From Chitinophagaceae bacterium (GTDB lineage: Bacteria; Bacteroidota; Bacteroidia; Chitinophagales; Chitinophagaceae), in NCBI GenBank assembly GCA_004028765.1, contig SAIX01000056.1, positions 1-64,000 on the forward strand: a stretch of 64,000 bases of DNA, written 5' to 3'. The notes below the pieces were generated by a model that did no database searches, was not told where the DNA came from, and saw only the letters and a list, made by a program, of their open reading frames with translations. Of this stretch, positions 1 through 64,000 are shown piece by piece. Position 1 is the first letter of the stretch, and each line of letters starts with the position of its first letter. The translations under genes were made by a program, and so were the position numbers.

Positions 1-39
1 CCATACAAGACCAAGAACCAGCCATAGGGATTGTTTCAT
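1..39 (-). CDS. 5' end of an exported protein gene, cut by the window edge
   Basis: An ATG at 39 on the minus strand opens 13 codons that run off the left edge, reading MKQSLWLVLGLVW. One lysine followed by a hydrophobic stretch is what the start of a signal peptide looks like. It begins 26 nt after the stop of the MutS-like gene and points the same way, so the two may share a transcript. The product cannot be named from 13 residues. Confidence 0.45.
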   Translation of the reverse strand, partial: MKQSLWLVLGLVW

Positions 40-65
40 CGGCAACGCTTGTTACCGAAAGTTAC

Positions 66-1379
66 TTATAATTTATCCAGCAAATCCACCACCCCTTCCT
101 TTTTCAGGATCAGGTAACCCAGCCTGTCATTGCTGATGCCTTCTTTCAGCTGGTAACTGAATAACAGCTGGTCATCCTGCACCGATGTTTCAAAATAATG
201 GAACTGGATATTGGGATGTATTTTGAGTTCGTGACCGATCTCGTATAAATGGGTTGACAATACGAACAGTCCGTTCTTCATCTTGCGCAAGCCCTCGATC
301 ACTGCCAGGCTGCATTTCACTGCATCCTGCTGGTTGGTTCCTTTAAAAAGTTCATCGATCAGGATCAGCCAGTTGTGGCCATCGCTGATTTTTTCAATGG
401 TTTTTTTGATCCGCTGTACTTCATTGAAAAAGAAACTTTCTCCTTTGATGATATTGTCTACCACCTGGATATTACTCAACAGGCCATGAAAAAAACTCAG
501 CCGCATTTGTTTCGCAGGAACACCAAATCCGAGATGCGCGAGATAAACAGCCGTACCTACCGCTTTGATGAAAGTGCTTTTCCCAGCCATATTCGCACCG
601 GTGAGGAAAAGAAAATTCCTGTCAACCTTCAGCTCCACATCATACGCCACGGGATTCTCAAGCAACATGTGGTACACCCCTTTTCCGTCGATAAAAGGTT
701 CGTTGCTGTTACTGATATCGGGGAAAATAAATCCATATTGCCTGGTTGCATTGGCGATACTCAAATAAGCATCGAGCCTGTCATATATTTCTATCAGTTC
801 AAAAAACTGGTTTTTAAAATGATCCCGGATAAAATTTCCATAAAACAGGACCGCCGCAGGACCCATTGCTTTTTTATCTTCATTCAATAACTGCTGAACG
901 GTGTTTTTACTGATCAGCATATTGATCCTGGCTATAAGTGATGCCAGTATCCGGCTCAGCTTTCTTTCCTGCAAAAGGCTTACGATGGCCTGCAACCCTT
1001 TGGAAAAATCGATCGCATGTTCCACCGTATAGCGCACCAGGGAATAATCCTGGCTATTGAGTAATTTATAAAAGATACTGTTCACCGCATTGGGATGCGA
1101 TGGCATCGGGTTTACCTGCGATTCATAAAAGCGCTCTATCACCATAATGGTTCCATTGGTGATGGTGATGGGCCATTGGGCAGATACTTCGATCAGTTCC
1201 TGCAGTGTTCGTTGCGTGTCGGTTATTTCTTCAAGCGATTCAAGCGGGTTGGCCAGCAACCTGCGCAGGCATTCCCTTCCTCCATTGGTCTGGGTTTGAT
1301 TCAGGTGATGAAATACAGATTGTTCTTCTTCGCTGTGAAAAATGGATAGATCGGCGAGCGTGGTTTTATCTACCTGCAT
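66..1379 (-). CDS. MutS-related ATPase lacking the mismatch-recognition domains
   Basis: 437 aa. The C-terminal half is a MutS ABC-type ATPase: Walker A GANMAGKST at about residues 261-269, a signature-like GESFFFNEV at 313-321, Walker B LILIDELFKGT at 338-348 and STHLYEI with its switch histidine near 377. The N-terminal half is helical and resembles the MutS core/clamp region. Domains I and II, which read mismatches in true MutS (about 850 aa), are absent, so this belongs to the short MutS-like proteins common in Bacteroidota and is not the repair MutS. A role in DNA or nucleic-acid junction binding is inferred from the family only. It starts at the ATG at 1379 and is followed closely by the partial gene at the left edge. 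Confidence 0.85.
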   Translation of the reverse strand: MQVDKTTLADLSIFHSEEEQSVFHHLNQTQTNGGRECLRRLLANPLESLEEITDTQRTLQELIEVSAQWPITITNGTIMVIERFYESQVNPMPSHPNAVNSIFYKLLNSQDYSLVRYTVEHAIDFSKGLQAIVSLLQERKLSRILASLIARINMLISKNTVQQLLNEDKKAMGPAAVLFYGNFIRDHFKNQFFELIEIYDRLDAYLSIANATRQYGFIFPDISNSNEPFIDGKGVYHMLLENPVAYDVELKVDRNFLFLTGANMAGKSTFIKAVGTAVYLAHLGFGVPAKQMRLSFFHGLLSNIQVVDNIIKGESFFFNEVQRIKKTIEKISDGHNWLILIDELFKGTNQQDAVKCSLAVIEGLRKMKNGLFVLSTHLYEIGHELKIHPNIQFHYFETSVQDDQLLFSYQLKEGISNDRLGYLILKKEGVVDLLDKL

Positions 1380-1474
1380 AAAATGGTTGGGAGTTTACCT
1401 TGAAAGATCCGGGTTGTCGTTAGATTGAAGATAAGCCCGTGCATCAAAAAAGCCAAATCCCTTGTTTAGCCTCT

Positions 1475-2815
1475 TTACCTGTTGAACCTGAGCCGCATCC
1501 CTTTCTGTGATTCATCAAACACCCCATTTCCATAAGCGAGGTGGCCATTTACAAAAGTATGCGTAACGGTGGCCGGGAATGTGAAACCTTCCAGCGGGCT
1601 CCAGCCGCATTTGTAATACAGGTTGTTTTTCTGAACGGTTTGTGATTTTTGTAAATCCACCAGTGCGAGGTCTGCAAAATACCCTTCGCGCAAATAGCCT
1701 CTCTCTGCAACCTGGAAACAATCGGCAACCGCATGGCTCATCTTTTCAACCACTTTTTCGAGGGATATACGCCCCTGCTGCACATAATACAGCATCAGTA
1801 ACAATGGATGCTGCACCAGTGGTAAACCGGCATGGGCATGTTCATAGTCTTCCTGTTTCTCCTCCCAGCTATGCGGGGCATGGTCGGTGGCAATCACATC
1901 CAGCCTGTCGTCGAGCAGCGCTTTCCACAAAGCTTCTTTATTGTTCGGGGATTTTATAGCAGGGTTACACTTGATCAGGTTACCATACCTCGCATAATCA
2001 TCACTTGTGAAGTGAAGATGGTGCACACATACTTCCGCTGTGATGCGCTTATCTTGTAAAGGAACAAGATTGGTGAATAACTGCAGTTCCTTTTCAGTGG
2101 TGATATGCAGGATATGCAGTCGGCTGTTGTGTTTTTTCGCAAACTGGATAGCCCTGAAGGAAGATTCGAAACAACCTTCTTCATTCCGGATGATGGGATG
2201 ATCGGATGGTTCCAGTTTTGCTTTTCTTTTTTTTATTTCAGCAAGATTGTGTTTAATGATCTGCTCGTCCTCGCAATGTGTTGCGATCAGCAATTCCGAG
2301 CCCGCAAATACCGCATCAAGCGTCAGGGGATTATCCACCAGCAGGTTGCCGGTAGATGAGCCCATAAATATTTTCACACCGCATACATCCTTCTTTTTTT
2401 CATTGGTACGCAGCACTTCATCGGTATTTGTATTCGATGTGCCCATATAAAATGAATAATTGGCAAGCGAACTGTTTGCGCCAATTACATATTTATTTTC
2501 CAGCAGTTCCTGCGTAAAAGCGGGTGGTTGTGTGTTGGGCATCTCCATAAAACTGGTAACGCCGCCGGCTACTGCAGCTTTTGCTTCGGTATAAATGGTG
2601 GCTTTGTGCGTTAAACCCGGTTCGCGAAAATGAACCTGGTCGTCTATGACACCGGGCAATACATGTAACCCGCTTCCGTTTATCTCTTCCGTTTTTTCTT
2701 TTGTATCGATGGAAGAGGCGATCTTTTCTATCCTGCCATTTTTGATTAAGATATCTCCGGCATACTGCCTGCCTTCATTAACGAGGATGCTGTCTTTTAT
2801 CAGGTAAGTTTTCAT
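1475..2815 (-). CDS. pyrC: Dihydroorotase (type I, amidohydrolase superfamily)
   Basis: 446 aa. Cyclises carbamoyl aspartate to dihydroorotate in de novo pyrimidine synthesis. Visible signatures: VIDDQVHFREPGLTHKA near residue 57, a GVKIF segment holding the lysine that is carbamylated to bridge the metals (Lys148), THCED (His180), LHILHITTEKE (about 233-243) and ATDHAPHS (catalytic Asp311). The usual H-x-H at the start of the metal site is Q-V-H here: Gln60 sits where the first histidine normally is. I know this variant from other Bacteroidota dihydroorotases, so it is probably a lineage form and not an inactive protein. pyrD lies far away at 49353. Confidence 0.92.
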   Translation of the reverse strand: MKTYLIKDSILVNEGRQYAGDILIKNGRIEKIASSIDTKEKTEEINGSGLHVLPGVIDDQVHFREPGLTHKATIYTEAKAAVAGGVTSFMEMPNTQPPAFTQELLENKYVIGANSSLANYSFYMGTSNTNTDEVLRTNEKKKDVCGVKIFMGSSTGNLLVDNPLTLDAVFAGSELLIATHCEDEQIIKHNLAEIKKRKAKLEPSDHPIIRNEEGCFESSFRAIQFAKKHNSRLHILHITTEKELQLFTNLVPLQDKRITAEVCVHHLHFTSDDYARYGNLIKCNPAIKSPNNKEALWKALLDDRLDVIATDHAPHSWEEKQEDYEHAHAGLPLVQHPLLLMLYYVQQGRISLEKVVEKMSHAVADCFQVAERGYLREGYFADLALVDLQKSQTVQKNNLYYKCGWSPLEGFTFPATVTHTFVNGHLAYGNGVFDESQKGMRLRFNR

Positions 2816-2929
2816 TCTGGTTGCTTGATAGCTGCAAGTTATTGATTCAGGGGATAATTACCGATGCCGATCTGAGGGATTCCCTTTGAAGAAGCGGAAT
2901 GAAATGTTCACAACTGACCACTCATCGGT

Positions 2930-3673
2930 TCAATCTTCGAAATGGATCGAAAAAACGATCATCCGCGACTGTATCTTATCGATCACGTTGGAATATTTCA
3001 GTGTGGGATCGTACTGGTGAATATTGCTGAGGCCATTGCTGATCTTGATCTCGGGAGAGATCGTAACAAAAGGCAGGTAAAAATTAAATCCCATTCCCAG
3101 TTCAAAACCGAGGTCTGTTCGTTTGAGTTTTACCAGTTCCTCCGCATTTCGTGCAGAAGAATTACTGGACAGATCGGTGTCGTATTTTAATCCGCCCAGC
3201 AGGTACGTACGGAAATTACCGATGCGGTCTGAATTGAACTTAAGCTGAACCGGTAAACTTACAATAGTGGAAGGCAGGGTCTGGTTCTGGTACAAGGGCT
3301 CACCGGCCTTGCTTTTGGTAAGCGTATAGGCAATATACTTTGATCCCCCGATGATCAAAGATGGATTGGTACGAATCTGCCAGTGATCGGTAAGGCGCGC
3401 CGTGGCCATCAGTCCCATCGCAATGCCCCCGCTGGATCCGGGTTCTATCCGCGAAATGGTATCGCTGCTGAGGAAGTTGGCTGATTTATCAATATGCAGA
3501 AACGAATAATTGTATCCCAGCGTAAGACCAAAATAATAAGTAAGATCATCATGGTAACGACGAAAGATTTCCTTTTGGGCCATTGCCTGGTTTGCGCAAA
3601 AGAAAAAACAGATAACAAGTACCCATAACTTATTTTCCGGACGATTTATTTTCCCTAATAAGTTAACATCCAT
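2930..3673 (-). CDS. porT: PorT-family outer membrane protein of the type IX secretion/gliding system
   Basis: 247 aa. A signal peptide (hydrophobic LWVLVICFFFC, likely cut after AMA before QKE) is followed by an outer-membrane beta-barrel: alternating hydrophobic/aromatic strands, LGYNYSF, RIGNFRTYLLGGLKYD, and the conserved end KISNGLSNIHQYDPTLKYSN with VIDKIQSRMIVFSIHFE. These segments match PorT/SprT, which is needed for type IX protein secretion. In many Bacteroidota porT directly follows ubiE; here ubiE is upstream on the same strand, but three genes lie in between. It could be called a generic porin-family protein, but the C-terminal block is very PorT-like. Confidence 0.85.
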   Translation of the reverse strand: MDVNLLGKINRPENKLWVLVICFFFCANQAMAQKEIFRRYHDDLTYYFGLTLGYNYSFLHIDKSANFLSSDTISRIEPGSSGGIAMGLMATARLTDHWQIRTNPSLIIGGSKYIAYTLTKSKAGEPLYQNQTLPSTIVSLPVQLKFNSDRIGNFRTYLLGGLKYDTDLSSNSSARNAEELVKLKRTDLGFELGMGFNFYLPFVTISPEIKISNGLSNIHQYDPTLKYSNVIDKIQSRMIVFSIHFED

Positions 3674-3803
3674 TGAAACAGCAAAGTTGATGAAGTAGCG
3701 GAGAATGTAATATGTAAATATTATTTAATCAATCAGCAAGTTACCGAATGTTTTCTCATTCAGCCTTGAAACCTCTTTTTTTAACAAAACCTCACTTACC
3801 CTT

Positions 3804-5174
3804 TTACTTATCCGATCGTTCGGTAAAGTTTGCAAAAATCAATTTACCGATATCCTGAACAGACTGTATCTTATTTACACTGGCCTCATCAAAGCCCCAG
3901 AAAGCCGCGAACGTATCATAAGGGTCGATCTCTTTACTGCTCCGGTAAGCATGGTCGCCCGTTATAATGATCCTGAACTGATCCAATACTTCTGCGTTTT
4001 GCAAAATGGCCAGCATTTTTCGATTTGTAAAATTCCAATATTGGTAATAATTATCAAGGTCGTATTTTTTCAAACTGATTTCTTTACCGAATTCAATAGG
4101 CTCATGTGGCATATATAAATGGAAGTAAAAAAATTGTTTATCCCCCGGCCTCACAGAGAGGGTTTGCCGGAGGCGTTCAACCACATTGAGGTTATAATAA
4201 GAACTCAGGTAAAAACTGTTTTTTAAATCTTCCATATCCAGGTGGTGCATGTGTGTCCAGATTCTTGGATAAATGGTATGACTGAAAAAAAGCCCTGTAA
4301 AATCAGTTGGTATGTAATACAATGGGAAAAAAGACGAAGTACCGCCAACATTAAAAATACTAAAATTCCTGATGGAAACACCTTTCTTCTTCAGCGAATC
4401 TGTAAGCAGCGAATATTGTAATAAATGACCGGCTAAGTTTTCATTGCAGTTTCTGAATTCCTGGTTATCAGAAATATTAAAATTGAAAGCAGAAGATATT
4501 GAATGAACGGTTGATATTTCTCTGGATTTCATGTTCTGATTTATCAACCATCCCTTTTTACTTAAATACCGGGCAAAGTTGTAAATGGAAGAATCTTTGT
4601 ACTTCCTGAATAAAGGATCTGGGGACGTATATTCATCTAATACAATCAGCAATAGTGGTTTTTCCGTATAGTTAGGAGGCAGAGTAATTTTGTGGTATGT
4701 GGTTTTAATCTTCCCGGGGTCGCTTCCAAAAGCCGGTTTAAAAAAATTCCCTACAAGTATTATTACTGAAAAAATTATCAGAACGCGGTTAATAAAAAGA
4801 TTTAAAGACTGACGTACGCGGGAAAACATCATTTGAAGAGAAAAAATACAGATAAAAAAAGCAGTGATGATAAATCTTCGCCGCAGGTAAAGCGACTCAT
4901 TAAATAAAATTGCCTGGAGTTTGGCAACCAGGAAATCGGCATATAAAAATCCGATCATTGCAGAAACAGCAAGGGCAGAAATAACCAATTTCCATTTTTT
5001 TTCACCGATTTCCCATCTTAACAGCCAGAGGTCAATAAGGACCGGTATCAGCAGAAAAAATCCATATTTCCAATAGCTGAAAGTATCCGCCTTACAGATA
5101 TACGGATATATATAACTATGATAAGGCAATATGAGTAAGCTTACCAGAGGCCTTTTTAATATTCTCGTTTTCAT
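3804..5174 (-). CDS. Membrane-anchored sulfatase/alkaline-phosphatase-fold enzyme
   Basis: 456 aa. About four membrane helices fill residues 35-147, followed by a periplasmic domain of the alkaline phosphatase superfamily. Landmarks are LLIVLDEY (metal ligand Asp180), STVHSISSAF (Thr222 in the nucleophile position), FHLYMPHEPIEF and IIITGDHAYR. There is no C/S-x-P-x-R motif, so it is not a formylglycine sulfatase; the family includes phosphoethanolamine and phosphoglycerol transferases, and a head-group or glycan-modifying transferase is the best inference. Its ATG shares one base with the stop of the upstream gene (TGATG), indicating translational coupling. The DNA is visibly more AT-rich than the flanking housekeeping genes. 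Confidence 0.75.
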   Translation of the reverse strand: MKTRILKRPLVSLLILPYHSYIYPYICKADTFSYWKYGFFLLIPVLIDLWLLRWEIGEKKWKLVISALAVSAMIGFLYADFLVAKLQAILFNESLYLRRRFIITAFFICIFSLQMMFSRVRQSLNLFINRVLIIFSVIILVGNFFKPAFGSDPGKIKTTYHKITLPPNYTEKPLLLIVLDEYTSPDPLFRKYKDSSIYNFARYLSKKGWLINQNMKSREISTVHSISSAFNFNISDNQEFRNCNENLAGHLLQYSLLTDSLKKKGVSIRNFSIFNVGGTSSFFPLYYIPTDFTGLFFSHTIYPRIWTHMHHLDMEDLKNSFYLSSYYNLNVVERLRQTLSVRPGDKQFFYFHLYMPHEPIEFGKEISLKKYDLDNYYQYWNFTNRKMLAILQNAEVLDQFRIIITGDHAYRSSKEIDPYDTFAAFWGFDEASVNKIQSVQDIGKLIFANFTERSDK

Positions 5175-6598
5175 CAGGCATTGCTTTTCAGGAAAAAGAC
5201 GGTCCTTGTTTCAGATACTGGTGTTTCCTCTATTATTGAAAATCGCTTTAAGATCTCAGATTTAAAATTGGCCATAGTATACAATGCAAGCCTGCTCGCA
5301 TTCAATTCCGACAGGCCGATCACTTTCTTATCTGATGGAGAAATGAATTCTGTAATAACATAATGGCCGGAAAAATCGGAGAACATATTTATGATCTGAT
5401 CAAAATAGATACTTCCTTTGAAATATAAATGGTGGACCAATGCCAGCGCCAATACTGTATTATGTTTGTTGATCCGGCTTATCAATGAGCCATGTTCAGC
5501 ATTCAGCCAACCTATAGACGGGGTTGGGTTTAACAGATCGGCACAAATTACTGTCCAGCTCGTTTTTGGGTACACATTATTTTTGATTTTTTGGAATACC
5601 TGATCGCAGCAATCCATATCCTGTTCTATCGAAATCACATTTGAAAAAAAAGAACAGGCTAATTCTGAATATGCTCCATCGTTTGCACCAAGGTCAACGC
5701 AGCATAAACGTTCGGGTATCTTCGCTATCATGGAAGAAACAACTGATTTTTTAAAAGTATGGTATCCGGGCTCAACATCCTGTTCGTAATAGCTTACCCA
5801 GTCACTATTTTTCTTTTTACCCTGTTTGGTTTTTAATTTCCTGAGATAACCAAGATTCAGATCAAGTAACCCCTCTGTTTTTTCTGATTGTTTTGACAGT
5901 GACAGTTCGGGACTTTTTACAGTGTTTTTTTTATTGTTGTCTAATCGCTTATGCAAATGCACGTTGATCAATTCTGTCATATTAAACCAGGTACTTACCG
6001 GCAAAAAAGCGGCAGCAGAATCCTTATCCACACCATCCGGATATGCCCCCAACATTTTTGTGACTGCGATATCTGTACTCCTGTACAAGGCAAGCGGGTT
6101 AAAAAAATGACGCAGGTATTGCCCGTAAGCATGCCATGGGTAATGGGTTACAGCTTTTTTAAATGACAGGAGGTCAATAAAACAAGGTCGCCCTTTAATA
6201 AATTGTATATTCAAAAAGCTGGCATCCTTTAAAGTGAGGCCTTTTTTAAGAAGGAGTTTTTGTATTTCCAATGTAAGAATTGCAGCTTCACATAACATGG
6301 CTGGGGTCCACTCCCATGGGTATACAAACGGAGAAATTGTTTGCAGCTTAAAAACACAAAGTATTTTTTGCCGGTCGCTATCCTTCACTTCCCATTCAAG
6401 TAATTCATTTGGCCATTTTTCCTTTGTTAACAATTCATGCTGCACAATCGGCATTTCTTCCAGAATCCGCGAAGCGGCAATAACTTCCCAGTCTTCCCGA
6501 AAACTTTCATATACCACACGGTAAAACTGAGCATGTAATTCAATCACATAACCATCCGGGTCTTTATATGAAAGACGTTTGATCGCTTCATTATTCAT
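5174..6598 (-). CDS. Kinase-like domain fused to a SAM-dependent methyltransferase (NoeA-like)
   Basis: 474 aa. The C-terminal part carries a class I methyltransferase SAM-binding motif, VDLGANDGAYS, at about 301-311, and ALALVHHLY further on. The N-terminal part is not a methyltransferase: it has LKDASFLNIQF followed by RPCFIDLLSF (Asp125, Asn130, Asp142), which resembles the D-x4-N plus D catalytic layout of protein- or sugar-kinase-like folds. The arrangement recalls nodulation protein NoeA and related enzymes of surface-polysaccharide loci. It overlaps the genes on both sides (ATGA with the 64-aa gene, TGATG with the sulfatase-fold gene). Substrate unknown; a surface glycan or lipid is inferred from the membrane partner. 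Confidence 0.7.
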   Translation of the reverse strand: MNNEAIKRLSYKDPDGYVIELHAQFYRVVYESFREDWEVIAASRILEEMPIVQHELLTKEKWPNELLEWEVKDSDRQKILCVFKLQTISPFVYPWEWTPAMLCEAAILTLEIQKLLLKKGLTLKDASFLNIQFIKGRPCFIDLLSFKKAVTHYPWHAYGQYLRHFFNPLALYRSTDIAVTKMLGAYPDGVDKDSAAAFLPVSTWFNMTELINVHLHKRLDNNKKNTVKSPELSLSKQSEKTEGLLDLNLGYLRKLKTKQGKKKNSDWVSYYEQDVEPGYHTFKKSVVSSMIAKIPERLCCVDLGANDGAYSELACSFFSNVISIEQDMDCCDQVFQKIKNNVYPKTSWTVICADLLNPTPSIGWLNAEHGSLISRINKHNTVLALALVHHLYFKGSIYFDQIINMFSDFSGHYVITEFISPSDKKVIGLSELNASRLALYTMANFKSEILKRFSIIEETPVSETRTVFFLKSNA

Positions 6599-6789
6599 TT
6601 CCCCGGAATCTTCGGTAGATGGCAGAAAATTTTTGCCTGATTTTTTTTGAAAACGTCAGTGCTGATAAGAAAGATGATAACAACAATTGCAGTAACAGGG
6701 AGGAAGAACCTGGATCTATGTATAAATAAAAATACCCTATCATGAATATTGGTTTTTCGGTTTTGAAAAACAGCAGGGGGTATTTTCAA
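6595..6789 (-). CDS. Small single-pass membrane protein
   Basis: 64 aa, not recognised. A basic N-terminal stretch (about 30 residues) leads into one strong membrane helix (FFLPVTAIVVIIFLIS) and a short basic tail. It starts 31 nt after the ubiE stop, and its stop overlaps the next start in an ATGA. The membrane helix and the coupling argue that it is real in spite of its size. Short membrane peptides such as DUF5989 accompany some polysaccharide or lipid-modification genes, and this could be a distant relative, but I cannot show it. Confidence 0.5.
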   Translation of the reverse strand: MKIPPAVFQNRKTNIHDRVFLFIHRSRFFLPVTAIVVIIFLISTDVFKKNQAKIFCHLPKIPGK

Positions 6790-6820
6790 ATCAAAAATAT
6801 AGAAATATTTAAGAAATCAA

Positions 6821-7564
6821 TTATTTTTTTATACCTGTGTAGATACTGGATATGCCTGCACTCAATTTTTTTGCATGGGTTTGCTCAAACCCAGCTGTTT
6901 GCATAATACTCAAAAAAAACCTGCCTTCGGGAAAAGCATCTACGCTATCTGTAAGATATCTGTACGCTGACTGATCCCGGGAAAATAGTTTGCCAACTCC
7001 AGGCGTAACCCATCGCATATACAACCTGTAGAAAGGGAGCATAAACCCGGAAGGTTTTGAAAATTCCAGTATGACCAGTTTTCCACCCGGTTTTAATACC
7101 CGGTGCATTTCTTTCAAGCCTTTTTCAAGGTTTTGGAAATTTCGTACCCCAAAAGCTACGGTAACAGCATCAAAACTACCCGGTTCAAAACGCAGGTTCT
7201 CGCTATCTCCCGTTTCTAAGCGGATCTTTCCGTTCAGGCCCTGTTCTTCAATTTTTTTTCTGCCGATTGCCAGCATCCCTTCAGAAATATCGATACCGAT
7301 AATTTCAGCAGGCTGCAGCATTTTCCAGGTCAGCAAAGCTATATCAGCGGTACCCGTTGCTACATCCAGTACCTTTTGGGGATGTATATTCTTCAACTCC
7401 CTGATCGCTTTTTTACGCCACCAGATATCAATACCGCCACTTAAGAACCGGTTCAAAAAATCGTACCGGTGCGCAATATTGTTGAACATATCTGCTACCT
7501 GTTCCTTTTTCCCCAAATCGCTGCCCTCGTAAGGCACTACTTCATCATGTGCAAACTTTCCCAT
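6821..7564 (-). CDS. ubiE: Demethylmenaquinone methyltransferase (UbiE/MenG)
   Basis: 247 aa. Methylates demethylmenaquinone with SAM in the last step of menaquinone synthesis. Family landmarks are MFNNIAHRYDFLNRFLSGG near the N-terminus, the SAM motif VLDVATGTADIALL, AFGVRNFQNLEKGLKEMHRV and LVILEFSKP. Length is normal. Bacteroidota make menaquinone and no ubiquinone, so the MenG activity is the relevant one. It heads a minus-strand run that continues through the inserted cassette to porT. It is divergent from rsgA with 132 nt between the starts. Confidence 0.95.
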   Translation of the reverse strand: MGKFAHDEVVPYEGSDLGKKEQVADMFNNIAHRYDFLNRFLSGGIDIWWRKKAIRELKNIHPQKVLDVATGTADIALLTWKMLQPAEIIGIDISEGMLAIGRKKIEEQGLNGKIRLETGDSENLRFEPGSFDAVTVAFGVRNFQNLEKGLKEMHRVLKPGGKLVILEFSKPSGFMLPFYRLYMRWVTPGVGKLFSRDQSAYRYLTDSVDAFPEGRFFLSIMQTAGFEQTHAKKLSAGISSIYTGIKK

Positions 7565-7682
7565 ATCAGAGCAAAGATATTGATTTTCCGTTGCCTGATT
7601 TTTCCGGGAAATCGATCACCCACATCGGATATACCTCTTATTTAACAAAGTGTTTCTTCTTTTACCGGACCTTGTACTGCGT

Positions 7683-7690
7683 TATCTTCG
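7683..7690 (+). promoter_or_regulatory. -7 box of rsgA, near-leaderless
   Basis: TATCTTCG, one base from the Bacteroidota -7 consensus TAnnTTTG, ends 6 nt before the rsgA ATG. Transcription starting the usual few bases downstream would give almost no leader. The identical 8-mer stands before pyrD at 49341. Confidence 0.5.
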
Positions 7691-7696
7691 TTATTC

Positions 7697-8623
7697 ATGA
7701 AAGCGAGGATATACAAATCCACCGGTTCCTGGTATGTGGCTAAGGCTGAAGATGGGCGCTTGTACAATGCCCGTATCAAGGGCATATTCAAGATTGACGA
7801 TATCAGCTCCACCAACCCCATTGCAGTGGGTGATGAAGTGGAGATAGCCATCGAAGCCATTGAAGAAGAATCTGCCGTAATCACAGAGATCCGTAACAGG
7901 AAAAATTATGTGGCCCGCGTATCGCCGCATAACAAAAGACAGCACCATATCATCGCTTCCAACCTCGACCAGAGCATTCTTTTTGCCACACTGAAAGAGC
8001 CACGTACCTCGCAGGGGTTTATCGACAGGTTTCTGGTTTCCTGTGAATCCTATCATATCCCCGCCATCCTCATTTTCAACAAATCCGACATCTACCGGAA
8101 AAAAGAAATGGAACAATGGGAACTGCTGCATGAAATATACCAGTCGGTTGGCTACAAAGTTGTGCTTACCAGTATCCTGAATAATGAAGGTGTGAGCGAA
8201 GTACAGGATCTCCTGCAAAACAAAACCACTTTGTTAAGCGGCCACAGCGGCGTAGGCAAATCTTCTTTTATCAATGCCGTATTCCCTTCCTTTAACCTGC
8301 GCACCAATGAAGTAAGCGGATGGAGCGGCAAGGGCATGCACACCACCACATTCGCTGAGATGTTCGACCTGCCCGGCGGCGGGGCCATCATTGATACACC
8401 GGGTTTAAAGGAATTTGGTCTCGTTGATGTTTCCAAACAGGAATTGTCGCACTATTTTCCCGAGATGCGCAATAAAGTGCCGCATTGCCAGTTCAATAAC
8501 TGTATGCACATCAATGAACCGGGATGTGCCGTAAAAGAAGCCGTAAGTTCAGGGGAAATTTCGCCGGAAAGATATGCCAGCTATCTTACGATACTGGATA
8601 CCATTGAAGAGAACCTCTATTAA
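7697..8623 (+). CDS. rsgA: Ribosome small-subunit biogenesis GTPase RsgA
   Basis: 308 aa. A circularly permuted GTPase that helps mature the 30S subunit. The order of motifs shows the permutation: an N-terminal OB fold (VGDEVEI at 45-50), G4 NKSD at 128-131, the P-loop GHSGVGKSS at 182-190, DTPGLKEFG at 233-241, and a zinc knuckle with C264, C269, H271 and C277 (CQFNNCMHINEPGC). All expected residues are present. It is convergent with the hexapeptide-repeat gene, with only 3 nt between the stops and no visible terminator. Confidence 0.96.
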   Translation: MKARIYKSTGSWYVAKAEDGRLYNARIKGIFKIDDISSTNPIAVGDEVEIAIEAIEEESAVITEIRNRKNYVARVSPHNKRQHHIIASNLDQSILFATLKEPRTSQGFIDRFLVSCESYHIPAILIFNKSDIYRKKEMEQWELLHEIYQSVGYKVVLTSILNNEGVSEVQDLLQNKTTLLSGHSGVGKSSFINAVFPSFNLRTNEVSGWSGKGMHTTTFAEMFDLPGGGAIIDTPGLKEFGLVDVSKQELSHYFPEMRNKVPHCQFNNCMHINEPGCAVKEAVSSGEISPERYASYLTILDTIEENLY

Positions 8624-8626
8624 ATT

Positions 8627-9163
8627 TTACTGTTCAGGGGCATCGTTATGCTCCGAGAACCAGGAAGCATATTTGATATAATTATTGGCGATCCGGTTTA
8701 TTTCTCCATGGATCAGTTCCTTTGAGATATCCTTTACTTTCCTCGCAGGAACCCCCGCATAAATACTTCCCGCTTCCACCACGGTTCCTTCCAGCAAAAC
8801 GGCACCGGCTGCAATGATGGAGTTGCTGTGGATAATGCACCTGTCCATAATGATCGCCCCCATCCCGATCAGTACATCATCCTGTACAATACAACCATGT
8901 ACCAACGCATTGTGCCCAATGGATACATTGTTGCCGATCTCTGTAGGGTTTTTCTGGTAGGTACAATGGATCACCGCACCGTCCTGCACATTCACTTTGT
9001 TTCCCATTTTGATAGAATGCACATCGCCCCTTACCACCGCGCTGAACCAGATACTGCAGCCATCACCCATTACAACATCCCCAACAACAGTGGCATTAGG
9101 CGCCACAAAACAATCTTTACCAAATTGCGGGTGTTTGCCTTCAACAGGCAGAATGATAGCCAT
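8627..9163 (-). CDS. Gamma-carbonic-anhydrase-like hexapeptide-repeat protein
   Basis: 178 aa from the ATG at 9163; the open frame extends to 9277 but the 38 extra residues do not resemble the family. Left-handed beta-helix repeats run through most of it (VAPNATVVGDVVMGDG, VNVQDGAVIHC, IGNNVSIGHNALVHGC, IGMGAIIMD, AGSIYAGVPARKVK). Histidines in the VIHC, IGHNALVHGC contexts match the metal ligands of gamma-class carbonic anhydrases (Cam/YrdA type). Many such proteins have unproven activity, so zinc or cobalt binding is better supported than CO2 hydration. Confidence 0.9.
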   Translation of the reverse strand: MAIILPVEGKHPQFGKDCFVAPNATVVGDVVMGDGCSIWFSAVVRGDVHSIKMGNKVNVQDGAVIHCTYQKNPTEIGNNVSIGHNALVHGCIVQDDVLIGMGAIIMDRCIIHSNSIIAAGAVLLEGTVVEAGSIYAGVPARKVKDISKELIHGEINRIANNYIKYASWFSEHNDAPEQ

Positions 9164-9303
9164 AAAAAAAATTTGATCGTAAACAGGAGCTGAAATGTAA
9201 CAGCCTTTACAGGTTGAAGTTACTTGTAAAAAAAGAATTAACCCTTCCCTGTTTATAAAATTATCGATGAAAGCCACTTGCCCTTCAGGTTTGAAAACTC
9301 TGT

Positions 9304-9311
9304 TACCTTTG
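9304..9311 (+). promoter_or_regulatory. -7 promoter box of the class III aminotransferase
   Basis: TACCTTTG is a perfect TAnnTTTG box. It ends 24 nt before the ATG at 9336. A TTG at 9278-9280 lies 23 nt upstream and could serve as a loose -33 element. A GGAAGG ribosome-binding-like stretch lies just before the start, unusual in this window. Confidence 0.55.
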
Positions 9312-9335
9312 ATCTATCAACCGGAAGGCACTTGT

Positions 9336-10547
9336 ATGGATAATAAAACCCTCTTTCTCCGCCATATCGCGCAAACATCATCCGCCCCGATCGGGATAGA
9401 AATGGTGAAAGCATCGGGTATCCATATCTGGGATACCGACGGGAAAAAATATATTGACCTGATTTCCGGCTTTAGTGTCTGTAATATCGGCCACTCACAT
9501 CCGGAAGTGGTAAAAGCGGTGAAAGAGCAGGCCGAAGCATATATGCACCTGATTGTTTACGGGGAATTTATTGAGTCGCCGCAAACACAATATGCCAGGT
9601 TGCTGACGGATCATTTACCCGCGTCTCTTGATTGCGTTTATTTTACCAACAGCGGTGCCGAAGCAACCGAAGGTGCGATGAAACTCGCCAAACGCATCAC
9701 CAACCGTTCGAAGATCATCGCCTGTAACCAGGCATACCATGGCAGCACACAAGGTGCACTCAGTGTGATGGGATCTGAATACTGGCGCAACGCGTTCCGC
9801 CCCTTGTTACCCGGCATTTCCCACCTCGATTATAACAGTGAAAAACTGATTCACGAAATAGACAATTCTGTTGCCTGCGTGATCATTGAAACCGTACAGG
9901 CCGAAAGTGGTATCACCGCACCCGACCCTGCCTGGCTGAAAGCAGTGCGTAAAAAATGTGATGACCATTGTGTGTTACTGGTTTTTGATGAGATACAGGC
10001 CGGCTTTGGCCGGACAGGCAGTTTGTGGGCCTTTGAGCAATATGAAGAGGTACCCGATATATTGCTTTTGGGGAAAGCTTTGGGAGGTGGCATGCCGCTG
10101 GGCGCATTTATCAGCAGCCGTAAAATGATGCAGGCGCTTACCCACGATCCCGTATTGGGCCATATCACCACATTCGGCGGGCACCCGGTATCCTGTGCTG
10201 CGGGAAAAACCGCATTGGAGGTATTACTTAAGGAAGAGTGGATCGCATCGGTACATGCAAAAGAGAAAATACTCTGGGAAAAACTGGTACACCCGGCCAT
10301 TGTATCCAGAAAAGGAAAAGGCTTGTGGATGTCGCTGCAATTCGAAACAGACGAACGATGCCGGCAGGTTGTTCACCAATGTATCCGCAACGGGCTTATC
10401 ACCGACTGGTTCCTTTTTGCGCCCGATCGTTTACGCATTGCCCCGCCATTGATCATCACTGGAACGGAACTGGTATCCGTTTGCGATATGATCCTTCAAA
10501 GCATAGATGAAGTAATCAACGCAAGGCCCCGCACCCCAAACGCATGA
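9336..10547 (+). CDS. Class III PLP-dependent aminotransferase
   Basis: 403 aa. The ATG at 9336 is preferred over the upstream in-frame ATG at 9267, because the earlier one would overlap the promoter box and adds residues unlike the family. Landmarks: FTNSGAEATEGAMKLAK (phosphate and cofactor binding), VFDEIQAGFGRTG with the PLP-ring aspartate, and LLLGKALGGGMPLGAF with the Schiff-base lysine. The family covers acetylornithine, GABA and other omega-amino acid transaminases; nothing here fixes the substrate and no arginine genes are adjacent. The stop is 8 nt from the stop of convergent bshA. Confidence 0.9.
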   Translation: MDNKTLFLRHIAQTSSAPIGIEMVKASGIHIWDTDGKKYIDLISGFSVCNIGHSHPEVVKAVKEQAEAYMHLIVYGEFIESPQTQYARLLTDHLPASLDCVYFTNSGAEATEGAMKLAKRITNRSKIIACNQAYHGSTQGALSVMGSEYWRNAFRPLLPGISHLDYNSEKLIHEIDNSVACVIIETVQAESGITAPDPAWLKAVRKKCDDHCVLLVFDEIQAGFGRTGSLWAFEQYEEVPDILLLGKALGGGMPLGAFISSRKMMQALTHDPVLGHITTFGGHPVSCAAGKTALEVLLKEEWIASVHAKEKILWEKLVHPAIVSRKGKGLWMSLQFETDERCRQVVHQCIRNGLITDWFLFAPDRLRIAPPLIITGTELVSVCDMILQSIDEVINARPRTPNA

Positions 10548-10554
10548 CTATTGG

Positions 10555-11700
10555 CTAATCAATCCCGCACATTTCCATCCTGCAATAGCGGCTGTATAAT
10601 TTTTCATATACCGGGATGATATTTCGGATATCGAAGCGGCAGGCCTGTTCATACGCTTTTTCTTTCATGGTACTGAGCCGGCTTTCATCGCGTAACAATT
10701 CGATGGTAAAGCGGCTCATCGCTTCCACATCGCCCACATTGGTCATAAAACCGGTTTCGTTCTGGATATTGATTTCCGACAAACCGCCTGCATTGGTGCT
10801 GATCACAACTGCTTTTGCGGCCATCGCTTCCAGCGCGGCCAAACCAAAACTTTCATATTCGGATGGCAGAATAAAAATATCGCTTACCGCAAGGATATCT
10901 TCCATCTGCTCCTGTTTCCCGAGAAAACGCACATCTTCATCCACACCCAATCTACGCGCGAGTTCTTCTGTTGCGGGGCGTTCCGGCCCATCCCCCACCA
11001 TCAGCAGTTTTGCAGGCATTTCTTTTCTAACAGCTGCAAATACTTTCACCACATCATCCACCCTTTTTACTTTCCTGAAATTGGATGCATGGATCAGTAT
11101 CTTCTCACCGTTAGGTGCAATCACTTTCCTGAATGCATCGATCGGTTTTTTATTGAACCGCGTTACGTCCACAAAATTGTGGATCACTTCAATGTTCTTG
11201 GTAATGGCGAACGATTTATAGGTTTCTTCCCGCAGGTTTTCTGATACCGCTGTGATCGCATCACTTTCATTGATCGAAAAAGTAACTACGGGCTCATAGG
11301 TTTTATCCCTTCCCACGAGGGTGATATCCGTTCCGTGCAGAGTAGTGATCACCGGGATATCCCTGCCGTTTTTCTGCTTAACAATCTGCTTGGCAAGATA
11401 GGCAGCTGAAGCATGCGGTATGGCATAATGAACATGCAGCAGATCCAGGTCATGGTTTACGATCACATCCACCATCGTACTTGCAAGCGCCACCTCATAG
11501 GGCGGATAATCGAACAAAGGATAAGTAGGCACCCTTACTTCGTGATAAAAAATATTCGCATTGAAAACATTCAGTCGTACCGGTTGCTGGTAAGTGATAA
11601 AATGCACCTGGTGCCCTTCATCGGCAAGCGCCTTTCCCAATTCGGTGGCCAGCACACCGCTTCCGCCGAAAGTGGGGTAACAAACGATCCCTATTCGCAT
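10555..11700 (-). CDS. bshA: N-acetyl-alpha-D-glucosaminyl L-malate synthase (bacillithiol synthesis)
   Basis: 381 aa, GT4-family retaining glycosyltransferase. It joins GlcNAc to L-malate, the first step to bacillithiol, the low-molecular-weight thiol of many Bacteroidota. Diagnostic parts are MRIGIVCYPTFGGSGVLATE at the N-terminus, LLHVHYAIPHASAAYLA, HASNFRKVKR, VGDGPER and the donor-site LPSEYESFGLAALEAMA with the E-x7-E pattern. No bshB or bshC is in the window. Its start is 145 nt from the divergent peptidase start. Confidence 0.94.
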   Translation of the reverse strand: MRIGIVCYPTFGGSGVLATELGKALADEGHQVHFITYQQPVRLNVFNANIFYHEVRVPTYPLFDYPPYEVALASTMVDVIVNHDLDLLHVHYAIPHASAAYLAKQIVKQKNGRDIPVITTLHGTDITLVGRDKTYEPVVTFSINESDAITAVSENLREETYKSFAITKNIEVIHNFVDVTRFNKKPIDAFRKVIAPNGEKILIHASNFRKVKRVDDVVKVFAAVRKEMPAKLLMVGDGPERPATEELARRLGVDEDVRFLGKQEQMEDILAVSDIFILPSEYESFGLAALEAMAAKAVVISTNAGGLSEINIQNETGFMTNVGDVEAMSRFTIELLRDESRLSTMKEKAYEQACRFDIRNIIPVYEKLYSRYCRMEMCGID

Positions 11701-11832
11701 AAAATTCAGTTATGAGCCGGGAACAGAAACCCGGAACGGTTTCTTGCCACGACTGATTTACCATGCAAGTAACAATTATTTCTCCATTCCCGTGTTTCCG
11801 CTCGTCCCTCTTGGCAGCATGCAACAATTGGT

Positions 11833-11840
11833 TAACTTTA
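11833..11840 (+). promoter_or_regulatory. -7-like box immediately before the M28 peptidase
   Basis: TAACTTTA, one base off TAnnTTTG, ends 5 nt before the ATG at 11846. A transcript from here would start at or near the ATG. Confidence 0.45.
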
Positions 11841-11845
11841 GCACC

Positions 11846-13207
11846 ATGAAAAAAATATTATTCTTTTTATTCAGCATGCCGGTATTATGCCTGGCACAGA
11901 CTGCTGATGAGGCCATGCTGCAAAAAATTTCTGATGAGATCCTCACCAATGGCAATGCCTATGAACTGCTGCGCCAGCTTACAAAGGGCATTGGTGGCCG
12001 TTTGGCAGGTTCTCCTCAATTTGCAAAAGCCGTTCAGTGGGGTAAAACCACGCTGGAACAACAGGGTGCTGATAAAGTTTGGTTACAGGAATGTATGGTG
12101 CCGCATTGGATAAGGGGCGGGCAGGACAAAGCAGTGATTACACAGATCGGCGATAAAAAAGTGAACAGGCCACTCGATGTGCTGGCACTCGGTAATTCAC
12201 TTGGCAATGGTACGGTTACTGCGGAAGTGATTTGTGTGGCCGACTTTACTGAACTTGAAAAAAGGAAAAATGAAGTAAAGGGTAAGATCGTATATTATAA
12301 CCATGCATTCGATCCCAGGTTTATCAAAACATTTGAAGCATACGGTGAAGCAGTTGTGTACCGGGGTGCGGGGCCCAGCAGGGCCGCCAAATATGGCGCG
12401 GTGGGTATCATGATCCGTTCTATGACGGAATCTGTTGCCAACGATCCGCATACTGGCGGTACCCGTTACAATGATTCTTTCCCTAAAATTCCTGCTATTG
12501 CTGTGGGCCCGCGCGATGCGGATTATGTTTGGGAACAGGGAAGAAAAGCGAATCTTACCATGTCGATGACCACAAACGGTCATTTTCTTCCGGATACCAT
12601 CGGGCATAATGTGATCGGCGAACTCACCGGTTCTGAATTTCCCAACGAGATCATTACGGTTGGCGGGCACCTCGATAGCTGGGATGTAAATGAAGGTGCC
12701 ACCGATGATGGAACCGGTATCGTGCATACGGTTGAAATCATGCGGGCGATGAAGGCGTTGGGTATCAAACCCCGTCATACCATCCGTTTTGTATTTTTCG
12801 CCAATGAAGAAAACGGTTTACGCGGCGGCACTAAATATGCACAGGAAGCAAAAGCAAAAAATGAGAAACATATTTTCGCACTCGAAAGCGATGCAGGGGG
12901 GTTTACGCCCCGTGGGTTTTCCTTACAGCTAAGCAAAGAACAACTTGCTAAAGTAAGAAGCTGGATACCGCTGCTGGCAAAATATGGAACAAATGAAATT
13001 TCAGGCGATGGGGGCGGTGCCGATGTTGGTCCGCTGAACCGCTTACTCGGCACACCGGTTGGTGAACTGATGCCCGATTCACAACGTTATTTCGATGTAC
13101 ACCATGCACGCACCGATGTACTGGAGAATGTAAACAAAAGGGAACTGTCATTGGGTGCTGTGAATATGGCGGGATTGATTTACCTCGTAGACAAATACGG
13201 TTTATAA
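11846..13207 (+). CDS. Secreted M28-family zinc aminopeptidase/carboxypeptidase
   Basis: 453 aa from the ATG at 11846, where a clean signal peptide begins (KKILFFLFSMPVLCLAQ); the open frame upstream to 11744 adds nothing typical. A PA-like insert precedes the peptidase domain. Metal ligands of the M28 di-zinc site are visible: GGHLDSWDV (His, Asp), GATDDGTG (Asp) and FANEENGLRGG (catalytic Glu plus Glu ligand), LESDAGG, and a late His in FDVHHARTD. The layout resembles plasma glutamate carboxypeptidase / carboxypeptidase Q. Probably periplasmic. The stop shares one base with the next ATG (TAATG). Confidence 0.9.
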   Translation: MKKILFFLFSMPVLCLAQTADEAMLQKISDEILTNGNAYELLRQLTKGIGGRLAGSPQFAKAVQWGKTTLEQQGADKVWLQECMVPHWIRGGQDKAVITQIGDKKVNRPLDVLALGNSLGNGTVTAEVICVADFTELEKRKNEVKGKIVYYNHAFDPRFIKTFEAYGEAVVYRGAGPSRAAKYGAVGIMIRSMTESVANDPHTGGTRYNDSFPKIPAIAVGPRDADYVWEQGRKANLTMSMTTNGHFLPDTIGHNVIGELTGSEFPNEIITVGGHLDSWDVNEGATDDGTGIVHTVEIMRAMKALGIKPRHTIRFVFFANEENGLRGGTKYAQEAKAKNEKHIFALESDAGGFTPRGFSLQLSKEQLAKVRSWIPLLAKYGTNEISGDGGGADVGPLNRLLGTPVGELMPDSQRYFDVHHARTDVLENVNKRELSLGAVNMAGLIYLVDKYGL

Positions 13208-13596
13208 TGCGGAAATTTATCTGGTCGGCTTCGGCAGTTTTACTGGTGCTGCTGGTGATATTCTGTTACTGGCGTTTTTATTTTGTGCTTGCTACCGGCA
13301 CCCAGGCCGGCACCCTGAATATTTTCCAGAAAAAAGGGATCCTTTTTAAAACCTATGAGGGCAAAATCATTCTGAGCGGTTTTAAAGCCAATGTGCAGAG
13401 CAATGAATTTTCATTCAGTGTAACCAATGAAACTGTGGCAGAGCAGCTGCTAAAAGTTTCCGGCAGGGAAGTGAATGTGCATTATATCCAGTATTTCGGG
13501 AGCCTGCCCTGGCGGGGAATGCAGAAATATATTGTTGACAGTATTTATGAAGTGAGAGGTGTTTCGGGAGAATCGATCATCAAGCCGAGGCAGTAG
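13207..13596 (+). CDS. Small membrane-anchored protein of unknown function
   Basis: 129 aa. One N-terminal membrane helix (AVLLVLLVIFCYWRF) then a soluble domain of about 95 residues with GTQAGTLNIFQKKGILFKTYEG and a C-terminal VHYIQYF. Close relatives across Bacteroidota carry an old database name, 6-phosphogluconate dehydrogenase, which cannot be right for a protein of this size without a Rossmann fold. Its ATG shares a base with the peptidase stop, so the two are translated together. Function unknown. Confidence 0.75.
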   Translation: MRKFIWSASAVLLVLLVIFCYWRFYFVLATGTQAGTLNIFQKKGILFKTYEGKIILSGFKANVQSNEFSFSVTNETVAEQLLKVSGREVNVHYIQYFGSLPWRGMQKYIVDSIYEVRGVSGESIIKPRQ

Positions 13597-13714
13597 GGAT
13601 AGCGGATTACGGATTTATGGATTAGAAAGAATTATTCACCGAAGAGCCGCGATAGACGCAGCGTTTTCGAAGAGAAATAAAACCGACTCACCACTGACAA
13701 CTCACCATTCACCT
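13597..13714. repeat. Degenerate intergenic repeat region
   Basis: 118 nt between converging genes. 13597-13625 is a GGATTA-rich string (GCGGATTACGGATTTATGG) like the one at 25205-25239. 13635-13676 is a worn single arm of the CACCG...CGCAG palindromic repeat family described at 16854, 25291 and 61713. 13681-13711 holds ACTCACCA/ACTCACCATTCACC direct repeats. No gene is seen here. Confidence 0.5.
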
Positions 13715-14416
13715 TCAGGCCTGCATCAAAAAAATCCCCAGTCGTTTATGAATATCCGGAACATTTTTTTTCCATTCTGCAATGTTCTTTGTGCGGATGG
13801 ATTCTGATGGGGCGGTGATATCAACTGCAATACAGAAACGTGTATCGGGTTTACAGTGATCAAGCACATCTTTGACAAGTGCATTATTGCGGTAAGGTGT
13901 TTCGATAAAGATCTGTGTACAGTTCCTCTTCAGAGAATCATTTTCCAGCTCTTTGATTTTCTTTTTTCGTTCTGCAGAATCAATGGGGAGGTAGCCGTGA
14001 AACTGGAAGCACTGCCCGTTCATACCGCTTGCCATCAATGAAAGTAGGATAGAACTTGGGCCGACCAGTGGTTTCACTTCCGCTCCTTTTTTCTGTGCCG
14101 CTTCCACCAGTATCTGCCCCGGATCGGCCACACCGGGACATCCGGCTTCGCTAAGGATGGCAATGTTTTTTCCCTCATCAAGTAACTGGAGAAAAGATCG
14201 GAGAACCGTTTCTTCCGCTTTGTGAATGGTATACCATTGCTGGTCATCGATCACCATTTCGCGCCATATTTTTTTCAGGAAACGGCGGGCCGTTTTTTCA
14301 TTCTCCACAAAAAAAACGGAGCAGCGCTTAACTGCATCAAGGATATAAGCCGGAATGGTTGCAAGGGCATCCTCGTACAAAACAGTCGGGATAAGGTACA
14401 CTTTACCCTTGCTCAT
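13715..14416 (-). CDS. RsmI-like tetrapyrrole-methylase-fold SAM methyltransferase
   Basis: 233 aa. It shares the fold of RsmI (16S rRNA C1402 ribose methylase): YLIPTVL at the start, ILSEAGCPGVADPGQ, and PLVGPSSILLSLMASGMNGQ. It is shorter than canonical RsmI (about 280 aa) and lacks its usual opening sequence, so it is the second, short paralogue that many Bacteroidota have. RNA methylation is inferred; the site is unknown. It starts 11 nt after the stop of the EI24 gene, so the two are probably co-transcribed. Confidence 0.85.
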   Translation of the reverse strand: MSKGKVYLIPTVLYEDALATIPAYILDAVKRCSVFFVENEKTARRFLKKIWREMVIDDQQWYTIHKAEETVLRSFLQLLDEGKNIAILSEAGCPGVADPGQILVEAAQKKGAEVKPLVGPSSILLSLMASGMNGQCFQFHGYLPIDSAERKKKIKELENDSLKRNCTQIFIETPYRNNALVKDVLDHCKPDTRFCIAVDITAPSESIRTKNIAEWKKNVPDIHKRLGIFLMQA

Positions 14417-14427
14417 ATTACAGGAAT

Positions 14428-15192
14428 TTATTTAGTGCTTGTTTTCAGGGGGTACATACTCAATGTTGCCGCAACCACTGAATATGCCGGCGCAAGCACC
14501 CATCCTAAAAAAGGCACGAGGTGCATCATGTAAAAAATCATTCCATTGCCAATGGCCAGTCCTTTATGGTTGCCGATAAAAAAAATGCTTTCGGCTGGTG
14601 TTCGCCTGTGCCGTTCCATACTGTAATCCAGCATAGAGAAACCATAATAATAACATTCCACCAATAATGCCAGTATGGGCGTAAGCCAGCCGATAATGGG
14701 AACCAGGCAAAGTAATAAAATGGATAAACTGTATACGGTTTGCCACAAACAATTCCGTCCGGCAATAAATACCCCGCGTTTCATATCCTTCAGCAATAAT
14801 GTAAAACTGAAAGGCAGGTCATTCCCCTCGATAATGGCTTCTGTTTTTTCACTGAGGTAAGCAAAAAGCGGTGAGCCGATGATGAGTACAATAAATTTAA
14901 AAAGTGAAAAATAAAACAGCATCAGTATGAGCCATAGCAGCAGGTGGCCCATGATAAAAAGAAAACCAAGAAAACTGCTGTCCAAACGGTTCAGCCAGTC
15001 AGACAAACCGGTTTGTTTGATCATCCAGTTAAAAAAATGCCCGGAAGTGTTGGAGAAAAAATAAATGCCGAAAATAAACAGGATGGTGTACAGTATCCCC
15101 GGTATCAATATCCACTTCCACAGCTTATGCTCCCGTATAAAACGGTGCGCCTGGAAATAGGCCTGTATGCCAATGATCATTTCCTTGAGCAT
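14428..15192 (-). CDS. EI24-domain (CysZ-like) integral membrane protein
   Basis: 254 aa from the ATG at 15192; the open frame to 15327 would overlap the neighbouring gene and its promoter. Several long hydrophobic helices and the segments FIVLIIGSPLFAYLSEKTEAI and LVPIIGWLTPILALLVECYYYG are typical of the EI24 family. CysZ, the characterised bacterial member, imports sulfate. No sulfate-assimilation genes are near, so transport of sulfate is only a family-level guess. Divergent from the glycosylase gene with a 51-nt spacer. Confidence 0.85.
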   Translation of the reverse strand: MLKEMIIGIQAYFQAHRFIREHKLWKWILIPGILYTILFIFGIYFFSNTSGHFFNWMIKQTGLSDWLNRLDSSFLGFLFIMGHLLLWLILMLFYFSLFKFIVLIIGSPLFAYLSEKTEAIIEGNDLPFSFTLLLKDMKRGVFIAGRNCLWQTVYSLSILLLCLVPIIGWLTPILALLVECYYYGFSMLDYSMERHRRTPAESIFFIGNHKGLAIGNGMIFYMMHLVPFLGWVLAPAYSVVAATLSMYPLKTSTK

Positions 15193-15230
15193 TCGGGGGA
15201 ATTTTGAAGTGGTAAAGGTACTACAATCCT

Positions 15231-15238
15231 TAGTTTTA
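15231..15238 (+). promoter_or_regulatory. -7-like box before the 3-methyladenine glycosylase
   Basis: TAGTTTTA, one base off TAnnTTTG, ends 5 nt before the ATG at 15244, again predicting little or no leader. Confidence 0.4.
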
Positions 15239-15243
15239 CGCCC

Positions 15244-15894
15244 ATGAATGCTAAAACGCTTCCTGCACACGATAAATTGCCCGAAACTTTTTATCTGCAG
15301 ACCGATGTGTGCAAAGTGGCAAAGCAACTGATCGGAAAAATACTGGTAACAAAATTTGAAAACAGGTTAACAGCGGGTCGTATTATAGAAACAGAAGCAT
15401 ATAACGGAATTGTTGATAAAGCTTCGCATGCATGGAATAACCGGCGAACCAACAGAACAGAAACCATGTTTGCAAAAGGCGGTGTGGCGTATGTGTATCT
15501 CTGTTATGGCATCCACCACCTGTTCAATGTGGTAACCAACCGGGAAGATGTTCCGCATGCCATACTCATACGGGCATTGGAACCTATGGCGGGTATAGAA
15601 GAGATGCTGCAAAGAACCCGCAAACAGAAACCCGACCACAGCATTACCCGTGGCCCGGGCAATGTGAGTAAGGCAATGGGAATTTCAATATTGCATAGCG
15701 GCGAAAGTTTACTAAGGAACAAGGTGTATATCGCGGATGACGGTTATCGGCCCAAACCATCGGAGCTTATTGCCACCCCGCGTATCGGGGTGGATTATGC
15801 AGAAGAAGATGCGCTGCTGCCTTATCGTTTTATACTCAAAGGCAACCCGTATCTTAGTGGAAATGCATCCCTGAACCGCAAAAAAACAAGCTGA
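15244..15894 (+). CDS. DNA-3-methyladenine glycosylase (AAG/MPG family)
   Basis: 216 aa. Removes alkylated purines such as 3-methyladenine and hypoxanthine in base-excision repair. Family landmarks are LIGKILV near the start, AGRIIETEAYNG with the catalytic glutamate, DKASHAW, MFAKGGVAYVYLCYGIHH, FNVVTN, AILIRALEP and TRGPGNVSKAMGI. All active-site features are present and the length is normal. The next gene starts 4 nt after its stop, so they likely share a transcript. Confidence 0.94.
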   Translation: MNAKTLPAHDKLPETFYLQTDVCKVAKQLIGKILVTKFENRLTAGRIIETEAYNGIVDKASHAWNNRRTNRTETMFAKGGVAYVYLCYGIHHLFNVVTNREDVPHAILIRALEPMAGIEEMLQRTRKQKPDHSITRGPGNVSKAMGISILHSGESLLRNKVYIADDGYRPKPSELIATPRIGVDYAEEDALLPYRFILKGNPYLSGNASLNRKKTS

Positions 15895-15898
15895 CGAT

Positions 15899-16750
15899 AT
15901 GAAATATTTTTTAACATGGATCTTTACGATTGCAGTACTTACTGTTTTTGCGCAGGAAGGAAAAACGATCCGTTATCAAAGCCATTATTCCATGTTCCCG
16001 GATACGGTAAGAAGCAAAGGGCATGATTATAACGGCAAACACTATGATGCGGAATCTCACTACAACGACAGCTCCGTTTTTATTTATCTGCCGAAATCAT
16101 ACAAACCGGGAAAAATCACCAACCTTGTTTTCTGGTTTCATGGCTGGGGGAATAATATCGACTCGGCTTTACACCAGTATCAGCTGCTCGAACAGTTTGA
16201 TGCATCCGAACGGAATGCCGTTTTTATTTTTCCCGAAGGGCCCAAAAATGCGCCTGACAGTTATGGTGGCAAACTTGAACAACCCGCCGTTTTTCAGGAA
16301 CTGGTAAAGGAAGTGGCCGGCAAGATCGGAGGCAGAAAAAAAGCATTCCGCATGGAAGATTTTTCAATTACACTTGCGGGGCATAGCGGCGCTTACCGCG
16401 TAATCAGCCGTATTCTCAACTATACACCGGTAAAGGAAGTGATCCTGTTTGATGCAATGTATGGCGGCAATGAGGCTTATCTCAAATGGTTATCCGATGC
16501 TTCAAACCGTTTTATCAATATCTATACAAAAGATGGCGGAACATTCGATAACAGCCAGTTCATCATGAAACAACTATCCGATACCCTGCATGTACCTTAC
16601 CTGAAGGCAAATGAAGAATCGATCGGTGAAAAAGAACTGCGCGGGGATAACAAACTTTTTATCTACAGCAGCAAGGGTCATAATGAAGTGATCACAAATA
16701 ACCGGAACTGGGAAAGATTTTTGCGGTTTGTGCCTGTTGCAAAAAATTAG
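15899..16750 (+). CDS. Exported alpha/beta-hydrolase (putative esterase)
   Basis: 283 aa. The signal peptide is YFLTWIFTIAVLTVFAQ. The fold is shown by LVFWFHGWGNN (oxyanion loop), LAGHSGAYRV with the nucleophile serine in a G-H-S-G elbow, VILFDAMYGG with an acidic residue after strand 6, and a final SSKGHNEV histidine. Substrate unknown. It begins 4 nt after the DNA glycosylase stop, a pairing with no obvious functional logic. Confidence 0.8.
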   Translation: MKYFLTWIFTIAVLTVFAQEGKTIRYQSHYSMFPDTVRSKGHDYNGKHYDAESHYNDSSVFIYLPKSYKPGKITNLVFWFHGWGNNIDSALHQYQLLEQFDASERNAVFIFPEGPKNAPDSYGGKLEQPAVFQELVKEVAGKIGGRKKAFRMEDFSITLAGHSGAYRVISRILNYTPVKEVILFDAMYGGNEAYLKWLSDASNRFINIYTKDGGTFDNSQFIMKQLSDTLHVPYLKANEESIGEKELRGDNKLFIYSSKGHNEVITNNRNWERFLRFVPVAKN

Positions 16751-16803
16751 ACCACATTCTGTTTCATCCGCAAAATCCTTAGTATACAATTTCATGTCTG
16801 TAA

Positions 16804-16846
16804 CATGATTGGTGGTTAACCAATCATGCTATCACAAAATGTGATA
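16804..16846. other. Two adjacent hairpins after the esterase gene
   Basis: CATGATTGGT/ACCAATCATG (16804-16813 and 16819-16828, 10-bp perfect stem, 5-nt loop) is followed at once by TATCACA/TGTGATA (16830-16836 and 16840-16846). Neither has a T-run, so they are not classic terminators; they could pause transcription, stabilise a 3' end or bind a protein. Confidence 0.45.
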
Positions 16847-16853
16847 CCATAAA

Positions 16854-16970
16854 ACTCTGCGAAAACTTTGCCTCTCTGCGGCGCCGCGGTGAAAATATTT
16901 CAATCAAAAAGATATGCATTCAAGATCTTTTCACCGCAGAGAACAGGAGGAGCTGAGGTTTCGCAGAGAA
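16854..16970. repeat. Palindromic intergenic repeat, complete copy
   Basis: Left arm 16854-16896 contains CTCTGCGAAAACTTTG and CGCGGTGAAAA. Right arm 16922-16969 contains TTTTCACCGCAGAGAACAG and GTTTCGCAGAGA, its imperfect inverse complement. The arms could fold into a hairpin of over 40 nt per side around a loop of about 25 nt. The same sequence type recurs at 13635, 25291-25612 and 61796-61996. Confidence 0.7.
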
Positions 16971-16998
16971 ACTTTGAAAATATAAATTAAATCTACTC

Positions 16999-18003
16999 TC
17001 AGAATTTCGGGCAATTCACCGGTCTGTCAGTGGAAGGCCTGCGGATATAGATCAGCGATACTTCTATCCCGCCCCTGCTCTGGGAAGCCGTTTTAAGTGA
17101 AGAGGAATTATAATCATAACTCACCCCCAGCCTGAAATCATCAAACTCAAGCCCGAGATAAGGAATGATGGCATCATTGAACCGCATCCAGCTCCCGAAA
17201 TAAAAACTGGTGGGTTTGGGAGCATCTGGATCAGCCATTAACTGGATAGCGCCACCCAGCATGGTTTCAGAAGCCCCGCCCTGGAACATCTGCAGGGCGC
17301 TGATATGGAGATTGCTGTTTTGCCCCAGCGGGAAATAGGCGCCACCATGTATTGTTGTCCGGGGGTTGAGGATATACTGCGCACCTGTAAAATCCTGGCG
17401 CGGACGGTTGATATGGTACATACTGATCCCGAAATAAAAATTATTTCTGTCGGAGGTGCTCCCATTATACAACAGTCCCGCATTCACATCAATATAATTC
17501 GATTTCAAGGTGGCACCATTAAACACTTCGGAAGTAACACCGGTAAAACCAGAACTGGTTAACTGGTCTTCAAAAGTAAGCTGCGATGTATTGATCAGCA
17601 TATTGGCATAGGTTACCTGGAAGCCTGCACCGAGTGTATGCTGCCCGTCTTCATCCAGTCCTTTGTGATAGGCTGTGGAAAGAGAAGCGTAATTAAATTT
17701 TACCGCGCCGTTTGCGCTGTTATCATTATAGCCTACAAAACCCAGCCCCCAGGTATCGTTGCTTGCGATCCTGTTTTGAAAAATATGAAAATCAACCGAA
17801 GCGGTTCCCGTTGTAAATGCATTGTTGATGGAAGGCCACTGGTTGCGGTAGTTGCCCGCAACGCGATAAGTGCCGAAAAACTTACCCGTTAATGCAGGGT
17901 TCAATGTAAGCGGTGAACTGAAGAATTGCGAAAAATGAGGATCCTGTGCCGAAACAACGCCCAGCATCATACATAAACAGCAACAAAGAAATAGTTTACA
18001 CAT
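16999..18003 (-). CDS. PorP/SprF-family type IX secretion membrane protein
   Basis: 334 aa from the ATG at 18003, chosen because GGAG lies 6 nt upstream and a TAAATTCG box (plus-strand 18021-18028) lies before it; starts at 18009 and 18042 are also open. The signal peptide is MCKLFLCCCLCMMLGVVSAQ. After it, DPHFSQFFSSPLTLNPALTG is the hallmark of PorP/SprF proteins, followed by an outer-membrane beta-barrel (YRNQWPSI, GLGFVGYNDNSANG, and so on). Family members help secrete and attach type IX cargo such as SprB; stand-alone copies are usually paired with a large adhesin gene, but no such gene is adjacent. Confidence 0.9.
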   Translation of the reverse strand: MCKLFLCCCLCMMLGVVSAQDPHFSQFFSSPLTLNPALTGKFFGTYRVAGNYRNQWPSINNAFTTGTASVDFHIFQNRIASNDTWGLGFVGYNDNSANGAVKFNYASLSTAYHKGLDEDGQHTLGAGFQVTYANMLINTSQLTFEDQLTSSGFTGVTSEVFNGATLKSNYIDVNAGLLYNGSTSDRNNFYFGISMYHINRPRQDFTGAQYILNPRTTIHGGAYFPLGQNSNLHISALQMFQGGASETMLGGAIQLMADPDAPKPTSFYFGSWMRFNDAIIPYLGLEFDDFRLGVSYDYNSSSLKTASQSRGGIEVSLIYIRRPSTDRPVNCPKF

Positions 18004-18107
18004 ACCCATCTCCAATACATCGAATTTAGCAAATCTGTGCATGTATCGGGGGCTAATATCAAATAAATCCGCAGTTTAACGATTGATTGGCAGTATCAAC
18101 CGGTGAT

Positions 18108-18761
18108 TCAGGCCTGCATTTTGGTACCAAATGCCAGGTCGCCTGCATCTCCCAAACCCGGAACAATATAACCTTTGGCCGTAAGTTCATCATCAATATC
18201 ACCACACCAAATCTTAATATCGTTTCCGCATTCGCGGTGAATAAATTCAATCCCTACCGTACAGGCAATGGCCACGATCACATGAATTTCTTTTGGGGAA
18301 CCTTCGTCTTTCATGTATTGAATGGTTTTAACCACAGAGGCACCTGTTGCCAGCATGGGATCACTGATGAGTACGATCCTGTTTTCCAGTGAGGGACAGC
18401 TCATATATTCAAGGCTGATCTCGAAACTGCCATCACGGTGGTGTTTTCTGTAAGCAGAAATAAACGCATTATCGGCCTTATCAAAATAATTCAGCATCCC
18501 ATTGTGCAATGGCAAACCGGCTCTGAGTATGGTTGCCAGAACAGGTTGTTCAGCCAGTACTTTGCTGTCGTGTGTACCGAGTGGTGTGGGTGTTTCCACC
18601 TGGATGGAAGGAAGCCCTTTGCTGATCTCATAAGCGGCCACTTCGCCGATTCGCTCGAGGTTGCGGCGGAAACGCATACGGTCGCCCTGTACATTCACAT
18701 CCCTGAGTTCGGCTACCCAGTTGCTTACCAGGCTATGCTGTTCGCTTAAATTAATTATCAT
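18108..18761 (-). CDS. upp: Uracil phosphoribosyltransferase
   Basis: 217 aa. Salvages uracil to UMP with PRPP. Landmarks are TILRAGLPLHNGML, the PRPP loop VLISDPMLATGASVV, and the uracil-binding C-terminus KGYIVPGLGDAGDLAFG. Length and motifs are normal. It is a separate transcription unit with its own -7 box. Confidence 0.96.
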   Translation of the reverse strand: MIINLSEQHSLVSNWVAELRDVNVQGDRMRFRRNLERIGEVAAYEISKGLPSIQVETPTPLGTHDSKVLAEQPVLATILRAGLPLHNGMLNYFDKADNAFISAYRKHHRDGSFEISLEYMSCPSLENRIVLISDPMLATGASVVKTIQYMKDEGSPKEIHVIVAIACTVGIEFIHRECGNDIKIWCGDIDDELTAKGYIVPGLGDAGDLAFGTKMQA

Positions 18762-18786
18762 TGATCGGTGATTGGGAGGTTCCCGG

Positions 18787-18794
18787 CAAATCTA
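18787..18794 (-). promoter_or_regulatory. -7 promoter box of upp
   Basis: On the minus strand this reads TAGATTTG, a perfect TAnnTTTG, with 25 nt between it and the upp ATG at 18761. Confidence 0.55.
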
Positions 18795-18898
18795 AAATGT
18801 ATCATCGGGAATGGGAAATTTATGTTTGAGGGAGAGAGGATGCGGCTTTTAACAGTTTTGCTCACGGCTTTTGATTATTTTACCATTGAAATTTTTTT

Positions 18899-19333
18899 AT
18901 GAAAAAATCCCTCTTCGCGATACTTCTGATTATGCTCATCGTTGCCTGCAATGAAAAGGGCAAAGACAAGAAATTCGATGCCGAGTCATACGAAAAGACA
19001 AAGGAAACACTTGCAGAAAAAGAAAAAAATAACCCGGCCCGTTTTCTCGTAGTAAACAACCACGACCGTAAAAACCTGATCGGCCAAACCGTGGTCATCG
19101 GAACGCTAACGAATAAAGCAACTGTTTGCTGGTATAAGGATGTGGAATTACGCCTTACCTATTACAGCAAAACCGGTGTTAAGCTGGATGAAGGTTTGGA
19201 AACCGTTTATGATTATATCGCGCCGGGTAAATCGGTAAAGTTCAAAACGAAAACATTTGCGGCAAAGGGTACCGACAGTGTTGCTGTGATGGTGTTAAAA
19301 GCCACCGGCGATACTTCTCTTGCCAAAAAATGA
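18899..19333 (+). CDS. Lipoprotein with a possible FxLYD-like beta domain
   Basis: 144 aa. A lipoprotein signal ends at LIVAC. A charged Lys/Glu-rich linker of about 40 residues follows, then a compact domain with TVVIGTLTNKATVCWYKDVE and APGKSVKFKTKTF, which looks like the FxLYD/DUF3426 immunoglobulin-like domains of surface lipoproteins. Function unknown. Its stop directly abuts the stop of convergent adenine deaminase. Confidence 0.75.
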   Translation: MKKSLFAILLIMLIVACNEKGKDKKFDAESYEKTKETLAEKEKNNPARFLVVNNHDRKNLIGQTVVIGTLTNKATVCWYKDVELRLTYYSKTGVKLDEGLETVYDYIAPGKSVKFKTKTFAAKGTDSVAVMVLKATGDTSLAKK

Positions 19334-20983
19334 TCAGGCTACAAACTGAAAGCTATCTCCGTCAAACAAACCCTTATCACTCAGTTTCAGGTGCGGTATC
19401 ACCAGCAATGCCATAAAGCTTAAAGTCATAAAAGGTGCAGCCAGTAGCGATCCCAGCGATTTTGCCATTGTATCGATGGCCGTATATTTTTCTGCTACGA
19501 GATAACCATCCTCCACACTCATCAATCCCGCAACGGGCAGGCCCAATACATTTTCTTCCGCTCCGTTCACACAACTCACGCCGCCTTTTTCAGCAATCAC
19601 CAGGTTGATCGCGCGGGCCAGGCTTTCATCATCGGCGCCTACGGCCACAATATTGTGACTGTCGTGCGCAACCGATGAAGCGATGGCACCGGTTTTAAAA
19701 CCAAAATTTCTGATAAAACATTTGGCCACAGGAGCAGGATGATACCGGTTGATCACCACCATTTTCAGGATATCATTTCCGGGATCGCTCACCCAAGTGT
19801 CGCCGGATCTTTTTCCGGGAAGATCGAGCCGGTTTGTGATCAGTTGCCCATCGAGCGCTTCGATCACAGGGGTTTTTCCATCTACGGAAGGGTATTCTGT
19901 AACAGCCAGTTTCAGGGCTTCTGCCGTTACAGGCGCACAATCAAATTGGTTGATGGGTGTGGCAGCAACAGGTGCAATAAAAGATTTGCCTTCCTCTGCA
20001 ACAAGCATCCCATCTATATAAGTTTGTTTGATCCTGAAATGAACAAGGTCTTCCGCAACAATAAAATCCGCGGGGTCTCCTTCGCGCAGCAAACCAATCT
20101 GCAAACCATAATGCAATACCGGGTTTACACAGGCTGCCCTGATCACATGGAATATATCATGTCCCTTTGCCACAGCCCTGGCACATAACTGGTTCAAATG
20201 ACCGGCCACGAGGCTGTCGGGGTGTTTATCATCGCTGCAAAACATGATCATCCCCGGATGATCTTCCAGCAACCCGATCAATGCTTCAAAATTTTTGGCA
20301 GCACTGCCTTCACGTATGAGGATCTTCATGCCGTGCACCAGTTTATCAATTGCCTCTTCCGCCGTAAAGCATTCATGATCGGTTGAAATGCCCGCTTCAA
20401 TGTATTGTTTTGCCATTTCGCCGCGTAATCCGGGTGCATGCCCATCCACCGGCTTGCCTGCGGCATGTGCAGCAGCGATTTTTTTCATCACTTCGGGATC
20501 TTTGTGCAACACACCTGGAAAATTCATCATCTCACTCAGGTAGCGGATATCATCGCTCTGCAGAAGTTTTGCAACATCCTCGCTGTTCAGCGCAGCGCCT
20601 GCTGTTTCAAAAATGGTGGCGGGTACACAACTGGGTGCCCCAAAATTAAATTTGAAAGGGACCTTTTTCCCGTTCTCAATCATAAAATGCACACCTTCCA
20701 TTCCGCATACATTGGCAATTTCATGCGGGTCGCTGATGGTGCCTACGGTACCATGCACTACCGCAAGCCGGGCAAATTCGCTCGGTATCAGCATACTGCT
20801 TTCGATATGCACATGACTGTCTACAAAGCCTGGTAAAATATATGCACCGACAGAAGTTCCGGCTTCGCCGATTTGGGTGATGGAACTGATGATGCCATTG
20901 GTTATTTTTATCGTTGCCGGGTAGATCTGTTTCTTCCATATATCCACCAGGTTACCGGTGATCGTGAATGTTCCGTTCTGCAT
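19334..20983 (-). CDS. ade: Adenine deaminase
   Basis: 549 aa from the ATG at 20983, where the family homology begins (the 20 residues upstream to 21043 are unlike it). Converts adenine to hypoxanthine with release of ammonia. Amidohydrolase motifs: [15 protein letters not shown] (H-x-H metal ligands), [38 protein letters not shown], and a C-terminal domain with [12 protein letters not shown]. With upp it forms part of purine/pyrimidine base salvage, though they are separate units. Confidence 0.95.
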
Positions 20984-21046
20984 GATCCTGAAATTTAAAA
21001 TACCGTGAAAGAAAAGGTTTTCAATGCCTTTCCAACTTTTCACCCT

Positions 21047-21054
21047 TAGTTTTG
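21047..21054 (+). promoter_or_regulatory. -7 promoter box before the LolA-like gene
   Basis: TAGTTTTG, a perfect TAnnTTTG, lies 25 nt before the ATG at 21080. Confidence 0.5.
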
Positions 21055-21079
21055 TTACGCTTAAAACGAAAGTAAGTAT

Positions 21080-21931
21080 ATGAGGAAAATTATGACGGGT
21101 TTGTTTTTATTGGTGGGTTTACTGTCTGTAAAAGCACAAACCGCCGATGAGATCATCGCAAAATATGAAGCGGCAGCCGGTGGCCGTGAAAAACTGGAAG
21201 GCATCCGATACCTCGAAGTGCAGAGTACGGTTAAACTGGGAATGATGGGGCAGAGCATCGAACTGCCGCTTACCCTGGTACGCGAAAAAGGAAAACTGTT
21301 CAGGAGGCAACTGGGTGGTGTAATGGGTGTGGGCGACAGTTTTACCATGGTAACAGATACCTCAGGCACCATTTATGTAGGTGCCATGCGTGGCTTTGGT
21401 GGCGGAGGTTTTGGTGGCGGACCCGGTGGCGGTTTTGGTGGTATGTCGCAAAACAATGGCCCCACTATCACCAATATGAAACCGGAAGAAGTAAGCTCCC
21501 AACAATATGAACTTGATTGTGCCGGCGCATTTGGTGAGTTGGTGAATTTTGCAGCAAAAGGACATACCGCCACACTGGATGGCACAGGTAAAGTAAGTAA
21601 AGTGCCCTGCTATAAAGTAAAGCTTACGCTCAAGACCGGCCAGGTGGTTACTTATTACATCGATCAGCAGACCTCGCTTGTAAAACAGGTGGAAGCCACC
21701 GGCGATATGGCAATGAACCTTACCGGTTTCGGCCCCATGATGCGTGCCTTTGGCAGCCGTATCGGGAAAGATACCAAAGCCACTTTGCTTATAAAGGAAT
21801 ACAAAGAAGTAAAAGGTGTGCAATACCCGGCTAAATGCATACTCAGCTTTGGCCCGGTTGAATCAGAAGTGGAAAACTACACCATCCTCATCAATGAAGG
21901 GCTCGATGAAAAATGGTACCACGTAAAATAA
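21080..21931 (+). CDS. Exported LolA/LppX-like protein with a glycine-rich insert
   Basis: 283 aa. The signal peptide ([14 protein letters not shown]) is followed by [22 protein letters not shown], the usual start of outer-membrane lipoprotein-sorting-like proteins, and alternating beta strands to the end ([13 protein letters not shown]). Residues about 103-121 form a Gly/Phe-rich loop ([17 protein letters not shown]) that would sit between two strands. A role in handling a lipid or envelope component is inferred from the fold. It ends at a strong terminator, 93 nt before the propeller gene. Confidence 0.75.
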
Positions 21932-21947
21932 TACAGGCTTTTTTTGA

Positions 21948-21982
21948 AAATGCCTTTGCCATGCCGGTAAAGGCATTTTTTT
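21948..21982 (+). terminator. Rho-independent terminator after the LolA-like gene
   Basis: AAATGCCTTT and AAAGGCATTT form a perfect 10-bp stem with an 11-nt loop, followed by a T-run. Confidence 0.85.
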
Positions 21983-22024
21983 ATCCGATAACTTAGGTAA
22001 CTTACTTGCCCAACTTTTCATGCT

Positions 22025-25000
22025 ATGAGAAAATCCGTTTTACTGTTACTGGCAGTGCTGCTTGTTACAGCAGGTGCATTTGCACAAAAGAAAGACAACA
22101 AAACCAAAACAGCCCCTGTTGCTGTGGTATCCAAAACAGAAGATCCCGATTCTGTTTTTTATTCAAAAGTCCGCTACCGTTTGGTGGGCCCTTTCCGGGG
22201 TGGCCGCAGTGGTGCGGTAACCGGCAGTTATAAAAACAAAAACACATTTTACTTCGGTGCAACGGGTGGAGGTGTCTGGAAAACCAGTGATGGCGGCAGC
22301 AACTGGAAAAACATCTCCGATAAATATTTTGGCGGAACCATTGGCGCCGTTGCCGTAGCACCCAGCGATGAAACGGTTTTATATGTGGGTGAAGGAGAAA
22401 ATACCATGCGCGGCAATGTAGCCGAAGGATTGGGTGGCCTTTGGCGCAGCGATGACGGCGGCCGCAGCTGGCGCAATCTCGGTTTAAAAGAAGGGCGCCA
22501 TATCATCCGTATCATCATTCATCCAAAAGATCCGAATACGGTTTGGGTGGCAGTGATGGGCCACTTATTCGGACCCAATGAAGAACGTGGCGTATACAAA
22601 ACCACCGATGGCGGCAAGACCTGGAAAAAAACTTTGTACATCAATAACCAAACAGGTTGTTCTGATCTCGTTATGGAGCCTGGTAACCCATCCGTGTTTT
22701 ATGCAGGCATGTGGCGCGTGATACGCACGCCCTACAGCATGGAAAGCGGCGGCGAGGGCAGTGGCTTATACAAAAGTGTGGATGGTGGTGAAACCTGGAC
22801 CAGCCTGAGCGCTAAAAAAGGAATGCCCAAAGGAACCTGGGGTATTGTAGGTGTGGCGGTAGCCCCTTCCAATACAGATAAAATATATGCCATTATCGAA
22901 AATGCGAATGGCGGTTTATTTATGAGTAATGATGGCGGTGATAGCTGGACACTCACCAGCAGCGATAACAATATCCGCCAGCGTGCCTGGTATTACAGCA
23001 AGGTTTTTGTAGATCCGAAAAATGAAAACCTTGTTTATTGCCCCAATGTGGAATTTATGCGCAGCCGGGATGGTGGCCGTACTTTTCAATCGGTGGGCAC
23101 CACACCTCATGGCGACCATCATGATATGTGGATCGATCCGGAAGATGGTAACCGCATGATCGTTGCCGACGATGGCGGTGCACAGATCAGTTTTGATGCT
23201 GCCGGTAATTTCAGCACGATGAATAACCAGCCAACGGCGCAGTTTTATCGCGTATCCACCGATAATTCTTTCCCTTACCGAATCCTTGGTGCGCAACAGG
23301 ATAATACAACGGTCCGCATCAAAAGCCGTACACCGGGTATCGGTATCACAGAGCGCGACTGGGATATAACTGCGGGTTCTGAAAGTGGTTATGTACAGGC
23401 TGATCCATTGAACCCGGATATTGTGTATGGCGGCAACTATGGCGGATATCTTTCCAGGCTTGATCACCGCACCGGCGAGAACCGTGCCATCAATGTATGG
23501 CCCGATAACCCGATGGGTGCGGGGGCCGATGTGCTGAAATACCGCTTCCAGTGGAACTTCCCGTTTTTCTTCTCGCCACATAATCCCAAAAGATTGTATG
23601 CAGGCGGTAACCATTTATTCGTAACAGAGAATGAAGGACAGAGCTGGGAGATGATCAGTCCTGACCTCACAACAAATGATAAATCGAAGCAGGCTTCCAG
23701 CGGCGGACCCATCACCAAAGACAACACTTCTGTTGAATATTACTGCACCATTTTCACTGCAGCAGAATCGGTAAAAGAAAAAGATTTGCTATGGACAGGC
23801 AGTGATGATGGATTGGTATATGTAAGCAAGGATGCAGGGAAGAACTGGGAAAATGTAACACCGCCGGAAGCCGGAAAATGGATGATGTGGAATTGTATTG
23901 AAACCGATCCTTTTAAAAACGGAACCGCTTACATCGTTGGTACCAAATACAAGCTGGATGATTTTGCGCCCTATATCTTCAAAACAGAAGACTATGGCAA
24001 AACCTGGAAAAAGATCACAAACGGGATCGATGCTATGCATTTTACCAGGGCCATCCGCGCCGATCACAAAAGGCCGGGACTGTTGTATGCCGGAACCGAA
24101 TATGGGATGTACATCAGTTATGATGATGGCGCCAACTGGAAAAAGTTCCAGTTAAACCTTCCCGTGGTTCCCATCACCGATCTTACCATTAAGGAAAATG
24201 ACCTGATCGTAGCCACACAGGGCCGTGCTTTCTGGGTGATCGATGACCTGAGTGTATTGCAGCAGAAAGATGCAGCGGTTCTTGATAAAAACCTCCATGT
24301 ATTCGCAGCGAACGAGGCGTATCGCACGGAAGGTGGTGGTGGCAGAAGAGGCGGTGGGCGCGGACAGGGTGGCGCGCCACAGAATATGGGCGAAAACCCC
24401 GCAAATGGAGTGGTGTTTAATTATTACCTGAAAGATGCGAACGATTCTGCCAAAGTGAGCATTACTGTTTTCGATAAACAGCATAAACCGATACGCACAT
24501 TCAGCCGCAATGCAAAAGAGAATGCAGACAAAATTGATTTCAACAGCGGCATGAACCAGTTTGTATGGGATATGAATTACCCGCCTGCTGAAAGTACCGA
24601 AGGTTTTATTTTATGGAACGGAAGGATCGGTTTGATCAAAGCAGCACCCGGAAATTATTCTGCGCGCTTCCGGTATGGGAAAGATTCTGTGGATGTTCCG
24701 TTCACCATCAAAGCCGATCCGAATTATAAAATGACAGAAGCCGATTATGATGCGCAGGTAGGATTTTTATTGCAGGTGAAAGATAAATTCAATGAAGTGC
24801 AGAAAGCCATCAGAAACATCCGTTCACTGCGCACACAGGTCAATGATTTTACCGGAAGACTGGAAGGTGCAGATGCCAAAGAGTTGAAAAAACTTGGCGA
24901 CAGCCTCAATAAAAAAATGACTACGATTGAAGAAGCGCTGTACCAAACCAAATCGAAGAGCGGCCAGGACGTACTCAATTTCCCGATCCGTTTGAATGAT

Positions 25001-25201
25001 AAACTGGCTGGATTGTATGGTGTGGCCGCAAGCGGGCAAAACCCACCAAGTAAACAGGCACGTGAAGTATATGCCGACCTGGCTGCACAATGCGATGAAC
25101 AACTGGCCAAACTCAAAACCATTCTCGATACCGATCTGAAAGCCTTTAACAAACTGATCAACGAAAAACAATTACCGGTGATCGGGGTGAAAGGGAATTA
25201 A
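22025..25201 (+). CDS. Exported sortilin/BNR-type beta-propeller protein
   Basis: 1058 aa. After a signal peptide (LLLLAVLLVTAGAFAQ), residues about 40-770 carry many Asp-box (BNR) repeats of the form S-x-D-G-G-x-x-W, e.g. TSDGGSNWKN, SDDGGRSWRN, TTDGGKTWKK, SVDGGETWTS, SNDGGDSWTL, typical of VPS10/sortilin-like and sialidase-like propellers. A Gly/Arg-rich linker follows, then an Ig-like domain (SAKVSITVFDKQHKPIRTF) and a helical C-terminal end. Such proteins are often labelled glycosyl hydrolase but no catalytic residues are evident; binding or scaffolding on the cell surface is as likely. Confidence 0.85.
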   Translation: MRKSVLLLLAVLLVTAGAFAQKKDNKTKTAPVAVVSKTEDPDSVFYSKVRYRLVGPFRGGRSGAVTGSYKNKNTFYFGATGGGVWKTSDGGSNWKNISDKYFGGTIGAVAVAPSDETVLYVGEGENTMRGNVAEGLGGLWRSDDGGRSWRNLGLKEGRHIIRIIIHPKDPNTVWVAVMGHLFGPNEERGVYKTTDGGKTWKKTLYINNQTGCSDLVMEPGNPSVFYAGMWRVIRTPYSMESGGEGSGLYKSVDGGETWTSLSAKKGMPKGTWGIVGVAVAPSNTDKIYAIIENANGGLFMSNDGGDSWTLTSSDNNIRQRAWYYSKVFVDPKNENLVYCPNVEFMRSRDGGRTFQSVGTTPHGDHHDMWIDPEDGNRMIVADDGGAQISFDAAGNFSTMNNQPTAQFYRVSTDNSFPYRILGAQQDNTTVRIKSRTPGIGITERDWDITAGSESGYVQADPLNPDIVYGGNYGGYLSRLDHRTGENRAINVWPDNPMGAGADVLKYRFQWNFPFFFSPHNPKRLYAGGNHLFVTENEGQSWEMISPDLTTNDKSKQASSGGPITKDNTSVEYYCTIFTAAESVKEKDLLWTGSDDGLVYVSKDAGKNWENVTPPEAGKWMMWNCIETDPFKNGTAYIVGTKYKLDDFAPYIFKTEDYGKTWKKITNGIDAMHFTRAIRADHKRPGLLYAGTEYGMYISYDDGANWKKFQLNLPVVPITDLTIKENDLIVATQGRAFWVIDDLSVLQQKDAAVLDKNLHVFAANEAYRTEGGGGRRGGGRGQGGAPQNMGENPANGVVFNYYLKDANDSAKVSITVFDKQHKPIRTFSRNAKENADKIDFNSGMNQFVWDMNYPPAESTEGFILWNGRIGLIKAAPGNYSARFRYGKDSVDVPFTIKADPNYKMTEADYDAQVGFLLQVKDKFNEVQKAIRNIRSLRTQVNDFTGRLEGADAKELKKLGDSLNKKMTTIEEALYQTKSKSGQDVLNFPIRLNDKLAGLYGVAASGQNPPSKQAREVYADLAAQCDEQLAKLKTILDTDLKAFNKLINEKQLPVIGVKGN

Positions 25202-25239
25202 GGGTTGCGGATTTACGAATTGCCGGATTAGCGGATTAC

Positions 25240-25281
25240 AAAAAAGAAAGCTCACTGGAATTTCAGTGAGCTTTCTTTTTT
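25240..25281 (+). terminator. Very strong terminator after the propeller gene
   Basis: An 18-bp perfect stem (25240-25257 with 25264-25281, core GAAAGCTCACTG) closes on a 6-nt loop GAATTT. A-tract and T-tract on the two sides would let it work on both strands. Confidence 0.9.
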
Positions 25282-25290
25282 CTATTTTGA

Positions 25291-25612
25291 TCCGTTTATA
25301 CTACTGTACTCACTTTCTGCGCAAACTCCCCGTTCTCATGTTCTCTGCGGTGAAAAGATTCACACTACAATTACCTTGATTTTTTCACCGCTGAGCCGCG
25401 GAGAGGCAGGGGTTTCGCGGAGGGCTTTATCGAATGACTCAAATCAATTAATCCGTTTATAGTAACTGCAAAAAAATCTCTGCGCAAACTCCCGCTCTCA
25501 AGTTCTCTGCGGTGAAAAGATTCACACTACAATTACCTTGATTTTTTCACCGCTGAGCCGCGGAGGGGCAGAGGTTTCGCAGAGATCTATATTAAATGAT
25601 CCAAATATCCGT
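25291..25612. repeat. Tandem duplication of the palindromic intergenic repeat
   Basis: Two units of about 161 bp, starting at 25291 and 25452, both opening with TCCGTTTATA. Each contains a left arm (TCTGCGCAAACTC ... CTCTGCGGTGAAAAGAT), a spacer, and a right inverse arm (TTTTTTCACCGCTGAGCCG ... GGTTTCGC). A 63-bp core is identical in both units (25341-25403 and 25503-25565); the flanks differ. With the terminator this fills the 426-nt gap 25202-25627, which has no credible gene. 25205-25239 is a GGATTA-rich string like that at 13597. Confidence 0.75.
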
Positions 25613-25627
25613 GAATTCGCCAATCCA

Positions 25628-28057
25628 TTAATTCGTAATCCCTGCCTCCCATACAAAACGCCCTTTCTCATCCAGTTTCCCTTTCTTCTCTTCTCCCTTG
25701 TACATCCATTTCACTGTATTTCCGGGTTTGCCTTTGATCAGCAGTTTTGCAAGCCTGCCATTCTTCCAGCTGATAGTTACTTCATACCCACCTCTCGCTT
25801 TTAAGCCACTGATGCTTCCGTTTTGCCAGGCATCGGGCAAGGCAGGTAATATTTCCATTTTCTCTGCAGAAGATTGTAACAGCATTTCCGCCACTGCCGC
25901 AGCACCACCAAAATTCCCATCGATCTGGAACGGCGGATGCGCATCAAATAAATTGGGATATGTGCCGCCGCCTCTGGCATAATTCACTTTCACATTATCC
26001 GGCTCCACGTATTTCAGCAACTCGCGATACATCTTATAAGCATGGTTTCCGTCTTTCAGTCTTGCCCATAAATTAATCCGCCACCCCTTCGACCATCCCG
26101 TTGTTTCATCACCTTTTATTTCCAGTGTTTTTTTTGCGGCATTGGCCAGTTCAGGTGTTGCAGCTGGTGTGATATGCGTGCCCGGATACAATCCATACAA
26201 ATGGCTCTGGTGCCGGTGTTTGGGATCGGCATCCTGCCAGTCGTAATACCATTCCTGCAGGTTCCCTTGTTTGCCTACCTGGTAAGGATGCAGTTTATCG
26301 AGCGCTGTTTTTACCTGCGCAGCAAATGCCGCGTCATTGTTCAATATTTTTTCTGCTGCGAGAACATCGATAAATAATTCCCGGATCATCGCGAGATCGG
26401 CGGTGCCACCAAAAAGCGTGGCGCCTTTATATCCTTTGTCGTTGAGGTAGCGGTTTTCAGGAGAAGTGGAGGGTGAAGTGATATAATCCCCCTTTTCATC
26501 TTTCACCAGTATGGCAAGGCAAAACTCCGCAGCGCCTTTCATCAGTGGGTATCCTTTCTCTGCCAGAAATTTTTTATCCTGCGTAAACAGGTAATGTTCC
26601 CACAAATGGGCCGAAGCCCAGGCACCGCCCATATCCCAGTTGGCCCATACAGGATCGCCATTGCCAAAATCGCCCACGGGATTGGTCATAGCCCAGATAT
26701 CTGAATTGTGGTGCGATACCCAGCCGGGGGCATTGTAAAAAGTTTTTGCAGTGATACGGCCGGTTTTTTCAAGGTTCTCAAGGAAGGAGAGAAATGACTG
26801 GTGCATCTCTGAAAGATTGGTATTTTCTGCCAGCCAGTAATTTTCTTCAGCATTAATGTTCATCGTATAATTACTGCTCCATGGCGGTTGGATATGCGGG
26901 TTCCACAAACCCTGCAGGTTGGCGGGCACAGCTGGCGTACGGGAGCTGCTGATCAGTAAATACCTGCCATATTGAAAATACAAGGTTTCCAGGTAAGGAT
27001 CTGCTTCCCCTTTGGCATACCCGCGCAGCCGTTCATCGGTAGGCAGGTTTACAAGGTCTTTATCGGTTAGCGAAAGTTTTACGCGGTTAAAATACTGTTG
27101 GTGATCGGCAATATGCGAAGCCAGTAATTGGGCATAATTTTTTTGTGCTGCTTTTTGTAATTGTGCGGATGCAATCGCCGCATCATCCAATCCATTTGTG
27201 GCGGGATTTTTATCAAATCCATTAAAACTCGTAGCGAGAGAAACATAGATCGTTGCATCAGTTGCAGCCTGAACGGTAAGCGAAGAATCATTTTGTATGA
27301 TCTTGCCGTCAACTGTTTTTACAAGTATATCGGCTGAAAATCTTGTACCCCTGTTTTCCAGAAACAATATAGGGTTCCCTTTCTTGCGCACATAATTTGG
27401 TTCGGCCCTTACCGGTGCACGGCCCTGTACATGCAGGTACCCGTTTACCATAGAAGGTTTGTATTGCAGTTTTGAACGGAAGCGTACCGTAAACGCAAGT
27501 GTATTTTTTTGGGAAGAAGTAAGATGGATCACCAATACTTTATCCGGGTAAGAAACAAAATATTCCCGCTGAACAGTATGGCCCTTGTCCTGGTATTTTA
27601 CCATTGCCACAGCACGGTCAATATCCAGTTCCCGGTAATAGTCTTTTGTATTTTTTGAAGAAAAATCGAGCAGCAGGTCGCCAAGCGGTGCATAGGATTC
27701 CGAAAATTTACCCTGTAATTTTTTGATGAGTGTATCGGCAGCGGGATAATCTTTCCGGTTCAACGCTTCTCTTACCGCAGGGAGATATGTGTACGCGTCC
27801 CGGTTCAGGTAAGGATCTACCGGCTCACCCGACCATAATGTGATATCGTTCAGGTGCACCAGTTCAGAATCGATTCCCCCGTATACAGTTGCGCCGGCTT
27901 TGCCATTACCGAGCACCAGCGTTTCTTCAAATGCTGATGCCGGCCGGTTGTACCAAAGTTTCATCGGAAGCTGGGCCATATTTTTTTGGCCATGCAATAC
28001 TGGTAAAAATCCCGCCAGGGAAACCATCCACAAACAAACGGGTAAATATTTTCTCAT
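25628..28057 (-). CDS. Glycoside hydrolase family 95 (alpha-L-fucosidase/galactosidase type)
   Basis: 809 aa, exported (signal peptide ending VLHGQ). GH95 landmarks in order: LWYNRPASAFEETLVLGNGKAGA at the start, NDITLWSGEP, the MNINAEENYWL segment whose two asparagines are active-site residues in characterised GH95 enzymes, ITSPSTSPEN with the catalytic glutamate, RHQSHLYGLYPG, WSKGWRINLWARL, and FQIDGNFGGAAA with the catalytic-pair aspartate. All key residues are kept. GH95 enzymes invert terminal fucose (some L-galactose) linkages on plant or host glycans. There is no SusC/SusD pair nearby, so it is not in an obvious polysaccharide-utilisation locus. Confidence 0.92.
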   Translation of the reverse strand: MRKYLPVCLWMVSLAGFLPVLHGQKNMAQLPMKLWYNRPASAFEETLVLGNGKAGATVYGGIDSELVHLNDITLWSGEPVDPYLNRDAYTYLPAVREALNRKDYPAADTLIKKLQGKFSESYAPLGDLLLDFSSKNTKDYYRELDIDRAVAMVKYQDKGHTVQREYFVSYPDKVLVIHLTSSQKNTLAFTVRFRSKLQYKPSMVNGYLHVQGRAPVRAEPNYVRKKGNPILFLENRGTRFSADILVKTVDGKIIQNDSSLTVQAATDATIYVSLATSFNGFDKNPATNGLDDAAIASAQLQKAAQKNYAQLLASHIADHQQYFNRVKLSLTDKDLVNLPTDERLRGYAKGEADPYLETLYFQYGRYLLISSSRTPAVPANLQGLWNPHIQPPWSSNYTMNINAEENYWLAENTNLSEMHQSFLSFLENLEKTGRITAKTFYNAPGWVSHHNSDIWAMTNPVGDFGNGDPVWANWDMGGAWASAHLWEHYLFTQDKKFLAEKGYPLMKGAAEFCLAILVKDEKGDYITSPSTSPENRYLNDKGYKGATLFGGTADLAMIRELFIDVLAAEKILNNDAAFAAQVKTALDKLHPYQVGKQGNLQEWYYDWQDADPKHRHQSHLYGLYPGTHITPAATPELANAAKKTLEIKGDETTGWSKGWRINLWARLKDGNHAYKMYRELLKYVEPDNVKVNYARGGGTYPNLFDAHPPFQIDGNFGGAAAVAEMLLQSSAEKMEILPALPDAWQNGSISGLKARGGYEVTISWKNGRLAKLLIKGKPGNTVKWMYKGEEKKGKLDEKGRFVWEAGITN

Positions 28058-28168
28058 GGCTATGCTTTAAACACCAATTTACAATATCTGATCTGTATCC
28101 CTGCTTTTAACCGGTTATCCATTGTTCCCCGATTAAAAAGAGATTACCATTTACATTTAAGAAAAAAA

Positions 28169-29038
28169 GTGCGTTCGTTTTTTCTTATCCTTATCACAGT
28201 ATGCGGACTTTGTTTCTCCGGCGTTTCGCAACCAGCCACCATCAGCATCCCTGCCGATACAGGTCAGCTTGATACAAAATACTTTGCCACACAACTGGTA
28301 AAGGGCATCAGCAACAATTACGAAAAAGCCGCTGCTTTATTAAACTGGTTAGCTACCCATTTCGAGTGGACGGCCACCGATTACCAGAAAAGAACCGTAA
28401 AAGAAATTCTCATCAGGAAAGGCGGCAATTGTTTTGAACTGGCTACGGTTTACATGGCTTTGCTGAAGGAACTTGGCATTGTATATCGCCCCATCGCTGA
28501 AATTAACCTGCACAGATATGATGCCGGCAGGGGCGAAAGGGCCGCACAAAAAGTAAAAGAATCGGGCAACCAGGTATCGGTATTTGGCGCGGGGCATAAC
28601 GACCATCGCTGGGTGGAGATTTACCAGCCCGAAACAAAAGAATGGATACCTGCCGACCCCACCATGAACCTGATCGGCTACGAAAGCTGGCTGAAAGCAA
28701 GGGCCTGGTTTGGCGAACGCCATACACTGAACGACCAGTTCAGCGGGGATATGATCGCCCCCTTCGCCATTTTTGTAGTGGATGCAAACAACAAAAGCCG
28801 GATGCTTGAAAACAGAACGGCACATTACATGATTCAGGAACTGGATGAACTGTATCACCACCGGTTGTCAGCCCTGCCCTCCTGGCAGAAATGGAAAAAA
28901 GGGATCATGGAATTGAGCCCGCTTGCTGCAAAAGCATTTGCCGGAGAGTTGAACCTTCATCAATACAACGAACAGATCGCCGCATTAAAAAACACTTACC
29001 AGTCACTAAAAAAAGAATGGGAGGAAAGGAAACACTGA
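28169..29038 (+). CDS. Exported transglutaminase-like protein
   Basis: 289 aa with a GTG start at 28169; no in-frame ATG or TTG is seen nearby upstream and the GTG gives a good signal peptide (SFFLILITVCGLCFSGVSQ). The transglutaminase/peptidase triad is visible: GGNCFELATVYMALLKELGI (Cys), GHNDHRWVEIY (His) and WIPADPTMN (Asp). A helical C-terminal third with many charged residues follows. Could cleave or cross-link peptides in the periplasm; no substrate can be named. Its stop abuts the stop of the convergent CoA-binding gene. Confidence 0.8.
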   Translation: MRSFFLILITVCGLCFSGVSQPATISIPADTGQLDTKYFATQLVKGISNNYEKAAALLNWLATHFEWTATDYQKRTVKEILIRKGGNCFELATVYMALLKELGIVYRPIAEINLHRYDAGRGERAAQKVKESGNQVSVFGAGHNDHRWVEIYQPETKEWIPADPTMNLIGYESWLKARAWFGERHTLNDQFSGDMIAPFAIFVVDANNKSRMLENRTAHYMIQELDELYHHRLSALPSWQKWKKGIMELSPLAAKAFAGELNLHQYNEQIAALKNTYQSLKKEWEERKH

Positions 29039-29398
29039 TCAGTATTGCCCCGTTCCGAGCAATACCAGCGTACAGGCTTCCATGGGTTCGATACCGTTTG
29101 CCTTTGCCAGGTCATACAGTTCCTTATTTTCCGTACCGGGATTAAAAATGATCCGTTTCGGATGGAGGGAAAGGATATAATCGTAATACTGTTTCTGTAA
29201 CTGCGGGTTCAGGTAAAGCGTAACCGTATCTACTTCCTGCTCCTGCGGATGATCCGTTATGATGGGTGTATCTCCCACTTTACCGGTTTTTTTACCAATG
29301 GCCACTACCGGGTGCTGGTACCGCCTTAATCGCTCTACTGCAAGATAACTGTACCGCGAAGGGTTTTCAGAAGCGCCCAGTACCACTGTTTTTTTCAT
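29039..29398 (-). CDS. CoA-binding domain protein (YccU-like)
   Basis: 119 aa, a single Rossmann-type CoA-binding domain as in the N-terminal part of succinyl-CoA synthetase alpha: KTVVLGASENPSRYSYLAVE at the start, VVAIGKKTGKVGD, and IIFNPGTENKELYDLAKANGIE. Stand-alone members bind CoA or acyl-CoA and their role is unclear. Single gene between two plus-strand genes. Confidence 0.88.
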   Translation of the reverse strand: MKKTVVLGASENPSRYSYLAVERLRRYQHPVVAIGKKTGKVGDTPIITDHPQEQEVDTVTLYLNPQLQKQYYDYILSLHPKRIIFNPGTENKELYDLAKANGIEPMEACTLVLLGTGQY

Positions 29399-29496
29399 AA
29401 GATAAAATTACTGCAGTAATCCTTCCCGATTGTCACTCGCCGGTAAATCTCCCCGAAAACATGCATACGATCTGATCACGAATCAGCAATCATTAC

Positions 29497-29504
29497 TAAC
29501 TTTC
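29497..29504 (+). promoter_or_regulatory. -7-like box before the phosphoesterase-propeller gene
   Basis: TAACTTTC, one base off TAnnTTTG, ends 4 nt before the ATG at 29509. Confidence 0.4.
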
Positions 29505-29508
29505 TTGC

Positions 29509-31362
29509 ATGAAAAAAATTGTGCCGTCGCTTCTTCTGCTGTTTGTTTCTTTTTTTGTCAATGCCCAATGGAAGCCCTTTCGTTTTGCTTTTATCTCCGA
29601 TACCCATATCGGTTCACCGGATGGAAAAGCAGAAGAAGATTTACGCCGCACAGTTGCCGATATCAATCAAATGACCGATATCGCTTTTGTGGTGATCACC
29701 GGTGATATCACTGAACTGGGAACCAATGCCGAGATCAGGCTGGCCAGGGAAATCCTTTCGCAACTGAAAGTGCCTTATTATATTATCCCCGGCAACCACG
29801 ACAGTGGCTGGAGCGAAAGCGGCGGACAAACTTTCGGCCAGGTTTTTGGCAGCGATAAATTTATTTTCGATTACAATGGCATCAGTTTTCTTGGCTGCGC
29901 TTCCGGCCCTTATGTACGGATGAGCGATGGCCATATCCCCCGCGATGCGGTGAACTGGATGGATGCTGAACTGAAAAAAATCGATCCGCAAAAACCCATC
30001 ATTTTCTTAAACCATTACCCGCTCGATAAAGACCTCGACAACTGGTACGAAGCCATCGACCGGCTGAAACAGCACAATACACTCGCCGCACTTTGCGGTC
30101 ATGGGCACAGCAACCATGCATTGAATTTTGAAGGCATCCCCGCTGTAATGGGCCGTTCCAATCTTCGCGCAAAAGCAGCTTATGGCGGGTATAACCTTGT
30201 GGAAGTAAGAACCGATTCCATGATTTTTTCAGAGCGCACGCCTGGTGTTGCCACAAAAGCAGCCTGGACAGGCATTCGGCTGGAGAAGCACGATTATACA
30301 ACGCCGGTAAAAAATCTCTATCGGCCATCCTATGCAGTAAATGATAGTTTCCCGGGTGTGCATTTCCGCTGGACCTATGCTTCCGATGCCAATGTAATCT
30401 CCACGCCAGCCATTGCCGCTAACCTCGCCATTTTCGGGAACAGTGTGGGAAGAGTGGACGCGATTGGTTTATCCGACGGGAAAAAGAAATGGTCGTACCA
30501 AACAGGCGGAGCCATTTATTCATCTCCTGCTGTAAGCAATAATAAACTTGTATTCGGCTCTGCAGATGGGAATGTGTATTGCCTGTCGGCAGACAAGGGT
30601 AAACTTTTGTGGCAGTTCAAAACCCTTGCAGCAGTACTGGGTTGCCCGCTGATTGTAGAGGATGTGGTATATATCGGCGGGAGCGATCACCATTTCCGCG
30701 CCATCGAATTATCATCGGGTAAAGAGCTCTGGAATTACGAAGGGCTCGACGGGCCCGTGGTGAGCACCCCTGTATACCACAAAGGCAAAATCATTTTCGG
30801 TGCCTGGGACCGGAACCTGTATTGTATCGACACAAAAAACGGCGCACCCGTATGGCAATGGAACAATGGATCCACCGTACGCAATTTTTCACCTGCAGCC
30901 TGTATCCCGGTAATCAAGGATGATGTGGTGTATATTGTTGCGCCCGACAGGTATATCACGGCCATCGATTTTGAAAATGGCCAAACCCTTTGGCGAAACA
31001 ACGAAGCCACGGTACGGGAATCGATCGGTATTTCGGCAGATGGAAAATATGTGTATGGCAAAACCATGAACGATAAGATCGTAGCCTTCGCCACTGGCAG
31101 GGACAAACAGCCTGTTGCGTGGAGTATCGACTGTGGTTTTGGCTATGAGCATGTGCCATCGATGCTGATCGAAAAAGACGGGCAGGTATTTTTTGGAACC
31201 CGCAGCGGGCGGGTGTATGCCATCGACCCTGTGAAGAAAGAAAAATTATGGGTGATGAAGATCGATAACTCGATGGTGAATACCGTAAATGCCATCAGCA
31301 GCCGGCAGGTACTGGCTGCCACCATGGACGGGAAAATAGCCCTCATCGAAATAAAACCATGA
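29509..31362 (+). CDS. Exported metallophosphoesterase fused to a PQQ-type beta-propeller
   Basis: 617 aa. The signal peptide (VPSLLLLFVSFFVNAQ) is followed by a calcineurin-like phosphoesterase domain (about 20-240): FISDTHIG, VVITGDITELG, IIPGNHDSG, FLNHYPLD and CGHGHSNHA supply the two-metal site. Residues about 280-617 are PQQ-like propeller blades, e.g. WSYQTGGAIYSSPAV, LVFGSADGNVYCLSADKGKL, IIFGAWDRNLYCIDTKNG. The fusion suggests a surface-bound phosphodiesterase whose propeller binds substrate or a partner. It overlaps the next gene by four bases (ATGA), so the esterase is probably its functional partner. Confidence 0.85.
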   Translation: MKKIVPSLLLLFVSFFVNAQWKPFRFAFISDTHIGSPDGKAEEDLRRTVADINQMTDIAFVVITGDITELGTNAEIRLAREILSQLKVPYYIIPGNHDSGWSESGGQTFGQVFGSDKFIFDYNGISFLGCASGPYVRMSDGHIPRDAVNWMDAELKKIDPQKPIIFLNHYPLDKDLDNWYEAIDRLKQHNTLAALCGHGHSNHALNFEGIPAVMGRSNLRAKAAYGGYNLVEVRTDSMIFSERTPGVATKAAWTGIRLEKHDYTTPVKNLYRPSYAVNDSFPGVHFRWTYASDANVISTPAIAANLAIFGNSVGRVDAIGLSDGKKKWSYQTGGAIYSSPAVSNNKLVFGSADGNVYCLSADKGKLLWQFKTLAAVLGCPLIVEDVVYIGGSDHHFRAIELSSGKELWNYEGLDGPVVSTPVYHKGKIIFGAWDRNLYCIDTKNGAPVWQWNNGSTVRNFSPAACIPVIKDDVVYIVAPDRYITAIDFENGQTLWRNNEATVRESIGISADGKYVYGKTMNDKIVAFATGRDKQPVAWSIDCGFGYEHVPSMLIEKDGQVFFGTRSGRVYAIDPVKKEKLWVMKIDNSMVNTVNAISSRQVLAATMDGKIALIEIKP

Positions 31363-32237
31363 CCATGTACAAAACCCTTATCCTATCGCTTATGATGATC
31401 TCATTGGTGGCGCAGGCCCAGCAACGCATTTTCCTCTATCCTTCGGAAGAGGGTATTGTGATCAAAGGCTTTGATACCACCGCCCCGTATATGGATTATT
31501 ATCCTTCCAAAAACCCCTCGCGCAGTAAAACAGCTGTATTGATATGCCCGGGTGGTGGCTACCAGAACCTTGCCTGGGACAAAGAAGGCGTGAAACCCGC
31601 AGTGCTGTTTAATGAAAACGGAATGGATGCGTTTGTACTGCGATACCGTCTCAACAACTTCAGGCAGGAAGGCCATCGCTATCCCGATCAGTACAACGAT
31701 GTAACCACCGCTATCCGTATCATCCGCAGCCGCGCGGCAGAATGGGGTATCGATCCCGATAAAACCGGGGTAATGGGATTTTCGGCTGGCGGGCACCTTG
31801 CTTCCACTGCTGCCACCATTCTGCAGAAAGGCGATCCCAACGCAACAGACCCCTTAAAAAGGATCGATACAAGACCTTCCTTCGCAATATTGCTTTATCC
31901 CGTGATCACGATGGATACCAGTTTTGCCCACAGGGGGAGCCGGAATAACCTGCTTGGTACCAACCCGGATGAATCAATGGTAGCCGCACTTTCCACCGAA
32001 AAGCGGGTTACCGATCAAACCCCGCCCGTATTCCTGGTGCATGCCGATGATGATAAAGCCGTGGTTCCGCAGAACAGCATTGCTTTTTATGAAGCTCTAA
32101 AAAAACATAAGGTAAAAGCTTCCCTGTTCATTTACGACCATGGCGGGCATGGTTTCGGAATGGCGCCCCAGGACCCCGTACTGAACCAATGGCCCATGCA
32201 ATGTGTACAATGGTTACAGCGACAGGGTTTTCAATAA
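31359..32237 (+). CDS. Exported alpha/beta-hydrolase, carbohydrate-esterase-like
   Basis: 292 aa with a signal peptide (TLILSLMMISLVAQAQ). AVLICPGGGYQNLAWDKEG is the oxyanion region of acetyl-xylan-esterase-like and BD-FAE-type hydrolases; GVMGFSAGGHLAST holds the nucleophile serine, LVHADDDKAV the aspartate, and YDHGGHGFGM the histidine. The triad is complete. Together with the coupled phosphoesterase fusion it may trim decorated polysaccharides or envelope polymers; that link is inference. An alternative start two codons downstream (31365) is equally possible. Confidence 0.88.
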   Translation: MTMYKTLILSLMMISLVAQAQQRIFLYPSEEGIVIKGFDTTAPYMDYYPSKNPSRSKTAVLICPGGGYQNLAWDKEGVKPAVLFNENGMDAFVLRYRLNNFRQEGHRYPDQYNDVTTAIRIIRSRAAEWGIDPDKTGVMGFSAGGHLASTAATILQKGDPNATDPLKRIDTRPSFAILLYPVITMDTSFAHRGSRNNLLGTNPDESMVAALSTEKRVTDQTPPVFLVHADDDKAVVPQNSIAFYEALKKHKVKASLFIYDHGGHGFGMAPQDPVLNQWPMQCVQWLQRQGFQ

Positions 32238-32324
32238 AGAATCCTTCACAGAAATGATGATGAATACAAAAAAAGTTTTTTAACTTTCCTATTCATCATT
32301 TACAAAACACAAACTAATCCCACC

Positions 32325-32765
32325 ATGGCAAAAGCAAGTAAAAAAAAGGCCGCTAAAAAGCCTGCAAAGAAAGCGGCAAAAAAACCGGTGAAAAAAGTTG
32401 CGAAGAAAGCAGCCAAAAAAGCCGCAAAGAAAGCTGCTAAGAAAGTTGCAAAAAAACCAGCAAAAAAAGCTGCCAAGAAATCCGTAAAAAAAGCGGTGAA
32501 AAAAGCAGCCGCTAAAAAAGCTGCTAAGAAAGTTGCAAAAAAACCTGCGAAAAAAGTTGCGAAGAAAGCCGCAAAAAAAGCGCCTGCGAAAAAAGCCGCT
32601 CCTAAAAAAGCAGTAAAAGCAAAACCAGCCGCTAAGAAAAAACCCGTTGCTAAAAAACCGGCACCTGCACCTGTTGCCGCTCCGGCACCTGCGCCTGCAC
32701 CTGCACCGGTTGAAGCACCTGCTGCTGCGGAAACCGCTTCTTCTGATGGTACTTTATTTGGTTAA
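32325..32765 (+). CDS. Lys/Ala-rich histone H1-like protein
   Basis: 146 aa. Residues 4-108 are almost only Lys and Ala with some Pro and Val, in repeats of the type KKAAKK(V/P/A); residues 109-137 are an Ala-Pro spacer (PAPAPVAAPAPAPAPAPVE) and the end is a mixed acidic tail (ETASSDGTLFG). This is the composition of eukaryotic H1 tails and of bacterial H1-like nucleoid proteins (Chlamydia Hc1, Bordetella BpH1, AlgP). DNA binding and compaction is inferred. It stands alone and has its own strong terminator. The DNA is highly repetitive and length polymorphism among strains would be expected. Confidence 0.8.
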   Translation: MAKASKKKAAKKPAKKAAKKPVKKVAKKAAKKAAKKAAKKVAKKPAKKAAKKSVKKAVKKAAAKKAAKKVAKKPAKKVAKKAAKKAPAKKAAPKKAVKAKPAAKKKPVAKKPAPAPVAAPAPAPAPAPVEAPAAAETASSDGTLFG

Positions 32766-32787
32766 TTTGCCAGGATCCATACATGAT

Positions 32788-32821
32788 AACTCCCGGTTTG
32801 CCCTGCATCCGGGAGTTTTTT
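32788..32821 (+). terminator. Rho-independent terminator after the histone-like gene
   Basis: AACTCCCGG and CCGGGAGTT form a 9-bp stem (32788-32796 with 32809-32817), loop of 12 nt, then T6. Confidence 0.85.
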
Positions 32822-32882
32822 GTTGAACAGATCCATCGCTTTATCTTTTATTTATTTTCTTATTCATCCAAAAACAAAACGC

Positions 32883-35303
32883 ATGCGTTGGCTACTCATC
32901 ACTTTATTTTGTTTGCACACCATTGGCAGCGATGCCCAAAACACAAACGCTTCCAAGATAGCCGAGAAAACAAAGAACATGAAACGCTATGATGGCTTTT
33001 TCACTTTCTGGTGGGATGCCTCAAACGGAAAAATCTGGTTACTCGTAGATAAATTCGACAAAGAGTTTTTGTATGTAAATTCATTACCCGCGGGATTGGG
33101 TTCAAATGATATTGGTCTCGACCGCGGGCTGATTGGCGGTACACGGATCGTTGCATTTAATAAAGTGGGTAAAAAACTTTTTTTGGTACAACCCAATTAC
33201 GCCTATCGCGCCAGCGCCGCGGATAAAAATGAACAGCGGGCCGTAAAAGAATCTTTCGCACAATCCACGATCGCATCATTTGCGGTGGACGAAGACGAAG
33301 GCGATAAAGTATTGGTAGATGCCACTTCTTTTTTTGTGCGCGATGCACAGAATGTAGCCGACCGTATCCGCACCATGCGCCAGGGAACCTATGTTTTCAG
33401 CGAGCCACGGTCGGCCATGTATATGGCCAACACAAAAAATTTTCCGCTGAACAGTGAATTTGAAGCCACCATCAGTTTTACCGGCGGCAGTGATGCAGGG
33501 AGATTTGTAACGAGCGTTACCCCTTCCGCGGAAGCGATCACGGTACGGATGCATCATTCTTTTGTTCAGTTGCCCGACGACCAGTACAAACCCAGGCGAT
33601 ACGATGTGCGCAGCGGTTATTTTGGTATCTCTTATTTTGATTACAGTACACCCTTCACTGATCCCATCGAGCAGTTGTTTATTGCAAGGCACCGGTTGGT
33701 AAAAAAAGATCCCTCGGCAACTATCAGCGAACCCGTGAAACCTATTGTATATTATCTCGACAATGGTACCCCCGAACCCATCCGTTCTGCCTTACTCGAT
33801 GGCGCACGCTGGTGGAACCAGGCATTCGAAGCCGCAGGGTTTAAAAATGCGTTTATCGTAAAACTCTTACCGGATACAGCCGATGCAATGGATATCCGCT
33901 ATAATATGATCAACTGGGTACACCGTTCTACCCGTGGCTGGAGTTATGGCGCTTCGGTTACTGACCCACGCACCGGAGAGATCATCAAAGGGCAGGTTAC
34001 ACTTGGCTCATTACGGGTACGACAGGATTACCTGATTTTTACCGGCCTGCTTTCTCCCTATGAAACCGGGAAACCTGTCACAGAAACCATGCGCAATGCT
34101 GCTTTGCAGAGATTGCGGCAACTGGCAGCGCATGAAGTGGGGCATACGCTTGGGCTGCAGCACAATTATGCTTCCAGCTTTAATAACCGTGCATCGGTAA
34201 TGGATTATCCGCACCCGAATATTTTCGTGAACGCAAAAGGGGAGATCGATTTTTCAAAAGTATATACCAATGAGATTGGCGAATGGGATAAGCGCGCCAT
34301 CACATACGGCTATGCAGATTTTGCACCGGGTACCGATGTAAACAATGCATTAAAACAAATACTCGAGGAAAATACAAAAAACGGGTTGCTGTTTATCGCA
34401 GATGCAGATGCAAGGGCAGCAAGCGGTTTTCACCCGAAAGCGCATTTGTGGGATAATGGCTCAGTGGATGCTGTGGAAGAATTAAGGAGTGTTATACAGG
34501 TCCGGCAGAAAGCGCTTGCACAATTTTCAGAACAGGCTGTTCGTGAAAACACACCGCTCTCGAAACTCGAAGATGTACTCGTACCCATTTACAATTATCA
34601 CCGCTACCAGCTTGAAGCAGCCTGTAAACTGATCGGAGGAATGGATTACAGTTACAGCGTCCGCGGTGATAAACAGGTAACACCAACCATCTTACCGAAT
34701 ACACTTCAGGAAAAAGCGTTGAATGCCGCCCTTGATTGTTTATCGCCCGATATGCTTTCACTGCCGGAAAGAATTATACAACTCATACCACCCCGCCCGC
34801 CATTGTATTATGGCGTGGGCGAGCTGTTTGCAAAAAGAACAGGTATGAGTTTTGATCCCGTTGCAGCAGCAGAAGCATTGGCCGATTATGAACTGGCATT
34901 TCTGTTCAATGCCGAAAGGGCCAACCGCCTGGCACAATTCAAAGCACAGGCCAATACCATCGGCTGGGATGATGTGCTGGATGCAATCATCCGGAAAACA
35001 TGGAAACAACCTTTTCAGAAAGGATTGAAAGGTGAGATACAGTTACAAACGCAACAAATGGTGCTAACATGGATACTTGGACTTAGCCAGAGCGATAATG
35101 CAAATTATGTTGTGAAGTCGATCTGCTACGACCGGCTGCAATCGCTCAAACAATACGCCACACAAATGAAAAATACCCCCGGTATGCAGGCGCATTACGC
35201 TTATGCCATAGAACGCATCAGCAAACCCAAAGAGATCAGTTTGCCCCAGCACAAAGAGATTCCGCCCGGTGCACCGATCGGCTGTGATTTTGATGACAAT
35301 TGA
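32883..35303 (+). CDS. Exported zinc metalloprotease, DUF5117/DUF5118 type
   Basis: 806 aa from the first ATG at 32883, where a signal peptide starts (RWLLITLFCLHTIGSDAQ); the frame is open from a TTG at 32820 that lies in the upstream terminator. An N-terminal beta-rich region (DUF5117-like) precedes a metzincin domain with the complete zinc motif HEVGHTLGLQHN and a VMDYPHP Met-turn shortly after. The C-terminal third is helical. The family is abundant in Bacteroidota; substrates are unknown. Periplasmic or cell-surface location is inferred from the signal. Confidence 0.88.
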   Translation: MRWLLITLFCLHTIGSDAQNTNASKIAEKTKNMKRYDGFFTFWWDASNGKIWLLVDKFDKEFLYVNSLPAGLGSNDIGLDRGLIGGTRIVAFNKVGKKLFLVQPNYAYRASAADKNEQRAVKESFAQSTIASFAVDEDEGDKVLVDATSFFVRDAQNVADRIRTMRQGTYVFSEPRSAMYMANTKNFPLNSEFEATISFTGGSDAGRFVTSVTPSAEAITVRMHHSFVQLPDDQYKPRRYDVRSGYFGISYFDYSTPFTDPIEQLFIARHRLVKKDPSATISEPVKPIVYYLDNGTPEPIRSALLDGARWWNQAFEAAGFKNAFIVKLLPDTADAMDIRYNMINWVHRSTRGWSYGASVTDPRTGEIIKGQVTLGSLRVRQDYLIFTGLLSPYETGKPVTETMRNAALQRLRQLAAHEVGHTLGLQHNYASSFNNRASVMDYPHPNIFVNAKGEIDFSKVYTNEIGEWDKRAITYGYADFAPGTDVNNALKQILEENTKNGLLFIADADARAASGFHPKAHLWDNGSVDAVEELRSVIQVRQKALAQFSEQAVRENTPLSKLEDVLVPIYNYHRYQLEAACKLIGGMDYSYSVRGDKQVTPTILPNTLQEKALNAALDCLSPDMLSLPERIIQLIPPRPPLYYGVGELFAKRTGMSFDPVAAAEALADYELAFLFNAERANRLAQFKAQANTIGWDDVLDAIIRKTWKQPFQKGLKGEIQLQTQQMVLTWILGLSQSDNANYVVKSICYDRLQSLKQYATQMKNTPGMQAHYAYAIERISKPKEISLPQHKEIPPGAPIGCDFDDN

Positions 35304-35321
35304 CCAGACATCTCCAGAACA

Positions 35322-35354
35322 AAGATGCCGTATCAGCTTATGATACGGCATCTT
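35322..35354. terminator. Hairpin between convergent genes
   Basis: AAGATGCCGTATCA and TGATACGGCATCTT form a perfect 14-bp stem with a 5-nt loop. The T-run is poor, so termination is likely but not certain. Confidence 0.6.
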
Positions 35355-35390
35355 ACTTTCAGCTAACTAAGTTATAAGAAAACGGCATCC

Positions 35391-35918
35391 TTATTTCTTT
35401 ACCGGGAAATGCCGCATCGTTTCATCCAGTTCTACAATTTTACCATTCACCATTTTCAGGTCATTGATCACAGCTACAGAATCTGTTTTGCCTTTCTTAT
35501 CTGTTGTTGTTTGCGTGTACCAGATGGTTACATACTCGTCTTTTTTGTCTTTAGAGACCACCGATTCAAAATCACGCAACTGTATCTTCATAGATGCCAA
35601 CTGGCTCCATATCGAGGTGAACATTGCTTTCATACTGTCTTTCGTGAATTTTGCATCCATATAATCTGCGCGCCAGCGTACAGTATCTGCAAAACCCTGT
35701 AAGGATTCATCCAGTTTATTGTTTTCAAAAGCTTTTAAGGATGCCAATACAATTTCTGTGTTTTTGGTGCTGCCTATTTCCCAGTTATCTGGTTTTTCAA
35801 TCGTGTAAGCATAATTGGGTTTGGATTCTGTTGTGGTTTTTTCCTCTTTTTTTTCTTTTGAGGAATCACAGGCGAACAATAGCCCTAAAGGCAAAATAAA
35901 CAGGATTGTTTTTTTCAT
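35391..35918 (-). CDS. Lipoprotein with an NTF2/SnoaL-like domain
   Basis: 175 aa from the ATG at 35918, which opens a lipoprotein signal (KKTILFILPLGLLFAC); the 28 upstream residues to 36002 lack such a feature. A Lys/Glu/Thr linker leads to a cone-shaped SnoaL/NTF2-like domain: IVLASLKAFENNKLDE, DTVRWRADYMDAKFT, KDEYVTIWYTQT, VINDLKMVNGKIVELDETM. Such domains bind small ligands or serve as scaffolds; no catalytic role can be assigned. Monocistronic, between hairpins on both sides. Confidence 0.8.
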   Translation of the reverse strand: MKKTILFILPLGLLFACDSSKEKKEEKTTTESKPNYAYTIEKPDNWEIGSTKNTEIVLASLKAFENNKLDESLQGFADTVRWRADYMDAKFTKDSMKAMFTSIWSQLASMKIQLRDFESVVSKDKKDEYVTIWYTQTTTDKKGKTDSVAVINDLKMVNGKIVELDETMRHFPVKK

Positions 35919-36000
35919 GAGTTCAGGTTTAGTTGTTTGTGTAATGCAACAAAATATAAGTAATAATTTAAATATGCAAGGACCCTTTGCAATTATGGGC

Positions 36001-36027
36001 AAAAAAAATACCCCCGAGCGGGGGTAT
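36001..36027 (-). terminator. Terminator of the E2 gene
   Basis: ATACCCCC/GGGGGTAT (36008-36015 with 36020-36027) with a GAGC loop, followed on the minus strand by eight T. It lies 40 nt beyond the stop of the dihydrolipoamide acetyltransferase gene. Confidence 0.85.
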
Positions 36028-36066
36028 AGATATCATTGATTCTGTTTTCCGAAAAATAAACGCTGT

Positions 36067-37686
36067 TTATACAAGCATGCGGAGCGGTTCTTCCAGCAAT
36101 CCCTTCAGTGTTTGAAGGAAAGCAGCACCAGTGGCACCATCTACAGAACGGTGGTCGCAACTCAGGGTAACTTTCATCACATTACCCGGAACCACCTGGC
36201 CATTCTTCACCACGGGCACCTGCGAAATACCGCCTACTGCAAGGATACAGGAATCCGGCGGATTGATGATGGCAGTGAACTGGTCGATACCAAACATACC
36301 GAGATTGGAAATAGTGAATGTGCTTCCCTCCCAGTCAGAAGGCTGCAGTTTTTTATCTTTTGCTTTCTGTGCGTATTCTTTTACTTCCACCGCTATCTGG
36401 CTAAGGCTTTTGGTATCTGCGAAGCGTACCACCGGAACCAGCAGACCATCTTCCACTGCAACAGCAACCCCCACATTGATATGGTGGTTATAACGTATCT
36501 TATCTCCCAGCCAGCTGCTGTTTACTTTCGGGTGTTGTTTTAATGCGAGTGCCGTTGCTTTCAGCACCATATCATTAAAGCTGATCTTTACTGGAGCCAC
36601 TTCATTGATTTTTCCACGCGCAGCCACCGCGGCATCCATATCGATACTCATCGTGAGATAAAAATGCGGGGCAGTAAACAGGCTCTCACTCAGGCGGCGG
36701 GCAATGGTTTTACGCATCTGCGATACCGGTACTTCCTCAAAACTTTCCACACCGGCGGGAGCAGAAGCGATTACCGCAGACTTCGCAGCAGGTGCTGAAG
36801 CAGCAGGTACAGCAGCGGGCTGGTAATGATCGATATCGTTCTTAACGATCCTTCCATTATCACCACTCCCTTTCACATAACGCAGATCGATCCCTTTTTC
36901 CGAAGCAATTTTTTTGGCAAGCGGCGAAGCGAAAATGCGGCCTTCGTTTACCACCGTTTCAGTAACCGGCGCAGCAGCAGGCACACTTGCCGCAGCAGCT
37001 TGCGGAGCGGGTGCAGCAGCGGGGGCTGCAGATTGTGTTGCGCCTCCTTTTACAGCAGCAACAATCGCATTAATATCCAATCCCGGTTTGCCGATGATGC
37101 AAAGCAGGTCGTTCACCTGTATTTTTTCTCCGGGCTTGGCACCCTGGTATAACAGAACACCATCTTTATAACTTTCCAGTTCCATGGTGGCTTTATCCGT
37201 TTCAATATCGGCCAGCACTTCTCCTTTTTTTACAGTATCACCGATATTTTTATGCCACCCCGCAATCACGCCTTCGGTCATTGTATCACTCAAACGCGGC
37301 ATCAGCACCACTTCTTCCATGGAAGAAACATCAATGGAAGATGCAGCAGCCGGAGCGGCGGGGGCAGGCGCTTCTGCAGCAGTGGCTGCGGGTGCAGGTG
37401 CGGCAGCTCCGCCGGAATGTTTTGCAAGTAAGGCAGAAATATCTTCACCGGGTTTGCCGAAAACAGCGAGCAGGTCGTTCACCTGTAATTTGCCGCCAAC
37501 GGGTGTACCGATATGTAATAAAACACCATCCTGGTAACTTTCCAGCTCCATGGTGGCTTTGTCTGTTTCCACATCTGCGAGCAGGTCGCCCTTTTTCACG
37601 GTATCCCCGATATTTTTGTGCCATGCGGCGATAACACCTTCCGTCATGGTGTCGCTCAGTCGGGGCATTAAGATCGCTTCAGCCAT
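36067..37686 (-). CDS. Dihydrolipoamide acetyltransferase (E2) of the pyruvate dehydrogenase complex
   Basis: 539 aa. Two lipoyl domains (about 1-80 and 124-203) each carry an ETDKATMELESY lipoylation site (Lys43, Lys165); Ala/Pro-rich linkers follow each; then an E3/E1-binding domain (FASPLAKKIASEKGI ... GSGDNGRIVKNDI) and the catalytic core, ending with SCDHRSVDGATGAAF (active-site His and Asp). It transfers acetyl groups from lipoate to CoA. The two lipoyl domains are so alike at the DNA level that they form an internal direct repeat. E1 and E3 genes are not in the window, so the complex is named from sequence type (long, PDH-like) alone. Confidence 0.92.
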   Translation of the reverse strand: MAEAILMPRLSDTMTEGVIAAWHKNIGDTVKKGDLLADVETDKATMELESYQDGVLLHIGTPVGGKLQVNDLLAVFGKPGEDISALLAKHSGGAAAPAPAATAAEAPAPAAPAAASSIDVSSMEEVVLMPRLSDTMTEGVIAGWHKNIGDTVKKGEVLADIETDKATMELESYKDGVLLYQGAKPGEKIQVNDLLCIIGKPGLDINAIVAAVKGGATQSAAPAAAPAPQAAAASVPAAAPVTETVVNEGRIFASPLAKKIASEKGIDLRYVKGSGDNGRIVKNDIDHYQPAAVPAASAPAAKSAVIASAPAGVESFEEVPVSQMRKTIARRLSESLFTAPHFYLTMSIDMDAAVAARGKINEVAPVKISFNDMVLKATALALKQHPKVNSSWLGDKIRYNHHINVGVAVAVEDGLLVPVVRFADTKSLSQIAVEVKEYAQKAKDKKLQPSDWEGSTFTISNLGMFGIDQFTAIINPPDSCILAVGGISQVPVVKNGQVVPGNVMKVTLSCDHRSVDGATGAAFLQTLKGLLEEPLRMLV

Positions 37687-37805
37687 AGTTCAATTGCGCT
37701 TTTATAAATGAGCCGTGAAAGTACAAAAAAATGGGGATACGGGCTGATTTAGGCCGGTTGCTGTATCATTCCCGAAAAACCATCCAACGGTCAACAGGAT
37801 CAAAC

Positions 37806-37832
37806 AAAAAAAGCACCGGTTGGTGCTTTTTT
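37806..37832 (-). terminator. Terminator of the isocitrate dehydrogenase gene
   Basis: AAAAAAGCACC/GGTGCTTTTTT, 11-bp perfect stem with a GGTT loop, 20 nt after the icd stop on the minus strand. Confidence 0.85.
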
Positions 37833-37851
37833 ATTAAGGATGTTGGTTTAA

Positions 37852-39306
37852 TTACTGGCCCTGTGCAAGGCTGTATGCTTTTTTATCGCCCCACATATTC
37901 AACAGTTCTGTTGAGCATATTTTAAAATCCTGCATCAGCCGCCTGTACAATTCCAGGATATCGGTTTGTGTAACGGGAGAATCACCAATGCTTTCGAAGC
38001 GGCAACGGTACTGGTTTACAAGATTCGTAAAAACAGAACCCTTGGGCCATACCTGCGTGCCCCGGTTGCTGATGGTTACCAGTTTAAAAAGATCCGATGT
38101 ATGCTGCAGGCATTTTTCGGCTACGGCCACAGGCTGAAGATTGCTCTCGATAAACATATCCACGCCAACGATTGATTCTTGGAAAGCTTCCACGCTTTCG
38201 AGCATCGGGTTTTTTTCCAGTTTAAAATGGGTGGGAGTTGGCGGCTGATCGGCCAGTATCTCTCTTGGATTGTGCGCAGGTTTTTTACCAAAATTCGCAA
38301 TAATGGCAGCAGCAAACGAGGTTGTATTTAATGAAGGGGTGGAGCGATCACCGAAATCACCGGTATGTACCCCGCTTTCAAGCGTGTATAAAAGTGCATT
38401 TTCAATCATTGCTGCAGACTGCATCAAACCAAGATGGCGCAACATACCGATACCACTCAGTAAAAGCGCTGTGGGATTGGCAATGTTTTTACCGGCGATA
38501 TCAGGTGCCGTTCCATGCACGGCTTCAAAGATGGAGATATGATCGCCGATATTGGCAGAGGGTGCAAAACCCAATCCGCCCACCAGCCCCGCACAAAGAT
38601 CGCTCACGATATCACCCTGTAAATTGGTAAGCACCACCACATCAAAAAGATCGGGGCGGCTTACCAGTTTCATACAGAGATCGTCAACAATCACATCATC
38701 CGCTTTTAATTCAGGATAATCTTTGGCCACTTCATAAAATACCTCGAGAAAAAGCCCGTCGGTGAGTTTCATGATATTGGCTTTATGACCACAGGTGATC
38801 CGTTTGGTCCCTTTTTTCCTCGCCATTTCAAATGCATAGCGTATCACCTGCATACTGCCGGGGCGTGTAATAAAGCGACGGCTCAATGCCACATCATGTG
38901 TGAGCATGTGTTCAATACCCCCGTATGTGTCTTCAATATTTTCTCTTACAATGGTTATATCGATAGGAATCCCTGCTTTGCTGAACACTGTATCCACTCC
39001 GTGCAACGTCTGAAAAGTCCTTTTATTGGCATAGGTGTTCCATGTTTTCCGTGCGGTAACATTCACGCTTTTTACGCCCTTGCCTTTAGGCGTTTCCATC
39101 GGGCCTTTGAAAAGGACGCCCAGCGATTCGATGCTTTGCTGCGCTTCGGGGGTCATACCATTGCTGTAGCCTTTGTCGAATACCCATTTGCCCATATCTA
39201 CAAATTCATAGCCCAGCGGCACTTTGGCAGCATCAAAAATGGATAAAACAGCTTCCATGATCTCCGGACCGATCCCATCTCCCTTCGCAACGGCAATTGT
39301 ATTCAT
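37852..39306 (-). CDS. icd: NADP-dependent isocitrate dehydrogenase, Thermus type
   Basis: 484 aa from the ATG at 39306, where the family starts (NTIAVAKGDGIGPEIM). Oxidatively decarboxylates isocitrate to 2-oxoglutarate in the TCA cycle. Beta-decarboxylating dehydrogenase signatures: IVRENIEDTYGGIEH, CGHKANIMKLTDG, VVLTNLQGDIVSDLCAGLVGG, and FEAVHGTAPDIAGKNIANP. A C-terminal extension of about 140 residues beyond the E. coli-like core is the mark of the Thermus/Bacteroidota subfamily. It is divergent from apaG across 168 nt in which I see no clear element. Confidence 0.92.
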   Translation of the reverse strand: MNTIAVAKGDGIGPEIMEAVLSIFDAAKVPLGYEFVDMGKWVFDKGYSNGMTPEAQQSIESLGVLFKGPMETPKGKGVKSVNVTARKTWNTYANKRTFQTLHGVDTVFSKAGIPIDITIVRENIEDTYGGIEHMLTHDVALSRRFITRPGSMQVIRYAFEMARKKGTKRITCGHKANIMKLTDGLFLEVFYEVAKDYPELKADDVIVDDLCMKLVSRPDLFDVVVLTNLQGDIVSDLCAGLVGGLGFAPSANIGDHISIFEAVHGTAPDIAGKNIANPTALLLSGIGMLRHLGLMQSAAMIENALLYTLESGVHTGDFGDRSTPSLNTTSFAAAIIANFGKKPAHNPREILADQPPTPTHFKLEKNPMLESVEAFQESIVGVDMFIESNLQPVAVAEKCLQHTSDLFKLVTISNRGTQVWPKGSVFTNLVNQYRCRFESIGDSPVTQTDILELYRRLMQDFKICSTELLNMWGDKKAYSLAQGQ

Positions 39307-39474
39307 GATACGATTTTTTCTTGCCGCGAAATTACGCCGAAATAGCGACACACGATGTTAAATCAAGAGCGGGCTCCGCCAGCAGAACCTACTTATAACC
39401 GCTGGAAGAATATATCAGCCCGGAAATGAATTCTTTGGCTCAAATCCTTATTTTTATATAAAGCAGGCGATCGA

Positions 39475-39861
39475 ATGATATCAAAAATTTCGGAAGGGGT
39501 AGAGATCACGGTAGAAACTTTTTACCAGTCGGATTACAGCAACCCGCTGAACAGCGAGTATATGTTCGCTTACCGTATCACCATCGAAAACCACAATCAT
39601 TTTACGATACAACTGCTGCGCCGCCAATGGTATATTTTCGACAGCAACGGCGAAAACCGCGAAGTGGAAGGCGAAGGGGTGGTTGGCGTTCAACCCATCT
39701 TACAGCCCGGCGAACACTACCAGTATGTAAGTGGTTGTAACCTCCGTTCTGAAATGGGGCGGATGCATGGCTTTTACCAGATGCGCAATGAGAATAACCA
39801 GCAGTTGTTCTCGGTTAATATCCCCGCTTTTGAAATGATTGCGCCTTCGAAACTCAATTAA
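39475..39861 (+). CDS. apaG: ApaG-domain protein
   Basis: 128 aa, a single fibronectin-III-like ApaG domain: VEITVETFYQSDYSNPLNSE, FAYRITIENHNHFTIQLLRR, WYIFDSNGENREVEGEGVVG with the conserved G-x-G, LQPGEHYQYVSGCNL and MHGFYQM. ApaG affects resistance to cobalt and Ap4A levels in enterobacteria; the biochemical role is unclear. Its stop lies 8 nt from the stop of the convergent secreted-protein gene. Confidence 0.94.
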   Translation: MISKISEGVEITVETFYQSDYSNPLNSEYMFAYRITIENHNHFTIQLLRRQWYIFDSNGENREVEGEGVVGVQPILQPGEHYQYVSGCNLRSEMGRMHGFYQMRNENNQQLFSVNIPAFEMIAPSKLN

Positions 39862-39869
39862 CCCTTGGT

Positions 39870-41564
39870 TTATTCAAAGCGGATCAAAGCAACTCCATTG
39901 CTTTTGCTTCCAGGGAATTTATACGCCACGAGGTAATCCTTTTCATTTATTTTCCAGGGGCGACTGTAAAAAGTCATATTGTCTTTTGTATTGAGCTGTA
40001 CCAGGGGTGATACTGTTTCTGACCGGTCGTTGACCGTGATCAGCATTGGCTGCATCTGTTCTTCTTTGCCTGTTTTCTGATTTACCGGCATACTGTTTTC
40101 AGAAGGGATATGATAATGCAAAAAATTCAGTTTGCCATTCACCTGTAAAGGCTGGTTCCATAAAGAAACGGATGTGTACACCGAGCGGATATGAAAATCA
40201 CCGGGCAGTAAATGAAACTGCAAACTGTCGGCCTTTGCCGGTATCGTGAACAATCCTATTTTGAAGGGGGTGTATGTGGCAGTATTGTTATAGGAAGGCA
40301 TTGCAACCGGCAGGGATGGGGAGAATGGATTGATGACCTGTCTTGTTTGCAGGAACATATTCCCATTGGGTTGCGGGGAAACCACATCTGGTGAAGCCAT
40401 TACACCCTGGACAGAAGCAATATATGGTGCGCTTGCAATAATTTTTTTACTGGCCACCCTGTATGGCGCAGTAGCATCGCGCGATTTTACCCAACCGGCA
40501 AGGTCGCGGTTCTGCATCTCTTCTTTTTCATTGTCTTTATAAAGCTGCTGGTTCGGTACATCCATCACCCAGGCAGTTACAGTAACCGTTCCGTCTTCTT
40601 CATAGATCTCTTTGAGTTTTACAAAATCCATGACATCATTCTTCCGCCGTACATGCTCCATTTTCTGTGCAATGCTCTCCCGCTGTTCTTTTGAAAAAGG
40701 GAAAAAACGTTGGATCATTTCATTCCCTCTTTCATAAGGAAATGCAACCGTAGCGATACCCTGTTTGACGCGGTTGGTGCCATCATAATAAAACCCGGCT
40801 ATTTTCACCTGGCTGTTTGCAGCATCGTCAAAAAAAAGCAGGTCATAAAATTTGGCTTTATCGAACTGGAACGATTCAGCGATCGCATCATCCCCTTCAA
40901 TCGGTATCGTGTACAATTGCGCAGTTGCAGATAACCGGTAGTTGGTAAGCCTGTCATAGATCAGTAAATGAATATTTCCTTTTATATCCAGTACCGGCGA
41001 TTGCGGCCTGTCGAGCTCGAAGTCGCAGGCAAATGCCCGGTCGATCTGTTTCAACAGAACCAGTTCCCGGTTAAACAGTGCTGCCTTCAGTACCAGGCTT
41101 TCTTTTGTTTTAAAAAAAGAATAAAACAGGAAAAAACGGTTTTGCTTATCGGCGACCACCTGCTCATATCCCGGTGCCGGTTTAGGTGCCGGGATCATTT
41201 TTGAAAGGTCTTTGATTTCCCCGCTTTCTTTTATAACGGTTGAGAAAACACCCAACGAATCTCTCTCCTGCTTCTGCCACAAAAACTGGATCTGGTCTTT
41301 CCCGCCAAATACGGGCACATCATATAAATAAGAAGGAACTGTTTTTTGTGTTTGGAGCTGGTAAGCTGTATCAAGAAAATACAATTGGGTATTGGCCGGG
41401 CCGGGCCTGTCCATTATTACATACTGGTTACCCGTTTTGCCGAGAACCACCGGGTTAAGGAAACCATTTACAGGAAGTTCATGGTAGCGGATATCCGGTT
41501 GCTGCGCGGTTGTTGTGGCAATAAAAAAGAAGCTGAGGAGACTTAGGGTGAAATTTTTTTTCAT
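39870..41564 (-). CDS. Secreted protein of unknown function, paralogue A of a pair around gldB
   Basis: 564 aa, not recognised. A signal peptide (FTLSLLSFFFIATTTAQ) precedes a beta-rich body that may be a propeller. The stretch GNIHLLIYDRLTNYRLS followed by TIPIEGDDAIAESF is nearly the same as GNIHILVYDRYNNYRLS plus TIPVNEENIVSETF in the gene at 42774, and both start with a P-V-x-x-x-x-L-x-P-x-x-L-G pattern and have similar N-R-E/Q blocks before. The pair brackets gldB on the same strand. No known domain name or catalytic motif was seen. Confidence 0.7.
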   Translation of the reverse strand: MKKNFTLSLLSFFFIATTTAQQPDIRYHELPVNGFLNPVVLGKTGNQYVIMDRPGPANTQLYFLDTAYQLQTQKTVPSYLYDVPVFGGKDQIQFLWQKQERDSLGVFSTVIKESGEIKDLSKMIPAPKPAPGYEQVVADKQNRFFLFYSFFKTKESLVLKAALFNRELVLLKQIDRAFACDFELDRPQSPVLDIKGNIHLLIYDRLTNYRLSATAQLYTIPIEGDDAIAESFQFDKAKFYDLLFFDDAANSQVKIAGFYYDGTNRVKQGIATVAFPYERGNEMIQRFFPFSKEQRESIAQKMEHVRRKNDVMDFVKLKEIYEEDGTVTVTAWVMDVPNQQLYKDNEKEEMQNRDLAGWVKSRDATAPYRVASKKIIASAPYIASVQGVMASPDVVSPQPNGNMFLQTRQVINPFSPSLPVAMPSYNNTATYTPFKIGLFTIPAKADSLQFHLLPGDFHIRSVYTSVSLWNQPLQVNGKLNFLHYHIPSENSMPVNQKTGKEEQMQPMLITVNDRSETVSPLVQLNTKDNMTFYSRPWKINEKDYLVAYKFPGSKSNGVALIRFE

Positions 41565-41694
41565 AGCAGGTATTGGAATTGGTCAGTCGATTTTATAGAA
41601 ACATATCCGTTACCTAACAATTGGGATATTAAAAATAGGGCATCTTTCTGTTATAACCTGAAGCCATATTTTTTACAAAACAAAACCACTTCAC

Positions 41695-42696
41695 TTATTT
41701 TGGTTTGTATCTGGCTTCATCAAATAACTGTTTCGCCGGCATTTTCATCAACGCATCCAAAGGGGTATCCGGGTGTTTGTCCATCCATTTCTTCACAATT
41801 TGCATGCCAACAAACTGGCCGATATTACCGGGAGAAGCTTCACCGAGTGCCTGCGTATTCGGCCCGTCATTTAAATAATCACGTACATGATTGGGATCAA
41901 CACTATAAAGCAGATCGTTCTGCACAAAAAAACTCCAGATATTTTTTTCATTTTCAAAACAACCTTCCAGTTGTTTTTCTGTGTACCCTGTTTTCAGTGT
42001 ATCGGGCAATTCAGGCAGGAGCCTGTCGAGCAGGTACATTCTTTTGCCTGATTCCACCATCTGTTCAACCAGTGGTTTGCCTGCGTTTTTATCCGGGAAC
42101 ATATCATTGATGATATTCCGGATACAGTTCACGGGGATATAAGCCTGTTCAAACCTTCTTGAAATAAAAGAAGGGTACAACTGCTGCCCTTGTTCCGATT
42201 GATAAAGCGGGTAATCTTTTCCGAGATAAACCTGTAAGCCTACTGCGAGTGCATTGGGTGTGATGATATTTCCATACCCATTGATGGGGCCGATAAAAGT
42301 GATCATCTTTTGCGGCAAACGATAGGCCGGAAAATAATATTTAACAAACTGTAGGCCTCTTTTCACCTGCTGTTCAACCATGCCGAGATCCGCCATTTTC
42401 TGCTGAACCGTTGTGTACATATTGCGGTAAGTGGAAAGAAAAAGACGTACATCTTTTTCTGCACTATCGGGTGATGAACCCAGGATATTAAAAAGAAAAT
42501 CCTGCGTAAATCCCGGGTGTTCCTGGTTCAGTTTCTGAAGGGATGCATCGATATGCAGGGTATCGATCGAAAAAAAATCTTTTTCAAACCTTTCTACCTG
42601 AAGTTTTACCTCCACGCCACTTACATCGGGTATTTTTTTAGCCGGCCGGCAGGAAAAAAGGAGCCATACGCCTGTAAATAATAAAATAATTCGCAT
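41695..42696 (-). CDS. gldB: Gliding-motility lipoprotein GldB
   Basis: 333 aa. The lipoprotein signal ends at LLFSC. The body matches GldB: VERFEKDFFSID, LNQEHPGFTQDFLFNILG, MITFIGPINGYGNIITPNALAVGLQ, the YPLYQ segment, and GEASPGNIGQFVGMQIVKKWM near the end. GldB is needed for gliding and type IX secretion in Flavobacterium; non-gliding Bacteroidota keep it as well. In many genomes gldB is beside nadE; here nadE is close but on the other strand, with a paralogue-B gene between. Confidence 0.88.
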   Translation of the reverse strand: MRIILLFTGVWLLFSCRPAKKIPDVSGVEVKLQVERFEKDFFSIDTLHIDASLQKLNQEHPGFTQDFLFNILGSSPDSAEKDVRLFLSTYRNMYTTVQQKMADLGMVEQQVKRGLQFVKYYFPAYRLPQKMITFIGPINGYGNIITPNALAVGLQVYLGKDYPLYQSEQGQQLYPSFISRRFEQAYIPVNCIRNIINDMFPDKNAGKPLVEQMVESGKRMYLLDRLLPELPDTLKTGYTEKQLEGCFENEKNIWSFFVQNDLLYSVDPNHVRDYLNDGPNTQALGEASPGNIGQFVGMQIVKKWMDKHPDTPLDALMKMPAKQLFDEARYKPK

Positions 42697-42773
42697 AAAA
42701 CTGGTATTGCAGCAAATGTACTGGGCAGGAACATATCATTATCAGGGCAGCACTAAAGAACTGTTAAACGTCG

Positions 42774-44378
42774 TTATTTTTTCTGCATCAGCAGCAACCC
42801 TGTTTCCTGCGTTGCCGCATTTCTGTACCAGGCCAGGCAGCTGTTTGTATTCAGGGTACGCAAAGAACCAATCAGCAGTTCCCTGCTCCCTAATTTCTGC
42901 GGGTAAACAATTCCATTGGTAACCGTGGCAAAAACAGGTGTGGGTTCTTCTTTTACATCCGCTTCGTAGTAAAGGAGCCGCATTTGTTTTTGGCCGTCAT
43001 ATGTCATGAACTGCCTGTTGTATTCCGGTTCAGGGGTAGAAAACTGGTCGAAGCTTTTGCTGCTGTACCATTCAATGCCTTTTTCTTTATCGAGTTTGAT
43101 AAAGATCAGTTTGGGTGCGTTGCGCGCGGTAGACCTTGAGTAAAGCATTGAATTTTTATCAAGTCCCAAACCCGGCATAGGTCCTGCGTTTGCGTAGCGG
43201 TCGCCTGTTCCCACGCTGCGTACACGGGGCACCGGGTTATTGGCAGTTACCGCGGTGGAAGAGGCGGTGGTTACCAGGGGATCGCCTGCCCTCGAGCTTG
43301 CCAGGTTTTTGCGCAGGTTGGCCAGAGCAGGATCAACCGATCCCGGTGAATTATACATTTGTACCATACCGGCCTGCAGTTTTAATACCACCACGCTGCC
43401 ACTGTCTGAATGCAGTATCTCATATAACTGAAGACTGTTCCGGATGGTTTCATCGGTTGCTGAAAACCCTTTCCTGAAATTGCGGATCATATCTTCCCCG
43501 AAAGGAATAAAGCGGGGTGCCAGCTGGTTTTGCCTGCCCGGTGGAAAGATGATACTGTACAAGCCGCGGTTCTGTTTGCTGATCCCATCCGCATACATTC
43601 CCTCAGCCTGTATACAGTTACACTCACGGTTCTGAAACAGCTTCATACTTTTCAGTTTTACTTTTTCAAGACTGAAAGTTTCACTCACAATATTTTCTTC
43701 GTTTACCGGGATCGTATTCACGGATAAACTTGTTGATAAGCGGTAATTATTATAACGGTCGTAAACCAGGATATGGATATTACCCGTATTGTCCACAAAA
43801 GTTTCGGGGCCTGCATCCTGTTCCGGGTTAAACAGCACACTGTATGAAATCGTTTTTTCTACCTGCCATTGACGGTTCAGCAATACACCCATCATCAGCA
43901 AAGAATCCGTTGTTTTTTTGATAAACTGGTACACCAGTTGAAAGCTGCCATTATCGTTGCCGGCATGCCCTACATTTCCCTGCAGGTTGCTGATGAGGAG
44001 ATTTTTCCGTCTTTTTTCATCACCGTTTTCATCCAGTTCCATCAGTTGCAGCGATGGTGTGGCACCATAATAATGCAGGGTTGCAAAAACGGTGCTCGTA
44101 TCTGCCGGGTAAATAGCCGTGACCGGGTTGGGGAAAGGGTATTGTTTTGTGCGCCCCGACAGGGTCAGCGTATCAAAAAAAAGGAGGCGCAGTGTCTGTG
44201 GATCGCCCTGCTCCATCAACAGCCAATTCCTGCCCGATCGCCCCAGTAAGCCTTGTGGCATCAGCCTGACATCCTGCACAGGAAAAAAACGGAACTGGTG
44301 ATCCTGCGAAAAAACAGAAAGCCATACGAGCATGCAAAAACCCAGGGCGATCATTCTCTTCGGCTGCAAAAAATTCAT
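42774..44378 (-). CDS. Secreted protein of unknown function, paralogue B of a pair around gldB
   Basis: 534 aa. Signal peptide MIALGFCMLVWLSVFSQ. Paralogous to the 39870 gene over most of its length: shared blocks include GNIHILVYDRYNNYRLS, an I-x-x-E-x-F segment after it, and PRFIPFGEDMIRN against QRFFPFSKEQRES. The C-terminal parts differ more (a serine/threonine-rich tract about residues 375-400 here). It starts 59 nt from the divergent nadE start. Periplasmic or surface-exposed by its signal; role unknown, with a link to gliding or type IX secretion suggested only by the neighbours. Confidence 0.7.
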   Translation of the reverse strand: MNFLQPKRMIALGFCMLVWLSVFSQDHQFRFFPVQDVRLMPQGLLGRSGRNWLLMEQGDPQTLRLLFFDTLTLSGRTKQYPFPNPVTAIYPADTSTVFATLHYYGATPSLQLMELDENGDEKRRKNLLISNLQGNVGHAGNDNGSFQLVYQFIKKTTDSLLMMGVLLNRQWQVEKTISYSVLFNPEQDAGPETFVDNTGNIHILVYDRYNNYRLSTSLSVNTIPVNEENIVSETFSLEKVKLKSMKLFQNRECNCIQAEGMYADGISKQNRGLYSIIFPPGRQNQLAPRFIPFGEDMIRNFRKGFSATDETIRNSLQLYEILHSDSGSVVVLKLQAGMVQMYNSPGSVDPALANLRKNLASSRAGDPLVTTASSTAVTANNPVPRVRSVGTGDRYANAGPMPGLGLDKNSMLYSRSTARNAPKLIFIKLDKEKGIEWYSSKSFDQFSTPEPEYNRQFMTYDGQKQMRLLYYEADVKEEPTPVFATVTNGIVYPQKLGSRELLIGSLRTLNTNSCLAWYRNAATQETGLLLMQKK

Positions 44379-44425
44379 GACACGAATGATTTGAATAGGG
44401 GCAATTGAATCTACGAAAAGTTACG

Positions 44426-44433
44426 GAACTTTG
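44426..44433 (+). promoter_or_regulatory. -7-like box before nadE
   Basis: GAACTTTG (one base off TAnnTTTG) ends 4 nt before the ATG at 44438. Confidence 0.4.
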
Positions 44434-44437
44434 CCGG

Positions 44438-46120
44438 ATGAAAATATTTCTCGCGCAGCAGAATTATCATATCGGCAATTTCGAAGCCAATACAGCAAAG
44501 ATCATTGAAGCCATCAGGCAGGCCAAAGCGGCAGGAGGCGATCTCATCATGTTCAGCGAAATGTGTGTATGTGGTTACCCCGCAAGGGATTTTGTGGAGT
44601 TCGATGATTTCATCGATAAATGTTATGAAGCCGTTGACCGCATCCGCGAAGAAGCCGATACCATTGGCGTACTGATCGGCAGCCCGGCAAGAAATAACAG
44701 GCAGAAAGGAAAAAGTTTGTTCAATGCGGCTTTCTTCCTGTATGAAAAAGAGATCAGGGCAGAGATACATAAAACCCTGCTCCCTACCTATGATGTGTTT
44801 GATGAATACCGCTATTTCGAACCTGCATTCGAATGGGAGACAGTGGCTTTCAAAGGAAAAAAAATTGCCATCACCATTTGTGAAGATATCTGGAACCTGG
44901 GCGATAATCCTTTGTACCGCATCTGTCCGATGGATAAACTGATGGAACAGCAACCCGACCTGATGCTCAACATCAGTGCTTCCCCCTTTGATTATACGCA
45001 CGATGAAGACAGGAAATCGGTGATCAAATCCAACGTGGTGAAATATAAGATCCCGATGTTTTACTGCAATGCCATCGGCAGCCAGACGGAAGTGGTGTTT
45101 GATGGCGCATCGCTTGTGTTCGATAAATACGCCAATCTCTGCAAGGCATTACCGATGTTTGAAGAAGCCATGGAAAGCGTGGTGGTAAACGATGATGGCA
45201 CAATGGATTCGCCCATTCTTGAACCGGCCAGCCGTGTACCCGATAAGGAATTAAACCCCGCCGCTTTAGAACCCGGATTAAATATTGCACAGGTATATGA
45301 TGCACTGATACTGGGCATCCGCGATTATTTCGGGAAGATGGGTTTCAGTAAAGCCATATTGGGATCTTCTGGCGGGATTGATTCTGCTGTTACACTCGCC
45401 GTTGCCTGTGATGCACTCGGTAAAGAAAATGTAAGGGCCATCCTGATGCCTTCGCCATATTCAACAGATCATTCTGTAAACGATGCGGTTCAACTGAGTA
45501 AAAACCTTGGCAATCCTTATGATATTATCCATATCGACGCAGTTTACGAATCATTCCTCTCTTCTTTAAAACCTGTTTTTGGTGATCTTCCTTTTTCGCT
45601 TGCCGAAGAAAACATACAAAGCCGCAGCCGCGGTAACCTGCTCATGGGCATCGCGAATAAATTTGGTTATATATTACTGAACACTTCCAACAAAAGTGAG
45701 CTGGCCACCGGTTACGGAACATTGTACGGAGATATGGCAGGCGGGCTTGGCGTATTGGGTGATTGTTACAAGCTACAGGTGTACGAACTCGCGAAATATA
45801 TCAACCGTGAAAAAGAGATCATCCCGGAAAACATCATCACGAAGGCGCCCAGTGCCGAATTACGGCCCAACCAGAAAGACAGCGACAGTTTACCCGACTA
45901 TACCATACTGGACCAGGTGCTGTACCAGTATATTGAAAAAAGGCTCGGGCCAGCCGAGATCAAAGCAAAAGGATTTGATGCGGCACTGGTTGACCGTACT
46001 TTGAAAATGGTAAATACAAATGAATATAAGCGGAACCAGTTTTGTCCCATCATCCGCGTATCACCCAAAGCTTTTGGTGTTGGTAGAAGGGTTCCGATTG
46101 TAGGGAAATATCTTTCCTGA
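44438..46120 (+). CDS. nadE: Glutamine-dependent NAD+ synthetase
   Basis: 560 aa from the ATG at 44438, where the amidase fold begins (KIFLAQQNYHIGNFEANT). Makes NAD+ from nicotinate adenine dinucleotide and ATP with ammonia from glutamine. The N-terminal nitrilase-type domain has the triad Glu41 (MFSEMC), Lys112 (HKTLLPTYDVFDEYRYF) and Cys148 (ITICEDIW). The synthetase domain has the ATP-binding LGSSGGIDSAVTLA, RSRGNLLMGIANK, NTSNKSELATGYGTLYGDMAGG and KAPSAELRPNQKDSDSLPDY. Complete and normal in length. Confidence 0.95.
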   Translation: MKIFLAQQNYHIGNFEANTAKIIEAIRQAKAAGGDLIMFSEMCVCGYPARDFVEFDDFIDKCYEAVDRIREEADTIGVLIGSPARNNRQKGKSLFNAAFFLYEKEIRAEIHKTLLPTYDVFDEYRYFEPAFEWETVAFKGKKIAITICEDIWNLGDNPLYRICPMDKLMEQQPDLMLNISASPFDYTHDEDRKSVIKSNVVKYKIPMFYCNAIGSQTEVVFDGASLVFDKYANLCKALPMFEEAMESVVVNDDGTMDSPILEPASRVPDKELNPAALEPGLNIAQVYDALILGIRDYFGKMGFSKAILGSSGGIDSAVTLAVACDALGKENVRAILMPSPYSTDHSVNDAVQLSKNLGNPYDIIHIDAVYESFLSSLKPVFGDLPFSLAEENIQSRSRGNLLMGIANKFGYILLNTSNKSELATGYGTLYGDMAGGLGVLGDCYKLQVYELAKYINREKEIIPENIITKAPSAELRPNQKDSDSLPDYTILDQVLYQYIEKRLGPAEIKAKGFDAALVDRTLKMVNTNEYKRNQFCPIIRVSPKAFGVGRRVPIVGKYLS

Positions 46121-46158
46121 TAAATTTTCCATTCAGTTTTCCGCCAGGCTGCATACGC

Positions 46159-47001
46159 ATGAAAAGAAAAGAACAAAATCAGAATAGAACGAGCCTTGAA
46201 AAAATTTCGAGCTTCGAATACCCGGCTTTTCTCATGCGGTTTCCGAAAACAATTCATGTGATATATGCCATTAATTTTATTTTCCAGTTCCGGAAATGGT
46301 ATGTGTACCCCCGGATCAAATCGTTATTAAAGAAAGCGGGGAATGAGGGTTTGTGGATAGACCTTGGTTGCGGTGAAGGTCAATACCTGGTTCCGATCAG
46401 TAAAAAATTTCCTTCCTGGAAAACAATCGGTGTAGATAACAACCCGTCCAATATTTCTTTCTTGAAAAAAGTTATTCCGGCGAATGCTGAACTGATACTT
46501 ACCGACATTGAAAAACTGCCTCCTGAAAACAAAGCAGACCTGATCACCTGCATTGGTGTGCTGCAGTATATTGAAGATGATGAAAAGGCCCTGCAGAAAA
46601 TTTACGGGGCCCTTCTGCCGGGCGGGAATTTCCTCTTATACTCACCAGTAAACGGGCAGCTCCATATATCGCTTTACAAATACCTTCTTACACATTACAG
46701 TCATTACGAATCAGTAAATAACCGCAGAAGAATTTATCAGCAAGCAGAACTTGAAAAAAAATTACGAAACAGCGGTTTTAAGATCGAATCAGCAACTATT
46801 ACATACGGGTACTGGGGCAGAATCAGTCATGAGATATTCAATATCCTGCTTGTGGTACTTACCTCCTCTCCGTGGCCATTGAAATTATTTGCAGGCATCC
46901 TGCTTATCCCTGCCACACCATTGGTCATTTTATTAATGGCTGCAGATTTTTGTACCACACACAAAAATGGAAATGGAATCATGATCACAGCGGTAAAATA
47001 A
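46159..47001 (+). CDS. Class I SAM methyltransferase with a membrane-associated C-terminus
   Basis: 280 aa. WIDLGCGEGQYLVPISKKF is the SAM-binding motif I, GVDNNP motif II, and ADLITCIGVLQYI / LLPGGNFLLYSPV the later motifs. A hydrophobic stretch follows at about 220-265 (EIFNILLVVL, LKLFAGILLIPATPLVILLMA), suggesting membrane attachment, so the substrate may be a lipid or lipid-linked compound. The gene is AT-rich compared with nadE, 38 nt upstream, like the 5174 methyltransferase. Substrate unknown. Confidence 0.75.
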   Translation: MKRKEQNQNRTSLEKISSFEYPAFLMRFPKTIHVIYAINFIFQFRKWYVYPRIKSLLKKAGNEGLWIDLGCGEGQYLVPISKKFPSWKTIGVDNNPSNISFLKKVIPANAELILTDIEKLPPENKADLITCIGVLQYIEDDEKALQKIYGALLPGGNFLLYSPVNGQLHISLYKYLLTHYSHYESVNNRRRIYQQAELEKKLRNSGFKIESATITYGYWGRISHEIFNILLVVLTSSPWPLKLFAGILLIPATPLVILLMAADFCTTHKNGNGIMITAVK

Positions 47002-47019
47002 ACGCAGGTAAATAAATGC

Positions 47020-47049
47020 AAAAACCCCGGCTCTTAACCGGGGCTTTTA
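47020..47049. terminator. Terminator between convergent genes
   Basis: AAAACCCCGG ... CCGGGGCTTTT, 6-bp GC core plus A/T tracts on both sides, loop of 7 nt. It fits both the methyltransferase and the stress-protein gene. Confidence 0.75.
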
Positions 47050-47069
47050 TCGGACGATATGCTTCACTA

Positions 47070-47915
47070 CTATCCCTGTATCACCATCAGTGGTACATGG
47101 GTATGAAATGCCAACTGCGTGGTGTGACTTGTGGTAAACAGGCTTTCAAGAAAACTGTGTCTTTTCGGGATCGTGATGACCATATCAGCCTGGTGCTCCA
47201 GGGCGAACTGATTCACAGCTTCCACGTAGTGCTTGTTTTTTGAAAAATGAAACTCTGGGTTCAGGTCCTGCAGTAAGGTATGCACTGCATAACTTTCCCC
47301 AACCACATTGGATGGATACATCACACCGTATTCGTCCGGTATCTCTTCTCGGTTAAACACCAATAATTTTGCTTTTGTATTTTCCACGATCCTGCGCACC
47401 GCTTTCACAGGAATCGTTTTATCTGCCTTATCAAAATCACTTAATAACACAACCGTTTTTACCGGCCTGAACACTGCATCTTTCGGAACAATGATCACAG
47501 GTGTTTGTGAATGCCTGGCCACCGCAACCGTATTGCTTCCGATCAGTTTTTCTTCGAGCATACCGCCGCCGGTAATACCCATTACAATGAGTCCTGCATC
47601 GTTGGCCACACAGGGTGCATCAAGGCCGTTGTTCAGTAAAGCGTATTCGCAATAGGTTTCAAGCACACAGTTATCGGGGCAAAAAGCCTGCAGTGCCAAC
47701 TTGAATTTATCGAGCTCATGCCGACTTGCCTCTTTCAGTTGCGCCTCATCCAGTAAAGATACTGCCGGCACCATCGGGTCGATCATCAGCGGCGCCTGGT
47801 ATGCATTGTACAGGATCACTTTAGGTGCACCCAGCTGTTTCGCCAGCTCCAGTGTATAACGCGCCGCATTTTGTGCAGTGGCTGAGAAATCAGTAGGAAC
47901 CAGGATATTTTTCAT
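47070..47915 (-). CDS. Universal stress protein, tandem UspA domains
   Basis: 281 aa from the ATG at 47915 (KNILVPTDFSATAQNAARY is the canonical start); an ATG six codons earlier is also open. Domain 1 ends with the nucleotide-binding GLIVMGITGGG and IGSNTVAVARHSQTPVIIVP block (G-x2-G-x9-G-S/T type). Domain 2 (about 145-281) is more diverged and ends THVPLMVIQG without the full ATP motif. Such proteins respond to starvation, anoxia or redox stress. Confidence 0.9.
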   Translation of the reverse strand: MKNILVPTDFSATAQNAARYTLELAKQLGAPKVILYNAYQAPLMIDPMVPAVSLLDEAQLKEASRHELDKFKLALQAFCPDNCVLETYCEYALLNNGLDAPCVANDAGLIVMGITGGGMLEEKLIGSNTVAVARHSQTPVIIVPKDAVFRPVKTVVLLSDFDKADKTIPVKAVRRIVENTKAKLLVFNREEIPDEYGVMYPSNVVGESYAVHTLLQDLNPEFHFSKNKHYVEAVNQFALEHQADMVITIPKRHSFLESLFTTSHTTQLAFHTHVPLMVIQG

Positions 47916-48010
47916 GGTTTTGTTTTGTAACATAAAGTTCTATCAGTTGATCTCTTTTATCTATGACATTCCTCATGTTTCGGATTGATTTTTTGGGAGA
48001 ATTGTTACGC

Positions 48011-48042
48011 AAAACAAAAGCCCCCGCAATTCTGCAGGGGCT
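48011..48042 (-). terminator. Terminator of the thiolase gene
   Basis: AGCCCC...GGGGCT with an inner GCA/TGC pair and a short loop, followed on the minus strand by TTTGTTTT. It lies 26 nt after the thiolase stop. Confidence 0.8.
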
Positions 48043-48067
48043 CGTTCTCATGTTGTGTGATCTTATT

Positions 48068-49243
48068 TTACAGATTTTCAATAATTCCCGCAATGCCTTG
48101 TCCGCCGCCCACACAGGCAGTCACCATTCCGTATTTTTTATTCAGTCGTTTCATATCATTCAAAAGTTGCACCGTTAGTTTACAACCTGTACAACCCAAC
48201 GGGTGTCCTAAAGCTATCGCGCCGCCATTGATGTTTACGATATCCGGGTTTAACCCCAATTCCCGTATTACGGCCAGCGATTGTGATGCGAACGCTTCAT
48301 TCAATTCAATCAGTTCAATATCTTCTAGCGACATACCCACCTGTTTCAATACTTTGGGAACAGCGGCCACCGGGCCAATGCCCATGATGCGTGGATGCAC
48401 ACCCGCAGAAGCACAGTTCACGAGTCTTCCAATCGGTTTCAATCCCAGCTCATTCACCATCTTTTCACTCATCACAATCACGAAAGCTGCGCCGTCACTG
48501 GTTTGCGATGAATTACCCGCTGTTACACTGCCGGTGGTTGAGAAAGCCGGTTTCAATTTCGCCAATGCTTCAAAGCTTGTATCTGCACGAACACCTTCAT
48601 CGGTATCCACCACATAACTGCGTACAGCTTTCTTCCCTTTTTCATTCACATAGGTTTCTTCAACAGTGATCGGTAGTATCCCTGCTTTAAAATATCCTTC
48701 CTGAATTGCCTTCATTGCTTTCTGGTGCGATTGCAAAGCGAACTGGTCCTGGTCTTCCCGGCTCACATTAAATTCTTTTGCCACAGCTTCCGCAGTTAGT
48801 CCCATACTCAGGTAATAATCCGGTTCTTCTTTTGCAATGGCGTATGAGGGAACTGTTTTCCATCCGGCCGTGGGCACTAGGCTCATACTTTCGGTGCCGC
48901 CAGCAATGATACAATCCGCCATTCCTGAACGGATCTTGGCAGTAGCCGTGGCAATACTTTCCAAACCACTGGCACAGTACCGGTTGATGGTGATGCCTGC
49001 CACTTCAATCCCCAATGCTTTGGCAGAAATGATACGGCCAAACTGCAAACCCTGTTCCGCTTCTGGAACTGCGTTACCTACGATCACATCATCCACACGT
49101 TTGGGATCCAGTTGCGGAACAGATGATACAAGCCCTTTGATCACTTCCACTGCAAGGTCATCGGGCCTGAAAAAACGGAACCCGCCTTTTTTACTCTTGG
49201 CAACAGCCGTTCTGTAACCCGCAACAATGTATGCTTCCTGCAT
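48068..49243 (-). CDS. Acetyl-CoA acyltransferase (thiolase)
   Basis: 391 aa. Thiolase signatures are complete: NRYCASGLESIATA with the nucleophile cysteine (about residue 89), NGGAIALGHPLGCTG with the catalytic histidine, and ACVGGGQGIAGI with the second cysteine. The sequence resembles the FadA/FadI-like degradative group (VGNAVPEAEQGLQFGRI), so it most likely releases acetyl-CoA from 3-ketoacyl-CoA in beta-oxidation; acetoacetyl-CoA synthesis is possible. No partner hydratase-dehydrogenase gene is adjacent. Confidence 0.92.
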   Translation of the reverse strand: MQEAYIVAGYRTAVAKSKKGGFRFFRPDDLAVEVIKGLVSSVPQLDPKRVDDVIVGNAVPEAEQGLQFGRIISAKALGIEVAGITINRYCASGLESIATATAKIRSGMADCIIAGGTESMSLVPTAGWKTVPSYAIAKEEPDYYLSMGLTAEAVAKEFNVSREDQDQFALQSHQKAMKAIQEGYFKAGILPITVEETYVNEKGKKAVRSYVVDTDEGVRADTSFEALAKLKPAFSTTGSVTAGNSSQTSDGAAFVIVMSEKMVNELGLKPIGRLVNCASAGVHPRIMGIGPVAAVPKVLKQVGMSLEDIELIELNEAFASQSLAVIRELGLNPDIVNINGGAIALGHPLGCTGCKLTVQLLNDMKRLNKKYGMVTACVGGGQGIAGIIENL

Positions 49244-49340
49244 AAAACGGTTTTATGGTATCAAATGTAGGGAAAAAATCGAAAAAAGGTTGTTTATGCA
49301 ACCAAATTCCGGGAACTTCAGGCCTTCGGTTGATTGGTTT

Positions 49341-49348
49341 TATCTTCG
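49341..49348 (+). promoter_or_regulatory. -7-like box of pyrD, near-leaderless
   Basis: TATCTTCG ends 4 nt before the ATG at 49353; it is the same 8-mer as before rsgA. Confidence 0.45.
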
Positions 49349-49352
49349 TGGC

Positions 49353-50420
49353 ATGTTTTATCCTTTACTTCGCGAACTGCTTTTCTGTTTCCCGCCGGAA
49401 GATGTCCATTATTTTTCGATGAACCTGCTTAAAACGGGCTGCGGCATCCCCCCGATAAAAAAACTGCTGGAAACAAAATACCAATACCCGGATAAAGACC
49501 TGGAAAAGAGGGTTTTCGGATTAGACTTTCTGAACCCTGTTGGACTTGGTGCAGGATTCGACAAAAATGCGCTTTACCTGCGCGAACTCGAAACACTGGG
49601 ATTTGGATTTGTGGAGATCGGAACCGTTACCCCAAAAGCACAGCCAGGAAATGACAGGCCCAGGTTATTTCGCCTGCCGGCGGATAAAGCCCTGATTAAC
49701 CGGATGGGCTTTAACAACGATGGAGCCGAAGTCATTAAACTGAGATTGATCAAATGGCAGGAATACAAGGCGAAGCATGCAAGTTCAAAACTGATCGTTG
49801 GCGGTAATATCGGGAAGAACAAAGTAACGCCGAATGAAGATGCCTGGAAAGATTACAGCATTTGTTTTGATACATTGTTTGATACCGTGGATTATTTCGT
49901 GGTGAATGTGAGTTCCCCCAATACACCCGGCCTGCGCGAACTGCAGGAAAAAGATTCCCTGAAAAAAATCCTTTCGCAACTGCAGGAACAGAACCAGGGC
50001 AAAGCAACACCCAAACCACTGTTGCTGAAAATCGCTCCTGACCTTAACCAGGAACAACTCGATGATATTATTTCGCTTTCATTTGAAACATCGCTGAGCG
50101 GATTGGTTGCCACCAATACTACGATCAGCAGGGAGGCATTAAGTGAAAAGTCAAAAGTGAAAAGTCAAACAATTGGTGCGGGTGGGTTAAGCGGAAAACC
50201 GGTTCGTGAAAGAGCCACAGATGTGGTGCAGTATCTTTCAAAGCAAACGGATGGAAAAATTCCACTGATCGCGAGCGGGGGTATTTTTACCGGACCCGAT
50301 GCAGAAGAAAAACTGGATGCAGGCGCTTCGCTGGTACAGGTATGGACCGGGTTCATTTACGAAGGCCCTTCGATCGTTAAAAATATTTGTCGATATCTTT
50401 CCGGTGATAAGCCGCAATAA
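49353..50420 (+). CDS. pyrD: Quinone-dependent dihydroorotate dehydrogenase (class 2)
   Basis: 355 aa from the ATG at 49353, where class 2 homology begins (FYPLLRELLFCFPPEDVHYF, the membrane-binding quinone tunnel helix); the frame is open back to 49227 but would overlap the promoter and the thiolase start. Oxidises dihydroorotate to orotate, passing electrons to menaquinone. Motifs: NPVGLGAGFDKNA, FVEIGTVTPKAQPGN, NRMGFNN, VNVSSPNTPGLR with the catalytic-base serine, KIAPDL and GAGGLSGKP, and SGGIFTG. A 14-bp sequence is perfectly doubled inside the gene (50142-50169) without frame loss. The TerC gene follows after 9 nt. Confidence 0.94.
   Translation: MFYPLLRELLFCFPPEDVHYFSMNLLKTGCGIPPIKKLLETKYQYPDKDLEKRVFGLDFLNPVGLGAGFDKNALYLRELETLGFGFVEIGTVTPKAQPGNDRPRLFRLPADKALINRMGFNNDGAEVIKLRLIKWQEYKAKHASSKLIVGGNIGKNKVTPNEDAWKDYSICFDTLFDTVDYFVVNVSSPNTPGLRELQEKDSLKKILSQLQEQNQGKATPKPLLLKIAPDLNQEQLDDIISLSFETSLSGLVATNTTISREALSEKSKVKSQTIGAGGLSGKPVRERATDVVQYLSKQTDGKIPLIASGGIFTGPDAEEKLDAGASLVQVWTGFIYEGPSIVKNICRYLSGDKPQ
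50142..50169 (+). repeat. Perfect 14-bp tandem repeat inside pyrD
   Basis: AGTGAAAAGTCAAA occurs twice in a row. It encodes most of SEKSKVKSQ, in the variable surface loop just before GAGGLSGKP. Length 28 is not a multiple of three, yet the frame stays open and the loop is of normal length. Confidence 0.7.
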
Positions 50421-50429
50421 CCTGTTTGC

Positions 50430-51230
50430 ATGGAAACACTTTTTACATCAGAGAACCTGGTCAGTTTTTTTGTATTGATAGTTCTCGAAGTCGTACTCGG
50501 TATCGACAATGTGATCTTTGTCAGCATCATCATGAACCGATTGCCAAAAGCCCTGCAACCCAAAGCCAGGCTTACCTGGATGATAACCGGGATGATCAGC
50601 CGGAGTATTCTTTTATTCGGGTTAAGCTGGTTACTGGCGCAAAAAGGCAAACCTTTGTTCAGCGCTTTTGATAAATCATTTGACCTTTCGAGCCTCGTTA
50701 TGATCGGGGGTGGTTTATTTTTGATCTATAAAACCGTAAAAGAAATTCACCACAAACTGGAAGGAGAAGCCGATGCAGCAGCCGGCATCAACAGCAAACC
50801 ATTGGGATTTGGCAATGCGGTGGCGCAGATCATACTGATTGATATGGTATTCAGTTTCGACAGCATTATTACTGCGGGCGGTACTGCAAAAAGACTGGAA
50901 GTAATGATCGCAGCCGTAGTGCTTGCAATGATCATCATGTTTCTCTTCAGTCCTAAAATATCAGCCTTCATACACAAACATCCCACACTTAAAATGCTGG
51001 CCCTTTCCTTCCTTGTAATGATCGGGTTTGTATTGCTGGTGGAAGGCTGGGATGCAGAACGTACGCACGACCTGCACCTAAAAAATTATGTGTATTTCGC
51101 GATGGCTTTTTCTTTTATAGTGGAATTGCTGAACATGCAGTTGCGTAAAAAATATGTACAGCCTGTGCAGTTGCGCGAACCCCGGTTAACCGGAGAAAAC
51201 CCCAACCCTGAATCGGATACAGCCCACTGA
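50430..51230 (+). CDS. TerC-family integral membrane protein
   Basis: 266 aa with about seven membrane helices. LEVVLGIDNVIFVSII and IDMVFSFDSIITAGGT are the two inverted TerC motifs with membrane-embedded acidic residues; KISAFIHKHPTLKMLALSFLVMIGFVLL is also typical. Family members are linked to tellurite resistance and to manganese or calcium export (MeeF, Alx). It probably shares the pyrD transcript. Metal export is the likeliest role. Confidence 0.9.
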   Translation: METLFTSENLVSFFVLIVLEVVLGIDNVIFVSIIMNRLPKALQPKARLTWMITGMISRSILLFGLSWLLAQKGKPLFSAFDKSFDLSSLVMIGGGLFLIYKTVKEIHHKLEGEADAAAGINSKPLGFGNAVAQIILIDMVFSFDSIITAGGTAKRLEVMIAAVVLAMIIMFLFSPKISAFIHKHPTLKMLALSFLVMIGFVLLVEGWDAERTHDLHLKNYVYFAMAFSFIVELLNMQLRKKYVQPVQLREPRLTGENPNPESDTAH

Positions 51231-51334
51231 TTTCAAATTACATCTGTAAAAAAAGAACCTTCTGATTATGTCAGGCGGTTTTATTTTAACAATTCTGCTG
51301 AAAATATTTTTGCGGGTTTTTCATTTTATCTATT

Positions 51335-51353
51335 TACTTTGTATTTCAAAGTA
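51335..51353. promoter_or_regulatory. Palindromic operator before the seven-gene membrane operon
   Basis: TACTTTG-TATTT-CAAAGTA, two perfect 7-bp arms with a 5-bp spacer, ends 6 nt before the ATG at 51360. It overlaps a TTACTTTG -7-like box, so a bound dimer would block transcription. The winged-helix regulator encoded second in the operon is the natural candidate to bind here. Confidence 0.7.
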
Positions 51354-51359
51354 CTTTTT

Positions 51360-51992
51360 ATGGAAGAAAGAAACAGTCACCTTGATACACTGAACGATAT
51401 CCGGCAGATGATGGAGCGAAGCAGCCGTTTTATCAGTCTGAGCGGGCTGAGCGGCATCGGCGCGGGGTTTTGTGCATTGGGGGGTGCTTTCTTCACCTGG
51501 CGGATGATCGAATCCGAAAAAGCGAGGGGTTTCAACTACCGCCAGCTGGTTTTCGAAACCGGCAGTGAGCTGCAGCAAACATTGCTGCTGACAGGCGCCC
51601 TTACTTTTTCTGCTGCATTACTGGTGGCTTTTGTTTTTACGTATATCCGGAGTGTTAAAACAAATACGCCCATCTGGGGGGCCAGTTCAAAGCGCCTGCT
51701 CTGGAATACCATGATCCCCCTGTTGGTGGGCGGTGTGTTTGTGATCCGCATTTTACAATGGGGCTATGGCGGGATGATAGCGCCGGCCTGTTTGTTATTT
51801 TATGGGTTGGCACTGATCAATGGGAGCAAATACACATTATCAGAAATACGCTGGCTGGGTTTCAGCGAGATATTATTAGGTATTATCAATCTCTGGATGA
51901 TCGGCTACGGGCTGGTATTCTGGACGATCGGGTTTGGGTTGTTACATATTCTTTACGGCGCTATTATGTGGTGGAAATACGAACGGGCCTGA
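51360..51992 (+). CDS. Six-helix membrane protein of unknown function
   Basis: 210 aa from the ATG at 51360; a TTG at 51339 is open too but lies in the operator. A soluble N-terminal stretch (DTLNDIRQMMERSSRFISLS) leads to about six membrane helices. Proteins like this are often found directly upstream of a winged-helix regulator in Bacteroidota, which suggests a regulatory membrane partner or a target of that regulator. First gene of an operon that continues to 54410; the next start is 11 nt downstream. Confidence 0.8.
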   Translation: MEERNSHLDTLNDIRQMMERSSRFISLSGLSGIGAGFCALGGAFFTWRMIESEKARGFNYRQLVFETGSELQQTLLLTGALTFSAALLVAFVFTYIRSVKTNTPIWGASSKRLLWNTMIPLLVGGVFVIRILQWGYGGMIAPACLLFYGLALINGSKYTLSEIRWLGFSEILLGIINLWMIGYGLVFWTIGFGLLHILYGAIMWWKYERA

Positions 51993-52003
51993 AAAATACA
52001 AAC

Positions 52004-52303
52004 ATGAAGAACCCGATCGAACATCTGAACAAGGTTTTTGACAGCCGCGTACGCCTCGGTATCATGAGCGCCGTGCTAGTGAATGAAGAAGTAAACTTCA
52101 ATGACCTGAAGGACCTGATACAGGTAACCGATGGCAATCTCGCTTCCCACCTGAAAACGCTCGAAGAAAATAATTATATCAGGGTAAAGAAGGGGTTCAT
52201 CGGCAGAAAAACGAATACCACGTATCTCGTTACCAAAGCCGGTGAAAAAGCTTTCAAAGCGCACCTCGAGGCACTTGAACAAATGATCAGAAAAATTCAG
52301 TAA
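52004..52303 (+). CDS. Winged-helix transcriptional regulator (MarR/HTH_34-like)
   Basis: 99 aa from the ATG at 52004; the frame is open far upstream inside the previous gene but the domain starts here. VFDSRVRLGIMSAVLVNEEVNFNDLKDLIQVTDGNLASHLKTLEENNYIRVKKGFIGRKTNTTYLVTK-type order (helix-turn-helix at about 33-56, beta wing at 58-75) is the one-domain winged helix found beside small membrane proteins in Bacteroidota. It likely binds the palindrome at 51335 as a dimer. Its stop shares one base with the next ATG (TAATG). Confidence 0.9.
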   Translation: MKNPIEHLNKVFDSRVRLGIMSAVLVNEEVNFNDLKDLIQVTDGNLASHLKTLEENNYIRVKKGFIGRKTNTTYLVTKAGEKAFKAHLEALEQMIRKIQ

Positions 52304-52695
52304 TGCTGTTCAATATCTGTATACGATTGTATCTTTTTTCAATGGCGGTATATGCAGGCCTTACCACTCCCTGCCTCCTGATTCCGCCAATGTATATTGA
52401 ATCACTCAAACTGGCCCTGGTTTTTGGATCCTGTGCTGTCTTATTTTTCACAGGCTTACTCTGGGGTATTTCTTTTTACAGGATTTCATGGCATATTCAG
52501 TTCAGGCTGCTGTATGCAGCAGTGGGTATTACAGTTCTTACCAGTTTTCAATTGATCACATGGACTGGATGGTTGGGTGAGATCTGGGGTGAGCCGATAT
52601 TCCTCGCGTTTCCTTTTGCAGCAGCACTCGTGGGATGTTTTTCGGTTTATTATCACAGAAAACAAATTATCGAATACCTCGAAAGCAAAGCATGA
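52303..52695 (+). CDS. Four-helix membrane protein of unknown function
   Basis: 130 aa with about four hydrophobic helices (e.g. LALVFGSCAVLFFTGLLWG, FLAFPFAAALVGCFSVYY) and a short basic/acidic tail. Not recognised. Translationally coupled on both sides: TAATG with the regulator and ATGA with the Coq4-like gene. Confidence 0.75.
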   Translation: MLFNICIRLYLFSMAVYAGLTTPCLLIPPMYIESLKLALVFGSCAVLFFTGLLWGISFYRISWHIQFRLLYAAVGITVLTSFQLITWTGWLGEIWGEPIFLAFPFAAALVGCFSVYYHRKQIIEYLESKA

Positions 52696-53180
52696 AAAAA
52701 ACACTGCAACATATAAGATGCGCCTGCCTGGTTGCATTAACACATCACGCTGCATTACCCGCATTAAGGTACCTGCGGAAAGCAAAGCCTTTTCCTTATT
52801 CCAGTGAAGCATTGCTGCAAATGGAAAAAGGAACAGTTGGAAATGACCTTGCCTTGTTTTTGGGAGAGAAAAAGCTCAGGTTGCTTTCGCATTATGCACG
52901 GCATGATATGAAACATGTGGTGCTGGGTTTTGATACAACAGAAGAAGGGGAACTCTGCCTGCAATCATTTATGCTGGGTAACGGGCGGTTTTCTTTCCCG
53001 GTGATCGCAACGGTTGTATTCGGCTTGTTGCTGGCACCGGATCACTGGAAAAAAATGCTGGCCAGTTACCGCCATGGTAAACAATGTATCGCCATTCACC
53101 GATGGAACTGGTATACGCTTGTAACCCAGAGAACGGAAACGGTCAGGAATCAAATTTATCAAAAAAATCAAGTCACGTGA
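52692..53180 (+). CDS. Coq4-family-like protein with an intact HDxxH-x11-E metal motif
   Basis: 162 aa from the ATG at 52692. YARHDMKHVVLGFDTTEEGE places His71, Asp72, His75 and Glu87 exactly in the HDxxH-x11-E pattern of Coq4, including the neighbouring G-x-x-T-x-x-G-E-x-x-L and, after it, a G-x-x-x-x-x-P turn and a C-terminal W-x-Y-x-x helix. Coq4 acts in ubiquinone synthesis (removal/hydroxylation at C1 of the ring) in eukaryotes and proteobacteria. This lineage should make only menaquinone, so the job must be different or new. It is shorter than typical Coq4 (about 220 aa or more). Coupled to both neighbours (ATGA, GTGA overlaps). Confidence 0.7.
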   Translation: MKKTLQHIRCACLVALTHHAALPALRYLRKAKPFPYSSEALLQMEKGTVGNDLALFLGEKKLRLLSHYARHDMKHVVLGFDTTEEGELCLQSFMLGNGRFSFPVIATVVFGLLLAPDHWKKMLASYRHGKQCIAIHRWNWYTLVTQRTETVRNQIYQKNQVT

Positions 53181-53398
53181 ACTGGTTTAAACCCTTTGGC
53201 ATCCTCTACCTGCCTGTAAAAGCAGAAGGCTATCTTATTTCATTGCTCGCTGTCGTTTTTATGATACCGGTTTGTACTGCCGTGATCCGTAACGGGCATT
53301 CCGTATCCGATGACCTTTATCAAATATTTGTATATGGCACCTGCATTGCATTCTGGTGGAAATGGGTCGCAGAAAAAACTTCAATCAAAAAAACATGA
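53177..53398 (+). CDS. Small two-helix membrane protein
   Basis: 73 aa starting at a GTG (53177) that overlaps the upstream stop as GTGA; earlier in-frame ATGs (53084, 53102) lie well inside the Coq4-like gene. Two membrane helices (YLISLLAVVFMIPVCTAVI and LYQIFVYGTCIAFWWKWV). Not recognised. Its stop overlaps the next start as ATGA. Confidence 0.65.
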   Translation: MNWFKPFGILYLPVKAEGYLISLLAVVFMIPVCTAVIRNGHSVSDDLYQIFVYGTCIAFWWKWVAEKTSIKKT

Positions 53399-53757
53399 AC
53401 AGGCAACCCTTATTCAAAGCTTTCGGGCATGCTTTTAACGGGTTATCCCGTTTTATCCGCACAGACCGCAACGGCAGGATCCATTTCAGCATCTCGTTGC
53501 TGGTTTGCATTGCAGGGTTTTATTTCCGGATTTCGCATACCGAATGGATGCTGCTGCTGCTATGTTTCCCGGTAGTACTCGGGCTTGAAATGATGAACCA
53601 TGCCATCGAAAAACTCTGCGACACTGTTCACCCCGGGCAGCACCCTTATATTAAAACGGTAAAAGATGTAGCCGCAGCGGGTGTGTTGTTTGCTTCCATC
53701 ATTGCCTCCGTGATCGGATGTATTGTATTCATTCCAAAAATTCTTCTGTTAGTATGA
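53395..53757 (+). CDS. DgkA-family lipid kinase (diacylglycerol/undecaprenol kinase)
   Basis: 120 aa from the ATG at 53395. Three membrane helices and family motifs: AFNGLSRFIRTDRNGRIH at the N-terminus, LGLEMMNHAIEKLCDTV with the catalytic/metal glutamate, and IKTVKDVAAAGVLFASI. Gram-positive members phosphorylate undecaprenol, enterobacterial ones diacylglycerol; which applies here cannot be told. It recycles a lipid alcohol at the inner membrane. Coupled upstream and downstream by ATGA overlaps. Confidence 0.88.
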   Translation: MNRQPLFKAFGHAFNGLSRFIRTDRNGRIHFSISLLVCIAGFYFRISHTEWMLLLLCFPVVLGLEMMNHAIEKLCDTVHPGQHPYIKTVKDVAAAGVLFASIIASVIGCIVFIPKILLLV

Positions 53758-54410
53758 TATCGAAAATTTCTTCGACGGGTAAAATGTTATTGCTTTCTGT
53801 TGCCTTTTCCATGTGTTTACTGTTATTCCGTTTCTGGTATTCGGGAACGTTGGCTTATGGATTTTATATCTGGAACACTTTTCTGGCACTGATACCCTAT
53901 TGGTGCAGTATCGGTTTAGGGAAAATGAAAAAACCAAACCTGGCTGCTCTTTTCCTTGGCATAACCTGGCTCCTGTTTCTCCCCAACGCGCCATACCTGA
54001 TCACTGATATGCTGCATTATGAAGAAAGCAGTACCGCTCCCTATTGGTACGATATTTTTATCGTGATCACTGCAGCATGGAACGGGATAGCGCTCGGGTT
54101 AATTTCACTGATGAATATTGAGAAATTCCTCGCAAAACACCTCTCGCCAAAATGGGTAACGGTTTCTGTTTTTCTCAGTCTATTACTATGCAGCTACGGC
54201 GTTTTTATCGGCAGGTTTAACCGCTTTAACAGCTGGGATATTTTTACAAAACCTTTCGAATTATTCTGGACCTCCGCACATCATATCCTTTTACCGAATC
54301 TTTATCCGAAAGCCTGGGCGTTCACGCTTATCTGTTCCATTCTTCTATCACTTGTATATTTTACGCTGAAAAAAATTTCCATTCAGTATTCCGATCAACC
54401 TAAAGCATAA
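53754..54410 (+). CDS. DUF1361 integral membrane protein
   Basis: 218 aa from the ATG at 53754 (ATGA overlap with the kinase gene). About six membrane helices with the family signature WLLFLPNAPYLITDMLHY and FIGRFNRFNSWDIFTKP. DUF1361 proteins have no established function. Last gene of the operon; a terminator follows at once. Confidence 0.85.
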   Translation: MISKISSTGKMLLLSVAFSMCLLLFRFWYSGTLAYGFYIWNTFLALIPYWCSIGLGKMKKPNLAALFLGITWLLFLPNAPYLITDMLHYEESSTAPYWYDIFIVITAAWNGIALGLISLMNIEKFLAKHLSPKWVTVSVFLSLLLCSYGVFIGRFNRFNSWDIFTKPFELFWTSAHHILLPNLYPKAWAFTLICSILLSLVYFTLKKISIQYSDQPKA

Positions 54411-54446
54411 AAAAATGCCTCAGCCAATTGGTTGAGGCATTTTTTC
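54410..54446. terminator. Bidirectional terminator closing the operon
   Basis: AAAAATGCCTCAGCCAA / TTGGTTGAGGCATTTTT, near-perfect 17-bp arms with one G-T wobble, flanked by A and T tracts; 17 nt from the stop of the convergent giant gene. Confidence 0.9.
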
Positions 54447-54463
54447 TTATCATTTCAGTCAGA

Positions 54464-57400
54464 TCAGAAATCAAACCCAAGTGCAAAATACCAAACCGGT
54501 TTTCCTACAAATACACCTTTCATCGGCCAGCCTGCATCGAGTTTCATAAAATAACCAAGCAGCGTGCTGCGGATACCAAAACCATAACCACCGGCAAACG
54601 GACCGAGCCCACCTGCATCGAGGCGTACTAGGATATTATTTCCATAGATCACTTCACTGGGCCTGGTTATTCCATTGTATTTTCCATTCCATGCCGAACC
54701 CAGATCCACAAACTGCACCAGCTGGAAGTTTCGCAGGAAGGCATTATTGATGGGCCGGTTTATCAATGTTGAGAAAACCGGGAAACGGAATTCGCTGTTC
54801 AGCACAACGGCATTGTTACCGTTGGCGATATTCTGGTTATAGCCGCGCATATTCACCGCGAGCGATTGGAACGCATAGGTTTGATCGGCCGCTGGCTGGT
54901 TTCGGTTGAACTGAGGGCTGATCCATCCATCCACACCGCCGAGGTAATAAATGATTTTTTGTCCGCCCCATGAGAAATCACCGGCTGCACGTCCGGCCCA
55001 GATAAAGTTGCGGTAGATTTTATAATAATACCGTGCATCAAAACCAAGATTAAATGTCATCTTATTACCACCGGTGGCAGCGTTATACGATGAGGGCATA
55101 TTGGCGTCGAAATAGATCTTGTAACGCAAACCCACCCAGATGTTTTGTGTTGGTGTGATGGTATTATCGTGTACAAATTCAAGGTGCGATACAAAGTATT
55201 TTGTCAGTGTATCGGGATATTTCAATGCATTCTGGTTAGGCAGGCCGGCATTGTTATCAAAGGAGCGGAGAACACCTCTGTCAGTACGGTAGCCCACTGT
55301 TGCACGCAGGCTTTTCACTTCATTAAAAGGATAACTGATATTCACCTGGTACAGGTTGGTGTACAGCATCGTATTGAAGGAAGTGTTGAAGAAATTGCTG
55401 ACATTGCTCCTGTAATAGGTAAGTCCCCAATCCACGCGCCTGCGAAGGTTCTGATAGGTAAAGAACACATCTTTATCGCTGAGGTTGGTGCCAAAGCGGA
55501 TACCGCCCACAAATTTCTGGTCTTCCATCAGGTCGCTGGTGCCTACACGAAAGGTGAAATTAAAATCGTTCCCGTTATTCAGTTGAATCGGGCCATTCCC
55601 CCCGCCGTAAGGCTGGTAACGGTTGATGAGGATATTATTGGTAAAGCCCACCAGCGCATAATCTGAACTGAATTTTAAGCGATAATCAAAGAGCCGCGAT
55701 TTACTGAGTGAAGAAGGTTTAAAAACATTGTTATCTGCCTTTGCCTGTACAGCCGCACTGCTGTCGGGTTTTTCATCGGCAAATTCGTTCTGGAAAAAAT
55801 CCTTTGGTTTTTTGGTGGAGTCGGCAACAGCTTTCTTGTTATAAAATGTTGCTTTACCGTCGACCGCTTTTTTCTCTGCCACCTGTTTTTTCATGTATTC
55901 CGATGGGCGGGCATTTACATTTCTTTTTGCAAGCGCCTGCTCATCCACTTTCAGTTTGTATAAAAATTTAAAATCTCCCTCCTGCCGTACTTCACTCACC
56001 GTACCGTTATTTCCTGCGATCCTGGTTTCGATCAGGCTGCTCTGGTAATTGGTGATCGGAAAAGTGTAGGTAGAATCTTTATATACCTGGAAATAACTTA
56101 CGCTGTCCGGCTCAGGTTTCTGCCAGGCACGAAGTGTGGAATCAAATTCTTTTACGGAAGGATTGCGCAGCAATTCATCCCCGATATAATACAAGGTATC
56201 AAGCCCGTTGCGCTGTGTAGAGAAGAAACCTGCCCAGCGGTTACCGATGCCATTCTCATCCGAAACAAAAGTGAAGTGATTGGTATTATACTGCATCGGG
56301 TAACGGGCATTGCCGTTCTTCATATCGGTCAGCTTTGCAAGTTGCTTTTTCTTGCTGTCGTTAAAAATGTCAACGATATAAATATTGAAGCGGTTCCTTC
56401 CGGGTAAAACGGTATCGGTATCGGGGGCTTCCGGGTTAGGCCGGTTTGAGGAATAAATAATACCGGAACGATTGGGGAATGAAACAAATGTAGGATCCAG
56501 GTCATCATACACATCATTGGTGATCTGTGTGAGTTTGTTTTCTTCGATCTTATAAGTGAAGATATCTGAGTGACCGTTCTTCACGGCGCTCATCACCACC
56601 GTATTGGCATCAAGCATAAATGAAGCATCAAGCACCTGTTCAACTCCCTCGATCTCCTGTTTGTATCTTTTGAATTTCGCAAGGATATCGTACACAAACA
56701 TTTTTATTTTGCCCATTTCCCAGTACACCACCAACAACCGGGTGCCTTTTCCATCCCATGCCATGATGGGATAATTGGGATTGATATCGCCCTGGTTGGT
56801 ACGCACACCGATTTTGAGCAGGGTTTTTTCGTCATAAAAATTCTCACGGAGTTTTACCGCATATTGCCCCTTTTTGAATTCGATCACCGAATACGTGGTG
56901 CTTTTCGGATTGGGATTTGCCTGGAAACGGAAATAATCATTTTTCGAAATGTCTTCCGAGATCACCATCTGCCCTTTGGGCTGGTTACGCCGCTGCCGTA
57001 TATCTTTTACATATACTTCCTGCTCGTACCGCATAAAATCCGCCAATACCTCTTTGAACTTTCTTTTACAAACCCGCAGGCATGCATTGTTCAGGTTTTT
57101 GTAGATACGGGCGAGGTATAAGAGATAGGTGATGTTTTCTTTCCGGTATTTTTCGCCGATATAATACCAGAATGCATGACCGGCCAGTACCGGCTTTTCA
57201 AATGCGAACTGGTAAAAAGAATTGTAGCGGCCGCCAAGGATCGCACTTTTGAGTTCATCATCTTTTTGGGTGCTCCATGCTTCGGCTGCATAAGAAACAT
57301 AGCCATCCACCAGCCATTTGGGAAGATCGAGCAATGCCTGGTTGCTGGCAAATTCACCGATATCATCCCCGAATAAAAGGTTATCCGTTAAAACCTTTGC

Positions 57401-57829
57401 AATTCCTTCACGGATCTGACGCTTGAGATGTTCATGGTTGCCATCAAAATAGGTTACGATCTTATTGTTCACCAATTTGGTGATACCACCCGAATTCTGC
57501 CAGTCGGCACCCAGCCCGATATTGGAACTCTTGTAATCATCGTAGCTGTTATACACCACGATATTGGCCCTGCGCTGTAACGAGTATTCAATAAAATTTT
57601 CGATGGAACGCAGTTCTTCTTCCGCCACCTGTGTAACAAATTTACCGAGCTCTACGCCTCCCTGTGCCACATAGGTATTGAAATTGGGCGACTGGTAAAA
57701 TTTCCACTGGAATTTTTTATGCTGGATCCGGTTTTTTCCGAATTCAACAGAATTTACCTGGGCGTTGGTAAGCCCGGGTAATAAAAAACCTGCCAACAGG
57801 AAGAAAGAAATAATTCTATTCACTTGCAT
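54464..57829 (-). CDS. Outer-membrane protein: degenerate peptidase domain, TolB-like propeller, C-terminal beta-barrel
   Basis: 1121 aa, exported (signal ending NAQ at about 24). Residues 30-280 look like a gluzincin peptidase-MA domain: the position of HExxH reads REGIA (140-144) and the downstream W-x-x-E-G site is LPKWLVDGYVSY (169-180), so zinc binding is lost. About 290-600 is a TolB/WD40-like propeller (e.g. SGIIYSSNRP, HFTFVSDENGIGN). Residues about 640-770 form a charged linker, and the rest (about 780-1121) is an outer-membrane barrel of the surface-antigen/Omp85 style (FKLDAGWPMKG, YFALGFDF ending in Phe). Annotated in relatives as TolB, which misses the other two parts. Role unknown; surface scaffolding or assembly is plausible. 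Confidence 0.8.
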   Translation of the reverse strand: MQVNRIISFFLLAGFLLPGLTNAQVNSVEFGKNRIQHKKFQWKFYQSPNFNTYVAQGGVELGKFVTQVAEEELRSIENFIEYSLQRRANIVVYNSYDDYKSSNIGLGADWQNSGGITKLVNNKIVTYFDGNHEHLKRQIREGIAKVLTDNLLFGDDIGEFASNQALLDLPKWLVDGYVSYAAEAWSTQKDDELKSAILGGRYNSFYQFAFEKPVLAGHAFWYYIGEKYRKENITYLLYLARIYKNLNNACLRVCKRKFKEVLADFMRYEQEVYVKDIRQRRNQPKGQMVISEDISKNDYFRFQANPNPKSTTYSVIEFKKGQYAVKLRENFYDEKTLLKIGVRTNQGDINPNYPIMAWDGKGTRLLVVYWEMGKIKMFVYDILAKFKRYKQEIEGVEQVLDASFMLDANTVVMSAVKNGHSDIFTYKIEENKLTQITNDVYDDLDPTFVSFPNRSGIIYSSNRPNPEAPDTDTVLPGRNRFNIYIVDIFNDSKKKQLAKLTDMKNGNARYPMQYNTNHFTFVSDENGIGNRWAGFFSTQRNGLDTLYYIGDELLRNPSVKEFDSTLRAWQKPEPDSVSYFQVYKDSTYTFPITNYQSSLIETRIAGNNGTVSEVRQEGDFKFLYKLKVDEQALAKRNVNARPSEYMKKQVAEKKAVDGKATFYNKKAVADSTKKPKDFFQNEFADEKPDSSAAVQAKADNNVFKPSSLSKSRLFDYRLKFSSDYALVGFTNNILINRYQPYGGGNGPIQLNNGNDFNFTFRVGTSDLMEDQKFVGGIRFGTNLSDKDVFFTYQNLRRRVDWGLTYYRSNVSNFFNTSFNTMLYTNLYQVNISYPFNEVKSLRATVGYRTDRGVLRSFDNNAGLPNQNALKYPDTLTKYFVSHLEFVHDNTITPTQNIWVGLRYKIYFDANMPSSYNAATGGNKMTFNLGFDARYYYKIYRNFIWAGRAAGDFSWGGQKIIYYLGGVDGWISPQFNRNQPAADQTYAFQSLAVNMRGYNQNIANGNNAVVLNSEFRFPVFSTLINRPINNAFLRNFQLVQFVDLGSAWNGKYNGITRPSEVIYGNNILVRLDAGGLGPFAGGYGFGIRSTLLGYFMKLDAGWPMKGVFVGKPVWYFALGFDF

Positions 57830-57889
57830 ATCCGAACTTTGGTATTTTAAAATTAGGTATTTACCATCAAAAGCCGGTAAAATAAGGTT

Positions 57890-58525
57890 ATGCTATCGAT
57901 CAAGGTTTTTACGTTCAGCCCCATTCAGGAAAACACCTATGTTGTATACAACGACCAGAACAAAGCTATCATAATTGATCCCGGTTGTTACTTTTCCGCT
58001 GAACAGGAAACGTTAAAAAACTTTATAACAGATACGGGGCTTGAACCGGTAAGGTTGCTGAATACCCATTGCCATCTCGACCATGTTTTCGGGAACAAAT
58101 GGGTTTGGGAAACCTGGGGGCTTGAATTGCATATTCACCAGGGAGAAGAGGCCATGTTACAACTGGCTCCTGTATCCGGCGAAAAATGGGGGCTTCCTTT
58201 CAGCAATTATACCGGGCCGCTCCACTTTCTTTCCGAAGGAGATACCGTTTTACTGGGCAATGATGCCCTGGAAGTGATCCTCGCACCCGGCCATTCGCCG
58301 GCGAGTATTTGTTTTTATTGCAAAGAGCAGCAGTTCCTGATCAGCGGGGATGTATTGTTCCGGCAAAGCATCGGACGCACGGATCTTCCGGGTGGCGACC
58401 ATGAAACACTTTTAAAAAGTATCCGCGAAAAATTATTTGTGCTGCCCGATGAGGTGGTGGTGTATCCCGGCCACGGTATTAAAACCACGATCGGTTACGA
58501 GAAAAGAAACAACCCTTTTTTATAA
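57890..58525 (+). CDS. MBL-fold metallo-hydrolase (glyoxalase II-like)
   Basis: 211 aa. Zinc-site motifs in order: LNTHCHLDHVFGNKW (H-x-H-x-D-H), ILAPGHSPAS, FLISGDVLFRQSIGRTDLPGGD, and VVYPGHGIKTTIGYEKRNNPFL. The pattern fits the YcbL/GloB group that hydrolyses thioesters such as lactoylglutathione analogues. Since this lineage makes bacillithiol and not glutathione, the thiol partner is probably bacillithiol or CoA. It is divergent from the giant gene with 60 nt between the starts. Confidence 0.9.
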   Translation: MLSIKVFTFSPIQENTYVVYNDQNKAIIIDPGCYFSAEQETLKNFITDTGLEPVRLLNTHCHLDHVFGNKWVWETWGLELHIHQGEEAMLQLAPVSGEKWGLPFSNYTGPLHFLSEGDTVLLGNDALEVILAPGHSPASICFYCKEQQFLISGDVLFRQSIGRTDLPGGDHETLLKSIREKLFVLPDEVVVYPGHGIKTTIGYEKRNNPFL

Positions 58526-58660
58526 GATCGGTATGAATGATTGCCGGATGGTTTTTCGGTAAAGATGCCATGAAAAGATAGCGTACAAGGGCTTGCGATG
58601 CAACCGGGATGCCATGAAAACCCACTGCCGGTATCAAAAAAATCCTTTCTGAAAAGCCTG
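58526..58660. other. 135-nt gap between convergent genes
   Basis: No gene, hairpin or repeat of note is seen here. Two ATGCCATGAAAA strings (58567 and 58610 region) are the only internal similarity. Confidence 0.4.
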
Positions 58661-60850
58661 TTATTTTTTATGCGCAGCTTTATCATACGCCATGATAAAA
58701 ATGGCGCCGAGGTTTTTATGCGGCGGGATATAATCTTCAAATTTATCACGGTAACCCGCTCCTACCCTTACCTGTACAGTTTTCCAGAGTTGCTCCCAGT
58801 TAAGGTCCTGTCCTGCGCGCAATTTTTCGGTGATGGCATCAATGAGGCTTTGGTTTACCACGCCTGCCGCCACCTGTTTGGAAGAGATGATATGGGCTGT
58901 TGGACAGATATGCAAAATATCATTCAGTTTCTGGTAACCGCCGCAACTGCCGAGCAAAACAATTTTGGCACTTGAAGGAAGCCGGCTGATGGTTTCGGGA
59001 AGATAATAACTATGCCCCCGGTGGATCACGATGGTGGGTGCGATGCCTTTTTCTTCAAAATAACTGAGCAGGCTGTCCTGTGCCTGCACATCGAGTTCCT
59101 GGGTTTCATCAAGCGGCAGGTTGGCATAAATGGTGATGGGTGCGCCGCGCGCAGAACTGATCTCCACCCATTGCGGTTTGCGGATGATGCGCCAGTTGGC
59201 ATTACTGAAGCGGCTCATAAAAGCGCTGAAGTAAACGGTTGCATCTTTATCGCCATAAGAAAACTGCTGCACAATGATGCGGCCGGTTGAGTCCTGCAGG
59301 TTTTTCTTTGGCATTACATAAACAGGGTCGATACCCAAAGTACCTGCGATATCCACTTTATTGGTGGAATCTAATGAAAGAAAAATGGTATTCAGCAGGC
59401 GGTAGATCAATGCCCCGCGCGATTGCAGGTCGGTTTGTTTTTTGAGGTTTGTCTGCACCTGGGCAAGGATGAGCTTGCGGAGGTCTTTGTTGTAGATGCT
59501 CGCATACGAATCGGCCACATCCACGGCATCTTCCAGTGTGGTACCTGCTTCAAGCCCGTTCACAAAATAGCGCATCAGGTTTTCTGCAACAGGTTTATCC
59601 ATCCTTCCCAAAAAATTATCGAGCGTATTATAAGCCGCACAGATCTTGATGAATTTCCGGTAATAATCGCCATGCAGCAACTGCAGCAAACTATCCGAGC
59701 GGGGTATCTGCATTCTTTGAAAAATCCTCGGGTATACGCCCACCACAAAACTGGAGGTGTAGATCTCTTCTTCTCCCATCACCGCCAGGTAATACAGTTC
59801 TTCCGGCCCCAGTTCTTCCAGTTTTTTGAAACGGATATTTTCATTGGGTTCATCGTGCAGCGCATTGATATCATTGATAAACAATTCCACTGCTTTTGAA
59901 CGCAGGCGGTTGGTTAATACCTGAGCGGCCATCGGTGTATCGCCGCGCTGCATCCGCTGGGCATAATCGATCCGCGTTTTTACGAGCAGTTTATAGTAGC
60001 CGGTTGAGCTGTCGTTCACTACATAAGGCGTGATCGAATCCATCGATATTTTTCCTTTGTAGAGATTGTCCAGAAACGGAAAATACATCCTCCCCGTTTT
60101 GGTAAGCGCCAGCCGGCCGATGATTTTCACCAGCGGGTGGTTCACCGACTGTATCTTCCTGCCCAATGCATTCGGAACAGCAGCATAACGGTACAGTTCT
60201 TCCTGGTCGCGGAAGGCAGCGGCAGTGATCAAACTATCTGCGTAACGGTTATCGGGGTAACGGGTAAGGATGTTCAGGATTTCTTTTGGGTTACGCTGAC
60301 AGGTTTTCAGCACCAGCAGGTCTTTCGATGCGTTGATCCCCCTGTTATCTTTCAATGCAAAATTATCGATGAGCACCCCGCCGATCTCCAGTGCATTTTC
60401 TGCAACGATCGGCTCGATCGAGTTACCGGCGATATCCGTATTCATCGCTTCTTCGTAGGCTTTTACCAGCGGCGGCAGCAGCGAGGCATTGGCCTGCCGG
60501 ATGCGGTATATCGAAACAAAACCTGTGAGCATTTCATTGATGCCCCTCAACCATTTAAACCTGGCATAATCGTTGAGGGCTTCGTTGCTTTCCACTTTTG
60601 CACGCAGGTTATTTACCCTGATCTTTACGGAACGGAAAACGGCCGCATCATATGCAGCATTACCGGTAAAAGGCAGAACCGTATCCGTTTTCGCATGCAG
60701 TTTCGCGATCGAAGCAATGGTATTGAGTATCACTTCGTGGTGATATTCGTGCGAGGAGGGAATGGGTGGCATGGGCAACTCGGTCTGGGCAAACAACAGA
60801 GATCCCAAAAACAAGGATATGATTCCGGCAAAAAACTTCTTCACTTGCAT
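58661..60850 (-). CDS. Secreted protein with a clan-CD (caspase/CHAT-like) C-terminal domain candidate
   Basis: 729 aa, signal peptide FFAGIISLFLGSLLFAQ. Residues 20-480 are helical without a known domain. The last 125 residues show strand-His-helix-strand-Cys: IVIHRGHSYY (His610, His613), an ETISRLPS helix, KIVLLGSCGGY with Cys636, then HIISSKQVAAG. That is the core layout of clan-CD cysteine peptidases (caspases, gingipains, CHAT), though the His-Cys spacing (23-26) is at the short end. Preceded by a mixed alpha/beta region (about 500-606). Not recognised as a whole. Starts 136 nt from the divergent response-regulator gene. Confidence 0.7.
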   Translation of the reverse strand: MQVKKFFAGIISLFLGSLLFAQTELPMPPIPSSHEYHHEVILNTIASIAKLHAKTDTVLPFTGNAAYDAAVFRSVKIRVNNLRAKVESNEALNDYARFKWLRGINEMLTGFVSIYRIRQANASLLPPLVKAYEEAMNTDIAGNSIEPIVAENALEIGGVLIDNFALKDNRGINASKDLLVLKTCQRNPKEILNILTRYPDNRYADSLITAAAFRDQEELYRYAAVPNALGRKIQSVNHPLVKIIGRLALTKTGRMYFPFLDNLYKGKISMDSITPYVVNDSSTGYYKLLVKTRIDYAQRMQRGDTPMAAQVLTNRLRSKAVELFINDINALHDEPNENIRFKKLEELGPEELYYLAVMGEEEIYTSSFVVGVYPRIFQRMQIPRSDSLLQLLHGDYYRKFIKICAAYNTLDNFLGRMDKPVAENLMRYFVNGLEAGTTLEDAVDVADSYASIYNKDLRKLILAQVQTNLKKQTDLQSRGALIYRLLNTIFLSLDSTNKVDIAGTLGIDPVYVMPKKNLQDSTGRIIVQQFSYGDKDATVYFSAFMSRFSNANWRIIRKPQWVEISSARGAPITIYANLPLDETQELDVQAQDSLLSYFEEKGIAPTIVIHRGHSYYLPETISRLPSSAKIVLLGSCGGYQKLNDILHICPTAHIISSKQVAAGVVNQSLIDAITEKLRAGQDLNWEQLWKTVQVRVGAGYRDKFEDYIPPHKNLGAIFIMAYDKAAHKK

Positions 60851-60858
60851 AAACAGGT

Positions 60859-60866
60859 CAAAAATA
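60859..60866 (-). promoter_or_regulatory. -7 box of the clan-CD-like gene
   Basis: Reads TATTTTTG on the minus strand, a perfect TAnnTTTG, only 8 nt before the ATG at 60850. Confidence 0.55.
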
Positions 60867-60921
60867 GGTCCATTTTATGGCAAGACACACATTTGACCTG
60901 CTTTGCAGTTAACAATAACAT

Positions 60922-60943
60922 AATAAGGTTAAAAAACCTTATT
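60922..60943. promoter_or_regulatory. Palindrome upstream of the response-regulator promoter
   Basis: AATAAGGTT-AAAA-AACCTTATT, two perfect 9-bp arms. It covers the place where a -33 element of the response-regulator promoter would be, as expected for an activator or repressor site, and lies in the shared region with the divergent clan-CD-like gene. Confidence 0.6.
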
Positions 60944-60958
60944 GCGGTGTATAGAAAT

Positions 60959-60987
60959 TAATTTTGTGTAAACATTGCGTTAACACA
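60959..60987 (+). promoter_or_regulatory. -7 box and start-proximal palindrome of the response regulator
   Basis: TAATTTTG (60959-60966) is a perfect -7 box 20 nt before the ATG at 60987. TGTGTAAAC-ATTGC-GTTAACACA (60965-60987) is an imperfect palindrome with one mismatch that runs from the box into the first base of the start codon; a protein bound there would block initiation. Confidence 0.55.
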
Positions 60988-61667
60988 TGGAGGGAAAACC
61001 CAAACAGATCCTGATCGCTGACGATGAACCCGATATACTTGAGATCATCAGTTATAACCTGGGCCGCGAAGGATATGAAGTATATACAGCAAAAGACGGT
61101 AATGAAGCCATCGAAAGGGCCAAGCAACTGCATCCCGACCTCATCATTCTCGATATCATGATGCCGAAAAAAACGGGGGTGGAAGTTTGTGAGATACTCC
61201 GTTCACAGCCCATATTCCAGGATACATTGATCATTTTCCTGACTGCGTTAAGCGATGAAGCTTCGCAGATCAAAGGTCTTGAAACCGGCGCGGATGATTA
61301 TGTGAGCAAACCCATCAGCCCCAAAGTGCTGGTAAGCCGGGTAAATGCATTGTTCCGCAGGGTGAACAGTAAAGAGACCGGTAAGAATATCGTGATCGGC
61401 AATATCACGATTGATCCTGTGAAATTTATTGTTTCGATCGATGGGAATGAAATCATTCTCGCGAAAAAGGAATTTGAATTATTGTACCTGCTCGCATCAA
61501 AACCCGGCCGCGTATTTCTCCGCAATGAAATATTATCCCAGGTTTGGGGCAACGATGTGATCGTGGGCGACAGGACCATCGATGTACATATCCGCAAAAT
61601 CCGCCAGAAACTGGGAGTGGACTGCATTACGACGGTGAAGGGGGTTGGGTATAAGTTTGAGTTGTGA
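60987..61667 (+). CDS. OmpR/PhoB-family response regulator
   Basis: 226 aa. Receiver domain (about 6-125): LIADDEPDILEI acidic pair, LIILDIMMPKKTG with the phosphorylated aspartate (about residue 53), FLTALSDE and YVSKPISP lysine. Winged-helix output domain (about 135-226): FELLYLLASKPGRVFLRNEI, GDRTIDVHIRKIRQKLG, TVKGVGYKFE. Most like PhoB/PhoP. The cognate kinase is the next gene, but about 500 nt away. With the DUF47 gene downstream a role in phosphate response is likely. Confidence 0.94.
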   Translation: MEGKPKQILIADDEPDILEIISYNLGREGYEVYTAKDGNEAIERAKQLHPDLIILDIMMPKKTGVEVCEILRSQPIFQDTLIIFLTALSDEASQIKGLETGADDYVSKPISPKVLVSRVNALFRRVNSKETGKNIVIGNITIDPVKFIVSIDGNEIILAKKEFELLYLLASKPGRVFLRNEILSQVWGNDVIVGDRTIDVHIRKIRQKLGVDCITTVKGVGYKFEL

Positions 61668-61712
61668 TGACAGGTTGATCCGTTTATTGGTTTACTGGTT
61701 TATTGGTTGAGG

Positions 61713-62000
61713 GGTTCATGGGTCATTGATCATGGTTCATGGATTATTTGGTCTTTGGCTATTGGCCTTTTGAGATTGAGCGTATTATCGCAATCCTCTG
61801 CGAAAACTCCGCCGCTCCGCGACTCTGCGGTGAAAAAATTAAACTTGAAATGAGAGGTTCATGGGTCATAGTTCATGGATTATTTGGTCTTTGAGTATTC
61901 GTCTTTGGCTATTGGCCTTTTGAGATCGATCGTATCATCGCAATGCTCTGCGCAAACTCCGCCGCTCCGCGGCTCTGCGTTGAAAACATCAAACTTGAAT
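61713..62000. repeat. Tandemly duplicated repeat between response regulator and kinase
   Basis: Two imperfect units of about 143-150 bp start at 61713 and 61856 with GGTTCATGGGTCAT. Each has GGATTATTTGGTCTTTG, GCTATTGGCCTTTTGAGAT, then one arm of the palindromic family (CTCTGCG(A/C)AAACTCCGCCGC ... CTCTGCGGTGAAAA) and an AAACTTGAA tail. Copy 2 carries a 14-nt extra stretch around 61893-61906. The whole 502-nt gap 61668-62169 otherwise has only short repeated strings and no credible gene. Confidence 0.75.
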
Positions 62001-62055
62001 TCACTGATTAACTTATTTGTGCTGGTTTATTCCGGTCAAAACCCATCCACATTCT

Positions 62056-62107
62056 TCCATGAACCATCTGCCATGAACCATGAGCGATTGGCTATGAACC
62101 ATGGGCT
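62056..62107. repeat. CCATGAACCATG short-string repeat
   Basis: CCATGAACCATCTGCCATGAACC and TATGAACCATGGGCTAT repeat a CATGAACC word four times. It is the inverse complement of the GGTTCATG heads at 61713 and 61856, so the two could pair. Confidence 0.5.
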
Positions 62108-62169
62108 ATAAACACTAACTTGCAAACAACCGGTTCACCATTAATCTGCAATGTTCTCCCGGAAACACC

Positions 62170-63225
62170 ATGTTCAAAACCAAAAATCTTTCTCCGCAAC
62201 AGTTATCAGCTTTTACAGCTGCGATCCTCTCTGTACCCATTTCGCTGGGTATCTGGATCATACGCCCTGACTGGGTAATTGCAGTTTCATCGCTTGTGGT
62301 CACTTTTATCGGCAGCTATTTCCTGATACGCTTTGTACTGGAGTCATTTATTTACCGGAAGATCAAACTCATTTATAAATTTATTTACCAGACAAAAGCC
62401 AGCAAACGCGAAGAAACCTATTATAAATATATCCTTCCGCAAAAAGGGATCGATGAAGTGCGGGCCGATGTGGAGCAGTGGGCCGAACAGAAAAGCGCAG
62501 AGATCGAACAGTTAAAAACCAATGAAGCTTACCGGAAAGAATTCCTGCAAAACCTTTCCCACGAATTCAAAACTCCCATTTTCGCCATCCAGGGATATGT
62601 TGATACGTTGAGGAGCGGCGCCATGGAAGATCCCGATCTTGCAAAAAGGTTTCTCGACAACACAGCGAGGAATGTTGACAGGATGGTAAACCTCGTGGAA
62701 GACCTTGATGAAATATCCCGCCTCGAAAGCGGCAGGCAGCCTGTGTACAAAGAGAATTTTGTGATCCAGGATATGATCCGCGAAACCTATGAAAGCCTGT
62801 CGATAAAAACCGCCGCGAAAAATATCCGCTGTTCCATTAAAAAAGGATGTGAAAACCCGCCCATCACTGTATTTGCAGACAAGGAAAAGATCAGGCAGGT
62901 ATTGATCAACCTGCTCGAAAATGCCACCAAATATGGGAAACAGGATGGGAGCATTGTGGCGAGTGTCTATAAAACCGATGGGCAAAGAGTGTTGATTGAA
63001 CTGAGTGATGATGGTATTGGAATTGCAGAAGAACATCTGCCCCGCATTTTTGAACGCTTTTACCGTACCGACCGTGGGCGCAGCCGGGATGTGGGCGGTA
63101 CCGGTCTGGGGCTCGCCATCTGCAAACACATTATTGAAGCACATGGGCAAACCATGCACGTCAGAAGCAAACTGGATGTCGGAACCACGATCGGTTTTAC
63201 ACTGGAAGGGGCAAGAAAGGAATAA
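62170..63225 (+). CDS. Sensor histidine kinase (PhoR-like)
   Basis: 351 aa. Two N-terminal membrane helices (about 15-55) with hardly any periplasmic loop, a short coiled linker, then HisKA with LSHEFKTPIFAIQGYVDTL (phospho-accepting His about residue 136) and HATPase: LINLLENATKYG (N box), LSDDGIGIAEEHLPRIFERFYR (G1/F box) and GGTGLGLAICKHIIEAHG (G2). The lack of a large sensor domain suggests that it senses a membrane-internal cue or a partner. Separated from its regulator by the duplicated repeats, so it probably has its own promoter. Confidence 0.93.
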   Translation: MFKTKNLSPQQLSAFTAAILSVPISLGIWIIRPDWVIAVSSLVVTFIGSYFLIRFVLESFIYRKIKLIYKFIYQTKASKREETYYKYILPQKGIDEVRADVEQWAEQKSAEIEQLKTNEAYRKEFLQNLSHEFKTPIFAIQGYVDTLRSGAMEDPDLAKRFLDNTARNVDRMVNLVEDLDEISRLESGRQPVYKENFVIQDMIRETYESLSIKTAAKNIRCSIKKGCENPPITVFADKEKIRQVLINLLENATKYGKQDGSIVASVYKTDGQRVLIELSDDGIGIAEEHLPRIFERFYRTDRGRSRDVGGTGLGLAICKHIIEAHGQTMHVRSKLDVGTTIGFTLEGARKE

Positions 63226-63298
63226 GAATCATCATTGAATCATGAATAGGGAACAGGGAATATCGAATGATGAAGCAGTAGCACTATTTCTTCAAAAA

Positions 63299-63320
63299 GG
63301 CCCCGGTAGATACCAGGGCC
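63299..63320. other. Hairpin downstream of the kinase gene
   Basis: GGCCC-C-GGTA / TACC-A-GGGCC. An A-tract precedes it, so it has a terminator look on the minus strand and a weak one on the plus strand. The rest of the 307-nt gap 63226-63532 shows only the promoter below. Confidence 0.45.
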
Positions 63321-63508
63321 GGAACATGAGAAAAATTGCTGTTATCCGGCAAAATTGATGGGGCAATATGAATAGAATATGAACGGTTTGCAATCATACC
63401 ATTACGAAACAAGGGTATGGAAAAAATATCTTTACGGAAAACCGGCAAAATCCTATATTATCTAATCATTAATTATTTGTTTTGGGGTGGGCTGCGGATG
63501 CAGAACCC

Positions 63509-63516
63509 TATTTTTG
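63509..63516 (+). promoter_or_regulatory. -7 promoter box of the DUF47 gene
   Basis: TATTTTTG, a perfect TAnnTTTG, 16 nt before the ATG at 63533. TTTG at 63481-63484 lies 24 nt upstream, slightly long for a -33 element. Confidence 0.55.
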
Positions 63517-63532
63517 CGTAAATTTTAAAGCT

Positions 63533-64000
63533 ATGGGTATCAACAATTTTGGAAAACTTTTTATGCCGAAGAACAAAGTGTTTTATGAACTCTTTGAAGA
63601 TGTGGCCGATAAAGTATACGAAATGGGGCTGAAGCTGAAAGAAATGGTAAGCATGGCAGAGCCTGATAAACGTGCGGCCATTCTTGCGCAGATCGAAGAC
63701 CTTGAGCACAAGAACGACGACAATACCCATCGCATTTTTACAGAACTGGGCCGGAATTTCATCACACCGTTTGACCGGGAGGATATCCACTATCTCGCCA
63801 CTTCACTGGATGATATTGCCGACTATATTTATTCTTCTGCCAAAAAGATCAATTTCTACAGTGTAAACCCGAACGACACCGGTATCCAGAAAATGGCCGA
63901 GTTGATATTACAGGGTTCGGGTGAAATCAAGAAAGCCGTATTCGGTTTACGCGATATGAAGAACCTCCGCGAGATGACAGAAGCCATGGTGAAAGTGAAC
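63533..64000 (+). CDS. DUF47/PhoU-like protein, 3' end beyond the window
   Basis: 156 codons from the ATG at 63533, open to the window edge. INNFGKLFMPKNKVFYELFE and VADKVYEMGLKLKEMV start a helical bundle; HKNDDNTHRIFTELGRNFITP and FDREDIHYLATSLDDIADYIY carry the E/D-x3-D metal-binding repeats of the PhoU/DUF47 fold. DUF47 proteins are usually encoded beside a Pit-type phosphate transporter, so a pit gene is expected to follow outside the window. Supports a phosphate role for the two-component pair upstream. Confidence 0.85.
   Translation, partial: MGINNFGKLFMPKNKVFYELFEDVADKVYEMGLKLKEMVSMAEPDKRAAILAQIEDLEHKNDDNTHRIFTELGRNFITPFDREDIHYLATSLDDIADYIYSSAKKINFYSVNPNDTGIQKMAELILQGSGEIKKAVFGLRDMKNLREMTEAMVKVN

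Follow-up and report, generated by a model that had tools for sequence, protein, structure and literature searches.

A probable autoregulated envelope-maintenance operon with a proposed palindromic operator in Bacteroidota

Why would a winged-helix regulator, a Coq4-like protein, a DgkA-family lipid kinase, and several membrane proteins be encoded in one tightly packed run of genes? This question is raised by contig SAIX01000056.1 of a Chitinophagaceae bacterium, of which the first 64,000 nucleotides (the window) were analyzed. A first-pass annotation of this DNA had read the seven genes as one regulated pathway, probably handling a membrane lipid or isoprenoid.

The seven-gene run

An ORF check of the window exactly confirmed the seven genes reported by the first-pass annotation, with their positions and overlaps; all lie on the + strand and span 51360–54410 (Table 1). 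From g1 to g7, the spacings are +11, −1 (TAATG), −4 (ATGA), −4 (GTGA), −4 (ATGA), and −4 (ATGA). A gene for a TerC protein lies 5′ of the run, and the neighboring 3′ gene is convergent. Judged from the sequence, the run looks like one transcription unit that includes its regulator. Pfam matches were obtained for g2 (HTH_34), g4 (Coq4), g6 (DAGK_prokar), and g7 (DUF1361), and no Pfam family was above its cut-off for g1, g3, or g5. Nearly all products of g1–g7 are membrane or lipid-binding proteins.

Table 1. Coordinates of the genes and proposed control elements in the window
Feature	Position	Strand	Description
g1	51360–51992	+	210 aa, membrane protein, proposed sensor or partner of g2
g2	52004–52303	+	99 aa, HTH_34 winged-helix regulator, bare DNA-binding domain
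g3	52303–52695	+	130 aa, membrane protein
g4	52692–53180	+	162 aa, Coq4-fold protein with zinc motif
g5	53177–53398	+	73 aa, small membrane protein, GTG start
g6	53395–53757	+	120 aa, DgkA-family lipid kinase
g7	53754–54410	+	218 aa, DUF1361 membrane protein
Candidate Bacteroidota-type −33 element TTTG	51309–51312	+	about 21–22 nt 5′ of the TACTTTG half-site
Palindrome, proposed g2 operator	51335–51353	no strand	left half may double as −7 box
Strong terminator-like hairpin	54410–54445	no strand	16 pairs and a T-run; common to the operon end and the convergent gene

A stable gene pair with variable cargo

The Coq4-like protein was found in 13 of 119 Chitinophagaceae genomes, 36 of 299 genomes of the order, and 29 of 395 genomes of the phylum, and the neighborhoods of these matches were retrieved and annotated. 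When genome contigs were scanned, 62 named loci emerged, the majority from Chitinophagaceae (Ferruginibacter, Lacibacter, Taibaiella, Edaphocola, and MAGs). A Coq4-like ORF was called in 59 of them; the same-strand run contained g2 in 48, g1 in 45, DgkA in 39, DUF1361 in 35, CreD in 27, and DUF4153 in 11, counts that include many broken-off contigs. We found the cluster again throughout the family and the order and in further families of the class, that is, outside close relatives, where the first-pass annotation had said that its absence would refute the proposal. Because g1, g2, the Coq4-like gene, DgkA, and DUF1361 recur jointly in dozens of further genomes, these comparisons indicate that their joint occurrence is beyond chance.

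Relatives of g1 were found in 82 of 119 Chitinophagaceae genomes and 136 of 395 genomes of the phylum, and are encoded beside g2 nearly always. When 20 Chitinophagaceae loci were chosen via g1, with Coq4 ignored, g2 was present in 16 of them and CreD, DgkA, and DUF1361 in 15 each, in every case within 8 kb downstream. In these loci, g1 and g2 often overlap by four bases or lie no more than 60 bases apart. Since g1 is far commoner than the Coq4-like gene, and from the contents of the g1-chosen loci, the surveys indicate that g1–g2 is the stable core, with CreD, DUF4153, DgkA, DUF1361, the Coq4-like protein (itself optional), and small membrane proteins as variable cargo. By the same surveys, the module is widespread across Bacteroidota, and the seven-gene run is one version of it. 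Thus, one apparent transcription unit with its regulator stands from the earlier proposal, but a fixed seven-gene pathway does not: only 13 Chitinophagaceae genomes carry the Coq4-like gene against 82 with g1, and both g3 and g5 are optional members.

No match to g1 was found in Pfam or NCBIfam, and its relatives show invariant motifs in two alignments. The model of g1 (pLDDT 80) shows an all-helical membrane protein and had no Foldseek match at an E-value of 0.001 or better; in VIA-align, its best structural match, among helical proteins, was weak (Z 6.8). As the matches from both programs were weak and to helical proteins only, homology of g1 to solved folds is not claimed. The regulator g2 matched PF13601 (HTH_34) above the cut-off, with 96.3 bits over positions 1–80 of the 80-position profile, and has a solved relative, PH1061 (1ub9). 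It agrees with HTH_34 regulators in domain and size, consisting of the winged helix alone with no ligand domain, but differs in being coupled to the membrane protein g1 and to a putative private operator.

The g3 gene occupies the slot where relatives have CreD or another small membrane protein. Relatives of g5 lie directly 5′ of DgkA in other genomes, and g5 is therefore probably a real gene. CreD is a common partner of the module in Chitinophagaceae, and Pfam confirmed both CreD (489 and 478 bits) and DUF4153 (145 and 128 bits) in representative relatives.

The palindrome and its distribution

A palindrome that the first-pass annotation did not mention, TACTTTGTATTTCAAAGTA, sits seven bases 5′ of the g1 start codon. 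No other match occurs in the window, and no other exact match in the bacterium's own genome. One near-site with a single mismatch was also seen in this genome, at G000:C49:16196. As g2 and g3 overlap and no second operator was found in the 64-kb window, the cargo here would have to be served by the first site or by read-through.

Of 51 named loci, 47 have the core pattern CTTTG-N5-CAAAG close to the g1 start, at a fixed place, and the palindrome also precedes g1 in most of the class, order, and g1-chosen loci. An alignment of 101 g1 upstream regions gave the wider consensus ACTTTG-N5-CAAAGT-N-CTTTT. In 74 of these regions, TTTG lies 25–28 nt before the CTTTG half-site, compared with at most four elsewhere among the positions listed. 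We take the upstream TTTG to be the candidate −33 box of a promoter whose −7 part overlaps the palindrome, an arrangement that fits the −33/−7 promoter of Bacteroidota. In relatives, a second copy of the palindrome is often found between g2 and the first cargo gene, which encodes CreD, DUF4153, a Coq4-like protein, or a small membrane protein. The upstream layout of this second site differs, with a T-tract, and the second site may therefore not work as a promoter-operator.

Strict sites numbered 152 in 1.64 Mb of module loci, where base composition predicts 0.16; these loci were picked around g1 or Coq4, so the enrichment tests the neighborhood and not whole genomes. Six genomes scanned whole contained only one to three exact sites apiece. 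As chance alone, gauged with the pattern read backwards, gave between zero and three matches in each genome, it is the positions of the sites, not their count, that are the evidence.

These positions were informative where regulon genes are not linked. In eight genomes of one genus from another family, probably Flavobacterium, the Coq4-like gene and g1–g2 are on separate contigs or megabases apart, and in all eight the operator lies 20–25 nt before the Coq4-like start codon; the genomes are closely related and do not count as eight independent events. Two of them were scanned whole, and each contained three exact sites, located at g1, at the cargo behind g2, and at the Coq4-like locus, which is 2.6 and 2.9 Mb away, respectively. 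In two Chitinophagaceae genomes, an additional exact site lies 5′ of a gene for a small membrane protein, alone or in a two-gene unit, and this protein is otherwise an operon member. In other genomes, the regulon also includes a permuted amidase, Peptidase_C92. At Coq4 paralogues that are longer and lie in other contexts (L059, L112, and L113), no operator site was found. From this distribution, the palindrome-linked genes very probably form one regulon, and we propose that the palindrome is an operator bound by g2. At the level of sequence comparison, the operon, the operator, and regulon membership are strongly supported.

A proposed role in envelope maintenance and alternative explanations

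The explanation that we favor for the locus, with fair confidence, is an autoregulated operon for envelope maintenance, in which g2 acts on the palindrome, g1 senses, and the cargo serves the envelope. We infer g2 to be the palindrome binder, as we do the direction of control, the sensing by g1, and the carrier-lipid target. In this mechanism, g2 would bind ACTTTG-N5-CAAAGT overlapping the likely −7 box and control g1–g2 together with the read-through cargo. The overlap of the operator with the −7 box suggests repression, so that g2 would repress its own promoter until g1 signals. Because g2 is a bare winged helix without a ligand domain, sensing is probably the task of g1, which would respond to a change in membrane state by releasing or holding g2.

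The cargo would be inner-membrane proteins that preserve the integrity of the envelope, here g6, g7, g3, g5, and g4, joined in most relatives by CreD or DUF4153. We regard a role in envelope maintenance as reasonably likely. The narrower reading, with the undecaprenyl carrier-lipid pool as a plausible target, is tentative and inclines to the doubtful side; the task of g6 would be to return undecaprenol (or diacylglycerol) to its phosphorylated form, and that of g4 to bind a polyprenyl lipid or modify it. In the literature, loss of CreD harms envelope integrity (PMC4689548); CreD rose more than 30-fold on sequestration of the carrier lipid, with a role in undecaprenyl recycling suggested by the authors (PMC12152626); and colicin M, which frees undecaprenol, strongly induces creD (PMC3599342). 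CreD (PF06123) had no match in the whole of the bacterium's own genome, and since the window is without CreD, the carrier-lipid link is indirect here.

The kinase g6 matched PF01219 (DAGK_prokar) with 108.8 bits and keeps the E-x2-N-x3-E and K-D residues, aligned with E. coli DgkA. It resembles DgkA and undecaprenol kinases (PF01219; 3ze3 and 2kdc) in length, profile, and catalytic residues, but is regulon-encoded and is the sole family member found in its own genome; its substrate may be undecaprenol, or g6 may simply be a common diacylglycerol kinase. The g7 protein matched PF07099 (DUF1361) with 135 bits.

One alternative is that g1–g2 is a plain autoregulatory pair, with membrane housekeeping genes trailing behind it, loosely attached and with no common role. 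The cargo does differ strongly between genomes, and a few g1–g2 pairs have no recognized cargo behind them (L208 and L211). However, the same few families recur from the family up to the class level, and loose attachment fails to explain the operator at distant Coq4-like and small membrane-protein loci. We therefore consider this alternative unlikely.

Another alternative, close to the first-pass proposal, is a biosynthetic pathway for a lipid or isoprenoid (quinone-like) compound: the Coq4-like protein would use zinc to act on a polyprenylated ring, and DgkA would phosphorylate one of the intermediates. The g4 protein scored 26.7 bits against PF05019 (Coq4; cut-off 22.9). Its model (pLDDT 91) had a Foldseek probability of 1.00 to 6e12 and 3msq, and aligned with 6e12 at Z 13.6 (rmsd 2.9, 133 aligned) and with 3msq at Z 12.6 (rmsd 4.3, 149 aligned). 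These two solved cyanobacterial Coq4 proteins were the sole matches, the next row, an unrelated one, having Z 2.7. The 6e12 structure holds a bound fatty acid according to its entry title. COQ4 is a zinc-dependent C1 decarboxylase that requires the motif HDxxH-x11-E (PMC7615680), which g4 keeps in full as H71, D72, H75, and E87, invariant across 49 sequences. We therefore read g4 as a zinc protein with the Coq4 fold that probably binds lipid. The g4 protein agrees with the Coq4 family (PF05019; Alr8543 6e12, 3msq, and human COQ4) in fold, profile, and this motif, but it is shorter, lies in an envelope operon, and comes from a genome in which no member of the ubiquinone hydroxylase family was found.

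That family, TIGR01988, the sole coenzyme Q pathway family tested, had no match in the 99.9% complete own genome, so a role of g4 in coenzyme Q synthesis is unlikely, and the quinone pathway was dropped as first choice. Bacteroidota use menaquinone. Moreover, the Coq4-like gene is missing from most genomes in which the remainder of the cluster is kept, and no further biosynthetic enzyme recurs in the cluster, which leaves a quinone-like pathway quite improbable. The earlier proposal of lipid or isoprenoid handling retains support in the products, nearly all membrane or lipid-binding, but not in a quinone role. Since the gene set is not fixed and a quinone role is unlikely, the run is better read as an envelope-protein regulon than as a single enzyme pathway.

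Alternatively, the palindrome could serve chiefly as a conserved promoter or leader element instead of a g2 site, which we hold to be very improbable: its left half resembles a Bacteroidota −7 box and, in most loci, 5–10 nt separate it from the start codon, but both half-sites are kept around a free 5-bp center, and a general element would precede hundreds of genes, whereas exact copies number one to three per genome, at regulon genes.

A bolder form of the envelope-maintenance explanation, which we hold to be rather doubtful, is a new Bacteroidota-wide envelope switch in which g1 would read a membrane lipid and directly control g2; its regulon would comprise two or three promoters driving CreD, DUF4153, DgkA, DUF1361, and a Coq4-fold zinc protein acting on a non-quinone polyprenyl lipid.

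Relation to known systems

The closest comparison is with CreBC-CreD of E. coli, Pseudomonas, and Stenotrophomonas, which is likewise an envelope-linked regulon; CreD is also a main target in relatives of the locus. Control there is by a two-component system, whereas here it would be by a bare winged helix beside a membrane protein: the regulator of the run is an HTH_34 protein, and neither a histidine kinase nor a response regulator is among g1–g7. The operator is also different, the module carries DgkA, DUF1361, DUF4153, and Coq4-like cargo, and the window is without CreD. By analogy, the module would function like CreBC-CreD, yet it is a different system.

The first-pass annotation knew of no described system with this gene set, and our literature search, with subscription journals mostly outside it, likewise found no description of the gene set, the operator, or the regulator. 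The search found nothing on CreD together with DUF4153, nor on an inner-membrane CreD in Flavobacterium, and yielded one unrelated paper only on DUF1361. The function of CreD is still termed elusive (PMC10943186).

With a single operator and a single small regulator, the proposal is easily tested. It offers a testable role for families without known function, namely g1, DUF1361, and DUF4153, and for the Coq4 fold outside the ubiquinone pathway. To our knowledge, few envelope-stress regulons are known in Bacteroidota; the module is a candidate for one and could help to clarify the function of CreD.

Coq4-like genes and their contexts

In locus L041, from a relative's genome, and in other loci of the same genus, the operator was found upstream of a gene encoding a Peptidase_C92 protein, and this gene is directly followed by the Coq4-like gene. 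A second, longer type of Coq4 paralogue (236-242 aa) was identified in L059, L112, and L113, where it lies in other gene contexts and the operator is absent. The genome of L112 encodes both the operator-linked and the longer type.

Occasional members and neighbors of the module

Several further genes were observed within individual loci. Within the module or close to it, some genomes carry genes for a B12-binding radical SAM protein and for a bacterial sugar transferase. In some genomes the operon also includes a calcineurin-like phosphoesterase, and in one family member DUF4153 is followed by a DUF6688 protein. Convergent to the window's operon lies the gene for a 1121-aa protein, which had no Pfam match; many relatives have kept this gene at the same place, often with a metallo-beta-lactamase-fold protein next after it.

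Coordinates of the additional features
Feature	Locus	Position	Strand
Peptidase_C92 (YaeF/YiiX-type permuted amidase)	L041	2035-2709	
B12-binding radical SAM protein / bacterial sugar transferase	L020	3985-5983	
B12-binding radical SAM protein / bacterial sugar transferase	L220		
Calcineurin-like phosphoesterase	L062	7101-7946	
Calcineurin-like phosphoesterase	L063	4858-5697	
DUF6688 protein	L110	8129-9208	
1121-aa protein	window	54464-57829	-
One-mismatch operator	G000:C49	16196-16214	

Operator-like sites and promoter layout

Elsewhere in the window's own genome (G000), a one-mismatch version of the operator was observed.

Upstream of the second operator copy, which follows g2 in L224, L246, L263, L057, and other loci, a conserved T-tract, TTTTTTTG, is located 10-16 bases 5' of the palindrome and takes the place of TTTG at -27. 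The promoter layout of the second copy thus differs from that of the first site, before g1.
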